From Flammula alnicola (lineage: Eukaryota > Basidiomycota > Agaricomycetes > Agaricales > Strophariaceae): a stretch of DNA of 64,000 bases. Made by a program: the position numbers and the translations under genes. The notes under the pieces were generated by a model that saw only the letters and a list, made by a program, of their open reading frames with translations, was not told the origin of the DNA and ran no database searches. Every line of letters begins with the position of its first letter. The stretch's first letter is position 1. The stretch lies in assembly GCA_015499995.1 (NCBI GenBank), contig JADNRV010000006.1:1-64000 (forward strand), given 5' to 3'. Shown here one piece after another: positions 1 through 64,000 of this stretch.

Positions 1-149
1 TTATGGTGGGATGAAGAGTAAAAAGGCGCAAAGAGAGAACGATGTATTCCAGCCCACGCGAGCAAACCAGGCTACATAAAACAAGCTAAAGAGAGATCTA
101 TAAAGCCACTTTGAGGCTATGAAACGAGCTAGTTGTAACAACGGAGTAG

Positions 150-1171
150 CTAGGCAAGGTCGAGGTTATTCTGCATGCGTTTAAGCTCCTTGAGAAGGAG
201 CTCGCGATGCTGCAAATGGAACTCGATGCGGTGCAAACTGACAACGAGCTCGGCCTGGATCTCACCAATAACCTTGCGATGAGCTAGCTCGTCGCCGGAC
301 GAAGAAGTCTTCTTGCTGACAAGGGCAGAAGCCTTCGCCAAGACCTCTTGAGAGTGCGTGTTGTTGACAGCGAGGTCAGAAGCTGTTGAAAAGAAAAATT
401 AGAAACAAATGTCGAATATAAAAGACACAAAACGATGTACCCTCGACAAGAACAGCCGAGTCGCCGAAAACATAACGATACGGTCGCCATCGACCTTCAT
501 CTGTTTAAAAATGCGCAGGAAGTCATTTAGATCAATAGAGGCTAGAAGGTAGATGGGATAAAATAAGCACCAAGTCGTCGTCGTCGTCGACAAGGATATC
601 GGAAGGAGACGCACAAGCACCAGGAGCGGAGGCCGTCTCGAAATCATCGGTCGCGCCCTTGCCGCGAGAACCGCGAGTGAAACGCTTCTGCAGAGAAAAT
701 CAAAAAGTCATCAGCTAGCTGAGACAGAATAGACAAATGGAAAACGCACGGAAGAGCTAGTGGCAGCAGCAGCCTTGGGACCAGTCGGAATATCGCCTTT
801 GAGGGCACGCGGCTGAATGCTCAAGTGCAACGCGCAGACTGCAGTAGCCTTCTCGCTCAGCTTGTAGGGTTTGTGAGTATCCTGGAGCTCAGCAAAGATG
901 TTGGCGACATGGGTGACAGCCTGAGCAGCGCCAGGGTTACTAGCGACAGTACTAGTGTGCGAGGACCATTTGGACTAAAGAAAAACGAAGTTAGAAAAGA
1001 AACAAAGGAGAGAGAAGAAAAGCGCACCATAAGATACGCGGTTTCCTCAAGAGGTTGGGCATAGTTGGCCAACGTCGCACCGGGCGCGCCACGAATAACA
1101 TCGAGAAGTTTAATCTTCTGCATGATATCCGGGTAGCTAGGAAGGTTGCGTTGACGGTCAACAGAAGCCAT
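150..1171 (-). CDS. Hypothetical multi-exon protein with C-terminal coiled coil
   Basis: I do not recognise the family. The start at 1171 opens exon 1 (1028-1171, MASVDRQRNL...). A GT-AG intron leads to exon 2 (750-974, containing AVTHVANIFAELQD). Exons 3 and 4 carry a basic patch (KRFTRGSRGKG), then possibly a run of Asp, and VFGDSAVLVEG. The last exon is helical and charged (IGEIQAELVVSLHRIEFHLQ) and ends at 150. The exon 3-4 junction is ambiguous: either the Asp run is coding, which leaves the last exon out of frame, or a donor near the PGA codons restores the frame. It is the most downstream of four minus-strand genes in AGCTAG-rich, transposon-like DNA. A role in a mobile element is inferred from context only. 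Confidence 0.55.
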
Positions 1172-1387
1172 TGAGAGGTAGAGGAGAAGAGGTGTGCAGA
1201 AAAGTAGAAAAGAAACTACTGGAGAACAAGAGCGAAACAGCTAGCCTCTTTATACCAAAGCTAGCTGCTGTTTTCAGACGACATGAGGCGATAGAGATAA
1301 CGCCCTAGCTCAAGAAACAGTCTCAGAAGGGAAAACTCGAACCAATCACATTGAAATGCGCCTAGAGTACAGATTAATTGCAAATAT

Positions 1388-1997
1388 CTACTCTAAAAGG
1401 CGTAGGAGGTCGGTTAAGAAGATATCGCGGCATTTGTGGTTGGAATTGAAAAGAATAGGGTCGCGTTCAAAAGGAGTAACCTGGCGCGCAGAGCGTATGG
1501 TCGATGCCTCAGCCACACCCTGTAAATGAGAAAAACGAGGCATGATTAGCAAAAACAGCTAGTACTCAAGAACACTGAGTTTATACCTCAGCATAAAAAT
1601 CCGTGATCTCATCCTTGGATAAGCCTAGAAGGCGTACGTAATGATGCACCAAAAAGCGGTGAAGCTTGTTGAATAAAGCAGCATTAGCTAGCTGGCGAGC
1701 GACGTTCTGCAAGTGGACTAGTTGCTTCAAGAGATCAAGAAAGCGAGCGTCAGGGTCGGGAGTCAGATGGAGAATGAGGATAGGCTCCTAAAAGAAAATG
1801 GGGTAATTAAGCGAGAATCAAAAAGGGATTCAAACAATGAGGCGTACGCAAAGGAGGCCTGCATGAAAGACCTCGCGTGCGAAGTCATTAATGTTGAGTG
1901 GACTTTGTTCCAAGGTATACTCGGAAAAATACAAAGCACCTGCCAAAGCATCGAGGAAAGCGGTAGGAATGGGTCGGAAGGTTGCAGGTGAAGCCAT
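1388..1997 (-). CDS. Small hypothetical protein, three exons
   Basis: I do not recognise it. The ATG at 1997 opens MASPATFRPIPTAFLDALAG and the first exon ends in GLLC before a GTACGC donor. Exon 2 reads EPILILHLTPDPDARFLDLL and continues through LVHLQNVARQLANAALFNKL to FYAE. Exon 3 starts GVAEASTIRSARQV and ends LLRLLE at 1388. Both introns have GT-AG ends and keep the frame, giving a protein of about 155 residues that is largely helical. The consistent splicing is the main evidence that this is a gene. It has the same strand as its neighbours and similar AGCTAG-containing introns. Confidence 0.55.
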
Positions 1998-2330
1998 CTG
2001 AATATTCGAGGACTGCTCAGAACGCGTTCAAATCTGCATTAAATAACCAGAAAGCGCGGAGCGCCTTTGCCGAATAAGGAAATAGCTAGGCCTGCCCAAA
2101 GGGATCAAAAAGGGTCGCATGATGGCAGTGCAAGCCAAAAATGGCAACTAGCTTGATTGGCGATCAACGGAAACACATAACTCCGGCGCGATAATCAGGA
2201 GGTGCATGAACAAAAGACAAAGTCTTTAGGCACGAGGCATGGTGAAATTGCAAAAAGCAAGGCCTCAAGGCAAAAATGCACATGTTATAATATAGCTAGC
2301 TAAACGAAATCGAGCTAGTTGTAAGATTAA

Positions 2331-2844
2331 CTACATGGCATTTAAGAGAGATTCAGCCTAAAAAGCGAATTGAGAAAAAGCTAGGAGAGAAGGAGAAGAA
2401 AAATAACGAACTTGGCGGCCGTTTCAACGTCGACTGAAGCCTTACAAAGGTGGAATAATGTCGCGGATGACCGGCTGAGATGATAAGATACGCGATCTCC
2501 GGGAAAACAAAAAGCAAGAAGCTCTTGTTCGGACTCCGCAATCGACGATAATATGAAATATACGTCGGGATGTGCGGCGATATATTCCGGAGAAAGGTGA
2601 AGAGCGCACTAGGCAATAAAGTTAGACAAAGAGCGACGAAATGTACAGCTAGGAAGCAAAAACGTACAGCGTCTGCAGCTAGCTGCCTAATAACGTCCAA
2701 ACCAATGGAATGAGAAGCGCCGGGGCGTAAATAGTCCGCATCAAATTGCAGAGTCGTGTCCTTGAGGCGTGCTAAAGTCGTACCAATCAAGGAACAAGAG
2801 GAGATCGTCGTAGAATGATCAGAGTCAGCTGAGATGGTGGCCAT
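2331..2844 (-). CDS. Small hypothetical protein, three exons
   Basis: I do not recognise it. The ATG at 2844 begins MATISADSDHSTTISSC. The first exon ends LAADA at a perfect GTACGT donor. Exon 2 starts CALHLSPEYIAAHPDVYF and includes AESEQELLAFCFPGDRVSYH. A phase-2 intron joins the last exon, which ends AESLLNAM and stops at 2331. The spliced protein has about 139 residues. The unspliced frame looks hydrophobic, but that is an artefact of reading through the intron. A G-rich motif shared with the region upstream of the next gene lies about 90 bp before the start. Confidence 0.55.
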
Positions 2845-2933
2845 GAGGGAAAGAATAAGAAATAGTTCGAAAAGAGCACAACTAGGTGTACCCTTTTATA
2901 AGCGAGATAAACCAGACGACGCCCAGAATGCAA

Positions 2934-2966
2934 CTGGGGACAGTTGATTTCTCGTGGGGGGGAGAT
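2934..2966. repeat. G-rich 33-bp motif, copy 1 (polypurine-tract-like)
   Basis: This 33-bp stretch begins CTGGGGACAGT and ends CGTGGGGGGGAGAT. It recurs with a few mismatches at 5874-5906. In basidiomycete Ty3-type elements a G-rich polypurine tract of this form sits just before the 3' LTR, so a remnant tract is one reading. No matching LTR could be delimited here. Confidence 0.45.
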
Positions 2967-3224
2967 AGGAATAGCTAGTCGCATTCCTAGTGATGCTCCG
3001 GACTTACAAAGACAAAAACTGCGAACTAGCTGACTGTCAAGCAGCAAGTAAGCAGCTAGGACTTTAAATAAACTAAGTCTTAGTGAAATCAAGACATAAC
3101 CTAGACTTAGAAGAAAACCAGTCACTATAAAAGTCAATTTCAGACTTGACTTGGGACTTAGAAACTTAGGTTATAAACTTAGGGTCACACAGAGATACAG
3201 CACAAGAAAAATATATTGAACAGA

Positions 3225-3283
3225 AGTAGTGAGACTGTAAAGTCTCACTACTAGGGGACGACGATCTTTTAGATCGTCGCCCC
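3225..3283. repeat. Two adjacent strong inverted repeats (hairpins)
   Basis: Bases 3225-3252 form a perfect 12-bp stem (AGTAGTGAGACT) with a GTAA loop. One base later, 3254-3283 can pair GGGG(A)CGACGATCT with AGATCGTCGCCCC around a TTT loop, with one bulged A. A degenerate copy of the second left arm follows near 3304. The stems lie downstream of the gene that ends at 3495. They may be RNA structures of a mobile element's untranslated region. Confidence 0.6.
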
Positions 3284-3494
3284 CCAAAGCAAAAAGTAGT
3301 AAAAGGGGACGATGATCTAAAAAGACCACCGCCCCCGCAGCATGCAAACGTCCAAAAAACTATATATGCGACGTAAAATAAGGCCCCCGAGGCCGCCCAA
3401 GACACCAGCCACCAACCTACAGACCGAAACAACGCGAGCAGATTTCTATGATACAAATAAAAGGAAGAGGGGGAAATGTCGGAACGAATAGAAG

Positions 3495-5439
3495 TTACTG
3501 CTCATCGGTCTCCATGTCATCGGGCTTGTTCTTGTAGTCGCCGTCAGATCGAGAGGCGCCGTGTCTTGAAGCTGGTCCTCAACGACCTCAGGAGAACGAG
3601 GGGCGCGAGAGTAGGAACGCTCCTCGATGACTGAAGATTCGACGGCGTGGAAGGCGTTGACCGTGGCATCTACGGCGTCAAAAGCATCGACAGTAGACGA
3701 AGGATCAGCAGGAGGGCCTCCAAAGACGCGTTTGAGAGTCGACATCGGTGGGAAACCACGGTCGGTAGCTGGTTCGTCGAAATAGGACTCGGGAATGGAG
3801 GGGTCACAGGAGAGTAAAACGTCCAAAAATCCATGTCTTTGAAATGGGGACCAATGATATGACCAGGGGGAAAGTGCGTCTTGAGGAAGGTGGCGCGATC
3901 CAGCAACTGACGAATAAGGGCAGCAGCGTTGCGGTTGGCACGGTCGGCCAACTGAGCAAACAAGGCGCCGTCCTGGAGAAGTCGGTTGATCTGAATGACA
4001 AGGACCCGAAGTTCTAAAGAAGAAAGCGAGGTTAAACAGAAAATCGAATTAGAGAAAATAAAAACGAGACGTACGGTCGCGAGAGGAGGTGGTGAGAGGC
4101 GAAATCGATTGCAAAACCTCGTCGAGCTCCTCAGGTTTGAGCTCGAAGGTGCAACGACGTTTGCCCCCTTCTGGCATGGTTCGCAACGTCGACCCCAACC
4201 GAGGAATTTACAGACGTGAGGTTCACCTTTGAAGGTGTGGGTGGCGCATGCCAAGCAACGACCAGGATTCTATAAGAAGTGATCAGAAAAATAAAAAAAC
4301 TTAGAGTGGGAAACGGAAAACGTACCTGCTCAGGAGCTGGGATCGAAAGATTAACCATCGATGCGGGGATAGCCTCTTTGTGGGCAGGTCCAGGAGTGGA
4401 CAAAGCCTTTTGGGAAGCGACTTCGCGAGGAAGGAGTGGTTTTTGGGTTTTGGCTTTGGCTTTGCCCTTCGAAGCCTTGGGCGCGGGTTCAAACGATTGG
4501 TCGTCCTCGAGCTCGTCGATTTGCTCCTCCTCAGAGTCCTCCAGCTCGATAACGGAAGAGTGTTGACGAGCATGAGGAGCGAGAGAAGTAGAGGGAACCG
4601 CTTTAGCCACAGGAGCTAGAAAGAAATATTAGCAAAATAAACATAAAAGCAGAAGAACGAAACTTACAAGTAGCACGCACAGAGGTAGTGTGAACCTTGG
4701 AAGAAGAAGGTTGAGCGGCCACTTTAGGAGCCGGGGCTAGCTTCGGAGGGAGAGCTGGTTGAGAATGAGATGAGGCTTTGGCCTGGCGAGGGCGCGAACG
4801 CGTAGAGATAGAAGGAACAGGCGAAGCAGCAGCTTGACGACGAGCAGGGGCAGGAGGATCTAAAAAGAATGAGTTAGTAAGAACTCAAGGAGCCAGACAA
4901 ACGATACGGACCAATGCGTTGACGCTTGGTAGGGGGTCCAACCCGCGGAACGGAGGCAGAAGGGGCCTCAGGGGCAGAATCAGAGTCGTTAGACCCATCG
5001 GCGTCTTCGTTGGAGTACTCGCCAGGTTCCCCGACGTAAACGTAACTGGCGGGAAGGATGGTAGTGCGAAAGAATTGGTTGTCGATCTGAAGAAGCTGTG
5101 GTTAGACAAGTAGTAGGGGAAGGGACAGGATAAACTTACCTGAAGGTTGTTAGGGGTGTTCTGGATCAACCAGACGTTCCAAGAAGAGGGACGAAAAGGA
5201 AGCTGGTACGCCGCCAATGACAAAGAGGTCAGAAATGAACGGAAGGGCTCGCTCTCGATAGGATCATCGGGAAAATGCCGCAAATGCTGGAGGAGGGGAT
5301 CCTGAATAGCCTCGAGGGCTGCGCGGATTTCGTCGGCAGGAGGGTGGGTGTTAGAAGAGCGACAAGAGATGAAGACCTTAGCGATCTGTTTGATGAAAGC
5401 GCGGATAAGCGCGAAGTGATCAGCAGAAGTCGAGGTCAT
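3495..5439 (-). pseudogene. Cys-cluster protein of unknown family, frameshifted
   Basis: The ATG at 5439 opens a 100-residue exon (MTSTSADHFALIRAFIKQIA...). Further exons follow at about 4912-5086, 4668-4859, 4326-4615 and from 4269, all with GT-AG introns. The middle is Ser/Pro/Lys-rich with an acidic stretch (ELEDSEEEQIDELEDD). Next comes a cysteine cluster, CLACATHTF...CKFLGWGRRCEPC, in which the sixth cysteine falls just after a run of five Gs where the frame breaks. The downstream frame continues CTFELKPEELDEVLQS. Two more frame changes occur near 3828 and 3545 before an acidic end (DDMETDEQ). These are either real decay or homopolymer errors. Cys-cluster proteins of this general type occur in basidiomycete transposons; its function is unknown. 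Confidence 0.55.
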
Positions 5440-6075
5440 GGTTGGGAAATGAAAGAAGGAGAGAAAGAAAAAGTTGAACTTTTCGAAGTTAAAAAGGCAG
5501 GGGACACGTGAACGGCCGGTAGCGACCGAACCCCGAAGAATGTGGAAGAAAATAAAAGAAAATGGTGGAAAGCGAGCACGGGAGGGCGATCGCGAAAGCC
5601 TGAGCTTAACAATTCCCTAGAGGGAAGGAGCGGCGCTAGAGATACAGAGCAGGCTAAAAATAGATCTGTGTTCGGGGATGGGCGCTTGTGCCATGCAACT
5701 TACCCAATCGGGAAGTACGCATCAAAAGTCAAAGAACAGGAGACGCCGAGAGCTAGCAGCAAAGCTGCAACTCGCCTAGCAGCACTAGAAAACAAAGCGT
5801 ATAAAACAGAAGGTCAACTAGTAGGAAATAAAGAGCAGACCACTAGTGGTGCTCAAGGGACGAGTCCGGTTGACTGGGGACAGTCAAGATTTCGTGGGGG
5901 GGAGATGATAGGGCCGCAAACTGGCCATGCATGAATTTTGCAATATATCATCTTTTACCTATGGAATATTACCGAGACAAAGAGACTATAACGCACCCAA
6001 GTTAGTAGTCTGAAGCCTAGCTATGCGACTACTAGCTGTCATATAACCTGTGCAGCCTTGTAAGCTAGAATTATA
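5440..6075. other. Gene-free flank left of the KDZ element
   Basis: No credible coding frame is visible. It holds the upstream region of the Cys-cluster gene, the second copy of the G-rich 33-bp motif (5874-5906) and a short AT-rich stretch that runs into the KDZ inverted repeat at about 6076. Confidence 0.5.
5874..5906. repeat. G-rich 33-bp motif, copy 2 (polypurine-tract-like)
   Basis: This is the partner of 2934-2966. It has the same CTGGGGACAGT start and CGTGGGGGGGAGAT end, with a few central mismatches. It lies 435 bp upstream of the Cys-cluster gene start and could be an LTR-element polypurine tract remnant or a shared upstream element. Confidence 0.45.
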
Positions 6076-7340
6076 TATGATTCCTAGGCTGTGGGCTAAC
6101 TACGTTATACATCTATAGCGGGTTTGGGCCGCTTGGGCCGTGGCCTAAGACCATGTGTGAACCTTTTGAAAGGCTGCCGCGGTGCCGGGAGAGGGTGTCT
6201 GCACCTTGCAGGGGGCGGGTACTAGTAAATATGTGTCAACAATGCACAGAAATGGCTGGCGGGCACAAAATATGGTGCTGCTCGTTGTTGGGGGCGCCTT
6301 TAGGCGCGGGAAAAATTCTAATGGCATCTATAAATATATTCTGATATAATGCAGGTATTTGCGCGCCTCTAGGGGGGCGGGAATGGGTGGATTGGGGCCG
6401 GCAGGTTTGGATGACGGTCCCATTTGGGGCGGGGCTGCTGGTAAACACCTATCAACAATGCAGGAAATGATGCTCGGGGTTGTATTTTGGCTTTTGCTCG
6501 TCGTTTGGGATGGTTTTGACCCGGGGAAAAAATGCAGTGGGGTCTAATAATATATTGCTACCCATTGCCACCATTTGCGCGCCTCACGGGGGGCGGGGAT
6601 GGGTGGATTGTCGAGAATGACTTTGGATGACATTCTAAAATTAGACTCCAAGAGCGCTGTTATTTTTAGATGTTAGCGCTTGTGCCTGGTTTTATTATCT
6701 ATAGATTAGATAGCCACAGCTTGATAATTTTAGATGCAGATGCCTTGGCGCTTATTTCTGTTATCTATAGATTAGATACTTTCTGTTAATCCCACGGCGT
6801 TCCATGTTTAAAAATAGATGCGGTTCATTTTGGCCTGCTGCGTCTGCCGCTCGTCGTTGGGGGCGTTTTTAGGCACGGGCAAAAATCCAATAGCATCTAT
6901 AAATATATTCTGACATAATGCAATTGTTTGCGCGCCTCTAGGGGGCCAGGAATGGATGGATGGGCGGGGATGCATCCGGATGATGCGGCGCTGTTGGGTA
7001 ACAAACAAGGATCAACAATATCAGCACAGATTTAGCAGGCGGGCATAAAATCGGCTCGCGCTCATCGTGGTGGGCGCTTTTGATGGCGGAAAAAAATGGC
7101 ATGGACTCCAGGAATATATTCCCACCCATCCCAGGTGCCTCCGCGCCTTGGGGAGGGCGGGGTGGTATGGATTGGCGTGGATGGGTTTGGATGACGTTCC
7201 CAAAATGGATGCGCCCATCAATATCTGTTCCGGTGTTTTATTTTTAGACATAGGCACCGGATGGGCTCTTATCTCTACATAGATTAGATATTTGCACTGC
7301 TCCCGCATTCTCGGGCTAGGTTGTCCGGTGCCTGCCACAG
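6076..7340. repeat. KDZ left terminal inverted repeat
   Basis: This pairs with about 20030-21229 on the opposite strand. It is built from about four diverged modules, each with GCGCGCCT or a variant, then GGGCGGG and ATGGGTGGA-like sequence, at about 6360, 6570, 6930 and 7145. Between them are three copies of a TATCTATAGATTAGATA-like motif near 6695, 6760 and 7270. It is GC-rich with no conserved protein frame. The short open frames on it are matched by mirror-image frames in the right repeat. Confidence 0.85.
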
Positions 7341-7516
7341 AGGGGCGTTATAAATAGATTGCTTTGACTTTGCCACTTCATGGGCATTCCAATCGCAATG
7401 CGTACGAGAACATGTTCAAAATGTCAACAGGCACTCACAGGGTGGAGAAGCAGGCCAAAAGCATTATATTGAGCAGAAGTAAAATAGGTCGATGTCCAAA
7501 AGAAAGCCGGAGAGGA

Positions 7517-10500
7517 TCAATTGACAAGGAGGTGGACATAAGTGGTAAGACAATCCTCAACAGCTACCAGCCACTTGTCCTGCCCCTCCTGCGCCGACTC
7601 AATAGCGCAACCCCAATAGAAAAGACCCGCCATCACACTTACAAGTCCATTCAACCCCGGCTTACTTAGCATCATCCAGTCTCCATCCACCTTCTTGAAT
7701 AAGATCTTCTTGTCTCGTGAAAGTCGCCAATCGGGCTGGAGAGCGGTCCACCACGCCATGAAACTGGCTCCGTATTCATTGGGATCAGAGATTGTCGGGC
7801 GCCATGACGGGGATCGGTACCGCTGAATCCACGCTCCAATAGCAGCCGGCTGGTTTGTTGTTTTGAGCTTCGCAACCTCCTCGAAATCCGATTGTATCTC
7901 GAATGCCGCCCACTTCTCCACGAGCTCCGTCCAGCGTGGATGGCTGCCGACATCCTCATGGCGCAACATCGAGAGGATGTTTGTGAACCACTTCGGCGCA
8001 CCCGGAGGAACCTCGATGCTTGAGGTGGATGGAGCTGGAGACGTGGTGGGCGGAAAAGACGCAGGAGCCGGCTGCGACAAAGTGGCACCGGAGGTACCGG
8101 CAGGCTTGGAGCGTGTTGGTCGAACATGAGCTGGAGGGGCAGTAGAATCGCTCGTGCTCGAAGGAGCGACAGCCGGCTGAGCAGGTTTGCCGCGAGTCCG
8201 TTTGACACGTTTTGGAGGGGGCAATGTTTCCGCCGAATCCGATGCAGCGGCTTCGCCAGTCGCACCTTCTGTTAACGCCTTGCGCCCTCGCTTCTTTCCC
8301 TGTGATGGATGTCCACCATCCATAGCTGGAGCTTCGGGTGCAGAAGACGACGGCTGGGAATCCACAGGATTAGAGGGAGGCGAATGAGGTTGCGAAGAGG
8401 CCGGAGGATTTGGATTTGGAACCGCAGGATTAGACTGAGGAGCGGAAGAAAGCGAAGAGGCCAGAGGAACGGCAGAATCCGAAGCGGCAGACGGAGAATT
8501 CGGAGGAGAGCGATGACCTGATGGTGAAGGAGGAAGTGAATTCGGAGGAGAATGATGCAATGGTGAAGCAGGGGGTGTATTCGAAAGAGGCCCATGAGAT
8601 GGCGAAGGTGCGCGCGACAATGGCTGCGATTGCTGGTCTGAGGACGATGGAGCTTGGGAAGGAGGATGCGGAGGTGCAGGTGTCGGTGTCAGTTGACGGG
8701 CAGGTGGTTGACTAGTGGGGGCATTCTGCTGCCCAGACGACGTATCCATCCCAGGAACTGGAGCTAGTTGCTCGAGCGTGTCATAGCTGACCTCGTCGTT
8801 CTCGAGCGTGTCATAGCTGACCTCGTCGTTCTCGAGCGTGTCATAGCTGACCTCATCGTTCTCGAGATCCAGAGTTACCATGGGCATGTAACCTTTCTCA
8901 CTGTTGAGTGCACGGGCACGACATTCCTCAGGAGCTAGAATTCAAACTCGAATATTAGTCCAATTCCGGTGATAGGAACAGGAATGGAACTTACAATAGC
9001 ACTTCTGAAGGAAGCTGCCGTAGATAGGGACAAAATATTCCTTGTAACGCATCCGTTCCGCACACCCAAAGTTCATCGGGATGTCGCCAGTAGTGGTCCC
9101 AGAATGAATGCTAGGAAAATTCGTGAGTACGACACTAGAGACAGAGAGAACGAGAGAAAAGCATACCTTATGACATTCAACCGCCCATCATGAGCCGGCT
9201 CCGGCCCTCCAGCAATTAGGGTAGCCTTCCACCCTGTAGCCTCGCATATCATGTCCAGAATTGGCTGCGCGAAGCGCACCAAGCCCATAATGCATCTAAA
9301 GGAAACACGGAAATAAGAAAATGAAATCAAGCCGAGAGATCGATAACGTACCTTTGACGATCCTCTGGGCTAGTCGAAGGTGGGCTCTCCATCTCCTTCT
9401 TCCAAGCCTTCTCGGCTTCTCCATGCTCCCTCGTCGCTGTCTGTCTCCATCGCCTTCGCTCATCCTCGGGCAACTTCGCAAATAGCTCCCTCACAATCTT
9501 CTCACGTAGGCTCGCCAAACCCGACCTCTGAATTCCCTCAGCTGCTGCGCGAGTCTTCACCAAGGCTTCGATCATCTCCTTGTGGTTCCTGCGCCAAACA
9601 TTGACCGGCGGTTTGAGGCGTGGTCGATTGCTCTCCTTCCCGGTAAGTTTATAGAGGAGAGCACGGTAGGGGTTGTGAGCCCCCGTCTCCTTTGGATCGA
9701 GGTCGTGGTCTTTCATGTACTGGTAAGCAAACCAACGTTTGATTTGCTGTCAATTGCACTGATCAGCCGGTAGCGACTGTAACAAACAAAGCACAACGTA
9801 CCGCTCGGCGAAACTCCAGTATCTTCTGCCTCCGCTCCAACATAACCAACGCTTCAGCATATTCTTCTGGCGACAACTTCTCTGCGTCTGGCTCTTTATA
9901 GTCTGCGTCGATTGCGTCGTCGTCGACGGCCGCCAAGTGCTCTTCACTTGGCTCTACATCATGCGGTAATTCCACCGGATAGCGTTTGAAGTATCGTCGT
10001 TGAATGAGGGCCACAGCTTCTGCGGCATAGTTGCCAGCGACTGCCTCAATGTAGGCCTCCTTCTGGCTCATCAAGAAAACCTTTCGAGAGCCACGAAACG
10101 CGCCGGGGTTGACCATGGATTGGAACTGGTGAAATTTGGTAAGTTTAATTCCATCTGCTGTTGATATGAAGGTACTTACATGACGTTGTGTAGAGTTAAC
10201 TAGAGGATCGATGATATACTGGCCTCGACGTAGCTATCAGTGAGGGTAAGTCATTCAAAATCGTCACCTGAAAATTGTGAACTCACTTGGAGTACTTTCA
10301 GCACGAAGTATCACAGGTGGGGAGAAGATATTGACGAAGGCCGGAAAATCCAGTGGTGAGTTCTTCGTCCTTTTTTCAATCAATAATCGAGTATAAGATA
10401 AACCAGTTCACGACTCCCTCGTCAATCTCAAGATCGAACCACGCCGATTCGCTGCAAAAAAAACCCTCTGATCTGTGTGTATATATTTCTCCTGAACCAA

Positions 10501-10608
10501 ATCTCGATGTTAGGCTAATGATCCTTCAATAGCGACTTACGGAAGGGTCGATTGCTCTTGGAAGAAGAAAAAGGTCCCCGTCCGACATTTTCGCCTTTTT
10601 TTTTGCAT
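7517..10608 (-). CDS. KDZ cargo: large protein with divergent HMG-like segment
   Basis: The start at 10608 opens MQKKRRKCRTG and splices to ESAWFDLEIDEGVVNW, then DFPAFVNIFSPPVILRA, QYIIDPLVNSTQRH and MVNPGAFRGSRK. The next long exon contains VNVWRRNHKEMIEALV and ELFAKLPEDERRRWRQTA, with a following EHGEAEKAW. That pattern fits the divergent HMG domain reported as KDZ cargo. Later exons carry DIPMNFGCAERMRYKEYF and three perfect 10-residue repeats (LENDEVSYDT). A long Pro/Ser-rich linker with basic patches follows, then a C-terminal domain (SPSWRPTISDPNEYGASF, GDWMMLSKPGLNGLVSV). The protein has roughly 850 residues, with about eight exons. DNA or chromatin binding is inferred. It starts only 36 bp from the divergent gene at 10645. 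Confidence 0.72.
8771..8866 (-). repeat. Three 30-bp tandem repeats inside the HMG-like gene
   Basis: Three 30-bp units beginning CTCGAGCGTGTCATAGCTGA are followed by the first bases of a fourth. Copies 1 and 2 are identical and copy 3 has one substitution. The unit length is a multiple of three, so the protein gains an acidic LENDEVSYDT repeat rather than a frameshift. Confidence 0.9.
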
Positions 10609-10644
10609 AAAAGCTGATCTATTCAACGAGATGAAACCAGCAAC

Positions 10645-12364
10645 ATGCAAATCGTTCAAGACCCCTCTGCTATACAGCCTACCAGCCATTCCCTTGCCGT
10701 TGTTCCTATGCCTGTGGATAATCCCCGCCCCGTTGCTCCACCTGGTGTTGCCCCGCGTACGGATGTCCAGGTCAATGGTATGCGTTGAACACATCTTTAT
10801 TTCGAACTCATGCTAATAAATATCTGATAGGCCCCAACATCGCTATTAATGACCAGATGGACCTCGCGGACGACCCAGGAGATGCTAACGTGTCTTCTAC
10901 CGTCATTCCGAACCCAGCCAATCTTGTCGAGCCGGCAGCCTCTCTGACGGCTACATTTTTTGTAGTCACCGTGGGACAGGTCGTAGGAATATTCAACGAA
11001 GCGGAGTAAGTTGCCCGATTCATCTCAGATTTTTTCATGATGTATTGATTTTTCTTTCTGTTAGTGCGATCGCCTATGACATTGGATCTCAGACGGAATT
11101 CTCTATGCGCCAGTTCCCTAACTGGCACCAGGCCTTAGGTTATTACATTGCGCACCACGGCAACAACACTATCCGTATTGTTGGCCCTGCAGCACGACAG
11201 CCACCCCCCTCGCCTGGAACCGCGCCAAACCCCGTTTATATACCCTCGAACGCGCCCACTCCGGCCAAGGTTCTACCTGGCGCATATGGCAACCCGATTG
11301 CCGTTGGTACCCCCACCCAACCTAGAGTTGCTAGGCGTACAGCTGCCGTCCCGAGGGCTGCCGCATCAAACGCCCAACCTTCTGCCACGTCTAATGCGGC
11401 GTCTAATCCATTTTTTCTCCCTCACCCCCCTAAGCCGATCAAATCTCCCGCTCCTTCTTTGGCAACACCCACCCCTGCAATGCGTGAGGCGGCCCCCTTG
11501 CGAACCAAGGCGAAACCTGCAACCTCTCGCGCCTTGCCTGCTGTTCTTGTGCCAGACTCCGATCCTGAAGAACCTGCCCAGAGCCCCAGGGTGGTTATCG
11601 TTTACACTGACTCCGATTCCTCGGACGATATCCCCGGCCCGCGCTACCCCTCTCCGACGACCAATGTCGCAAATGGTACGCCTGCGACACCTGTTCCGGC
11701 TTACCTGAATTTGCGCGCCTTCCCAGCACCCTCTCCTCTTTCATCCCCTCTTCCCCCCTCTTCTGCTATTTCCGGTTCTTCCCCAACTCCTGCCTCTCCC
11801 ATCAAGCGCAAGAAATCTTTTCTTCCTCTGTTTGAGGATGATGAGGTTGCCATTCCATCTGTCCACGGCCCGCCAACTCCTGGCCCTGCAGAATCCGGCG
11901 TACGCAAGAAAACGAAGAAGGGATCTTCCGCTGCTACCGCGGAACATTTTCTTCCTCTCTTCGCAGATGATGTCGTGGCCGCTCCATCCGCCCAAGGCCC
12001 ACCAGCTCCTGGCCCTGCGGAATCCGGCGTACGCAAGAAAGCGAAGAAGGGACCCTCTGCTGCTACCACTGAGGCGTCGCTTCGGCACTTCAAAGCCATC
12101 GAATCATGCTTCGCGGCTGTCAATGCGGACAACAGCCAGAATCTCGCCACCACTGACCCTTCTTCGCCTGTTTTCTTCAGGGCTCAGTCCAACAGAACCC
12201 CCTTCGCAACTCCGGCCGCCACCACCTTGAATCGAGTCAACACCGCGCTTTCTTCGGCCAGTTCCCTGGCTCAGGCCAATAGCTCAACTGCTGCGATTTC
12301 GTCTCCTCTAGCGACTACGTCGGCCGCCGCTTTGGCTAACAACGGTGGCAATACTCCATTTTAA
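10645..12364 (+). CDS. KDZ cargo: RNase H1-N/viroplasmin-like domain protein
   Basis: The ATG at 10645 starts MQIVQDPSAIQPTSHS. Introns lie at 10778-10830 and 11006-11064. The spliced sequence FFVVTVGQVVGIFNEADAIA, followed by a run ending NWHQALGYYIAHH, resembles the RNase H1 N-terminal hybrid-binding (caulimovirus viroplasmin-like) fold, known for RNA-DNA hybrid binding. No catalytic RNase H domain follows. The remaining roughly 430 residues are Pro/Ala/Ser-rich and probably disordered. They include a duplicated block of about 43 residues with basic ends (FLPLFEDDEVAIPSV... and FLPLFADDVVAAPSA..., each followed by GPAESGVRKK). The basic clusters could be nuclear signals. It shares a 36-bp spacer with the divergent HMG-like gene. 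Its role in transposition is unknown. Confidence 0.7.
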
Positions 12365-12525
12365 TATATACCTCCTGCTATCCTCTATGCCTGACGCTTA
12401 TGATTGACTCCGTGCCTGTTTCCATAATATGCCCCATTTATATATGCTTTGTTCTATGTATGCCCCAACATATGTTTAGTTTTACCAAGATGAATAAACC
12501 ATTTGCCATGTTATCAAGTCTCTAA

Positions 12526-12835
12526 GTGAACAATTTATTCCGAAAGGGATTCAGGAAGCACAATAAATTTTTTGGCACACTGCCTAAACAGCCAGCTAGC
12601 TACCAGGCACTTGCCCAAGATGACGGTAAGGTCAAACTATTTTCCGTCCATGTCCAAATCGGGACGGCCAATCTGGCTAGCTACCAGGCACTTATTAAGT
12701 GAACAATTTATTCCGAAAGGGATTCAAGAAACACAATAAATTTTTGTGGCACACCGCCTAAACAGCCAGCTAGCTACCAGGCACTTGCCCAAGATGACGG
12801 TACGGTCGAACTATTTTCCGTCCATGTCCAAATCG
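12526..12835. repeat. Direct duplication of about 137 bp, 171 bp apart
   Basis: The block starting AAGTGAACAATTTATTCCG at 12526 recurs at 12697 with a few substitutions. Both copies include CAGCCAGCTAGCTACCAGGC and a stretch ending near GTCCATGTCCAAATCG. The right copy contains the last codons of the minus-strand gene ending at 12811. The left copy is therefore a duplicated gene end in non-coding DNA. Confidence 0.85.
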
Positions 12836-13313
12836 AGTGACATAAATGCCTGAAACTCCTCCTCGTCGCGCTGCCTCAGTTTTTCGTGTCGGATCCGTCG
12901 TCTAAGTCAGATGGACAATTTATGTTAGTGTAGTTATTTTCTAATAGCGATTGAAACGTACTTGTATTGCCAGGCTTCATGCCTCAGCTTGCTCCGGTTT
13001 GCTTCTCGGTATCGTGCCTGCGCCTGCCGATGCAGCTCCTTGCGCCGGAAAATCTCCTCGTCAGAGTAACCTGCTTCCTTGCGTCTAGCCGAGGCTTGTA
13101 AGTTGAGAGCGGCACTATATAATGAACTTAACATACCGCTGAGCACGCAGTCGTGCATTCTTGCACTCGCGTTCGAGATTCCTGCAAGCCAACTTAGTAG
13201 CTGGAGAGTGGACTTCGTTGAAGAACTTACAATCTGTAATGCTCGCGTTTTCGTGCACGGACGCGTTCACGGACGTTTTCGATATCATAATCCGTAGATT
13301 TTCCCAGCAACAT
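12811..13313 (-). CDS. KDZ cargo: small arginine-rich helical protein
   Basis: I do not recognise the family. The likely ATG is at 13313 (MLLGKSTDYDIENVRERVRA), although an upstream exon cannot be excluded. Three short introns join the pieces NLERECKNARLRAQ, KEAGYSDEEIFRRKEL, ARYREANRSKLRHEAWQY and RRIRHEKLRQRDEEEFQA. The protein ends LDLDMDGK. It has about 120 residues, is very rich in Arg, Glu and Lys and is probably one long helix or coiled coil. Nucleic-acid binding is plausible from composition but unproven. The gene's last codons lie in a duplicated block. Confidence 0.55.
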
Positions 13314-13900
13314 AGCGTGGCCGAGGACGGTGCAGAATTGGTGATGGAGGGAGAGCTGGTGGAGGTATGGAAACAAGTTTACCTTAATTAGCAACTTTAA
13401 TTAGCAACGTTACATCCATAACAATCGAAAGTGGACAGGCCGAAATCACCACTGTGCTTGAGTCGATCTTCAATTGAACGTGAAAGCATAGGTTATTCAA
13501 AGGTTTGAAATCGGAAATGAGATCTACTGGGTCAGGGCTACAAATCCACTTAAGACAGATTTTCAAGAATGAGCGCGTACAAATTCGAAGTATTCGGTTT
13601 GAAGACTTTCAGTTGAGATGTGTTATTTCTTCGTCGTTGTCGATACCTATATCCCTCTCAATGTGTCCTTTATTCCGAACTCAGCATTTTTGTGGATACT
13701 ATGTGCAATAACATTTCTACATCCATTTGCAAGGATTCTCTCTCAAATTACTTTAGTTATCGACTTCGACATTTGTGGGATGTCCGGAAATCACCACCAG
13801 CATACTATCCTGTTCACATTTCACTTCTCAGGCGTGCAAGTTCACGGACGAAATTGCTACATCATTCGGACTAGACTTATGCTATAGTACATTGAATAAT
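13314..13900. other. Spacer inside the KDZ element
   Basis: No gene is supported. Short open frames show no conserved motif and lack consistent splice patterns. It separates the Arg-rich gene start from the dioxygenase stop codon. Confidence 0.4.
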
Positions 13901-15508
13901 CTAACTCAACTCGTGCCCCTTTTTCTTTAACACCGGCCAGAGAGAAAGTCCGAGTTTCCATCGAGCTTTGTTCTTCACCTCCACCTCCGCCAGTTCCTCC
14001 GGAGTCAAGGATGCGTAGTAATCAGCGGCCCTCTGGTGTTTGTTGTCCACCCATCGAAAGAGAGCGCCAGCGCTGTATTGAGCGAACGAGTAGCGCGTCT
14101 CCCCCTTTGAGATCGCCACGTTTGAATGAGCCACGATTGCGGAAGGGAGTAGGATTGTCGAGCCAGGAGGGAACTCGATGACGAGATGCAAGTCCCATAG
14201 AATCAGGTGTCCACCCTTCGTCGGATCGTAGTTGCCTAGAGCTGTGACCGCACACCAGCCAAAAGGAAGGTTGCCGAAATCGCGGTGTTTGAAGCAGCAC
14301 GTCCGGGGCCCGAAGTTGTATGTAGCCGCCGAGAAGATGCTGCAGTTCCAGACCCGGCGGAGGGTGGGGTTTTTGTCGTGTAGTTCACCTAGGTTGTCGG
14401 CATAGTAGCGGTAGAGATCTGGCATCCAACTCGCCATTACAGCTAATGTGGCAAATGAGTTGGCATTGGTAGGAGAGTGGTGAACTGACTGACCCGAAGC
14501 GAATCCTCCCATCCTTTTGAACGCCTCCATCTCGTTCAGCTCCTGCACCACCAAGCCGTTCGGTCCTTCGTTGGAGAGATTCCGCGGTTCCTTTTGACCA
14601 CCTCCGTGGGAAACGCCAGTTGCAAGGGCCGTAAATGCACCACGTCGGTGAATCCGTTTGTCCTTCGGTATTGAGCATCGGTGGCGCCGTTCTTCAAGCG
14701 CTCGGCTTGCCTGTGCCTGTAGGGCGGGCCAGTTTGAATCGTTTGGGCACCCCGCGAGTAGGGTTACGAGGTTTCCTGACTCATCTTTGATAGGGATGGC
14801 GTCACTGTGTTAGACATATTAGCTCCTAAAAGTTCAAAGGCCACAGATGCCACTCACACTCCATTCCAACTCACGGGCTTGAAGTTGTACTTAGAATTTT
14901 CACCGACAACTTCGTCCAACTGAAAGATCTTGCGAGATCGGGCGCCGTCATCCTTTGCAGTATAGGCCGTGCTGGTCACGTCAGCCTTCTCCATCTCTAC
15001 GTCGCACTCGATGGCCTCGGCGTTGTTGATGTAGCGTTCCTGAACCTTCTTTCGAACGTGGTAGTGGCCATATGTACTTTCTCGGGCGCCGTCCCTTTTC
15101 TTCTGGCGCGCGGCACGACTGCTGGATTTGCGGCGAGCTTTGCGATCTTTAGGCGTGGGTTTAGACTGAGTGGAGGAGGATCCGGCGTTGGGTGGCAAGG
15201 GTTCGAAGTTGATGTCTGGCAACGTGATCGGAGCTAATTGTGGCGATGGCGGAGGTGTGGGTTCAGGGGATGTGAGTGGAGAGAGACTGAAGAGATCGGC
15301 ATCCTCTGCCAGGTGCTCGCGATCAATACTATCTCGCAGCGATGACACGAAGTCGAAATCTGGGTTGGCTGCGGTCACGTGCCAACCGTTCCATGTGTCT
15401 GCGAGTGGCTAGGAACGCGTCGTATCAGACACAGTACATTATGGAGGACAAGAAAGTAAAAGCCCTTACCTGAGTCGTGAAAATGGAGTTGAAGATGCCG
15501 GAGTCCAT
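13901..15508 (-). CDS. KDZ cargo: TET/JBP-type 2OG/Fe(II) DNA dioxygenase
   Basis: This enzyme class oxidises 5-methylcytosine or thymine in DNA using Fe(II) and 2-oxoglutarate. Three exons (15470-15508, 14858-15408, 13901-14804) have GT-AG introns of 61 and 53 bp. The N-terminal part is Ser/Pro-rich with a basic patch (KDRKARRKSSSRAARQKKR). The catalytic double-stranded beta-helix has the family signatures FGPRTCCFKHRDFGNLPFGW and GGHLILWDLHLVIEFPPGS. The metal ligands are His and Asp of HRD and the distal His in IVAHSNV. The 2OG-binding Arg is in GETRYSF. No key residue is missing, so the protein is predicted to be active. It is transcribed away from the transposase and has about 500 residues. 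It matches the fungal TET/JBP genes linked to KDZ transposons. Confidence 0.92.
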
Positions 15509-16030
15509 AATGGGCCTAAAAAATTGATTCATCGTTGGAAAAAATATGACACGGTCGAGAGTCAGACAAAAGGTAACAAAAGATAATGTAGTGCTATGCA
15601 GTAAGAGCGCGTTCTGAGAGCACGGTGCATGGCAGTGTATTCCCGGGCTCGAGAATTCCTAACCATCGTGCTCTCTTGACGATTATTGCATGGCACATGG
15701 ATAAGATGGGGGTGGGTCACAAGTAAACACGTACATGTATGGCCTGTCAAGTCAGACTTGAGAAAAAATTGAGGACCCGCAGGGAGATGGATGGCGCTGG
15801 CAATTGATGAGAGATGAATATTGAAATATTGAATATCGATGTATGTAGTTGAAGGAAGGTGTCCGTTGAAGGTTCTGAATCTCTGATGTTCAAAAATCTT
15901 GATCATGTTCCGACGGAACGATATCACGGGGCCACCGTTTACAATTCTCATGCACATTTTGTAGCCGGTCCGCCGGTGTTGCTGTTGGACACACCGGGCT
16001 AGCCTTCCGTTTCTTCCATCTTGCTCGTTC
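15509..16030. promoter_or_regulatory. Divergent spacer between dioxygenase and transposase
   Basis: This is 522 bp between two start codons that face away from each other, with no supported coding sequence inside. It probably holds the promoters of both genes. I see no core element I would name with confidence. Confidence 0.5.
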
Positions 16031-19000
16031 ATGGACTCAAGGCCTGCAAAACGCCCACGTACCGGTCAAACAGCATACCACGATGCAGTTCTCTTGGCCG
16101 AGGACTTCAGCACTGTCCATGCCCGTGAAGGGAGACTCAGACGGATTGGCAACGACTTTCTTACTGCCCCAATGGAACGGTTGCCGCAGAGTACTATGGA
16201 TTCTTGGCAAAAGCTCTCTGGATGGACCCCCCCCGATAGCACGGAATTCGCTCTGGATCCGAGCGGAGATCTATATGACGAGGCCTTGTCTGCCGATGTC
16301 ATGGAAGATCCACCTTCAACCACCGACCCGGCTAGCGTGAAGAAGAAGAAGAAGACTACGGTTTCAGTATGTATTTTATAGAATTTGTTTTCTCTATTTA
16401 TTGTGCTGACTTTAGTTTGCTCAGCGGCGGCCGCATGTCGTCTGGAAGAATCTTCATCGGCAAACATACTTGGACGAAATTCTCCGCTGGTCAGGACGTG
16501 CTGACTTTCGCGCTGCAAAGGAATGCCCGGACTGTGTGGCTCGCTCTGTGGAGAAGCCTGGGTTGCCGGAGTATCGTTGCGACGAATGCGTTCTTCCAGA
16601 CCTGACGTGCAGCTCGTGCTGTGTGCGTAGACACCGTTTACATCCTTCCATCGTATCAGGGTGGGTTCTCTTTCTTCCTTGCTTTGTATTGTGCAGTCTC
16701 TGATTAATTCTAATGGTTTAGAAGTGGTCGGGATCTCATTTTATCAAAGCCACGCTCAAGTCTTTGGGGCTCAAGATCCAACTCAACCACGCCAGTATGT
16801 TTTGTGAGAATCCGATCGCTAGCCATGCAAGTTTACTGGTCCTCCACACAAACGGAATGCACGATGTCGACATTCGCTACTGCGGCTGTGCGTGAGCAAT
16901 TCCACAACACCTTCAACTCATGCGCAGACGGCTGTATCCTGCTTCTCAGATCACAGTAAAAACGTGCGCCACATTCGAACTCCTTGAGCACCTTCACATC
17001 CTCGCCCTGACTACGAAAGCAACGACCTACGACTTCTATCGAGCATTGGAGAAATCGACGAATAACACCGGCATGAATGCCCCGAAGTCGCGCTACCGTG
17101 CACTGTTTCGAATCATCCTGCAGTGGCGCCATCTACAGCTGCTGAAGTGGGCAGGGCACGGGAATGATGCATCAGGAGTGGAGGGTACGAAACCTGGTGA
17201 TCTCGCAATCAGGTGTCCATCTTGTCCGCATCCTGGCATCAATTTGTCAGAGGGGTGGCAGGATGCTCCTGAAGGTGTCAAGTAAGTCGAATTCTTTGCA
17301 GATTTGGATGCCAGAACATATGCTAACAACGTTGAAGGTTCCTTTACATGGTCTTCATATGCATGGATGCGAACTTTCGCCTGAAGAACCAGCTTGTCTC
17401 GAGCTACTCACAGGATCCGGGGTTGGGAATCGGCTGGGCGTACATGGTGCCACGTCAAGGCTATGAGTCGTATGTTTTGGGACGAGCAAATGATGCAGAT
17501 GTGAGTACATATCCTACCATCGTTTTATCTTTTATTCTCTAAACGGCTGCCCTAGATAAGCACCTGCGTTGGCCTTCAGGCGCTGGCAAAAGCGAACACA
17601 AGGTTCTCTTTCGGGCTGAGATATACGGGCGTCAACATAGCGGTCTGCGGCCATTCGGAGATGATATTCCCATGTGGTGTTGGAAATCTACAGAAGGGCG
17701 AAAGGTACGTGATTTTTATGTGTCGTGAACGTGCGAGGTCTCAATGTATTGATAGATATGCCAACATGGACTACATATTCGGCTACGTCCTTCGGTTCGT
17801 CTACACTACCCTCATCCTGATCAGCTACGACATTTGCTGCCAATGGTTCATCAACCTCTTCAAGCGCATGGACGAACACTGGCCTGATGAGATCAAAATG
17901 TGCCCCGGTGTCACGTTGATCCCTGCGATTCCGAAGCTGCACGAACCAATGCATCGAACAGCGGACCATGAGAAGTATTCACTCAACTATATCAAGGGCT
18001 GCGGGCATTCCGACTGCGAGTGCCCAGAACGCGTCTGGGGCCCTCACAACGCACTCGGTAACTCGACGAAAACCCAAGGGCCCGGTTCTCGTCACGACGT
18101 TTACGACGATCATTTTGGGTTTTGGAACTGGCTGAAATACATCGGCCTGGGCCTTACGCTGCTTCGGAGGTACAAGGCTGCCGTGGCGCAGCGGAATCTA
18201 CAACAGGAAGGGCATCGCGGGCTCACGGAGTCATTGGATCCAGAGCCCGTCAAGAACTGGGAGAAGATGTGCGTCAATTGGGAGCAAGCCGCCTTTCCCA
18301 AGCAGAATCAGCAGAATCCCTATTACTTGAAGGATGCATGTAAGTTTGATCCATCCAACTTGATCCATCGATTTATTGAGTTTGTATCTGGTGTTTGATT
18401 GCAGATCTTTCCGAGACGCAAGTGAAAAAGGAGCTTGCGGAAGAAGAGGAGCGTCGCCTTGCAGCTGGTGGTGTATCTCTGCATGCAACATCAGCTTGGT
18501 ATTTCATTCAAATGGGTTTGGATCTGGAGGATACACAGTACGTTATGGTATTGTTTTCATCGCACTCTCTGGTTGCTGACTACGCTTGATTCAGACGCCG
18601 TCTCCAGCGCCTGTCGAAGGCTATCGCGTCGAAATTGACCGGAGCTATAGGGCAGGAACGAAATCTAACGGAGGAGCAGAGCAATCTCCGTGTACGCTTT
18701 CGAGCTTGGGAGAAACTGGTGCCCATCTACCTACCTGGTCTCCTTCAATACCAGACGGATCTCGCCCGTAATGCCTCGAAATCTGACAACGTTCCAAGGT
18801 CAGAAAAGCCTGAAGACGCCGACGTATGGCTACCCTCTCGAATACCAGCTGTGGCTCGAGATCGGATTTGTCAACCTGGTCTTGCCCGGATAGAGGAAAG
18901 GCTGTGCGATGCGCAGTGCAGGGATTCGCTCCAGAAGGTCCGCCGTGTCCTCAAAGTCAAGAGTCGGATGATCCACTTCAAGAACAAGAACATTCGAGGC

Positions 19001-19837
19001 CAACGAGATGGTACACGATCAAGAGCTGTGATCGACAGGATACACATGAAAGCCCGGAATGCGGCAGATAGGTACCGAGCAGCTCGTCAAGCAAAGCTGG
19101 CTCTAGCTGGGCCTGGGAAATGGGAGGAAACACTGCGCATGCTAGAAGACAAGGACATTCGAGCGTATCAAGATCCGAATCGTCTACGTACTAGGGTCGG
19201 CCGTCGAGGGGTTTTGGAGGATGACCAGCTGGAAAGAGCAAGCACGGCCACGGCACCAAACGAGGAGCAGGAGTTCGAGCTATTCAACGAGGCTAGAAGA
19301 CGACGCGATGGTACTGGCGAAACACGCCGAACGCTCTCTTGGATATGGTTGACCACGCCTTCGTCTGAAGATGATGACGAAAAGGACGACATTCTGCGAG
19401 TCGAGTGGGCGAAAAGCAGGGCGAGGGCAATGCGGGCTTCTGAGGAGGTTATGCTCCTCAAGGAGGAGATGAAACGCGTCCTTGCCTTCCTCGAGTGGAA
19501 GTCGGAATGGTGGAAAGAACGAGAGCAATCGAGGGAGGACTTGACCAAGGAGTTGGCTGAGGGCGTTCGAGGGTTTGCGTTGACCCAATCAAACCTGCAA
19601 CGAGACCTCGCTGCTCACTTCCGCGAGCTATGGAAGGCACCTCTCGCTGACATCGAGAAGGCTGATGATACGGCTTCAATCTCCGAGGCAGACGATGACG
19701 ATGACAACAACAACAACGGCGACGACAACGAGGACGAGGACGATGGAGAAGGAGCGAACGCCAATGGCAATCCGGATGATGAGCCCTTGTCGGACGATGA
19801 GCCCTTGTCGGACGATGACCTTCTCGATGATCTTTGA
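16031..19837 (+). CDS. KDZ-family transposase
   Basis: It catalyses DNA transposition with an RNase H-fold DDE core. The start at 16031 gives MDSRPAKRPRTGQTAYHD. The N-terminal zinc cluster, typical of KDZ proteins, is visible as RPHVVWKNLHRQTYLDEIL, then CPDC, YRCDEC and LTCSSCCVRRH. Later metal-binding pairs include YCGC and CPSCP. Proposed catalytic residues are Asp in FICMDANFRLKN, Asp in SYDICCQW and Glu in CECPERVWGPHN. The C-terminal third is charged and helical and ends in an acidic tail (DDDDDNNNNGDDNEDEDDG...) with a short duplicated ending. At least seven introns, all GT-AG by eye, keep the frame. The protein is about 1,080 residues long. I see no stop or frameshift, so it is probably functional. 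It lies near the right inverted repeat and reads toward it. Confidence 0.93.
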
Positions 19838-20029
19838 GACTTGGTTTATGTTGAACATGTATACCTCTGGATTACTTTATCTAGTCAGGGTGAGGCCCCA
19901 ATACAGTCGTGAGTACATACATTGCTGCTAAGTCTACATGTATCTACATTTTTGAATGAATACCATACTGGATTGACGGGCAGCACACTGTTATGAACCA
20001 ACCAGCATGGGAGCAATATTAAATATCTA

Positions 20030-21229
20030 ATCTACAGATAACAGAAACCAGGAACTGAATAACCTAGCCCGAATATCTAATCTATGTAGAGATAAGAGCC
20101 CATCCGGTGCCTGTTGCTAAAAATAAAACACCGGATTGATGGGCGCATCCATTTCGGGAACGTCATCCAAACCCATCCACGCCAATCCATACCACCCCGC
20201 CCTCCCCAAGGCGCGGAGGCACCTGGGATGGGTGGGAATATATTCCTGGAGTCCATGCCATTTTTTTCCGCCATCAAAAGCGCCCGCCACGATGAGCGCG
20301 AGCCGATTTTATGCCCGCCTGCTAAATCTGTGCTGATATTGTTGATCCTTGTTTGTTACCCAACAGCGCCGCGTCATCCGGATGCATCCCCGCCCATCCA
20401 TCTATTCCTGGCCCCCTAGAGGCGCGCAAACAATTGCATTATGTCAGAATATATTTATAGATGCGATTGGATTTTTTCCCGTGCCCCAAAACAAAATGAA
20501 CCGTGTCTATTTTTAAACATACAGCGGCATGGGATTAACAGAAAGTATCTAATCTATAGATAAGGGCAACAGGCGCCGGAGTTCTGGCTATCTAATCTAT
20601 AGATAACGAACCAGGCACAAGCGCTGGGGTCTAAAAATAGCACACCAAAGCCCTTTCCATCTAATTTTAGAATGTCATCCAAAGTCATTCTCGACAATCC
20701 ACCCATCCCCGCCCCCCATGAGGCGCGCAAAGGGCGGCAATGGGTAGTAATATATTATTAGACCCCATTGGAATTTTTCCCCTGGCCAAAACCGTCCCAA
20801 ACGACGAGCAAAAGCCAAAATACAACCCCGAGCATCATTTCCTGCATTGTTGATAGGTGTTTACCAGCAGCCCCGCCCCAAATGGGACCGTCATCCAAAC
20901 CTGCCGGCCCCAATCCACCCATTCCCGCCCCCCTAGAGGCGCGCAAATACCTGCATTATATCAGAATATATTTATAGATGCCATTAGAATTTTTCCCGCG
21001 CCTAAAGGCGCCCCCAACAACGAGCAGCACCATATTTTGTGCCCGCCAGCCATTTCTGTGCATTGTTGACACATATTTACTAGTACCCGCCCCCTGCAAG
21101 GTGCAGACACCCTCTCCCGGCACCGCGGCAGCCTTTCAAAAGGTTCACACATGGTCTTAGGCCACGGCCCAAGCGGCCCAAACCCGCTATAGATGTATAA
21201 CGTAGTTAGCCCACAGCCTAGGAATCATA
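20030..21229. repeat. KDZ right terminal inverted repeat
   Basis: This is the inverted partner of 6076-7340, about 1.2 kb. It has the same modular structure and four TATCTAATCTATAGATA-like motifs near 20025, 20072, 20548 and 20590. It differs from the left repeat by scattered substitutions and indels, including a block around 20440-20660. The outer end lies at 21229. Confidence 0.85.
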
Positions 21230-22590
21230 CATGAGACCAGCGACTACAGGTGACCTGTGACAATGGTAATCAGACGCGGTTCAGAGCTAGCTGAGTCCGT
21301 ATGATAAGCCGGGAGACAGTTAAAAGTTAGAAAACAGTGAAACATAGAACACATAAGTCATAAACGACTAGCGAGGCATAAACGCACCATGGGGAATAAA
21401 TTAAAAGACTTCTGGATGCTTTGGAAATAGTGCGCGGCGAATTCAGTACAATCAATGTATTGCTGAATAGCTAGCTACAAAAATACTACAACTAGGAGCG
21501 CGAGACACAGCTAGTGAGAGCTAGACGCGAATGCGTCGACTACTAGCGAGCGTATCTTATGACTTACTGAGAAACGCACGGGACGCGGACGCGTTAGTTA
21601 GACGCACGCTCTACCCTCTACCCGGGGGGCTACCAAAAGTGGTAATAAGATGAGAAAGGAAAGAAGGAACCGGCATCAATGATGGCCGCAGATCCGGAAT
21701 AAAGCGGCACCGCTAGCCGAGACGCACGCATGATGCGCATGGTACGCGGAAGTCAGGAGCGTCCTAGCGCGCTAAAATGGGATGAATTTCCAAATCCTTG
21801 ACCGCTAGCTGGTCACCTGGAATACTCAACCCTATACCCATTGCCTGCAGGCATTATTTACACGAGATAAGAATGTTTTACTCTATTTTATTCGCATACC
21901 AGAACCACACATAGCTGTAGTATAAAAGATGTACTTCTGTAGCTAATTACCTTAAGCAATCTCTTCCCAGTTTTATTTCGAGCTAAGACGCAGTGTCTAG
22001 TAAGAAAGAGGACGAATAAAGGATCAGTTTGACTTCAATAGAGTTCGTTTGAAAGCCAGAAGAAGGCTTAGTGTTAAAGAGAAGTTCTTGAGGACAAGGT
22101 CCAAGAATTTAGAAGCCAGAAGAGTGCTTAGAGGCCGGAAGAGTGCCTAGAGAAAGTCAGAAACAGAGTCCAAGTGGGCTAGCAGATCGTTCAGAAGGTA
22201 GCGCACAGTGCGGCCTTAGTTTCAGACGAGTTCCGAGCCTCCAGAGCAGCTAGTGCTTCGAAAGTCGAGCTAGTAGCGTCTTAGAGAGCTTTTCTAAAAA
22301 CATAAAACCTTAAAAATCAATAAAACCGTTCATCCTTGTGATAAAACGAAGCTTGAAACGAAGATAAAACGTGTATTTGAATAATCCCTCATACCCACTT
22401 TAAACGAACCGCGAGGCGCTGTCTACAAGTCAGCTAGCTAAATAAAACAAACACTGTGGAGTACAGCACACTACATATTTCTGAAGCTAGTAGAGCGTCG
22501 CTCGACCTAGTTAGGATCTCGCTCCGCAGTTGTGTGTGTTGTTTAGGTCGCTGAGCGCGTAGCGGGTCTCTCAACGGCGGAAACTTAGTG
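21230..22590. other. Non-coding LTR/leader-like segment
   Basis: There is no credible gene in 1.36 kb. It is rich in AGCTAG/CTAGCT (for example near 21285, 21470, 21512, 21802 and 22433) like 1-6 kb, and unlike the KDZ or Ty3 coding DNA. It abuts the KDZ right end on one side and the broken Ty3 integrase on the other. It may be an LTR or leader of the same element family as the 1-6 kb region, split by the KDZ insertion. That is inference. Confidence 0.4.
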
Positions 22591-22789
22591 TTTTCGAATG
22601 AAGTGGGAATGGAGATTGGTGAATACCCATTTGTAGTTCAAACGGGTTCTCTGTCTGTCCGCATGTCGCCGATCATTGTGCGTGAATTCCAAAGTGCTGA
22701 TGGAGTCGAGCCAAGTGTCTGGATTTGATGAGCAGTATATGGAGATATATGCTTCGATTTCTTGGTTAAGACGTTCCGTAGCACCATCC

Positions 22790-23853
22790 CAGTACTTTGC
22801 TGTGCCCCACCTATTCCGGTTGGAATGACTGGAATCCGGTGGAATGGGACTGGAATCCAGTGGAATAGACTGGATTCCAGTGGAATGAAACTGGAATGGA
22901 CTGGAATAGGACCAAAATCCACTGGAATGGACGGGAATACATTGTATTTTGTTTAATTTAGATGTCACATGTCACAGGCCTTTGAATTTGTCAAAAAAGT
23001 CACACCACTCCTGTATCCCAGGCTCTTTGTCCAAAAACCACCCCGCAAAATCCAAATCTAAATATAGAAATTTAGAGTGAAATCATCTAAAATAGGTTGC
23101 GAAAACCACAGGGTCCACCCTAATCTGGCAGGTGTCTGAAACCAAAAATTCAGGCACAGGGGTCACATGTCACATATGTGTGACATGTGCAAATTGACTC
23201 CTTTATATGCCTTATTTGTCTATTTGAGATACATATGTTATGTGACTGACATGTGAGTGATTCAGGATCAATAAGGTACCATCAGATTTAGCATTTTGAG
23301 GAGATTCTAAATATATCTATATTCTGTGTCCCAGACAGGCAATATTACCATATTTGGGCTGTTTTGAGGACCGTGGGAATTTTATGCCTAAAAAGGTAAT
23401 TATAGCACCTGCTGTGAAAGCTGTGTACCTTTAGAAATCATGTGATCTGCTGCTCTCGTTGATGAGAAAACTGCAAAAACTCGACCAAACCCGAGTCTTT
23501 TCAAAATCACCTAATCCAAATATTAAATTTTCTAATTGGGAATATGTCTTGGCACACTATCCAATTTTATTTCAATACCACAGACAGGTACTGATGTCTA
23601 TTTCTATATATAGACATCAGAAATCACCAAATCATAATGCATTTCTATTCCATTCCAGTGGAATATCTGGTTGTTCCATTCCAGCCATTCCACTCCTGTT
23701 GCATTCCAGTCAACATTCCAGTGGAATCTCGGAATTTGCCCCTTTTTCAAGAAAATTCAGAAATTTGGCAGGAGATTCCACCGGAATGGCCCTATATTCC
23801 ACCGGATTCCACCGGATTCCGGTAGGAATAGGGGGGGCACAGCAAAGACCTCC
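22790..23853. mobile_element. Non-autonomous hAT-like element (about 1.06 kb)
   Basis: It is inserted in the Ty3 integrase. Inverted ends share CTTTGCTGTGCCCC, with left start CAGTACTTTGCTGTGCC. Flanking direct repeats are ACCATCCC (22783-22790) and ACCATCCG (23854-23861), an 8-bp duplication with one mismatch, the size typical of hAT. Removing one flank and the element restores integrase continuity. There is no transposase gene. Both ends are packed with TGGAAT/ATTCCA repeats. Confidence 0.8.
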
Positions 23854-25485
23854 ACCATCCGACTGCGGGTGATAGGTGGTGGTCAATTTGGATTTGATGC
23901 CAAGGAGCTTCAGAAGCTCTCGGAAGGCTTTTGCCGCAAATTGAGGGCCACGGTCAGACCTGAGGCTGTCAGGTAGTCCGAATCTTCTGTATAGATTGTC
24001 CAAGAGTAGGCGTCCGGTTTCTTCTTGTGTGACCGAAGTGGAGCAAGGAATGGTAATTACCCCCCCTGTAAGACCATGGTCGACCACGACCAGTACAGCA
24101 TCTTTCCCGTCGATCTCGGGCAATCCAGTGATGAAATCCATCGTTGGATCGGCAAAGGGTCATTTCGAGTGAGCGGTTTCCTGTGCAATTAATGCCGGGT
24201 GTGACGGATTTCTGTTGATCTTGAATTGTTGACAGATTCCGCATCCTTTCACGTAGGATTTCACGAAGGTTCGCATGCCGGGCCACCAGTAATGTTCCCG
24301 AATAGCATTATACGTTTCAAGTTCGCCCGGGTGTCCTGCTGTCAGAGGTTCGTGATATTTTTCCACGATTTCACGTCGCAGCGATTGACTATTAGGGATA
24401 TAGTTTTTCCCTTTATAGAACAACAATCGTTTTCCATCGTGTTCGGCAGTGGTCCAGTCCTGTAGTCCTTTCTGTAGGCTCCGTGGTCCATCCTCCAGCA
24501 GTATTCTGAGCGCTTCTGCTGCTTCAGTGTCGAGGTTCGGAGAATTGGCAATCTTTTCTTGCAATTCAAGGTCTATGAGGTTTACGAAGAGCCCTTCGGG
24601 CAGGAGTGTCATGTCGTCGTTATCTGTATCGTCATCTGGGATATGGTCTGGCCGTCGTGATAGTGCGTCGGATTGGACCATTTTACTTCCTGCTTGGTGG
24701 ACCAGTTTGACGTCATATTCTGACAGGAATAGAGACCAGCGCGCTTGTCGTCTGTTCAGTTTCTGGGCAGAACGGAAGTAGGTCAGGTTCTTGTGGTCCG
24801 ATAGGATAGTAGTCGTGAATGGTGATCCTTGGATATAGTGTCTCCACTCTTGCATGGCTCGGATGATCGCCAGGAGTTCTCTGTCGTAGATTTCATAGTT
24901 CCGTTCGGCTGGTGAAAAGGTCTTCGAGATGAATGCACAAGGGTGTCTGGAGCCGTTTGTGTCCAACTGCGATAGCACGGCACCAGATGCATACTTCGAA
25001 GCGTCGCATTCTATCTGGAATGGTTTGGTCGTGTCTGGCATTAACAGTACGGGTTCCTCAGTGAATCGTTTCTTCAAGGTATCAAAGGCCTTCTGTGCCG
25101 CCTCCGTCCATTCAAAGGGTTGGTCCTTCTTCAATAGTTCGTTCATTGAACGAGCTATTTCAGAATAGGCTCTGATGAATTTTCGGTAGAAGTTTCCGAA
25201 TCCGAGGAATGATCGAACTTGTTTGAGCGTTTTCGGTATTGGCCAGTCTGTGATTCCCTTGAGTTTGGCTGAGTCCATTCGGATCCGTCCTTCCTCAATG
25301 ATCATGCCCAGGTATTCCATCGTCGGGAGCTCGAAGAAGCATTTCTCAGGTTTCAGGAATAAGTCGTTTTCTCGTAGGCGTTGCAGGACCCTTCTGGTGT
25401 ATGTGCGCAGTCGTTCCTTGTCTGATGAAAAGAGCAAGATGTCATCCATATAGATGATTATCCAATATTCAATGTGCATTTCGGA

Positions 25486-28400
25486 TAGTGCTTGGAAGTC
25501 CGGTCACAAGACTGGAAAAAGACCGGGACTGGACTGGACTCAGACCAGCCAGGACCGGAAATTACTAAGACCGATCAAGACTGTAACCGGCAGTCCGGTC
25601 TTCGGTCCATCGTCTCCTCGGAATATTAAAGACCGACAAAAGACCGGTTTTCACGGTCTCAACCGGTCTTTTCAGTCAACTTAGATGCAACTCTCAAGCC
25701 GTAGAAGTACAAGATTTTTGTGTCATAATATTAACTTCCAGTAATCCAAACACGATATTGAGATGAATGACGCAAATAATAAAAACTAAGCAAGTTATAA
25801 AATGCTTCAACAAACAACGTGTGCCTCAAAATTTTTCACCATTGGTACAACAGTACAACGACCGTCGACTTTACAATGCCCCTCGCCACCCGCAATGCAG
25901 CGAAGGGTATCCCACCAAGGGTCCGATCCCCTCCCCGCAAGCCTTGTCAAAAAAAGAAGACTGTCCCTAAAAAGAAGAGGCGAGACAGGAGCGACGACAG
26001 TGAATCCGATGCTCCACAACCCAAGGTCCAGGCTAAGAAGACACTCAAGCGGCAGCGGCAGGCGGAGGAGGAGTCGGAGTCAGAGTCGGAGGAGGGGTCG
26101 ATTGAGGTGATAGCCAAGAAGACGGTCAAGCGGCGGCGGCAGACAGGTGACTCGGAGGAGTCAGAGGAGGTTGAAGTGATTGAGGATGGTGAGCCGCCAG
26201 AGGAGGTAGTTGAGTATGTAGATGATGACGAAGGTGGCGATGGACAGGTATCTGATGATGCAGAGGTCAGTGCAAATCACTTGTCGACAAAGCATTAGAC
26301 TCACTGAAACGTAGGGCGACGGGCTCAATGACCATCAGCGTGGAGCTGACCTTGAATCACAGCCAGTGAAGAAGGATTCAACCCTCGATCTCCTCACCAT
26401 CATGTCGGATAAAGTGACTGTAAGATTCAAAGTTGGCGAGAATAAGTATGTGACTGAATCCGGAAGATGGTGTAACCCTTGCAAGTGAGTTATTGCGTAA
26501 CAAGATGAATAATTTTATTACTTACTATTGAGATAGAAACGATGAAGACTTTGTCAAATTAAACGGGAAACGCAAGGCCTTCCACAAGGGAGGCAATTCG
26601 TCCTGTCGTTCTCATATTCGTCAGCATTACAAAATCTACAAGGAAAAGTGTTTGAAGCTGGACATACCGGTTAACCATTGGGCAATCCCACGGGACACTT
26701 GGAGAGCGATGGAAGCAGAGAAGGAGGAGGCGAAGAGAGGTCGAGGGACGAAGAAACAGAAGCAGCAACAGCTGGACTTCAAGACTATGACGGGGCCGCG
26801 CGAGTTCACGCGAGAGGGAATCCTGCATGCGGTGGCAAAGCTTATAGCAACTAATGATCAAGTAAGTGAACAATTCATCTTTATATCAAAGAAAATGTTA
26901 ACGACGCACCTGAAGGCCCTCGCACTCGCTGATAATGCCGCCTTTCGCAACTCCCTTGTCTCCATGAGACCAAAATCGACTACTTTTGACCTGCCGAGCT
27001 CCTACGATGTCAAGGTGTATCTTCACAACCAATTTGTGAAGCATATGACGGAGCTAAAGGCTACGATAACGGTCAGCAAACAACGATTGAGGATAGTAGA
27101 AGCATGCTGACCTGAATGTAGGGCATTCCAGGGAAAGTCTCGATAACCGCAGATGGGTGGTCGGCGGATACAACGAAGGCGGCGTTCTTGGGAATGACAG
27201 CACATTTCATCGAGGTGACGGGGGATAAGTGGAAGATGCGAGCAGAGGTCATAGGTTTTAAGGCGTTATCGGGTACACATAGCGGTGAGAATCTAGGAAG
27301 ATACGCGGTCGGATTGCTTGACCGTGTTGGCATTATGGACAAGAATGGATCAAAGGCATGTGATCTGATCTTCCGCGATCAAGAGATATCAACTTATCAA
27401 CTTCTCGGACAGCTTTATACTGCGACGTTGGATAACACAGGCAATAACAATATGACATGCAGAACTATTGAAGATATTCACGCTCGTCGAGGCCTTTCCA
27501 GGTGGAACAGTGAAGAAAACCAATTACCGTGAGTCCTTTCCTTTATTTTGAACCATCTTTCTTCTCAAGCACCCCGCCCTAGTTGCTTAGGGCATGTTGT
27601 CAACCTTGGGAATGTCGACGTGATGGATAACATTACGAAGATCGCAGCTGTCGAAAATGCGACAGCTATCTGGGAATACGATCCCACTCTGGAGGACAAT
27701 CGCGTGCTAGGCGGCTCCCTTGACGTGATTGCGGCTATTTGGACACTTGCCATCAAGGTGAGAAGTTGCATCCAACTTTTGACGATCAGTCCGCATCTAA
27801 CAGTTTCTTTAGATCCAAGCATCTGGACAACGCATTGAATACTTCCAGAGCACCCAGCTCCGTTGTGGGATTCCTGAAGCACTCAAGATTCCCTTGCACA
27901 GCAACATTCGATGGGGAACAGCATTCAAAATGCTGGACCAGGCGAACAAGCTGCGTCAGGTAAGCCCAATCATTTCATCTATTCCTTTTATTCATCTTAC
28001 CAATTCATTTCGACAGCCGATTGCATTATTCGTGACATCCGCGGATGAAATGTATGGCCCTATCACCACGCTCCGCCGTGCTGGTCGGCTCGTGAAGCAC
28101 ATTCCGTGGTCTGCATTCAAAATGACAGATCAAGACTGGGCTCGAGTGATTGACGCACGGGATATTCTAAGGGTAAACGATACCTTCTTACTTTGGTTCC
28201 AGCGCTGATCCATTTTTCTTAGGATTCAAATCACATTCAGCAGTATTTCTCCGCTGAAAAGCAACCGACTCTCTGGCGCGCACTACCCGCTCTCGAAGAA
28301 CTGCAATCCACATGGGAGAAAAAGCGTGATAGCCCTCGATTCGACCTATACAAGAATGCTCTCACGGATGGGCTTGAGAAGCTGAAAAAGTATTATGCGC

Positions 28401-29578
28401 GGCTTGACGAAAAGCCGAGCTTTGTATTAGCCCTGGGTAAGCTATTTCTTTTCATTGCCTGCAGTGTCTATCACTAACAACATGTCGCACAGTTCTTCAT
28501 CCATACTACAAGCTAGCTTACATCAAACTCGCATGGGGTGGTCCAGAAGAACAAGCCGCTGAAATCGCAGCAGGCAACATGGATGCAAAGGATTGGCAAG
28601 ACGAAGCCAGAAAGATCGTTGAAAGGACGGTAAGTAATTTTGTTCTCGCGCAATGTCACACGTGAGATAGACGTGCTAACTACATATACACCAGATGGCT
28701 GAGTACTACAGAACTCGTCCATCTGCGGTCGCCCCAATTGTTGTGTCTGCCACCGGGGATGGCCAAACTGCTTCAGCTGAAGCACCCACCATGTCCGACT
28801 TCGATAGGCACTGCGAGACCCTCATATTGGCCGATATAGAGGAAGGATGGGCCTCCGAACTACGCCGCTACCTTGGTACAATGCAACGTGACATCCAAAA
28901 AGACACGGACATCATTGAATGGTGGCAAGTAAGTAGTCTGCGCATCTATATCTCGCGTCGCTTATGAATCATGTTGTAGAACCACGCTCAGGTGTTTCCG
29001 ACACTCGGGCGTATTGCGCTTGATGTCCTTCCAGCCCAAGCGTCATCTGTGCCTTGCGAGCGGCTGTTCTCTGGTAGCAAACAAGTTGCGACTGACCGCC
29101 GTGCAAGTTTAGGGCCGAAACTATTCGAAGAACTGACGATCATGAAATCTGCATGGGGGCCCGATATCTATGACCTCGCTGCTTGGAATGCACTGCAGTC
29201 TGAGGAGGTTAGTCTTCTTGACTACCAGGAGATGCTCATTGAAGACGTTGATTCCACGGAGTGGTATAAGGACTTAGACTTAGATGGATCAGAGCTCGTT
29301 GTGTAATCTATATCTACCTTATTACATGATGTTAAAGTACCCTAAGACCGGTCTAAGACTGCGTAAAGACCGCCAGAGACCGGTTGCTAACCAGTCTCAA
29401 CCACAACTGGTTGAAACCGGTTCTCTAACCGTGAAAGACCGACTAAGACTGCTCTAAACCGGTCCACAGCAGTTCAGTCCGGTCTTTTCCGGTCTTTGAA
29501 CCTAAATGGACCGGTCTCGGTCTCAGTCCAAGGGTCTGGGGACTGAAAAACCAGACCGGACCAGACTTCCAAGCACTA
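25486..29578 (+). mobile_element. hAT DNA transposon, complete-looking, inserted in Ty3
   Basis: Inverted ends begin TAGTGCTTGGAAGTCCGGTC on the left and TAGTGCTTGGAAGTCTGGTC on the right (inverted). The flanks are ATTTCGGA (25478-25485) and GTTTCGGA (29579-29586), an 8-bp duplication with one mismatch. The 4,093-bp element encodes one transposase on the plus strand. About 190 bp inside each end is rich in AGACCGG motifs. Excising it rejoins the two halves of the Ty3 reverse transcriptase. Confidence 0.88.
25876..29306 (+). CDS. hAT-family transposase
   Basis: The start at 25876 (MPLATRNAAKGIPPRVRSPP) opens a basic and acidic N-terminal region. A BED-type zinc finger then appears as ESGRWCNPCKNDEDF... 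and SSCRSHIRQHY. The RNase H-like core shows VSITADGWSADTTKAAFLGM with the first Asp, then LDNTGNNN and CLGHVVNL, all hAT signatures. The C-terminal dimerisation domain is clear: DIIEWWQ, FPTLGRIALDVLPAQASSVP, CERLFSG and ELTIMKSAWG. About ten short introns keep one frame, and no internal stop was seen in the spliced exons. The protein is probably 850-900 residues and possibly functional. It is oriented opposite to the host Ty3 element. Confidence 0.85.
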
Positions 29579-31085
29579 GTTTCGGAGGTCATGTCCTTGA
29601 AAATATCGTCCATCATGGACTGGAAGGTCGCCGGAGAGTTGCACATGCCAAAGAACATGACCGTCGGTTCAAACAATCCTTTGTTGGTTTTGAACGCTGC
29701 TTTCCATTGGTCACCTTCTCTAATTCGGACATTGTTGTAGCCCCAACGAACATCCAGTTTGGTGAAATATTTGGCCCCTTTCAGTTTGTCCATTAGTTCA
29801 GGGATAAGCGGGAGAGGGTAGGCATTCTTGATCGTCCAATCATTCAGAAATCGGTAATCTTGGCAGGGTCTCAGGCTTCCGTCTTTCTTCATAGTGAAGA
29901 AAAAAGGAGACGCCATCGGGGATTCAGATGGTCGTATATAGCCTTTGTCCAGGTTTTCTTTTAAGAATTCGCCAAGTTTTACGTCCTCAGTAGGGGAGAG
30001 GGCATAGGTTTTGAATGATTTCGGTTCGAAACCTTCCTTCATCTCGATCTTGTGGTCCCAAGATCTGGATTCAGGAAAGCGAGCGGCTGCTTTCTTGTCG
30101 AAGATGTCCAAGTATTCATGGTACTCTGCCGGTATCATTTCTTCCAGGGTTTTCTCTTCTTTTGGTTTTTCTTGGGCAAAGGCAAAGGTTTGCGCTTGGG
30201 TTGTTTTGGCATTGATCCAAGTCTCCTTTGTTTCTTCGGTAAGTTCGCCGTCGATGAAAGAAATTACCAGGTCATTCGTGGTGTCCGTTTCCGTGTGGGG
30301 TTCGTCCGGGGTTACCTCGACAGTCCTCTTCAATACGGGAGTAAACTCCGCGTACGTGGGGCTCCTGTCGGGTTCTGGATCAGTCCTCCGCTCGTCAAGA
30401 TGTAGGTCTGTTTCGTCCGATGAAGGGGTGAAGCCTCTTTGTGGTTCCTTTGCTGGTTTGGTCCTAAGGAGTCGAATGAATACGTCCCTAAATTTGCGAA
30501 GAGAGTTCTTAATTTTCTCTCTCCAGGTTAGAGTTCCCTGTTCCCAGTCGATGTTCGGGTTTTGTTTCGGAGCCAAGGGAAGCCCAGAATAATCTTCTGC
30601 TTTCCGAGGCCGGTGACTAAAAGTCGGGTCGGGTCCGTTCTTCCATTGATGGTGAGGTCGATGATGACATAGTATGATATCATTCCTTCCTTGTTAGGTG
30701 TTCCATCCACATTCTTGGCCTTGATCGGTCTCCAAAGCCGTCGTAGTTTCAGTCCAAGAGAGTTCGCAAATTGCTGGTGGATGAATTGTCCGCCAGCGCC
30801 TGAGTCCAAGAGGGCGGTGGTTCCAACGATTTTTCTACTGTTCTGACTTTCACACGAGAGAGAGCATGGTAATTGCATGGTTTGATTCTCGATCTCGGCT
30901 ACTAATACAGAATGAATAGAAAGATAGGGAGAGACTGACGTTGGGCGGCGTCTCCCTATTAAAAACCCTCGCGTCCTTCAGCCAAGTCATCCAGGCAGGC
31001 ATCTTTCTCTTCGGTATCCAATTCCTCGATGAGCGAACGGATGTGGGCACTGGTCTGCCTACCAGTGAGTTTCTTCTTCAGTGGG

Positions 31086-31925
31086 TCATATCGTTTTGTT
31101 GGTTCGTCGGGTTCTGTCTCCCCTTCTTTTCGGGCAGTCGCGCACCATGTGGCCGGGTTCCCTGCAGTAGAAGCAGGATCCTGTTCTGAGGAGTTCCTTT
31201 CGTTCGTCGGTCATCATCGCGTCGACGTCCATCGCATCAGGGTCACGCGGTCGGTACGAGAATGGGCGTCTCGTGGGTTTCGGTTCGTATCTCGGCTTCT
31301 GATACCCAGAGTTCTGTCTGGCGTATCTCTTCTCAATTGTGTCAGTGATCTTCATGTTCGTTTCACGGTCTTTCGCTTTGTCGTACCATCCTTGGAGAGT
31401 AGTTGGTCGGGTCTCGAGATGCATGACTTCTTTCAACAACTCTGTCCTAAGGGATTTTCGGAACAGGTCGATTAAAATCGACGGGTCAGAGATCCCAGTC
31501 TTCTTGACCAGGATCTTGAAGTTCGTGATGTGTTCTTCTAAGGGTGCCTTTCCTTGTCGGATCGCATATAACTGTTCGAGGGAGTTACCCTTCAGGTCGG
31601 TGATCTCGTAGTCTTTGTCAAGTTGGTCAATAAAGGCATCCCAGGTTCCAAGGTCTAGCACCGCATTGGTTGCTGGAGTCGTTCCAACCGCGGGAGCGGC
31701 GGCAGTGTAGTGGGAGTCATAGAACTCTTCGGCCCAATTAGATGAGGCTTCTCCTCTCATGAAGGAGAGAACGAAGACGATCTTCTTCTCGTCTGTGTCG
31801 TAGATGGCGGAATTGATCTTTAGGTAAAGCATCACCGTCTTCTTCCAAGAGGCATATTTTTCAATATCGCCATCAAAGTCCTGGGGTCGGTTCAAGTTTA
31901 TTTCTTTCGGGGTAGGATTAGCCAT
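31086..31925 (-). pseudogene. Ty3 gag (capsid and zinc knuckle), frameshifted
   Basis: The start at 31925 gives MANPTPKEINLNRPQDFDGD. The capsid part (KIVFVLSFMRGEASSNWAEE) and a single CCHC zinc knuckle (CFYCREPGHMVRDC) are intact. Just after the knuckle the frame ends, while another frame continues TEPDEPTKRYDPLKKKLTG and a short acidic tail to a stop near 30959. That points to a one-base indel in the A/G-rich run. A Pro/Ser-rich upstream frame (31930-32494) ends in a proline run encoded by repeated CCACCT. It is probably the original gag N-terminus, now out of frame. Confidence 0.82.
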
Positions 31926-32516
31926 GGGAGGAGCGGTCTGTTGACCTGGGGGTTCGGGGGAGGTGGAGGTGGAGGTGGAGGTGGACCTTGCGGTTGTCTC
32001 GAGGGTTGTCGCCCTGGTGGTGGGGAGAGTTCTTCCGAAGAACTAGGAGGGTCAGGAGGAGGTTCGGAAGGTGCGTGGTGATTGTGGAGGCCTTCGTCTT
32101 CGAGATCCGAGAAGGAGGGAAGTTGGACCGGAGTTCTGGATCTGGAAGAAGTGAAAAAGCTAGCGGATAGTGGATCTGCTGCTTCTTCTAAGGTTTCGGT
32201 GGGCTCACGGGATGGGGCGCTGGTGGTAGATGGTTCAGGTTCAGGAGTGGCTGCAACAAGGAGCTGTTCTCGGGTGGCTGATCGAGTTACTCGTGACCTA
32301 GCTTGCGAAGCTACTGTCGGTCGAGTCACTGAAGGCTTCGGAGGCGTTGTGCAGGCTCGGACTCCGAGGAGCCCTACTGCGACGAGTGTCAGGTTCGAAG
32401 GGTAGTCGACCACTAGATAGTGGTGGAAAGGAGTAGGAGCTAGTTCTTTTGTTACGACTAGCAAGAAACAACGTGATTGCGACGTCGAAGTCAAGCAACC
32501 AGTGATTCCAAAGTCG

Positions 32517-32955
32517 TGTCAAGAAGTGCTGGATCGGATCATTCGCACTTAGAGGCTCAGACGAGCTTAAGTGATCATGTCTAGAGGCTCGATGAGCTTA
32601 GACGTTCGTGGCGAGGAGAGAGGCAAGACAAGAAGTCTAGATTCTCAAGAACTAGCTAAAGTACATCGTTGCGTGTCTACGATATTTATACTAGTTCTGA
32701 GTGTGCACAGACCATGATAAAGTGACTCCTTTAGAGTCGTTAGAATGGAGTCAGGAATGTGGAGGAGTCAGAATGGAGAGAGGAGAGTCCTCCCGACGAT
32801 AATAGTGTCGTCGAGGATGCATAAGTATGGAAGCTATAAATAGTCCGGAACCGGGAAGGTACTCATACTAAAATAGGGAGTGTCCAGTATAGCTGGCGTA
32901 CATCTAAGTGTGGGTGAAGATAAGATAAGATAAAAGAAATGAAACGGTCGTAACA
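32517..32955 (-). repeat. Presumed 5' LTR of the Ty3 element
   Basis: On the minus strand it starts TGTTACGACC and ends CTTCTTGACA, giving the usual TG...CA ends and 439 bp. A TATAAAT-like box lies inside. It immediately precedes the gag region. No second copy exists in the window, so the boundary rests on the terminal dinucleotides and position only. Confidence 0.5.
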
Positions 32956-33749
32956 CTGAATAATAGGAAAGCTTAGAATTGGATGTTAGCACTCACCGGA
33001 CCTATATTCATGTGTGCTTGATATATCCATGCTGAAGATTCCGCATACCATCAGGGAGCAGATAATGCATGGTCTTCTTGCAGTTGAAGAAACATTGATC
33101 AGGGTAGATAGTCTGATTAGATGCTAATAAAGAACCACAACAAAAAACTTACGATGTGTCGCGCATTCCAATGCAAGAGCAGCAACACCTACACCGCGGG
33201 CTGGTCAAGTCAGTTGTTGTCGACACCCATGTCCTTCAAGTCTTTCATTCAGAACATAGGTTGACAACAAGATAGGTGAGAGAAGGGGCAAACCTGTAAA
33301 TATGAGCTACGGGTGTGAGTCCGCGCCTGTGTAAACATTGGAGATTGTGCATAATGAGAGGGATAATGGTGGAGGAGGAAAGAAATGTTCAAAGTTCGAG
33401 TGTGAAGTTGCGATTGCGCAATATCAACAAGATCACGTGCTTGCATTTGATGTGTGATGTCCGTTTTGGGACCTTTGGTCAAAGGGGAGTTGCTCTCCGA
33501 GTAAGTCTTCATTCTTGTATTGAGGATATGGGTCAGTGATACATATGCCAATATTGATTCTTGTGCAAACATTTCACACTTGTACATAGCTTTTTCTCAC
33601 TCAAAATTCCAAAAGCGGCGAAAGCTATGAAAGCTATAAATGCCTTGTAGAAGCATGTCATAAGTGTCACTAAAGCTGTCGCAAAAGGGTTCTCAAAGCA
33701 AAAGGGGCAAAAGGGACAAAAAGAAAAAGCAAAAGAGGATGTGATTTTA

Positions 33750-33890
33750 CTGATGCCGTTTACCGTTACCGTCACCGTCTACCGTCTACTAGTACCGTCA
33801 CTTCCTACCGTTACTGACACCGTTTATCTTTTACCGTTTACCATCTACCATTTACCAGCCTCCATTTGCTGTGTACCACACTGCATTTAC
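33750..33890. repeat. Degenerate ACCGT/TACCGTT hexamer tract
   Basis: Tandem and near-tandem copies of ACCGT(T/C) follow each other (TTTACCGTTACCGTCACCGT, then CTACCGTCTACTAGTACCGT and more). They decay to TACCATTTACC and continue more sparsely to about 34220. This is simple-sequence DNA on one strand, not the fungal telomere repeat. Confidence 0.75.
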
Positions 33891-34642
33891 CACCATCTTA
33901 CCATTGATCTGACCTACCGCGCTACTGCTTGACTGTTAACCCATCGAACTGTCACTCTCAATCACATACCGTGCCGACATTGAGGCATCCTTGCCACGGA
34001 TTTTTGTTGAGTATTTCATTCACATCACCGTTACCTTTGTTTCGTTTCTGTCACCGTTTTTCTCTCTGTCTGTAGCATTGCTTTATAACTCAGCACATAC
34101 ATTGCACATCCGCCGAGACTGCAGATATCCGCGAAAATATCCCACGCACTGTTTACCGTCGCAGCGTTTACAGTTTAACCATCCTGGCGGTCCTGCCGTT
34201 CACTGTCCACTGTCCTCCTGTTTAACCGCCAATCACCGTCACCTTCAACCGCACCACACACCTTCAGCCACACCGCACAAGAGCTGGAAAAGAACGGCAG
34301 TTGATACCTTTTGGATTTTCATTTGCTTAGTTAGTTTTCCTAAGTTGCCTGCGGTAGCTTTTCCCTACGGGGTTTTTGATGCACCCGTGCACGGATTTAC
34401 TTACAAATTCCCCTCACCTCTGGCTTTTTTATTTTCTCTTTATTACAGTAGCTCATCTTTTTCATGGGGGGGAAGAGTGTAAGGCTGCTCGGCAGCCTTT
34501 CACGGTCACGATAGTATAAGGCGACCTCGCTCTCTTGCTGGCTTGACATTCACCTTTCTTTCCTGTACCGTATTGTCGTTAGCCCTCCAATACGCACGCG
34601 TTGGTCCTTTCCGCCTCGTCTCCTGAGTCCTCGCCCAGTGTG

Positions 34643-34664
34643 GACCGTAGTTCACACTACGGTC
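34643..34664. repeat. Short perfect inverted repeat
   Basis: GACCGTAGT and ACTACGGTC flank a TCAC loop, a perfect 9-bp stem in the non-coding spacer. I see no associated gene and no known function. Confidence 0.6.
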
Positions 34665-35749
34665 TTTCAGGTTGTGATCATTTCCATTCTACGCATGTGC
34701 CAGGCATATTTCGAGGTAGCCCCATAATCTCGTCCCTTGAATGATTAATGATTGATCAGAGAGCCGCTTTGAGCTCAAGTGTCGTCGGCCTGCCAGCAGC
34801 TAACAAGCATAAATTTGGGCCCGGAGTAGTCTGAAGTAACACGTTCGGAAAGCTTGATAATGCTTAGATTCTGGGCTCCGTTAAGTTCCCACTACGTGTA
34901 CTTATAAGCAACAGGGAACCCCCTATCATCGCCATTGATTTTAGACCAGAATCGTGGTGCAACTGCCAGACTCCAGTGGGGAATTGAAAATACTTCGAGT
35001 GCTTCAATCGAGTCTCTCCGGAGTTTGACAGATTGTCGTCGGGTCTCGAGAACGATGTTTGCCTTTTCGAGCGGCTGCAGTTCCTTGGCATGACGCGCGC
35101 CGGCCGTATGCGCACGCGAAAATTCAAATGCCTCCTCCTCGGCTGTTTACCGGCAACTTCCACTTGACTCATGTGCATGAAAACTCATGAAGGTCAGCAA
35201 TTACTCACCCAGTAAGTAGTAAAAATACTTGATATCTATCATATTTTGATTTCAGACTAGATGGTCGGGCGTCGGGGACGCCCCGGACGTGGCCCCAGAC
35301 GTGTGTTTTGTGGGAACTCGAGTATGTCACTTTTGCCGGAGCATTTCCATTCACGCTGACACAAAATGCTTCACCTCGAAAGTGAAGCTCGGAGGTCGTG
35401 GCCGCTGAATCATCGCGTCGATACGTAACCCGCGTTGACGCGTAGCTGGGTACCGGCATCGCTATAAAGGCGGGCGCGATGCAATGTAACAACCCTCACA
35501 TGCACACGCTCCCTCTCACACCCCATACTAGCGGTACGGCAGCCTATCCCCAGGTCCGCGTGTACTGTGCCGTAGCATTTCGATTTGATTGCGACACGGG
35601 AAGACAGCGCCGGGTCTGAGTTTCATCCTCGCCGTGAACGCCACTGGCGCTGCGGTATCCATCAAATTTCAGACCCGCAGGGAAGTTAGCTTTAGGTTAC
35701 AAGCTCGTTCATAACCTTTCTCTCTCTTCCTTCGCATTTGAAAGTCGAA

Positions 35750-36722
35750 ATGGACACTGCTCGATCGCAAGGAGTCCTCATAAACGCGGCTGGGTTTTTA
35801 TATGCATCGTTGGGGTTTTCATTGGTGAGTATTCCCTCAGCGCGCTTTAAGAAGTGGGCTTATGAAGGAAATAGAGTGTCATAGCCGCCCTCTTTAACTT
35901 ATTCCATCGCGCTAAAACACCAAATGCGCTACTTTTGTCTTTGCCTTTGTCTGCGCATCATGGAGAAGTCGAAAAGCTGCCAGAGCAATCTTCCGAAAAG
36001 AGGACCGTATCCATCCATCGTCGTTCTCGTTCAATCCCTCTAATCGCGATTGACCACCTTGATTCCATCAAGCCTGCTCATCAACATCTCCCGGGTTTCA
36101 GAAAATGGAGCCTGGGTTCGTGAGGCCAGTTACGCCATTATCTGCACCTCGGCCTCACAGCACCGTCACATCACCATCTCCCTCTGCGACTTCCAGAGCC
36201 CCAAATACCGGCAGCAAAAAATCAAGATCCCGCTTGTTCAACCTGAAGTCGTGGGGCAAAGACAGACCCAAAGTCGAAAGGCGCCAATCGTCTCCTCAAC
36301 TGTGCCGCGGCCCATGTCTACCTCTGATATCATCATGTCAGAAAGAAACGAACAGTGACTCTGGACTTCTGAAGAAGTCTAAATCGCAGAAGATGCTGCG
36401 CAAGGCCGCGAGTGTTCATGGCCCTATTAACGACAGTGAGAACCCTTTTTTGCTCGTAAAACTGGGGTAATTAACGGATAGTGTTCTAGAAACTGCGACA
36501 AAGGTTAATCCTCGTGATGCTGAAAAGCACTTGAAGCGTTCACAGACACTCCGGACCCAACCCTATGAAGCGCCCTATTTCTGCATGCCACCTGTACCTG
36601 CGCTAGTGCAGAAATCATCCCGTCATGACTCCACGACTTCCAACTCGAGTTCCAGCCAATCACCATCAAAGACTTCTTTGGAGGGAAAGCTGTCGAGACC
36701 TAGGCTGCCGACAAGATCGTAG
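35750..36722 (+). CDS. Small N-terminally membrane-anchored Ser/Lys-rich protein
   Basis: I do not recognise the family. Exon 1 (35750-35824) encodes MDTARSQGVLINAAGFLYAS and ends GFSL. A phase-0 intron interrupts the hydrophobic segment, which continues SVIAALFNLFHRAK, probably one membrane helix. Further exons include KMEPGFVRPVTPLSAP, SRLFNLKSWGKDRPKVERR and SQKMLRKAASVHGP. The last exon (TKVNPRDAEKHLKRSQT...) ends RLPTRS at 36722. The C-terminal part is basic, rich in Ser and Pro and probably disordered and cytosolic. The protein starting at 63694 has a similar hydrophobic segment with the intron at the same place. Confidence 0.6.
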
Positions 36723-37065
36723 CATTTCATACTAAATTATTTCCATTCCATTCATTCGTTCTACATTCCTTTGGCATATCACATCCTTTGCAACAACCCC
36801 TCCTCTAATACCTGTATCCTGTGCGGCATCAGGTTGCCCACCGCGCTCTTTTAGTCCCGAAGTATCAATCAGCCAATGTACAGTAGTCGAACCAACAAGC
36901 TCTCGAATTTTATATCCATCCAATATCGTCTGAACTCGTAATCTAATCTAATCTTGTAAGGGACCCGTGCCACTAGTTGTTCACACGCTGATTTGCCTCC
37001 GTCGGCGAGATATTCTTGACCTGAAGCGACGAGAATTGAAACTTGAGCACCAACTCGTCGAGCGC
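36723..37065. other. Spacer upstream of SIN3
   Basis: A 343-bp AT-richer gap between the small membrane protein gene and SIN3. An open frame runs into SIN3 from about 36967, so the SIN3 start could lie further upstream. Nothing else is supported here. Confidence 0.45.
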
Positions 37066-40000
37066 ATGTCTGCGTCATTACCAAAGGCGAATTTCCTAGG
37101 ATTTGGAAGTACGGGAGGGGTGGATTTCGCAGAGCTTGGCGGTCGGCTAACGGACCTGGCGAACAGATCTTCGGAGACTAGATCTATTTTGGCCCCTGCA
37201 AGCCCTCGTACACACCACCCTGCCATCCCAACAAACTCAATCATCTCCCTCTCTTCTCCTCTCACTGACCCTGCCCTCCTCCTCCATGCTGTATCTTCAT
37301 CTGGCGCCCTCGTCGACATGAATCCACGCACGCCCAAACCCTCTCCACCGCGCCCAGAGACCGGTGGTTCTGGCTCCTCGGGCCAGCAGCACTCTCCTGA
37401 AGCCACCCGACCATTGAACGTCACCGATGCACTCAGTTATCTCGACGCAGTCAAGAACCAGTTTCAGGACAATCCAGATGTCTACAACCAGTTTCTGGAT
37501 ATCATGAAGGATTTCAAGAGCCAAGCGTGAGTGTCTACGCGAAGAAAGGCTTCGGAACTCCATGTCTTGCGTGTTGGTTCATTGTTTTGGAATTATCTCT
37601 GAATATCCTCTCTATTCACAGAATAGACACTCCTGGAGTCATTCAGCGCGTCTCGCGACTATTCCATGGAAATCCCTACCTAATCCAAGGCTTCAACACC
37701 TTCCTTCCCATGGGATATCGCATAGATATCTCCGCAGACCCCTCCGACCCTAATACAATTACAGTGACGACGCCGCTTGGCACAACGACCCAGAACACGA
37801 ATACGAATTCCGTAGTTTCGCGACCGAGCAGAGAGTTACCCGGTGCTCTACCTTCCCTCAATCCACCTCTATATCCCACCACAGGGCCTCTCCTCCAAAA
37901 TCCGGTAGTTGGGCCCGCCTCACGTTCTATGACACCCCATGGATATCTAATTGGGCACGAACAATCTTCATTTGAACCCATGTATTTTCCGGGATTCCAA
38001 ACCTCGGCCGCGGCATCCTTCCTCAACAACCTCAGCAGCAAGAACACTGTTGAAAGGGAACCCAAAGAGGAATTTAACCACGCTATCCAATACCTCAATA
38101 AAATTAAAGCCCGCTTTTCGGAGGACCCAAATACCTATAAGCAGTTTTTGGATATCTTGCAGACGTACCAGAAGGAACAAAAACATTCTCCAGATGTAAG
38201 TCAAGTCTATTTCGATGTACTCTGCGTTCAAATTCAAGAGAAATTCCTCATTTCTCGCGGATTTATAGTCCCAAGTATATGTTCAAGTTCAAATGTTATT
38301 CAAGGACGCCCCGGATTTGCTAGCAGAGTTCAAGGATTTCTTGCCCGAGGCCATCCCAGCCGATGTTGGTTTGGGTGATATCGCAATCGTACAGCAACTA
38401 GGCCCTGGTCCTTATGCGCAGGAAGAATCAAGTCCTCCCAGTCTTCCGGCTAAGAAACCGCCACCATCCAAGCGCAGCAGAAAGCGAGCACCGGAGAAAG
38501 AACCAACGCCTGTGCCTCCTCCGAAACCGGTCCCATCGCGGGTACGTCTTTTACCACTTTTCTGTACGGATCGTGCTGATAATAAAATATAGCAAACGAA
38601 GAAAGTTAAGCATAACCACAACCAGGACAACGATTCCCCATCCTTTTCGTCATATGTTCATTCTCCCCCACAAACCCACCCATATCCTATTGGCCAAGGC
38701 CCACCTCCGACCCATTCTCACATGGGGCAAACGCACCCCATCCACCAGGTCCAAGACTATCAAAGCAATCCATCCGCTGGAAAACTCCTCTTCTTCGATA
38801 GAGCAAAGAAGTCTCTGGAGAACCGAGAAGTTTACGAAGAATTTTTAAAGCTGCTCAATTTATTCTCCAAAGAGATTATAGACGTTCAGACTCTCGTCGA
38901 GCGAACGCGCGTATTTTTAGGAGATGGCGAACTCATGGCCGAGTTCAAGGACTTAATGGGCTGGGATGACAGAGATAAACTGGAGAAAGGCCCGCCTGGC
39001 AGCATCAGGACCGGTCCCCCTGAGCTGCCATTGGCACTACCAGTAGACGACGGAGAAGGACCCAGTTATCGCAGACTTCCTCCCAGCGTACGTCATTTTC
39101 TAAAATTTAATTATCTTAAGTCCAATTTCACATGAACCCATGATTTACAGGAAACACGACTAGCATGTTCCGGCAGGGATGAACTGTGTCGGTCAGTCCT
39201 GAATGATGAATGGGTTTCGCACCCCACTTGGGCGTCGGAGGAATCCGGATTCGTTTCGCACAAGAAGACGCCCTTTGAAGAAGCGGTTCACAAGAGCGAA
39301 GAGGAGCGCCACGAGTATCATGTGCAGATAGAGGCTCTGATCAGGACGGTCGCAATTCTCGAGCCTATCAACTCACGGATAGACGAGATGACGAATGAGG
39401 AGCGATCACAGTTCAGGCTGAAGCCCGACTTTGGAGGTTACGCAATGGCTGTCTACCACCGTATCATCAAGAAGATCTATGGCAGGGATATGGGCTTGGA
39501 AGTTATTCAGGCGCTGCAGGACTGCCCCAGTGTTGCTGTTCCTGTCGTCCTCAACCGTCTTAAGCAGAAGGACGAGGAATGGAGGAGGGCCCAGCGCGAA
39601 TGGAGCCGCACATGGAAAGAGGTCGACTCCAAGAACTTTTACAAGTCTCTCGACCATCAAGGCACCAACTTCAAGCAGAACGACAAGAAGAACATTACCG
39701 CGAAATACTTTGTGGCTGATATTCAAGCTATCAAAAAACAGCAATTGAAGAAATGGGAGAGGCAAGGAATCAAATCCTTTACCCACGGTTCTGTCGGCCA
39801 CCAACTCGAATATTCGTTCAAGAATACTGCAGTTTTACACGACACGCTGAAGATGGTGTATTCTTTCCTTGAGCGTTCTCATGCTCAATATAGCCCTCAA
39901 GAACGGCGTGGGGTGGAAAGATTCTTGCGCTCGTTCGTGCCTATGCTCTGCATGTCCTCCGATGCTGAGTTTAGAGCCTCTGCACCTGGAGATGGTGTGG

Positions 40001-41640
40001 GAGAGGATGATCACGATGCAAGCGGCCATGCGGACGGAACCCGCAGCGGCAGCGGAAGAAGGTCTGTCGGGGCTGGCCATTCTGCGCAATCCGCTGGGAT
40101 CCCGGCAAACGACCTCCGGAAAAAACTGCTCAAGACCGCTCAGGAAAAAGCTTCTAAAAAGGATGCTGGTGGTGTCTCTTCTAGCGTTGGTTCTCGCGCC
40201 GCATCGCCTTCGTCAGGTCATCGGTCCCCTCGTATTTCCAGGTCGGACGATGATATCCTAGAACCGCAGGATATCTGGATCAAAGAAGCTGGCCCAAAAT
40301 CCACCACGGAGAGTATTTTATCACCATCTGACAAAGAACGACCTTTTTTTGCCAACACGACTTTTTATACGTTGCTGCGACTACTGGAGGTGAGTTATTT
40401 CGAGACTTGAATTGCTGCCATGTTGTGAACTCATTTTTCCTTCTGTGATTCAAGTTGATCTATTCTCGTCTGTTGATGTGCTATGAAATTGGGGCACAAT
40501 ATGCTGCTCAGAAGCACGCGCCGCTTCTAGCCAATCGCGTTGCGGTCGACCTGGGGCTGGATGATCCCAATGGTCCTGCCTCAGTATTAGCGCAGACGAT
40601 GGAGCACTTAGGAAAGTCTGACGCTGACGATACCAATGTGGTGTATATGTACCTCCTAACAGCCTGCGAGAAATTGTTCGACAGCGAGCTAGACCAGCCC
40701 ACTTTTGAGGAACACATGCGATGGTTCTTCGGCACGAAGGTGGGTTTACTTTTAACAACATGTGAAGATCCTTGCTCAGGATTACCTATTATTAGGCTTA
40801 CACTTTGTTCACCCTGGACAAATCCATCATTGCGCTCATCAAGCAGGTGAGTAGAAATTGGCGAGCTATGAAAAGCGCTTTCCAGTTATTTTAGTTTCTG
40901 AAAAAGGATCACATCGCTAACGTGATGGAAACCACCCAGGTTCAGACTATACTGTCCGATAACAAGTGTCAAGAGCTTTGGTCGCTGTTAAAAAGCGCAC
41001 AGAGCTCTAAAAATATCACAACACAGGATATAATAAGATATCGACGGGAAGCTGAACGGCATGTTGGCCAGGACGACCATTTATATCGCCTTCAATGGGT
41101 ATGTTATGTTATTGCTATTCTATTTTTAGCGTCATTCGTAACATAACATCGGATCTGACAAATTTTATTTATGAATAGGTGCGGGAGTCGAGGTGCATAC
41201 GTGTCTCGCTTTGCAGTCCGGACGAGCCCAGTGTCCAGACAGATGGCTCAGCACTGAGTCGGTGGCGAGAGTACCTGACTACGTATGTCATGACGCATCC
41301 AACGGAGTGGCTACCAGAGACGAAGAAGACAAGCAGTCCACTATTTTTACGAAGGTTAGGATTTTTCTTCGGGCCCAGGGCCTTCATATCGGTAATTTGT
41401 TTGATTGACCTTGCAATCATACGTATTTATAGATGCATGCGTGTGGCCGAAGAGGGCACAGCCTCTCTAACAGAAGATCACATGAAGATTCGTGTCAGCG
41501 TGCCGACGTACAAGCTGGTGTACGAAGATGGATGTGAGGATATGATTTGGCACGGCTGGGAGAAGGAGACGGGGGAGATGATGGCGAGGTCGCGGGTGCG
41601 GGAGGAGGAGCGGCGGCGGAGCCAATGGCTATGTACATAG
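37066..41640 (+). CDS. sin3: Transcriptional corepressor scaffold Sin3
   Basis: Sin3 is the scaffold of the Rpd3-type histone deacetylase complex in the nucleus. Ten exons total about 1,321 residues. PAH1 ([20 protein letters not shown]...) spans the exon 1-2 junction. PAH2 ([20 protein letters not shown]...) and PAH3 ([20 protein letters not shown]...) follow. The HDAC-interaction region contains SYRRLPPS, then [17 protein letters not shown] and the long helical [20 protein letters not shown]. The Sin3 C-terminal domain has [32 protein letters not shown] and [17 protein letters not shown], and ends with [19 protein letters not shown]. Exon boundaries at 37526, 38195, 38541, 39087, 40389, 40739, 40846, 41098 and 41354 all keep the frame. 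The start at 37066 is the first in-frame ATG of the clearly coding part. Linkers are Pro/Ser-rich. Confidence 0.95.
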
Positions 41641-42021
41641 ATGATTTGATTTGTTGTGGAGACGGTCGAGGTTCTCCGTATAACAACGAGGTTGTTTGTT
41701 GGGATATACTTAGAGTCCCCCTGGCAAGACGGAAAAAGAAGTGGAATGAAGAATAGATGACTGTTTACAGCCGTTTGGTCCCTGGGAGAATCCTGGTCAA
41801 TCCTGGATTCGATTCTGTGTCTCCCTCACAAGTGCCTCTTCTCCGCATCCAACCGCCTACTCTCTCCCTCCCATACTCGCCAAGGTGGCTCCAGCTCTGG
41901 AGCATCTCTTTTAAAGCTTTTTTATCGTCTATACCTCCACTTTCTCTGGAGTCGTACCAAGAACATTTGCGGGGTCGCGGTTCAAGACTTGCTTGGCACA
42001 TATCAGCCCCTTTGTAATATA
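41641..42021. other. Intergenic spacer
   Basis: About 380 bp between the SIN3 stop and the next start. No gene or clear signal was seen, though it contains the expected 3' and promoter regions of neighbouring genes. Confidence 0.4.
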
Positions 42022-43987
42022 ATGGCCAAGCCATTGCCAGTCGCGTCCACAGGCAGTCCTGGCTCATCCAAGTCTACCCTGTATAATTCGCAGAACTCTG
42101 CGGAGCCATCTTATCGTCCCCAACATCGAAGATATCGACCATCAAAACCCCTGCGGTCAACAGTCGCACCATCATCGGGCCTCTTATCCCTCCTGGCATC
42201 CATAGCCTCGGCATCGACGGTTTATGGCAGCCCCGCACCCCCACCTTTTCTCTGTCCTTCTTTGGATTCGGGAAGCGTCCCTGATTCCACTGTTATCAAG
42301 AGAGCATCGACCTCCCAGACCCCTCCATTACCCGTTCCCGATCCCACAAACTTTTTAGTGGCTCGACACGTACCTACCAGATATAGCGAGGAATCAGATG
42401 GGATTTGGAGAAGGGTTGGGTCATACACGCTTTACGGGTCAACGATGCCCGCTTGCACATCAGTAAGCGTCCTCACCTGTCTTTGTAGTTCCATTATCTC
42501 ATCATTGATTCCAGGGTTGTGCTCAACCTACACCTGTTCCGTCCCCCATGGATGGCCAGATACAAGTTGGCAATCAAAGCGATACCTCGACATCATCTAC
42601 CGCTTATGATATCTCAGAAGACCTACCCCCAGGATGGAAACCCATGACGAAGACCGCCGCAAGTCGAACGACACTCATCCTTGCATTGTCACTCGTCCTT
42701 GCTTTCTTCATATGCTTCTTCATTATTGGGTGTTTATTCTGGCGGAAGAATATAAAGAACAAACACAAACACAGCGATGTCGAGGCGAAGGCAAGGAAGA
42801 AGCGGCATGTGACCAATGAAGTGGAAGTTAGAGAACTGGTTGTTGAGAAGGAGACCAAGGCGAAGCAGAAGGTGTGGGCGAGGGCTACGGCAAGGTGGAA
42901 AGCAAACGTTCGCCATTCTGCCCGCCAAAGAAGAGGGAAACGTACTGTTTCCAGGCAATCTCAACCAAATCTATCGTCTCTTTCTCTCGATAACTCGTGC
43001 AGCCGTCTGGCAGGGTCATTTTCGTCGCCTCCTTCAAGGTCTTCTTCTCGCCGATCATCGATAGTATCTCTGCCCGATCAACAACGCGACGACGAAACTC
43101 CCGTTGCGTCCTCTTCCCCGCATGAGGATTCCTCTCCACCTACACCTCGTCAACCCGAAACACTCCCATCACCGCCCGCCTACCAGCACCATGGTCAAAT
43201 CCCACCCATAGTTATCTCAAGAGAAACCTCTAGCAAAGGCTATTCAGGACTCTCGATACCTGCTGGAAGGGTTCTTTCGCCACGTCCCTCACATTCTTCT
43301 ATGTATACGTCACCAGCATTAACCAGCGATGCCCAAAGCCTCTCGCCTACACCTCTACATGCAGCCCATGTAGCCACGGACGACAAGTCTCTGCTTGCTC
43401 GTCTCGCTGATCTAGCAAGTGCGCCGCCAGTCGACGAATCTCAAAGTATTCCAGGCTCGCATGAATCTGCACAGGTGTCTGCACCAGCCTGGCAAGACGA
43501 TGATATTGAAGACTTTGCGCCTCATCTAATTCCAACGAATGGCCAGCCAACCGACGGCGGGTCTTCCTCGTTCTCTCCGATGTTCCCTCCTCCTCCGTCA
43601 AAAGAACGGCTGGCCGCCGCAGAATTCTATGATTACCCCTACTCATTCGAAGAAATGTCTACCCCAGATCTCGAGTCTGGACCATCAGCACCCCCATTCG
43701 AAGAAGGAGATCCGCCTGTCGACCATGCTCTCCTAGTACCGTCCGCACCTCCACTTCTAGATGACAGCGAGTTCCAGCCCGGTTCACAGCCCAGTGCCCC
43801 CGAGTGGGATCCTCCGCCGCAATCCGACCCACATGAGGAAAATGTAGTATCCGGACAGGACCATGACAGGATGGGATTGGACGTCACCGCTCTATCCGGA
43901 CCGTCTTCATCTTTGCCCTGTCATACTCCATCCTCAGGAACATCTGCGGCCAGAGACAGCATTGCACTTCCCGGATATCACCCATAG
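42022..43987 (+). CDS. Single-pass membrane protein with long disordered tail
   Basis: I do not recognise the family. The start at 42022 opens MAKPLPVASTGSPGSSKSTL and splices once (SSTMPACTS| to GCAQPTPVPSPMDG, phase 0). A hydrophobic segment TTLILALSLVLAFFICFFII, continuing GCLFW, is a convincing transmembrane helix, followed by basic residues (RKNIKNKHKHSDVEAKARKK) as a stop-transfer signal. A Ser/Thr/Pro-rich region lies before the membrane, possibly a glycosylated ectodomain. After it come more than 350 residues with many SPP and PSAPP motifs and an acidic end. This layout resembles fungal Wsc/mucin-like sensors and Mid2-like proteins, but no Wsc domain is present. The total is about 630 residues. 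Confidence 0.65.
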
Positions 43988-44382
43988 CGAGGATACTCCG
44001 CGCACCTTTTCTCCCCTTCTCGTCATCTTTTTACGGTCACGTTGGGCACATCATTTGTACACTGTCACTTGAGTGTAAGTAGACAGCATACATGCCCCAT
44101 GGTATTAGTTATACATCGAACTATTTTCTTGGAAGCTTAATTTCTTTACTATGTGGCGATAGCCTCGGATATTTTATAACGTCCAAGCGAATTTCGGGGT
44201 GTGTAAGGCAAATGAAAGACCTTCATGAGCGTTTGAATATATATGCGTCCATTTTGGGCGACATCATTGATTACCATCACGTGCGTCTTTTTTTCTGAAC
44301 GCGATCGCCAAAATCTGTTTTCCAAAGCGTGCTATAGTGCGCACTTACACCTGCCAATCTCAATCCACATTTCGCTCTCAAG
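43988..44382. other. Intergenic spacer
   Basis: About 395 bp with no supported gene, between the membrane protein stop and the SYO1 start. Confidence 0.4.
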
Positions 44383-46919
44383 ATGGGTAAATCACAAAAG
44401 AAAAAGGTGATGCGCAGGCACAATCCTATGCGCGTCCCGGATTCGCATCTGCCAAAAGGCCTTGCATCGGCGTCGCAGTCCTCATCGAAATCGAATGAGA
44501 TCTTGCCTATCCTCCAAAAGGTGCGTGCTTTGGAGACTTGTTGATGTCAGAAATACTGAGATGGTCTTGTGCATAGATGGAAAGTACAGATAGCTCAGAG
44601 CGCAAATGGGCTTGCGTGGCTGTGTCTAATTTAATCCAGAACGATCCATCGACCAGGCGATTGCTTCAGGGAAGAAATGTCGTTGGCGCTTTGATTACTA
44701 GGTTGACGGATAGCGAGGAAGAAGTGGTCGTTGAGGCTGTTGGTGCATTGAGGTGTGTTTACTTACAAGAATTGATTTCACGTTTTGACAGCCTTGGCCA
44801 CTGTCAGGAATTTGTGTATCGATGGTGGATACGATATATGCGCCGAAATGTATAATAAAAACATCCTCACTCCCTTGAAAACCTTCATTCCCAAGGTTTG
44901 CTCTTTTTCCCATAATGGAGATGTCGAGTCTTATGAGTCTTATTCTCTGGCCAAAGATTTCAACTACCCTTGCTCAATTTCTTGAGCAGCCCAAAACCTC
45001 GCCAGAAAGTGTTCGGAGGATCGTCTACGACTTTGCTGATAATGTGATCACGACTATTTGGTGTCTTTCGTGAGTTTCTTCGGTCTTATTATTTTTGTGT
45101 CTTGCTCACATTTGTAGAGAGAGCTCGAATAAGGCGCTGAATGCCATCAATGACATTCGCCTTGTTCCTTTCTTAATGTCTTTCCTCGCTGCCCGTGATA
45201 AGCTTCCTTTGGCACCTGTGACTGCTGCAGGTATGCTGTTCGATTCGACGTGCATCTTACACTGCTCATTTTCACTCTGTCTTTTTCTAGCACAGTGCTT
45301 ATACGTCCTTACCGACGACAATTATCCCGCTATCTCGGATGTTAGGACGGATGCCAGTTACATTTCATGCCTTCTCTCAATAGCTCGTCAAGAACAAGCG
45401 CAGTCGCCTGAGACAAAGTCAGATCCCAAGTCTGTCACGCTGGCGGTGCTAGCAGCTGGTGAGATTTTTAGCGGTTGAAATAGAGACTTATCTTTAACAC
45501 CCTTTATGCAGGGACGCTGCGCAATATTTCACCTATACCACCCCCTACTGCAGCTTCATTCCTAGATATCGACAAAGAAGTCGTTCTTCCTCTCCTTCTG
45601 CCCGTTATATCCTCAGTATCCCTTCCTAATACCTCTAATGCGGTTCAGGAGCTTGTGCAGAGACAGGCCTCCGAACCTCAAATGGAAAATATGTCATTAG
45701 AGCATACCCCAAAATCTGACCACAAATCGGCCATTGAGATTGAACTCGAACTGTTGGAGGCCAAGCTGCGCACGGTACAGCTTGCTCTAGAAATTCTTAC
45801 AGGAACGTGTGCGACTCTGCCGGACCCTGAACCAGACCTTCCTGCCAACCAGGAAGACAATGAAGAAGACGACGATGGTGCGGACCTAGTTCTCCTCGGT
45901 GCATGACCTGTGAACTGACCGTCGACTTGTTATCTAGCACTTGAAATCGACGCCGGCGATCCTGTTGATGTGGATATGAGCATGGATGCCGAACCCACTA
46001 CACCGACCACCTCAAGTCCATCATTCCTAACAACTTTGGTCGCACCACTTCTTGCTCTCGTCCAACCTACGTCTCTTTCTTTCCCTCCACTCGCCGCTCC
46101 TTCAATACACCCACCAACAACTTCTGCGCTAAGTGCTGTGCACATAAGCGCACTTGAGTGCTTAAACAATATTTTCTTGTCACTTGCAACTTCTCCAAAT
46201 CCCAGTGTTTCCTCCGATGTAAATAGCGGCATTACCGTGTGGAACGGTTTGTGGTCTGCCCTGAGTCTTGTTGGCACTCAAACTGGCTTGGGCCAAGAGC
46301 GCCGGCAAGAGATGTGGGATATTTCTGTGGGTGTTCTTTGGGGTATTGGCAGACTTTGGAAAGGAACCATTGTAAGTCTTCGTTTTGTCGACATTCGCCC
46401 GTATATGCTCAGCCAAGCTTTTTATTAGGTACCGGACAGAGAGCAAGTCGATGTTCTGATCAAGCTTTGTAGTGCATCTTCCAACCCACGGCTTCAAGTA
46501 AAATGCATAGGCACCTTAGAATGTCTTGCGCAAAACCCAACGGCCGTTGAGGCGAATCAGGTATGTAATTGAGCCATCTGTCTTTTGATTTTGCGCAAAC
46601 GCTTTATTAGGTCATTTCCGACTACCTATTGTCTCTTCTCCCGACCCCTGGCAACCGTTCTCCTGTTGAGACGGAGCCTATGATACAAGCGGCCTCTGCT
46701 CTCATTGATATTTACTCGGATGAAACGCTGCCCTATGACGTGAATTTCCGTCAAGGAAATTATTTGAAAAAACTGGCGGCAAGCGTAGAAAGCGTAAAAG
46801 CTTCGGTCAAGGCTATCGACCGACGCAAAGAAGGGGGTAAGGAGCTTAGACGAAGAGGAGACGAAGTCCGCGAGAATTTGGGAGATTTCGTTCAATACCG
46901 AAAGGATTTGCGATTGTGA
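44383..46919 (+). CDS. syo1: Syo1/HEATR3-like ribosomal-protein import adaptor
   Basis: Syo1 is an ARM/HEAT-repeat adaptor that escorts ribosomal proteins L5 and L11 into the nucleus in fungi. The start MGKSQKKKVMRRHNPMRVPD is the typical basic Syo1/HEATR3 N-terminus. Helical repeat pieces follow across many short exons: KWACVAVSNLIQNDPSTRRL, VVVEAVGAL/SLATVRNLCIDGG, AGTLRNISPIPPP and VLIKLCSASSNPRLQVKCIG. An acidic insert (NQEDNEEDDD...DVDMSMDAEP) matches the acidic loop known in this family. The C-terminus (GKELRRRGDEVRENLGDFVQ) is also characteristic. At least nine introns of 45-60 bp are visible. The assignment rests on N-terminus, repeats, acidic loop and C-terminus together. Confidence 0.85.
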
Positions 46920-47208
46920 TCTACGAGAGGTATTAGCCAACTAATTTTTAGAGTCATTGACTGTCCATATACTCGAGTATACTAAAGGTCGAGATGAGAG
47001 TCGGGACAGCAAAGTCGCCGCCACCTCCGCCCTTCGATCTCGTGCGATTTGATTGGTCCCACTGGCAGTCTGCAGACGAGTGATTTGTTATCGATTTATG
47101 GCTTAATCATCATTGCGTCTTGTTATGAATTTATACAATCCTGATTGGACACTAGCAATGCCCTGAGAAGTATGTAAAGGTCGTCCTCCTTCGTACGCTG
47201 TTTAGACC

Positions 47209-47809
47209 ATGACATCAGCCTCGGGAAAGACTTTTGTGTTCACTCCTGATGCTGTCCCTCCCTTGCCCATCTTCTGTTCGTCATGATTTTTCGTACATGA
47301 AATTAATCACTTATACTTCGATGGCATAACTTTGCCATTTAAACGGTATTGTAGCTCAAGCAGTTGTTTCGAATGGCCAGGTGTATGCATCAGGAAGTAT
47401 TGGTTGCGACAAAGAGTTCAAATTAATCGAGGGTGGAGTGCAAGCGCAGACCGTGAGCGTTGTTGTTTTAGGATCTTTCTATTCACGGCTGAAGAAAATA
47501 TTGATAGCGAGCTGTGCTACAAAACCTATCCACTGTCCTCAAAGCAGCAGGATCAGGCCTTGAGCATATCGTAAAAGCAAATGTGTATCTCTCGAACATG
47601 GTCCAAGATTTTCAGGCGATGAACGAAGTCTACGCAGACATAAGTCCATTTGAGAAGGAGTATCACAAGCAACCTGACTGATACATGGCTTACAGTTCTT
47701 CGATAAAGACAAGATGCCCGCCCGCACATGTGTCGGCGTAGCCAGTTTGCCTTTGGGAGCTGCTGTTGAGATCGAGTGCATTGCTGAGCTAGCACCTCTG
47801 TCGACCTGA
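47209..47809 (+). CDS. RidA (YjgF/YER057c/UK114) family imine deaminase
   Basis: RidA proteins hydrolyse reactive enamine/imine intermediates from amino-acid breakdown to 2-oxoacids. Spliced exons read FVFTPDAVPPLPIF, SQAVVSNGQVYASGSIG, KLIEGGVQAQTRAVLQNL, LKAAGSGLEHIVKANVYLSN, AMNEVYADFFDKDKMPARTC and VGVASLPLGAAVEIECIAEL. All family blocks are present, including the Arg of MPART that binds the carboxylate. The length is about 130 residues, as expected. The last intron is odd: conserved frame requires a donor ATAAGT after the GAC codon at 47639, with a normal CAG acceptor, so it appears to be AT-AG rather than GT-AG. Earlier introns are GT-AG. Confidence 0.93.
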
Positions 47810-48478
47810 TACAATATCTATAAGTAAGATAGTGTGGAAAACTACAGGAAGACATACCTTTCTTTTCTCGAAGTCCATTTAAACTGTACATGCCATGATA
47901 CCTATCCAATCTCATGACTTCCAACTGGCTGTTTTTGACAGTCAAACGACGGATATGACTGATGACTGCAAAAACTAGCTTGGCACGGGACTGATGGCAA
48001 ATTCCAGAGAAAATAGTAATCCCAGAATGAGACTTAGTTTCTAGCCCGCTGTATCATGTATTCGAACATTGCGGCGGCTTTCAAGTTTGTCTGGCAGAGG
48101 GCAGTGTTTGAGTATCAAATTGATATCTTGAAGACAAAGCCATACTCACATCACTTCCGAGGAATCCCATAACGCAAAGTGCATCCATTCGAGGAACACC
48201 AGGCTCTATGTTCCAAGATGGGACTCCGATTGAGAATTTCGTGGAAGTACATGATAATTGTATGCCAGTAGTACTTTAGGGGCAACTTCTACTTGAGGAG
48301 GGATCTGGAGGGATCTTCCCCCGCATCACGTGGCCTATTTCCAAATCGCGACGGGTGAAGCGTTTAGTTCATCATCAATGCAACGGTAACTCTAAGTTAC
48401 ACTCCAATTCGAGTCAATGGACTCGCGCTGCTAGGTTTCTCTCCCCTCGACCAGCACCACTGGGACACCCTAATAGCA
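47810..48478. other. Spacer with a possible tiny minus-strand gene
   Basis: Most of it shows no gene. On the minus strand near 48050-48270 a frame reads KFSIGVPSWNIEPGVPRMDA and ends GFLGSD at a GTGAGT donor. After an acceptor it continues TNLKAAAMFEYMIQRARN to a stop. The look is protein-like but short, no upstream start is clear and I recognise no family. Confidence 0.3.
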
Positions 48479-51400
48479 ATGGCAAATCAGCAAGTGTATC
48501 AGGCTTATCCACAGAACAAGGGGACTCTTATCCCAGGCCAAACCATTTCAGTCAACAACTATACAGTTCAGGTTGAACGATATCTATCTCAAGGTATATT
48601 TTAAGTGAGCTTGATCTCTTTCTCCTACTGAACCTATTGTTTCAGGCGGTTTCGCTCATGTTTATCTCGTACGAACCCCAACGCCTGTGTACAACACGAC
48701 ACATCACGTCCTCAAACGCATCGCAGTCGCCAATGAGTCAATGCTGACAGATGTAAAGAAGGAGGTCGATATTATGGTGTGTCTGCAATGTATTCTGCCC
48801 TTTTACGATCCTTATATGTTCTCTTCAGCGGTTGCTGAAAGGACACCCAAATATCGTTCATCTCATCGATGCAGCATGGCATAAATTGCCTAATGGTACC
48901 TTTGAAGTATTTATCTTGATGGAGTTTTGCCCCGGTAAGTTGAACGCGTTGGATTTATAGGTATCCGTCTTATGAAAGATATTAAGGGGGCGGTATAATC
49001 GACATGATGAATCGGCGACTGCGAGAACGACTCACAGAGGTTGAAATATTGCAGATTTTCGTGGACGTTTGCGAAGGCGTGGCCTACATGCACAATTCAC
49101 GACCACCACTCCTACATCGGGATCTCAAAGTCGAAAATATTCTTCAATCATCCCCTACATCCTTCAAGCTTTGTGACTTCGGCTCTGCCACGACTGTCAC
49201 GAATCCACCGACGAACATGCAAGAGATTCGTGCCCTAGAAGCAGATCTCAACAGACACACGACCCTGCAATATAGGGCCCCTGAAATGGTTGATGTCTAC
49301 TCAAAACGTCCAGTCAATGAGAAGAGCGACGTTTGGGCTTTGGGTGTACTCCTATACAAGTTATGCTATTATACAACGCCATTCGAGGAGCATGGCCCCT
49401 TAGCCATACTCAACGTTCAATACCGCATACCACCATATCCCGTATACTCTCAGGATATGAACCTATTAATTGGTGCGTTTCTTCTCACTTTCATGACACA
49501 GCAATTTGATCATCAATATCTTGTCTAGCTTCCATGTTACGGGAACACGGTGCCCAGAGGCCGACTGTCTTTGAGCTTCTCAACCACGTACATCGTCTGC
49601 GGGGAACCAAATCCAAATTCTCTTACAACGTGCCTGCCCCTTCGCCACTATTGCCGCGCCCCCATGTGCAAGGCAAACCTCCACCCTCACCATCTCCCAA
49701 CCCCATGGAAGGTCTGGTCACATATGGTGGCCGGCCAACAAAATCGGCGCTCTCGCTATACGATCCGAAATCACCTCCAAATACTGCCACCGTGAATCAG
49801 GGTATCCAGGCTAGAGACAAGGTTCTTGAAGCCATTGCCCCGATGCGACGAGGAAGGCCTGCATCTTCAAAGGAATTGCAGGGCTCTTCAAGACCTGCTA
49901 GCCCTCAGAAGAGCGCTCAATCTCGGCAGACTAACCAGGAGAAGTCAGAGGAGTGGTTGGATAACGATTTTGCAGCCGAACAAGAGAAAGCATGGAGGGC
50001 AGTGACCGAAAAGACTTTCGCCCATGGAAAGTCGTCCAGTCCTGTGGATGATGCATGGAATCTTGACAAGTTAGACAGAGATACGCGGAAAGAGGGAAAG
50101 GAACGACCGACAGGATTTGGCGACGATTTTGCGGAGGAACTGTGGAATGCTCCTAATCCTAATTCCCAGCCACCTTTGCCCCCAAGGCTCAGCCCCAGAC
50201 CTAACGTCGTCATGAGCGTCCAGAGGTCAAGGGATGCTCCTATAACGCATTTGGCTTACACCGGCTCCCACATGATTCGACCAAAACCAGATCGTCTGCT
50301 ACAGGCCAGGGACAAAGATGCATTTGAAGGACTGGGGCTTATGGCGAACACCCCGAAAACGGCTCCGACATTAGGTGAAGCCAGAATGCTGCGCACGGGA
50401 TTGGCTATCATGAGCACGACTGGAGGTCATCCTCAAGACGATTACCTACATCGTGATGCTGACAATAGGACTGCCGCAATTTCTCAGCGGCCCACCCCTT
50501 CTCCCCAATCAAAGTATCTCTCGACGACCCCTCTCATCCCACAATCAGTCTCTCCTGTACCGACACCCATTACGTCGAGTAGCCCATCATACAAGTCGCC
50601 GCTGTCAGCCTCTGGACCTAGTCCTTCTTCATCTACCTATGCCAATGGAATTGAATCCAGGTTCCCCTCTCTCGAGGAACTAGATGCTCGATTTAACCCC
50701 CCAACCAACCCGCTTTACCCATCCTCGGTCAATGACGCCAACTCGAAGTACATACCTCAAATTTCGAGGCAGGCCGATAACCGTTCGCAGTATTCTTCGC
50801 GCATTAGCAACATCGGTACCTCTGGGAGCAGCGGAAATCTCCTTAAACCATCTATACCCTCCAATGTATCCCATAATGTCGATGGAGTACGGTCAGAGCA
50901 GGTGACTGGCATAGCCATGCGAGAGCCGAAGGAAAGTCGAAAGCCTCAAGGCAACGCTGAAGGAAGTTGGTCGTCCACGCCAGATCGAGATAAAGGGGCT
51001 GAAAGCAACATACCTTCTCACAGAGAGAGAAATGTTCAGCCGAAGCCGTTGATGGTGCGCAAACATCGCAGTCGAGAACCTGCGTTTTCAACTGGCGACG
51101 TCAATGCTGCGGAAAGCTCTGAAGGCCAGTCGAGTATATCCGCTTCCAACAATTTGGTGCCTCCGAAGCTGCCGCCACGTCCTTCCGTCAGCACGCCACC
51201 CCGAGATTGGTTGACTGGAGACGACTACGAGGACTTGAAGGTGCAGCCAATGCCCGAAATGCCTATCCTCCGCAACTCTCCGAGCAAGCGAGCTTCGTTC
51301 ATCGAAAATAGCGATTTCAGAATTGTATCCAGCTCTGTGGCTCAACACGTCGATGCCCCTGAACGTAATGTTGACGACGAACCTTTATCTGCAGATCTAT

Positions 51401-52776
51401 CACCTACGGTCTCTAATTTCAAGCGTGCATTCCCTGCCGTTGAGAAACTTGATGAACAGCGACCTCAACAGAGCTTCTCGAGTGGCCTTACGGAGTCGTG
51501 GAGTCCTGTCAGAAAAGAGGTTGAACTGGATTCATCGAGTGCTGACGAAGGACCTGAGGATCCAAGGAGCCTTACTTCCGTCGCTCAGAAGAGACAAGCC
51601 GCAAGGGCTAAGGGTAGGCAAAGTTCAGTCCATGAACTCGTTCATCAATATGGAGGTGGGCTGGTACCGAAGGAAAAAGAGAAAGAAGAGAAGGAGATAG
51701 CGACAGAGAAGGTGCGCGAACGGCCGCCCGTCCAATATAATGTTGGAGCTAGTGATTACACGCCCCGTAAATCTCGACCATCTGGCCCAGGATTGGCTCC
51801 TCCAGCTACACAAGCCATGGATCGGAAGACGCCTTCTCCCACGAGCAATGTGTCCAGGCCTCCTTCCACTACTCCAAGTCGGCCACAGCTTCCGCCTCTA
51901 ACTACTAAGCCTCAGCCAACTACCAGCGCTGCCAAACCCCCTGCTTCAGCGCGCTCTCGCCCGCAATCAATGTTTATCTTTCCATCTAAATCTGTTGATA
52001 GCTCTTCTACTCCTTCCACCAATACTCTAGCTCCTCCACAAGAGTCAAGGCCGCGTGCTACCCGCCGAACGTCAATATCGGATATGGTTCAACGATATGA
52101 AGCTATCGGCGGCGCAGCGAAGTCAATGGTATCCTTACCCCCTGGGCCACCTTCGCCGATCTACAGACCTGTTTCTACCAAGACCAATTTAGCCTCCATG
52201 GAAAATGGACGTATTCAGAAATCTTTCCCAGATCAATATAAGGACAACTCTTCAAAGGTGTCTATGTCAAACGATAGTTCTACTCGCTCTGGAGGCGATC
52301 CTTTGAAGGCTCGCACGCCATTGAAAGAGCCCATCCGACAAACAACTGGTGTAACTCGATCTCCCTCAAAAGCGCACAGAAAATTCACTTCGGAGAGGGA
52401 AAAGCCGGCCCTTTCGCAGACTACAGGTGAGAATACGCCACGGCCGAGGAGGATATCTGTCAAAGCAGAGCCTTCGAGGGAGCTGTCGCTTGCTCGGACA
52501 GACACAGTGATATCGCACCCGACGAAGGTACCTGCCTCAGTGAACCCAAATCGTTCTCCTCGTAAACCCGCCTCGTCTCTAACCGAAGACACTTCCTCGA
52601 GAGCAGATGAGCCTCGGTCGCCATCGCCTGAACGGCCTTACCAAGGTGTTGGGAAACTGATTGATCAGTGGCAGAAGAAGTCAGCAGAGGCAGATCAAAG
52701 CCGAGTTGTCCCACCTGGCAAACGAGGTGATTTTATAACGAAACGGACCGGCATCGTTCATGGAAATGATAGATAG
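48479..52776 (+). CDS. Ark1/Prk1-family serine/threonine kinase
   Basis: This family (Ark1, Prk1, Akl1; animal AAK1/GAK) phosphorylates endocytic adaptors and regulates actin patches at the cell cortex. The start MANQQVYQAYPQNKGTLIPG precedes the glycine loop LSQGGFAHVYLV, the lysine in HHVLKRIAV, the catalytic loop LLHRDLKVENIL and DFGSATT. RHTTLQYRAPEMVDVYSKRP, with the family's extended activation segment, and DVWALGVLLYKLCYY complete the kinase fold by about residue 300. The remaining roughly 1,000 residues are one long exon (49534-52776), rich in Pro, Ser and Arg with PPLPPR-type motifs (KLPPRPSVSTPPR), as in Ark-family tails that bind SH3 proteins. At least four introns lie in the kinase part. 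Confidence 0.9.
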
Positions 52777-52921
52777 ATGACGCGTGAAATCAGGAGATTA
52801 ATTTATGTTTTTGCTAGCGTTTTGCGTAGGAATGTTTTCTTACACACGGACTACATTAACGACTTTGCTATTTTACAAATTCCAAGTCACAGGGTTATTA
52901 CAAAGGCTGGTATTTTACAAC

Positions 52922-53953
52922 TCATTCAGAAGAGTCGGAATCGTCGTCTATAAAGAAAGGTTCACGAGGCAGAGATTTTTTCTTTGCACCTAGGAGCATT
53001 TCTCGTGCCAGGTCTTTGCCCTTTCCGATCTCCCATGCAGGTTCCTCCTTTGTGTACGAGTACCCCTTGACGAGCTCCGTATCACCCGCTAGCCCCATCT
53101 CCAATGCAACGGCATCGGCCCGTGCAATGTTGGACTCTGCTGGATGTATGAATATGGCATCCGGTTTTGACTTGGATCTGGGTCGTGTTTTTACAGACTT
53201 CAAGGGATAGTCATGCTCCTCGTGCGTCAGAAGGGGTTGTGAAGTTGAATCATACAAGTAGGCATTGGTAGTATCATGCGCATTTCTGGAACATCATTAG
53301 TATATGCGTCGTGATAGGGCGAGAAATTAGAATAGCATACCGAGGCAAGGACATTGGTGGTTTCGGTTGATTTTGTAGTTCGATGATGAACTGTGCTGCG
53401 GAAAGCGTGATAACCTATGTCGAAGTTGAAATGGATGAGTATCTGGGAACAAAACATGGACGCTCATGCCTACAATTACGGATATGAGTCTGGACCCGAG
53501 AGTGCTTCAGTGGTCAAGAATAGTATAGACATTGACAGAACTCACCCGAGGTGACATGTCATTGCAATTAGCATGTAGCATCTTCGAGTAGGTAGTTTAA
53601 TTGACATGCCAGATATTTTTGGGCGAATGATCCTTACAATCGTAGAAAAGTCGCGAGAGAATACAGGCCTGTTCGCCATAGAGCAAGAGACATGCGCGAA
53701 AGTCTGAAAGCGCTTGGAACCCATTGCTTTTCAAGCAAGAAGGTTAATGATCTAAGTTAACGGTGAACGTTCAGGAATACACTGTCGCGTTGTTGAATAA
53801 AATTGTAGCAATGTTGACGAACCTCTCCGAAAGACAAATAGCCATGACAAGAAAGCATGCTACCAGAAAGCTTCCAAATGAATGCAGGACGATCGCGGGC
53901 AAAAGGACGTGCTCGTCGCTGAACGACCAATGCAGGTGCGGCTCAAAGCTCAT
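52922..53953 (-). CDS. Ctr-family copper transporter with long C-terminal tail
   Basis: Ctr proteins are trimeric Cu(I) channels. The start at 53953 (MSFEPHLHWSFSDEHVLLPA) has a good context and leads into the first membrane helix (GSFLVACFLVMAICLSERF). A GT-AG intron then joins QWVPSAFRLSRMSLALWRTG, and another joins LCYMLIAMTCHLG. That Met-x3-Met (YMLIAM) is the conserved TM2 motif. A further short exon gives LISVIVGMSVH, then ITLSAAQFIIELQNQP as TM3. The tail of about 120 residues is hydrophilic (PRSKSKPDAIFIHPAESNIA) and ends in an acidic FFIDDDSDSSE. The Met-rich extracellular N-terminus of plasma-membrane Ctr1 is absent, so a vacuolar or minor transporter is possible. Confidence 0.78.
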
Positions 53954-54826
53954 GGTGACTTCTCCACGAAAACGAGTGGCAAAGTCGATAATGTTGGTGG
54001 TACGGAAGGAAAAGGCGAAAGGCCAAAAGCCGCACGCGCAGCAGAGGTTGGGCCCGGACTCCGTCTGCTGGTCCGTTCGAGGTGACGCCTAATATGTAAA
54101 GCACAAGAAAGCATCAGGGTTCATGATCAACCGCGGTGGCGCCGTCGTTATGAACGTCGCTAAGGCACCTCAAATGAACACAAATCTACAACTGTCTCTT
54201 TTCATCGTTCTGATAATGGGAGTTCATGAACAAACTATCTACTTAATACATATGGTTAGTGTCCCTACATACGAATTTCTCGAGATGGATCTTGTATACA
54301 TACGACGTCTACGTTGTGGGTCCATCAAGTACAACCCGGATGAACCAGAAATTAAAAATTAGGTGATCCGGTAACTCGCAATCAACGGCCGAAACAAAAA
54401 CAAAAAAATGCACATACATACACGAAGTCAAGCAAACCAATGCAAACTAAACAAGAACAATACAATCACTACAGATGATTCTCTGAAGGTCCACGAACGA
54501 GGTGGTCTTGATCAACGGTCATTCGGGGTTTGTTTGGGGTTGATAGGTAGGAGGAATGGGGCTATGTCTTCGAGGTAGTACAGGTGAGGATCATCGGTCG
54601 CGTCATTATCGCTTCGATAAAGGAGTTCAGGTGGAACTCCCTCTCAAGTTTGGATATTTCGCCCAAATTCCGCCTTGCATTTCCGCCTGCTCTTGCAGAT
54701 TTTGCCTGGCGCTTTTCGAGGTGCAAGTTTGAAGTGAGGCGGTTGACCAGAATTGTCTAAGATTCAAAAAGGAGGCGGCCTCAGTAAATGATCAATTGGG
54801 GTTGATAGAAAATGTATCACCAGAAA
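53954..54826. other. Intergenic spacer
   Basis: About 870 bp between the Ctr start and the EXO5 stop, both on the minus strand. Short plus-strand frames show no family features. An A-rich stretch lies near 54395. No gene is supported. Confidence 0.45.
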
Positions 54827-57336
54827 TTAGGTCTTATTTCTGCTACTGTATTCCAGTGCTTTTTGAGCTCGCCATTCGCAATCATCGGCATATTCGCACG
54901 TCCTGGACAATGCATGAGAGCTGTGGCGAATGATTTTGCATCAAAAAATACTCACGAGCATCGGTACGAGTGCTCTAGGGAGACTCCTTCTGGCTTCCGT
55001 TCGCCCCGCCACCACTTGAATACTTGAGTCAGATGGTTATCTAACTCAGCAGTGTTGTCGAGGAATTGCTTCGTTCCAATAATTCTGAAACGACGAATTC
55101 CTTCTTCTGTTCCATTTGATTTGCCTTTTCCTTTGCCTTTTCCGTTGGTCGAATCAGCATTTGCCGGAAGTGGATTTGCTGTAGACAATAGGATTCAATA
55201 TACAATGTCAAAATCTAAAGCTTGGGAACTTACCCGATGGCCTCGATGTATCAGCACAGTGTTGGGGCATCATCGAATGTTGAAGTGCCCACTGTAATTC
55301 GGCATCCTCTGCGTCAAGAAGGAGATTGGTCGGATTATTAGAAGGCACCGCGTTAGTCTCAAGTGTCTCGACACCCTCAGCTGCAGCCGCGGAGGCTATA
55401 TTGCCGAAATTCGATGGTCCAGCCACTACGTTTCGCTCGCCAGAAGATGCCTCTTCTAAGCTAGCTGCAATGGCCTTTACCAATTCCTCATCCTCGCCAT
55501 TGATGACTTCAGATAGAGGAACGTCTGCCGTCTTGCCCTTCCCTTTCCTATCCGATGGCGGTCGCAAGCGATACACTAACTCCAAATGCGGATCGACCCC
55601 GATGATGTTGGATTCCTTAACCAGCTTATGCCACGAATCCACGAGATCGTCCAAACAAGTGGTCTGAAAGAGTGCGCTGTCCTGGATCAATTGCGCTTGT
55701 ACAAGAAACTTTGTCGGAAAAATCTCAGTAGTGTCAACTCCCAGCTTTTTCCAAAGAGGTGTAAAATCGTACGGCGGGTTAGTCGCCACTAGTTCTGAGA
55801 GAAGTCTCCGGTAAATCATGAGCTGCATCTTGCCTGAATACATTTGGTCTTCCGAAGGAAGATATTCGCTCTTTCTCGTCTTGTTGTCCTTGATATATAA
55901 AGTGTATCCGCCGCGCTTCTCGGACTTGGGCTCGGTATTTGCGACCATCGCTTCACCATTATTCGCTGACTTTTTGGGGCTCTGGAAGAAGCGATCTATG
56001 GGTGTCTGAGAAGACGATCGGTCCGTCCGTGCTCGTTTTGAGCCCGGACTTGAGTTGGGTTCAGTTGAGGGTCTCTTGGGACTCTTTGTATTCGGAGTAT
56101 CGTCGGAGGGTAGTGGGGTTTCAACCTTGATCACCTCGTCCTGTGAAAGGAGCTAAGCATATCCAACGGTTAATGTCATGCAGTTCCTTACCATGATTCC
56201 GACGACGATTTCGCCATGAAGGATGCCGAAAACAGGCATTTCGCGCTGAAAGAACGTGTAAGAATATTGCTAATGATACAGCGAGATTAAGAGCTTACCG
56301 TAAATCCATCCAGAACACCCTTCAAACATGCAAGCATGTTGACGATTCTGGTTGAAGATGATCTCGGTCAATGCTTACAAAATTGCTTGGAAGAGAGAAG
56401 ATTACCGCAAGGCCCATCGCGTTTCTGGGGTAGTGATATCAACTTCGAGTTCTTCGAACTTGATCTCCCTCTCGAGTTCCTTGTGTACAGCCTTGAATTT
56501 GACCAGAAAAATCAGAAAAATCCGAGTATTAGAGTTCGTCAGCACCTACTTGACCCTGCCTAGTTCTGACCTCGTTCTTAATCGCGACTGTCACGGCCGG
56601 AGATATCGTCTTTCCAGCGGAGGAAACGAAGCTCTTAGGGCGTTCACTGACCGGCCGAGATCGTTTCCCGCGCAGGCCGTAATCAAACTGAACTTCACAC
56701 CTTGATCAGTTAATTTTGCGTCAACGTTACGGTGATATTCTGAACATACCATGCAGGCGAGACAAGATCAGTCACTGAAAGTGGCATGTATGAGCGAAAC
56801 CGTTCAAGAGGCGTTTTGTTATGCCATGTCTTTGCGGTATTCAATGATTCGTCGTTCTTGTGAGGAGCGAGGCTTGATCCTGAAGCCGAGCCATCGAGAT
56901 CCTCTATTTCGATCTCGACGGAGGGACCTTCCTTGCTGAGCTGGTCATTCGTGGGTATTGCAACATCCAAAAGTATCGCAGCATCCAAAAGCGCCAGTTC
57001 TTCAGCACTTAGCGCACCTAGGTTGATGTCGAACATATCTGATTGGAAAGATGAATTGGCCGCTTCTTCGTCAAGGGGTAGAGTATCGCACTGGGACGAT
57101 GCAGCATCTATTTCTGCCAGCTCCTGAGGAGTAAGAGTAGACAGATTAAGTCCGTTGATCTCTGATTCAAAAGACGCGTCGGCGACGGGTTCGTCGCCTC
57201 CAATGCTAGACGCGTCGGCGACGGGTTCGTCGCCTCCAATGCTAGACGCGACGGCGGCATCTATCTTCTCGAAATCCTCTTCAGTAAAATCAGAGAAGTT
57301 GAGCCCGGGGAAGTCGTCGGAACCTGGTTCTGTCAT
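54827..57336 (-). CDS. exo5: Exonuclease V (EXO5/DEM1)
   Basis: EXO5 is an Fe-S single-strand DNA exonuclease; the budding-yeast protein acts in mitochondria and the human one in the nucleus. Exon 1 holds an acidic N-terminus and ends LSVTDLVSPAW. Splicing continues CEVQFDYGLRGKRSRPVSER, KELEREIKFEEL, IVNMLACLKGVLDGFT and REMPVFGILHGEIVVGIM. The nuclease core shows YTLYIKDNKTRKSEYLPSED and GKMQLMIYRRLLSEL. The four cluster cysteines are visible: one in PAWCEVQFDY and three in YRCSTCEYADDCEW, the last two supplied by the final short exon (stop at 54827). Four or more introns are GT-AG. The start at 57336 is chosen because homology begins soon after, but the frame is open for 93 more codons upstream. 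Confidence 0.92.
57173..57244 (-). repeat. Perfect 36-bp tandem duplication in EXO5 exon 1
   Basis: Two identical 36-bp units start GACGCGTCGGCGACGGGTTC. They encode a 12-residue acidic repeat (SSIGGDEPVADA, twice) in the disordered N-terminus. The identity suggests a recent event or a length polymorphism. Confidence 0.9.
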
Positions 57337-57880
57337 TTCTCTGTTTTGACGGTCCCGGAAATGTGGAAAGAGTCTTTGTTTGAGTACCTCGTCTTGGTAA
57401 ACTGTCTGCGAGTGGTGTCGTGGGGGCAGCAGAAGACCGAGGAACGTGGTAAACGAGATTATGTAACATTCAAGGAGCCACCGTCTGCCTTCGATGGCAT
57501 TGAAGAGACACGTAGAGTTATATTTGAGAACAACAGTATTGAGTCGAGGTTGTCGCTGCGCGGGAACAAAACTGGGAGTTATTGCGAATAGGGTTTGACA
57601 TTTCAACCTCCGCATATCTCCGCTGCCGCTTGTCGAGCTTACTTAACACCACGCCACACAATTAGCGCCCAAGACTTTCTTCTGCAGCTCAATGAGCCTA
57701 TAACGCGGACCTTCCTTGCAGTTTTGCAATGCTGTCCACAGAATTCAAGAACCGTGGGGCATGTAGTTTCGTTATGAGAAAGTGCACGTATTCCTCGCCA
57801 ATGCCAGCTCCTTGATTTAAGTAATTATTTTTATTTTATTTTACAGCACTATTAGTATCAAAGTTACCCCGTCTATCATA
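57337..57880. other. EXO5 upstream region and spacer
   Basis: The EXO5 reading frame stays open to about 57615 without obvious homology. The rest is AT-rich (TTATTTTTATTTTATTTTAC near 57830) and has no supported gene. Confidence 0.4.
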
Positions 57881-58519
57881 CTACGTAACTCTATCTCGTA
57901 TTTGAGATTTTTCCTGATGGCCTGACCACTTAGCCTTGGCCGGCATACCCAAGTTATCGGCTATACTCTTCAGATGCTTCCGAAATGCATCTCTCGTTGT
58001 ATCAGTGGACACATTTGATCCTAGCAACTCTTGAGCCTCTAAATGCAAATCAACTAAATCGTTATAATTCGCCAGGTCATCATGATCTCCCTTATACCAC
58101 TCCTCGATCTTACGCAGTGCGTCATTCGAAGAATAGTCTAGAGCTTTGGCCAGGTTAGCCATGATGCTGTAGACAAACTCTCTGCGCCGATCCCCTTGCG
58201 GAGGGATGTTCAGTGCCTGTTCAAGCTTCTCGCCCACAGCCCGAGCCTGAGAAAGTTTAGTTGAGCCAAAGACCGTAATAAGTATTGCATACTCACATCA
58301 CTCATTTTTGTGGCCCTGCAACTGGCGCCCTTTAAAGTCATATCGATGACTACATTAGACGTACTGTCCGTTTCACAAGCCGTCCACCAGAGGAAACGGC
58401 AAGGCAGATCTTCGATGTTGGAATCTTTGTATTGATAGAACGCGGGTTGTATTATTCTCCAGAATGCATGTGCAAAACCTTGGGGCAACGGTAGGGATGG
58501 TCGTATTAGAATGACATAT
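57881..58519 (-). CDS. Unrecognised basidiomycete-type protein (C-terminal exons)
   Basis: Two exons are clear. The exon at 58297-58519 has RPSLPLPQGFAHAFWRIIQP, LPCRFLWWTACETDSTSN and LKGASCRATKMSD. It splices to 57881-58246 (ARAVGEKLEQALNIPPQGDR, ALDYSSNDALRKIEEWYKGD and LEAQELLGSNVSTD), which ends RDRVT. The text is compositionally normal, helical protein. I do not recognise a named domain. Upstream, pieces such as LRLLKFMNDHGVDLKNGMPD (near 58700) and YGGVTHMYQLEEDMG (near 59000) look like earlier exons, but the junction to 58519 does not keep frame by any GT-AG pair I could find. The true start is unresolved. Confidence 0.55.
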
Positions 58520-59631
58520 CTGGAGCTCTTCAGGAAGAAAATATATATATAAATATTTTCTGGCCTACCGAATATGTATATCACCCTCACTTTGACTTGA
58601 AGTAGGTTCATCTCGACCATATATAGAGTTATACCACAGACGCGGAAATGTGTCTGGCATTCCATTCTTCAAATCGACGCCATGGTCATTCATAAACTTC
58701 AGTAGCCTCAAGACCTAAGACCAATAAGATGTTTTTAGTTGATGATGAAGGTAGATGATCTTGCCAGGTAAGCCCCACTCTCGCCAGCAATGATGTACAG
58801 CTATAGACTGATGCATTTAACAAAGGAGACGGTAGAATGATGACGACTAACCGATTTTATAGATTTCTTGTTGGAACATAAATCCAAATATAAATCATTG
58901 GCAATATTCACTGACGATAACTATCAATAAAAGCGAACGAGCGTGATATAGATGACCACATACCCATGTCTTCTTCAAGTTGATACATATGCGTGACGCC
59001 GCCATACCTTTTTTTCATACTACTTGCTGATGAAAATGACGGCCAGCGGAAAAGGCAGAAGGGAACGAACCGCATTGTTGAGTAGAAGACGCTGTAGACT
59101 GCTTCACTGGATAAGATTGTAAGAAAAATGCCAAGTGATCAGAGTAATAACTGACGGAGTCGATAATCCCGATAATTTATCATGCAACAGTTTCTGCAGT
59201 TTGTGAACATCTGAGTAGATTTGTTCTACTTCCTTGAATAACCGGCCATCAGATGAGCTGATTCCAGCAAGGGGAAGAACACAAGCGATCCATGTAAGCC
59301 TCGTTCCTGCCACAGGTACATGTTATCATTCCAAAGCTCCGTGCGCGCAGATGAACGTACGAGTGGATGAGGTGGACATAAGCAGATGGCATACAAAATC
59401 ACCACAATCTCGGTCTTAAGTAGGCGACTCAGTCAGAGTGTGGTGTCTAACCTAGCCTGGTCTGTTTACCGGGAGCCTCCGACATCTGAGACTCCGATCT
59501 ATTGCCGCACCCACGGCAAGGCACGTGAGCACGCGACGCGAGTGGTCATTGTCAACAAAGATTTCGTGAAGTCGTCCACATTTCTTAATCATTATCATCG
59601 ACGACAGCAGCCGCAGCCTGCGGAGCCCATG
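58520..59631. other. Probable unresolved 5' exons and spacer
   Basis: The minus strand holds coding-like fragments near 58560-58740, 58850-59030 and 59150-59290 (for example GRLFKEVEQIYSDVHKLQKL). They may belong to the gene ending at 57881. The plus-strand part from about 59390 is probably the upstream region of the helicase pseudogene. Confidence 0.35.
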
Positions 59632-60498
59632 TCGCCTCCACCAGGGCCTGGTCTGAGCACACCAGAAGGCCTGCGGCTCGCTCGTCAACTTCTCCGTCCC
59701 CAACTTCCCCATGATATACACGATCACATTCCCGAGGGAGTTTGCAAAGCAATCGACGGAACGCACGTCTTAGCCGTTCTACCGACTGGTGGAGGGAGAA
59801 GCGGATACTTCTACTGCTACATCCTACTACTTCGTGCCCTACGACAGCTCTCTCCTCCTTGCAACCTTCTAAAGAGAAAGTATCCGGTGAATCCTGTGAT
59901 GATTGGGGTGTTTCCGACAAAAGGGCTGGAGGAAGAAATGGTGCGTCACTTTCTCTTTCATAAATTCCAATGTCTGATCTGTAGATCTAGGAAACGCGGT
60001 TCCGAAACCTCGATATCTCTGCTCTACGAAGATACCCTCACTGCTGCTCGTCGGGAACGACCGCGACGAAACCTTTGGAAAGAATGCACAAAAGATGTCG
60101 AAATTCTTCTCCTCTCACCGGAGCCACTTTCTTCCCCAGCCTTTGACAGGTTGCTCGACAATTCAAGCTTTGCAATGCGGATCTGTGCGCTCGGGATCGA
60201 TGAAGTCCATCTGGTGCAAGACTGGGGCGATCCTTCATTCCGCGAGGCATTCCGTCACATCGCCCTCGTCCATGCTCGCATGTGTAGCCGCCCGACGATG
60301 ATCTGCTTGACGGCAACGCTTCTTGCCGGTCAAGAAACCACAAATCTATTGAATACCCTAGGCCTCAAGCCTGGAACCTTCTTTTTCCAACGACGTTCAA
60401 ACATCCGCGGGTCGGAGGTGACTAAATTATCCCAGTGTGCTTCATATATCCGGCTGAGATCAGTCCAGCACGCGTGCCATGTTTCAAGGAAAGGTTGA
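59632..60498 (+). pseudogene. RecQ-like SF2 helicase, truncated and frameshifted
   Basis: It begins MSPPPGPGLSTPEGLRLARQ. Motif I reads LPTGGGRSGYF, where the usual GKS/GKT lysine is replaced by Arg. Motif II is GIDEVHLVQDWG (DEVH) and motif III is MICLTATLL. An intron near 59940-59985 should restore ETRFRNLDISAL, but the frame then changes before YEDTLTAARRE, so a frameshift lies near 60020. The second RecA domain is missing, as similarity stops around 60430 after FQRRSNIRGSE. RecQ-like genes of this sort are multi-copy in agaricomycete accessory DNA. ATPase loss is expected from the Arg substitution and truncation. Confidence 0.75.
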
Positions 60499-61390
60499 AG
60501 CCATTCGAGGCGCTGGAATGGTGTATTATGAAACTGAGAAGCACCATCCGTTCATACGTCAAACCATCACCCCCGGCATGAAGCAACTGATTTGGATGGG
60601 AGTCTTCGTCGTAACCTATTTCCTTTACGAAATCCAGGAGTGCTTTTAGAAGCTCGGCGGTTACGGTTTCATTGTGGCCATTGGTGGGCAGAGGAAATAT
60701 TGGTGTTTTCCGTGGTGCGAGTCGCTTCTTGGCAACCTTTGTTTCATACAGCTTCCCGACACGAATTTTGTAGGACGATAGGCCAGGAACAAAATTGACG
60801 AGGACACGCAGCCACTGAACAGCACATACGGCACTGATGTGATCTGTATCAATCATGCTCATGAGCTTGTCAAATGTTAAGTCCTTCCTTTTGTTTTCCG
60901 CGAGTTTCTCTTTCTTCTTGTTCACATCGACTGCTTCAGGTGAGAAATCCAGAAACTCGAAGACGGTAGCGGCTGTGCCAATCTTCATCGTGGCCTCTCG
61001 ACCAACCCGGAAGTTGCGTGGACGACCGTAATGTTGGACATTGTCAAAACGTAGGAACCAGGAGGAATTTGGGTTTGCGGTAACACTTCGAATTATTTCA
61101 GCATCGTGTGCAGCTAACTTGATCAAGGCCTGGTAGATTGAATAGTAGCTTGGCGCAATACCTGTGCGACTATCATAATTGAACAGGTACTTGTTGGCGC
61201 AGTAGGCAAAGTTGAGAATACCCTTATCGAGGGCTATCAGCTTTGCGTACATATTTCGTGAATACACGACCATGCTCAGCGCTTCCGTGACCACCTATAC
61301 ATGCAATTGGTAAGTTTTGTTTTCCAGAATGTAAAACAGGCACTTACATATTCAGGTGGACGTCGATCTCGGTCGACGCTTCCATGCCTT
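60480..61390 (-). pseudogene. DUF6589-like transposon-associated protein, truncated
   Basis: The main frame (61294 downward) has VVTEALSMVVYSRNMYAKLI, WFLRFDNVQHYGRPRNF, VGREATMKIGTAATVFEFLD and AVQWLRVLVNFVPGL. These match my recollection of the basidiomycete DUF6589 family (DNVQ, GTAAT, LHWVRVLV-like blocks), often found in mobile DNA. An upstream exon ending RRPPEY is joined by a GT-AG intron near 61297-61348. The frame loses family character after about 60530 and ends at 60422 antisense to the broken helicase. The C-terminal half is therefore absent. The function of DUF6589 is not established. Confidence 0.6.
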
Positions 61391-61603
61391 CAGGGAATGT
61401 TCGTGCTCCTAGGTCATATCTCGACTCCTTTCCTTTTGAGGATGTAAATCACAACAATCTAATGAAAGCAATGAGCAACAACGAGCGTATGTTTCCGTCA
61501 ATATATCCTTCCCATGATATGCGTAGGGTGCGTGTACCGCCACGAAACTGCTGACATAAATACACCAATAGACTCAGAGAATCACTCGAAAAATATTTGG
61601 CTG

Positions 61604-62092
61604 ATGCGTGCATCTCAGAACTTTCATCAACGTTCGAAAACCACCTACGTTTCCGATTTTGCAGCTGAAGTAGAAAAGAAAAAGGCACATAAGGAGAAGA
61701 GGTTCCTGGAAGTCTCAGAGAAGCATCTAAACCTCGATGTATGCGCTTCTGCCCACTTTTTACTGAACGGCTTTCACTAACTAACGGCTTCAATTTGTCC
61801 AGCTTGAAACGTCAGCGAGAGAATTTCGCGATGGAATGAAAGCCACGTAAGCGCATGCATACTATGGATATATGCGCTTAATCTAAGCAGAACTCCCCTT
61901 AGCGATGAGGTCTACACTGTTTTCTTGATGGAGTATGCTGCGTGCGAGGACAGAATTCATAAAAAATGGCTACAGCTTCAGGAAGCCCAAGATAATCTCG
62001 TGGGGTGTTTTCTAGCCAAGAGGGCTTCCCAAAGGCACCGAACAAGGACAGATGCTATCATCCAAGTCGAAAAGAGCCAGCATGAACTTTGA
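61604..62092 (+). CDS. Small coiled-coil protein of unknown function
   Basis: I do not recognise it. The likely start at 61604 gives MRASQNFHQRSKTTYVSDFA, and an upstream exon is possible. Exon 1 continues EVEKKKAHKEKRFLEVSEKH and ends NLD. A GT-AG intron leads to LETSAREFRDGMKA, and a second one to SDEVYTVFLMEYAACEDRIH. The end reads HRTRTDAIIQVEKSQHEL. Both introns keep frame. The charge pattern suggests a helical coiled coil of about 140 residues. Confidence 0.5.
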
Positions 62093-63600
62093 TGTTGTAC
62101 TCGTTAGTTGATTAGCAGAACTTCGATGTGTGGGTATGGGGAAATAGTGTCGTGCACTCCTGCAGATTTAACATTTAGCACACAAGGTATTTGATTTAGG
62201 ATTGAACTTTGACTCACTCGGGTGCTCACAACTCATGATAATATTCAAGCCAACCGGCCTAGAATCATCCAGATGTCAAATAAATTCGTTGGGAATTACT
62301 CCAAATATTCTAAGGGTCAAAATAATAACCTTGCTATTTATATTCCCTGCTCTGCATCCAACAAACGCTGATATCAGAATGATACTCGGGAAGGAAGCGG
62401 AGCACTGACCACTCTGGAGGAGCAGAGGGATCATTGTTGCTTATCGGAGCGAGATGTGGGTGGTATATTTTAAGAAATGCGCCACACCTTCAAATAGCTG
62501 CTGATCCTCGAGGGTCCCCATCCCGAACCTATCGTACTTTCAAGCACTGTCATCGGAGAGCATTTCGCACCTGTTTTTTGCGCCAACCATACCGGCAACA
62601 TATGGAATCCGCGAGCGTAGATCGGCGTAGATCTTTTTTCCTATGAAGTCATCGTTTTGTCGTCGCGATCATATCCTCGCTTATTCACCTAGATCTTTCC
62701 CGGTCCAATAGCGACGATTAGAAAAGATTAGAAACCTCGTGGAAACCACTTCTTCTCTCTTGTTCTGGACCAACAATATCGCTCAATCTTGCCACTGATC
62801 CAGCCAAATGACGGATTTTATAGAAATAAGCAACCCACCATGATCACATTCATTGGGGGGGCATGACGATGAACAAACGGTTGACTAAACTCTACGTTGT
62901 CTCGCTCGGCGTTCGGTGATTGACTGCATCCCGATTTTGAGAGACTAAGAATGATCTCTCTCAATGCCCCAGTGACTTCTTATTAACGATGTGCGCCAAA
63001 TGTGCGCACCAATAGCATGCGATGCAATACTTCCGTCGAAGTGGCTACGACCTAGAGCATTAAGGCACTCTCGAAAGGCGCTTGTGATTTCGAGGTCAGC
63101 ATGTGCTATGACATCAACAAAATGGTCGGTAATACTGGTGTTGAAAAATGAAAATAAAACAACATTCGTTGACGTTCGGGCAATCGATAGGGTTCGGATG
63201 GTCCGAGTTTTATTTAGTCATTTTGGGTGGTGACGGGAAATATGGAAAATGATACCACAGTGGGAAAGCCCGAAGATGGGATTGTCGTACCATTGTGGCC
63301 GTATCGAGGCCTCAAGACAGGCACGAGTAAGAAACCAAGGTAGTAGTCGAGACTCGAGGGGCGGGTTGGTGAAAGAGTCGCTCGCATGGCTCGATCGAGG
63401 TCTGGCCGGAGATAGCCGGGGAGTGATTCTGCTTACGTGAATAAAGAAATAGCAAAGTGGGCTGACATGTTAATACATGCAAGTCCGTTTATTTGAACCA
63501 CAGAGATGGATGTCAGAATAAACATGTCATTATTGTCTTCGCTTATAACTCTTCCTATGACATCCTCTCCTTTTGCTCTCCTCCGCTTCGCCGCCCTTTA
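62093..63600. other. 1.5-kb gene-free spacer
   Basis: I see only short, unrelated open frames and no splice-consistent gene, RNA gene or repeat. The last 150 bp are probably the promoter of the gene that starts near 63694. Confidence 0.45.
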
Positions 63601-63693
63601 ATGGCGTGTCGCTCCGGCAATAGGACTATGCCCACCTTTTGCCTCACAGTTAACAACTTTTTCGCATCTGGCTCCTTCTACATCGCCTCTCTT

Positions 63694-64000
63694 ATGCCTC
63701 AGAAAACCATTGACGAAACTACCAATGAACCCCCGACTGCTCATCTAAAGAATGCCGACGAACGCGCCTCTATTCTTGTTTTCTTCTCTGCTCAAGCCAT
63801 TGGATCCATTGGCTTCGCTGTGGTGAGTATGTTTAGCTCACGTATTTTTATCCCTATTAATTTCGCGTTTTCTTCTCTTCTCCAGAGCATATTCGCCATA
63901 TGGTTTACATGGCTCTTGCCAGCGTCCATTACGACTCCAACACCAACCGAAGTCACGGAAATTAAGAAGCCACGATCACCACACAGACATCCTCGACGGC
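63694..64000 (+). CDS. Partial membrane-anchored protein, cut by window end
   Basis: The likely start at 63694 gives MPQKTIDETTNEPPTAHLKN. An in-frame upstream ATG at 63601 is also possible. A hydrophobic segment, SAQAIGSIGFAV, is interrupted by a phase-0 GT-AG intron (63822-63893) and continues SIFAIWFTWLLPAS, followed by a Thr/Pro/Lys-rich stretch (EIKKPRSPHRHPR) at the edge. The hydrophobic segment and the intron position match the gene at 35750 (GFSL|SVIAALF). The two may be diverged paralogues. Function unknown. Confidence 0.5.
   Translation, partial: MPQKTIDETTNEPPTAHLKNADERASILVFFSAQAIGSIGFAVVSMFSSRIFIPINFAFSSLLQSIFAIWFTWLLPASITTPTPTEVTEIKKPRSPHRHPRR

Follow-up and report, generated by a model that had tools for sequence, protein, structure and literature searches.

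Does the TET/JBP dioxygenase gene inside a KDZ transposon of Flammula alnicola belong to the machinery of that transposon, and could its product relieve the silencing of the element? An association of KDZ elements with genes of the TET/JBP and HMG types was reportedly described by Iyer et al. in 2014. The question was addressed in a stretch of 64,000 nucleotides (the window, C556:1-64000) and in the genome to which it belongs (74.4 Mb, 861 contigs). The element belongs to the KDZ group of DNA transposons, measures 15,200 bp, and lies at positions 6053-21252 of the window, delimited as follows:

6046-6052, no strand: left target-site duplication (ACCTGTG), an exact 7-bp match to 21253-21259
6053-6075, forward strand: A tip (CAGCCTTGTAAGC...), which differs from the B tip; found likewise at 12 further ends in the 30 loci compared
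6076-7334, forward strand: left inverted terminal arm, in which 120-nt sub-repeats and several TATCTAATCTATAGATA motifs occur (arm alignment)
20049-21229, reverse strand: right inverted terminal arm (arm alignment)
21230-21252, reverse strand: B tip (CACCTGTAGTCGC... reading inward); found likewise, slightly varied, at 16 further ends in the 30 loci compared
21253-21259, no strand: right target-site duplication (ACCTGTG), an exact 7-bp match to the left copy

The inverted arms are about 1.2 kb long and contain blocks of 582, 358, and 64 nt with 97, 98, and 95% identity, respectively; with the tips counted in, 1133 of 1205 aligned positions are identical. When 601 nt from the left arm were used to query the genome, at least 57 matches were obtained (40 of 174 first-pass candidates were scored), and the outer edges were compared at 30 loci from this search. 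Two kinds of tip were found: A, CAGCCTTGTAAGCTAGAATTATA, at 13 of the 30 and B, CACCTGTAGTCGCTGG onward with small variants, at 17. Because the tips are defined by the other copies, the limits of the element were set at 6053 and 21252. The sequence-only reading had recognized the inverted arms correctly; it placed the ends at 6076 and 21229, and 23 nt of unlike tip had to be added on each side. An 8-bp repeat (GCGACTAC, at 6025 and 21240) was considered as the target duplication and dropped after the other copies had fixed the tips. Exact 7-bp duplications, and never 8-bp ones, flank nine of the 11 elements with both tips comparable (the window element with ACCTGTG, C60, C223, C49, C119, C468, C334, C268, and C490); the flanks of the other two, C610 and C123, carry no target duplication. 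An exact duplication is expected by chance with a probability of about 1 in 16,000 per element, and its presence in nine of 11 elements means that chance is no explanation for the ends.

The following genes and dioxygenase motifs were located between the arms:

7517-10116, reverse strand: HMG-like gene, 5 exons (10116-9802, 9746-9352, 9295-9167, 9110-8995, 8934-7517), 790 aa (splice-based model)
10645-12364, forward strand: Ser/Pro-rich cargo gene, 3 exons (10645-10777, 10831-11005, 11065-12364), 535 aa, with a small conserved N-terminal domain (splice-based model)
12811-13288 (approximate limits), reverse strand: small basic gene, several short exons, ARYREANR and DEEEF motifs (conserved with C123:15847-16212)
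13901-15508, reverse strand: TET/JBP-fold dioxygenase gene, 3 exons (15508-15470, 15408-14858, 14804-13901), 497 aa (splice-based model)
14270-14290, reverse strand: KHRDFGN, with the metal-binding HxD and Asn at H+5 (motif reading)
14252-14254, reverse strand: Cys at H+11 of the dioxygenase (motif reading)
14084-14131, reverse strand: distal His (AHSN) and 2-oxoglutarate Arg (ETRYSF) (motif reading)
16031-19837, forward strand: KDZ transposase gene, 8 exons, disrupted (splice-based model and domains)

The HMG-like gene and two further genes had been noticed before and are indeed present, and the HMG-like and Ser/Pro-rich frames are open. "HMG" is used here as a label, since it comes from motif reading and Pfam matched nothing, neither for the whole protein nor for its segment at E up to 10; three weak PDB matches included no HMG-box chain. 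The open frame at 7517-8941 proved to be no gene of its own but the final exon of the HMG-like one. The Ser/Pro-rich protein equals the deposited P0121 in length and is identical to it across the 121 residues compared; relatives of its gene occur in C123, C108, C856, and C858, and Flammula proteins alone are among the matches listed. A resemblance to the N-terminal domain of RNase H1 was considered, but the name was dropped because Pfam did not support it and the predicted structure was of low quality (pLDDT 34).

The same unit was found a second time. In C123, whose tips lie near 7946 and 23923, the gene set, order, and orientation equal those of the window, so that the proposed search for another genomic copy with the same ends and cargo order succeeded. 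The TET gene of C123 has no stop across 498 codons, and its HMG-like gene is stop-free within the aligned stretch. Relative to the window, its arms are about 72% and its genes 60-75% identical in DNA, the arms having diverged in step with the genes; synonymous divergence is similar for four genes (1.11 to 1.30, near saturation and approximate). These data bear on the possibility that the TIR family is separate and non-autonomous, and that a gene block came to lie between its ends, by capture or insertion, in the window alone. Such an origin would fit C60 (4.7 kb) and C223 (6.3 kb), which have window-type ends and interiors with repeat-like reading frames and no recognizable genes, as well as the 27-kb C119, where an unrelated KDZ unit seems to be nested inside the same ends. 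It is largely refuted by C123, in which A and B tips of the same kind enclose the same gene set, and is further opposed by C346 and C858, which retain transposase pieces beside window-type arms; we consider it very improbable. C119, which holds a TET of another branch, was also considered as a giant autonomous element, and comparison with C548 makes nested insertions likelier.

Other copies carry parts of the gene set: Ser/Pro-rich and KDZ pieces adjoin an arm in C858, and C856 has HMG-like and Ser/Pro-rich matches. The TET gene is not obligatory, because none was matched within the 10 kb examined of C108, a copy that does carry HMG-like, Ser/Pro-rich, and KDZ genes. In the genome as a whole, at least 16 of at least 42 TET loci of this clade lie within 10 kb of a KDZ locus (at least 72 loci), with 0.9 expected at random; each list was obtained with one query, hence the lower bounds. 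Thus, the initial description was right in that a KDZ transposon carries TET/JBP and HMG-like genes as cargo, and the arms, the target duplications, and the same-order sister element indicate that the unit moves as one.

The transposase gene matched the KDZ domain (PF18758, 1.1e-50) and the CxC2 domain (PF18803, 2.6e-36) in Pfam when the frame was entered with its stop as X, which agrees with the reading of a KDZ transposase with a CxC zinc cluster. Its candidate catalytic residues and its lesions, all on the forward strand, are the following:

17360-17383: candidate catalytic D (CMDANFRL), read by eye
17820-17843: candidate catalytic D (ISYDICCQ), read by eye
18015-18038: candidate catalytic E (CECPERVW), read by eye
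16893-16895: in-frame TGA within the CxC2 domain; C123 and C108 have neither stop nor intron there
16641-16660: end of exon 2, probable frameshift; one base fewer before the intron than in C123 and C108

The window transposase is broken, because of the TGA and because exon 2, probably through a 1-nt deletion, is one base short relative to both relatives. The deletion sits in a short T run, where a sequencing error may be possible. Two ways of saving the frame were rejected: an alternative 5' splice site that would keep exon 2 in frame is disfavored by comparison with the two relatives, and a 36-nt intron spanning the TGA would be unusually short and would delete residues conserved in C123 and C108. 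The gene had been described as unbroken and the copy as having all frames intact, which does not hold, and with its own transposase broken the window copy cannot be called self-contained. The complete transposase frame of an autonomous transposon is absent from it, and no whole transposase was found among the related copies compared (window, C123, C108, C346, and C858). In C123 the gene has a single exon stop, at a codon other than that of the window; the C108 and C858 genes are partial with stops, and that of C346 is shortened, with one stop in the fragment. The C421 match has nine stops.

The accumulated lesions (two in the window, one exon stop in C123, one stop in C346, and nine in C421) are what would be expected of a relic, that is, a dead element whose cargo frames are merely not broken yet and need no present function. 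Against this, the dN/dS values between the window and C123 are 0.12 for KDZ (five blocks comprising 823 codons, stops excluded), 0.21 for TET, 0.24 for the HMG-like gene, and 0.30 for the Ser/Pro-rich gene (445 codons), which, at the level of codon comparison, shows purifying selection on cargo and transposase and therefore function in the past. In addition, C468, C334, C268, and C490 have near-identical ends in the stretches shown and are inserted at four distinct sites, all flanked by exact 7-bp duplications, so that the family has apparently moved recently. We infer that the TIR family did so with transposase supplied in trans. The relic interpretation is therefore doubtful, although it keeps a real share of the probability.

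The TET/JBP assignment with HxD, distal His, and Arg was borne out by the motifs, the stop-free frame in the window, and the predicted fold: the model of the deposited P0001, 97% identical to the window protein, has a TET-type fold with all three features. In 57 aligned sequences of the 120 relatives listed, the H, D, N, and C as well as the distal His are invariant and the Arg nearly so. The Asn at H+5 occupies what we take to be the position of the Asn of human TET2 that contacts 5mC. No match to Pfam Tet_JBP (PF12851) was obtained for the window dioxygenase at E up to 1; among the relatives listed, P0044 is one that carries this domain. Surveys based on the Pfam model would probably miss much of this TET branch. 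The dioxygenase sequence alone had no PDB match at E up to 1, and the 57-sequence profile gave 33 weak matches at E up to 10 with no TET chain among them. Identity to CcTET of Coprinopsis cinerea (PDB 7vpn, 7w5p, 8jkk) is about 15%, with no sequence-level match. The enzyme has neither mark of the AG type (close CcTET relationship, Asp337 kept), nor does it have the HxE that replaces HxD in the PE type: the window has HRD, and the Asp is invariant in the 57 aligned sequences.

The target of the dioxygenase might be something other than silencing CpG methylation, for example 6-methyladenine or a hypermodified base, or the enzyme might serve a different step such as strand transfer. Its distance from CcTET in sequence favors this, as does the replacement of Gly331 and Asp337 of CcTET by Asn and Cys at the equivalent positions, given that Asp337 is described as essential for the 5mC activity of CcTET (Kojima, 2025; PMC12730594). 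The H+5 Asn and the predicted fold, which is closest to 5mC enzymes, speak against it, and so do the substitutions within the family. The transposase regions of the window and of the shortened copy C346, which adjoins an arm of the window's kind, are 97.5% identical, and 43 of the 66 substitutions are CpG transitions, affecting 12.5% of 345 CpG positions versus 0.8% of 2250 others. Between the two window arms, CpG changes occurred at 11 of 133 CpG positions, along with 25 other transitions and 23 transversions over the 1180 positions compared. This pattern points to CpG methylation in the past of the family, and we judge action on another substrate to be rather unlikely. There is no bulk CpG depletion, since the observed/expected ratio is 0.97 in the interior, 0.86-0.87 in the arms, and 0.93 at 22-64 kb of the window.

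Protection in cis of the TET-bearing copy was considered, as 38 CpG were lost in C346 versus 5 in the window; the signal became weaker once changes were polarized with C123. The ratio of CpG to other changes was 26:13 on the C346 branch and 4:6 on the window branch (p 0.16), with 12 of the 43 CpG changes not cleanly polarized (five with a third base in C123 and seven in which C123 has the CpG-less state of C346). C49 provides no independent check, since its identity to C346 reaches 99.75% across 3.6 kb. Of 25 CpG sites, the window arms keep 22 and 20; these values fall among those of 28 other arms (15/25 to 24/24), none of which is near a TET match of the window's clade. Relief of the element's own silencing, as first suggested, stays plausible, and the CpG footprint favors past methylation of the family, but the comparison of arms and copies revealed no clear sparing of the copy with the TET gene. 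None of the observations speaks for biased integration, the other role first suggested.

Relative to the association reportedly described by Iyer et al. (2014), complete ends, gene models, and a sister element are added here. The element appears closest to published Kyakuja in target duplication and termini: TET-bearing Kyakuja have 7-bp duplications and CA...TG termini (Kojima, 2025; PMC12730594), and the KDZ transposase, the TET/JBP gene, and the Agaricomycete host are likewise shared. In contrast, two Laccaria Kyakuja families are described in that text without TIRs, unlike the arms of about 1.2 kb with unlike tips in the window, and because of this the element is called Kyakuja-like only. 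The published Kyakuja TETs are CcTET-like (AG type, Asp337 kept; PMC12730594), unlike that of the window, and the term HMG has no occurrence in the main text. KDZ1 of Cryptococcus neoformans, which has been shown to move, resembles the window element in its large size (about 11 kb) and in having TIRs, here of 241 bp, but it has 8-bp duplications and a CxC1 domain (PMC12810828), against 7 bp and CxC2 in the window element. The 8-bp target duplication, a Zisupton trait, was not found in the window family, which has 7 bp. Thus, the transposon class is already known (Kojima, 2025; reportedly also Iyer, 2014), and the long unlike-tipped arms, a TET outside the tested AG/PE marks, the gene set, and the broken transposase are new relative to the main text of Kojima (2025).

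The reading that we prefer, with a probability of roughly 60%, is that of a 15.2-kb cut-and-paste transposon of the KDZ group whose TET/JBP and HMG-like products counter silencing by CpG methylation in trans. It draws on the ends, target duplications, gene content, conserved order, purifying selection, predicted TET fold, and CpG-transition footprint. The KDZ transposase would bind repeated motifs in the long arms, cut at the CA...TG tips, and insert with a 7-bp stagger. The TET/JBP enzyme, produced in trans together with a putatively DNA-binding HMG-like protein, would oxidize 5-methylcytosine at CpGs of the family, which may keep its promoters and ends usable despite host methylation. The window copy cannot make a normal transposase and therefore could move at present only with one from elsewhere; if expressed, it could still supply the TET and HMG-like proteins.

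Tentatively, and with less confidence than in the preferred reading, we suggest that long-armed Kyakuja-like elements of Agaricomycetes share a conserved module of several genes for transposition. A separate TET/JBP class, marked by HxD with Asn at H+5 and Cys at H+11 and escaping Pfam detection, would be integral to this module. Its products may act in trans on a gene-less swarm, so that a copy with a dead transposase could be retained as a source of factors for demethylation and DNA bending. The locus offers exact ends, target duplications, a same-order sister, putative gene-less responders, and an active site unlike that of CcTET. Because exact ends, sister element, gene-less relatives, and distinct active site come together here, the action of the enzyme on DNA is directly testable, and a transposon with its own demethylase-like enzyme provides a testable case of a mobile element against host silencing.

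Two features of the window were located inside the studied element and in its right flank.

12523-12835: tandem duplication with a unit of ~174 bp, copies 95-96% identical
22585-24159 (-): pieces of a Ty3/gypsy-like integrase, recognized by eye

The duplication lies directly 3' of the Ser/Pro-rich cargo gene. The integrase pieces are interrupted by a segment dense in HSTGI-type repeats; therefore, this flank resembles a transposon graveyard.

Both unlike 23-nt ends of the window element, the A and B tips, were also observed at a much longer element of the same genome.

G000:C119:6560-33446 (L034-L036): 27-kb element with A and B tips as in the window element

It is bordered by an exact 7-bp target duplication, TGCCAAG, and is probably a product of nested insertions. 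Its interior contains a frame that, read by eye, resembles a non-LTR reverse transcriptase, as well as a distant KDZ transposase and a dioxygenase of the CcTET-like type. In the gene-less family copies C60 and C223 (L037, L038), the interiors hold trinucleotide-like repeat arrays, which give long frames in several phases.

A multi-copy group of the F. alnicola genome shows a match to the TET clade and one to KDZ at a constant spacing of 3301-3303 bp (contigs C105, C612, C848, C605, C856, and C852). This group looks like a TET-KDZ family that was active recently.
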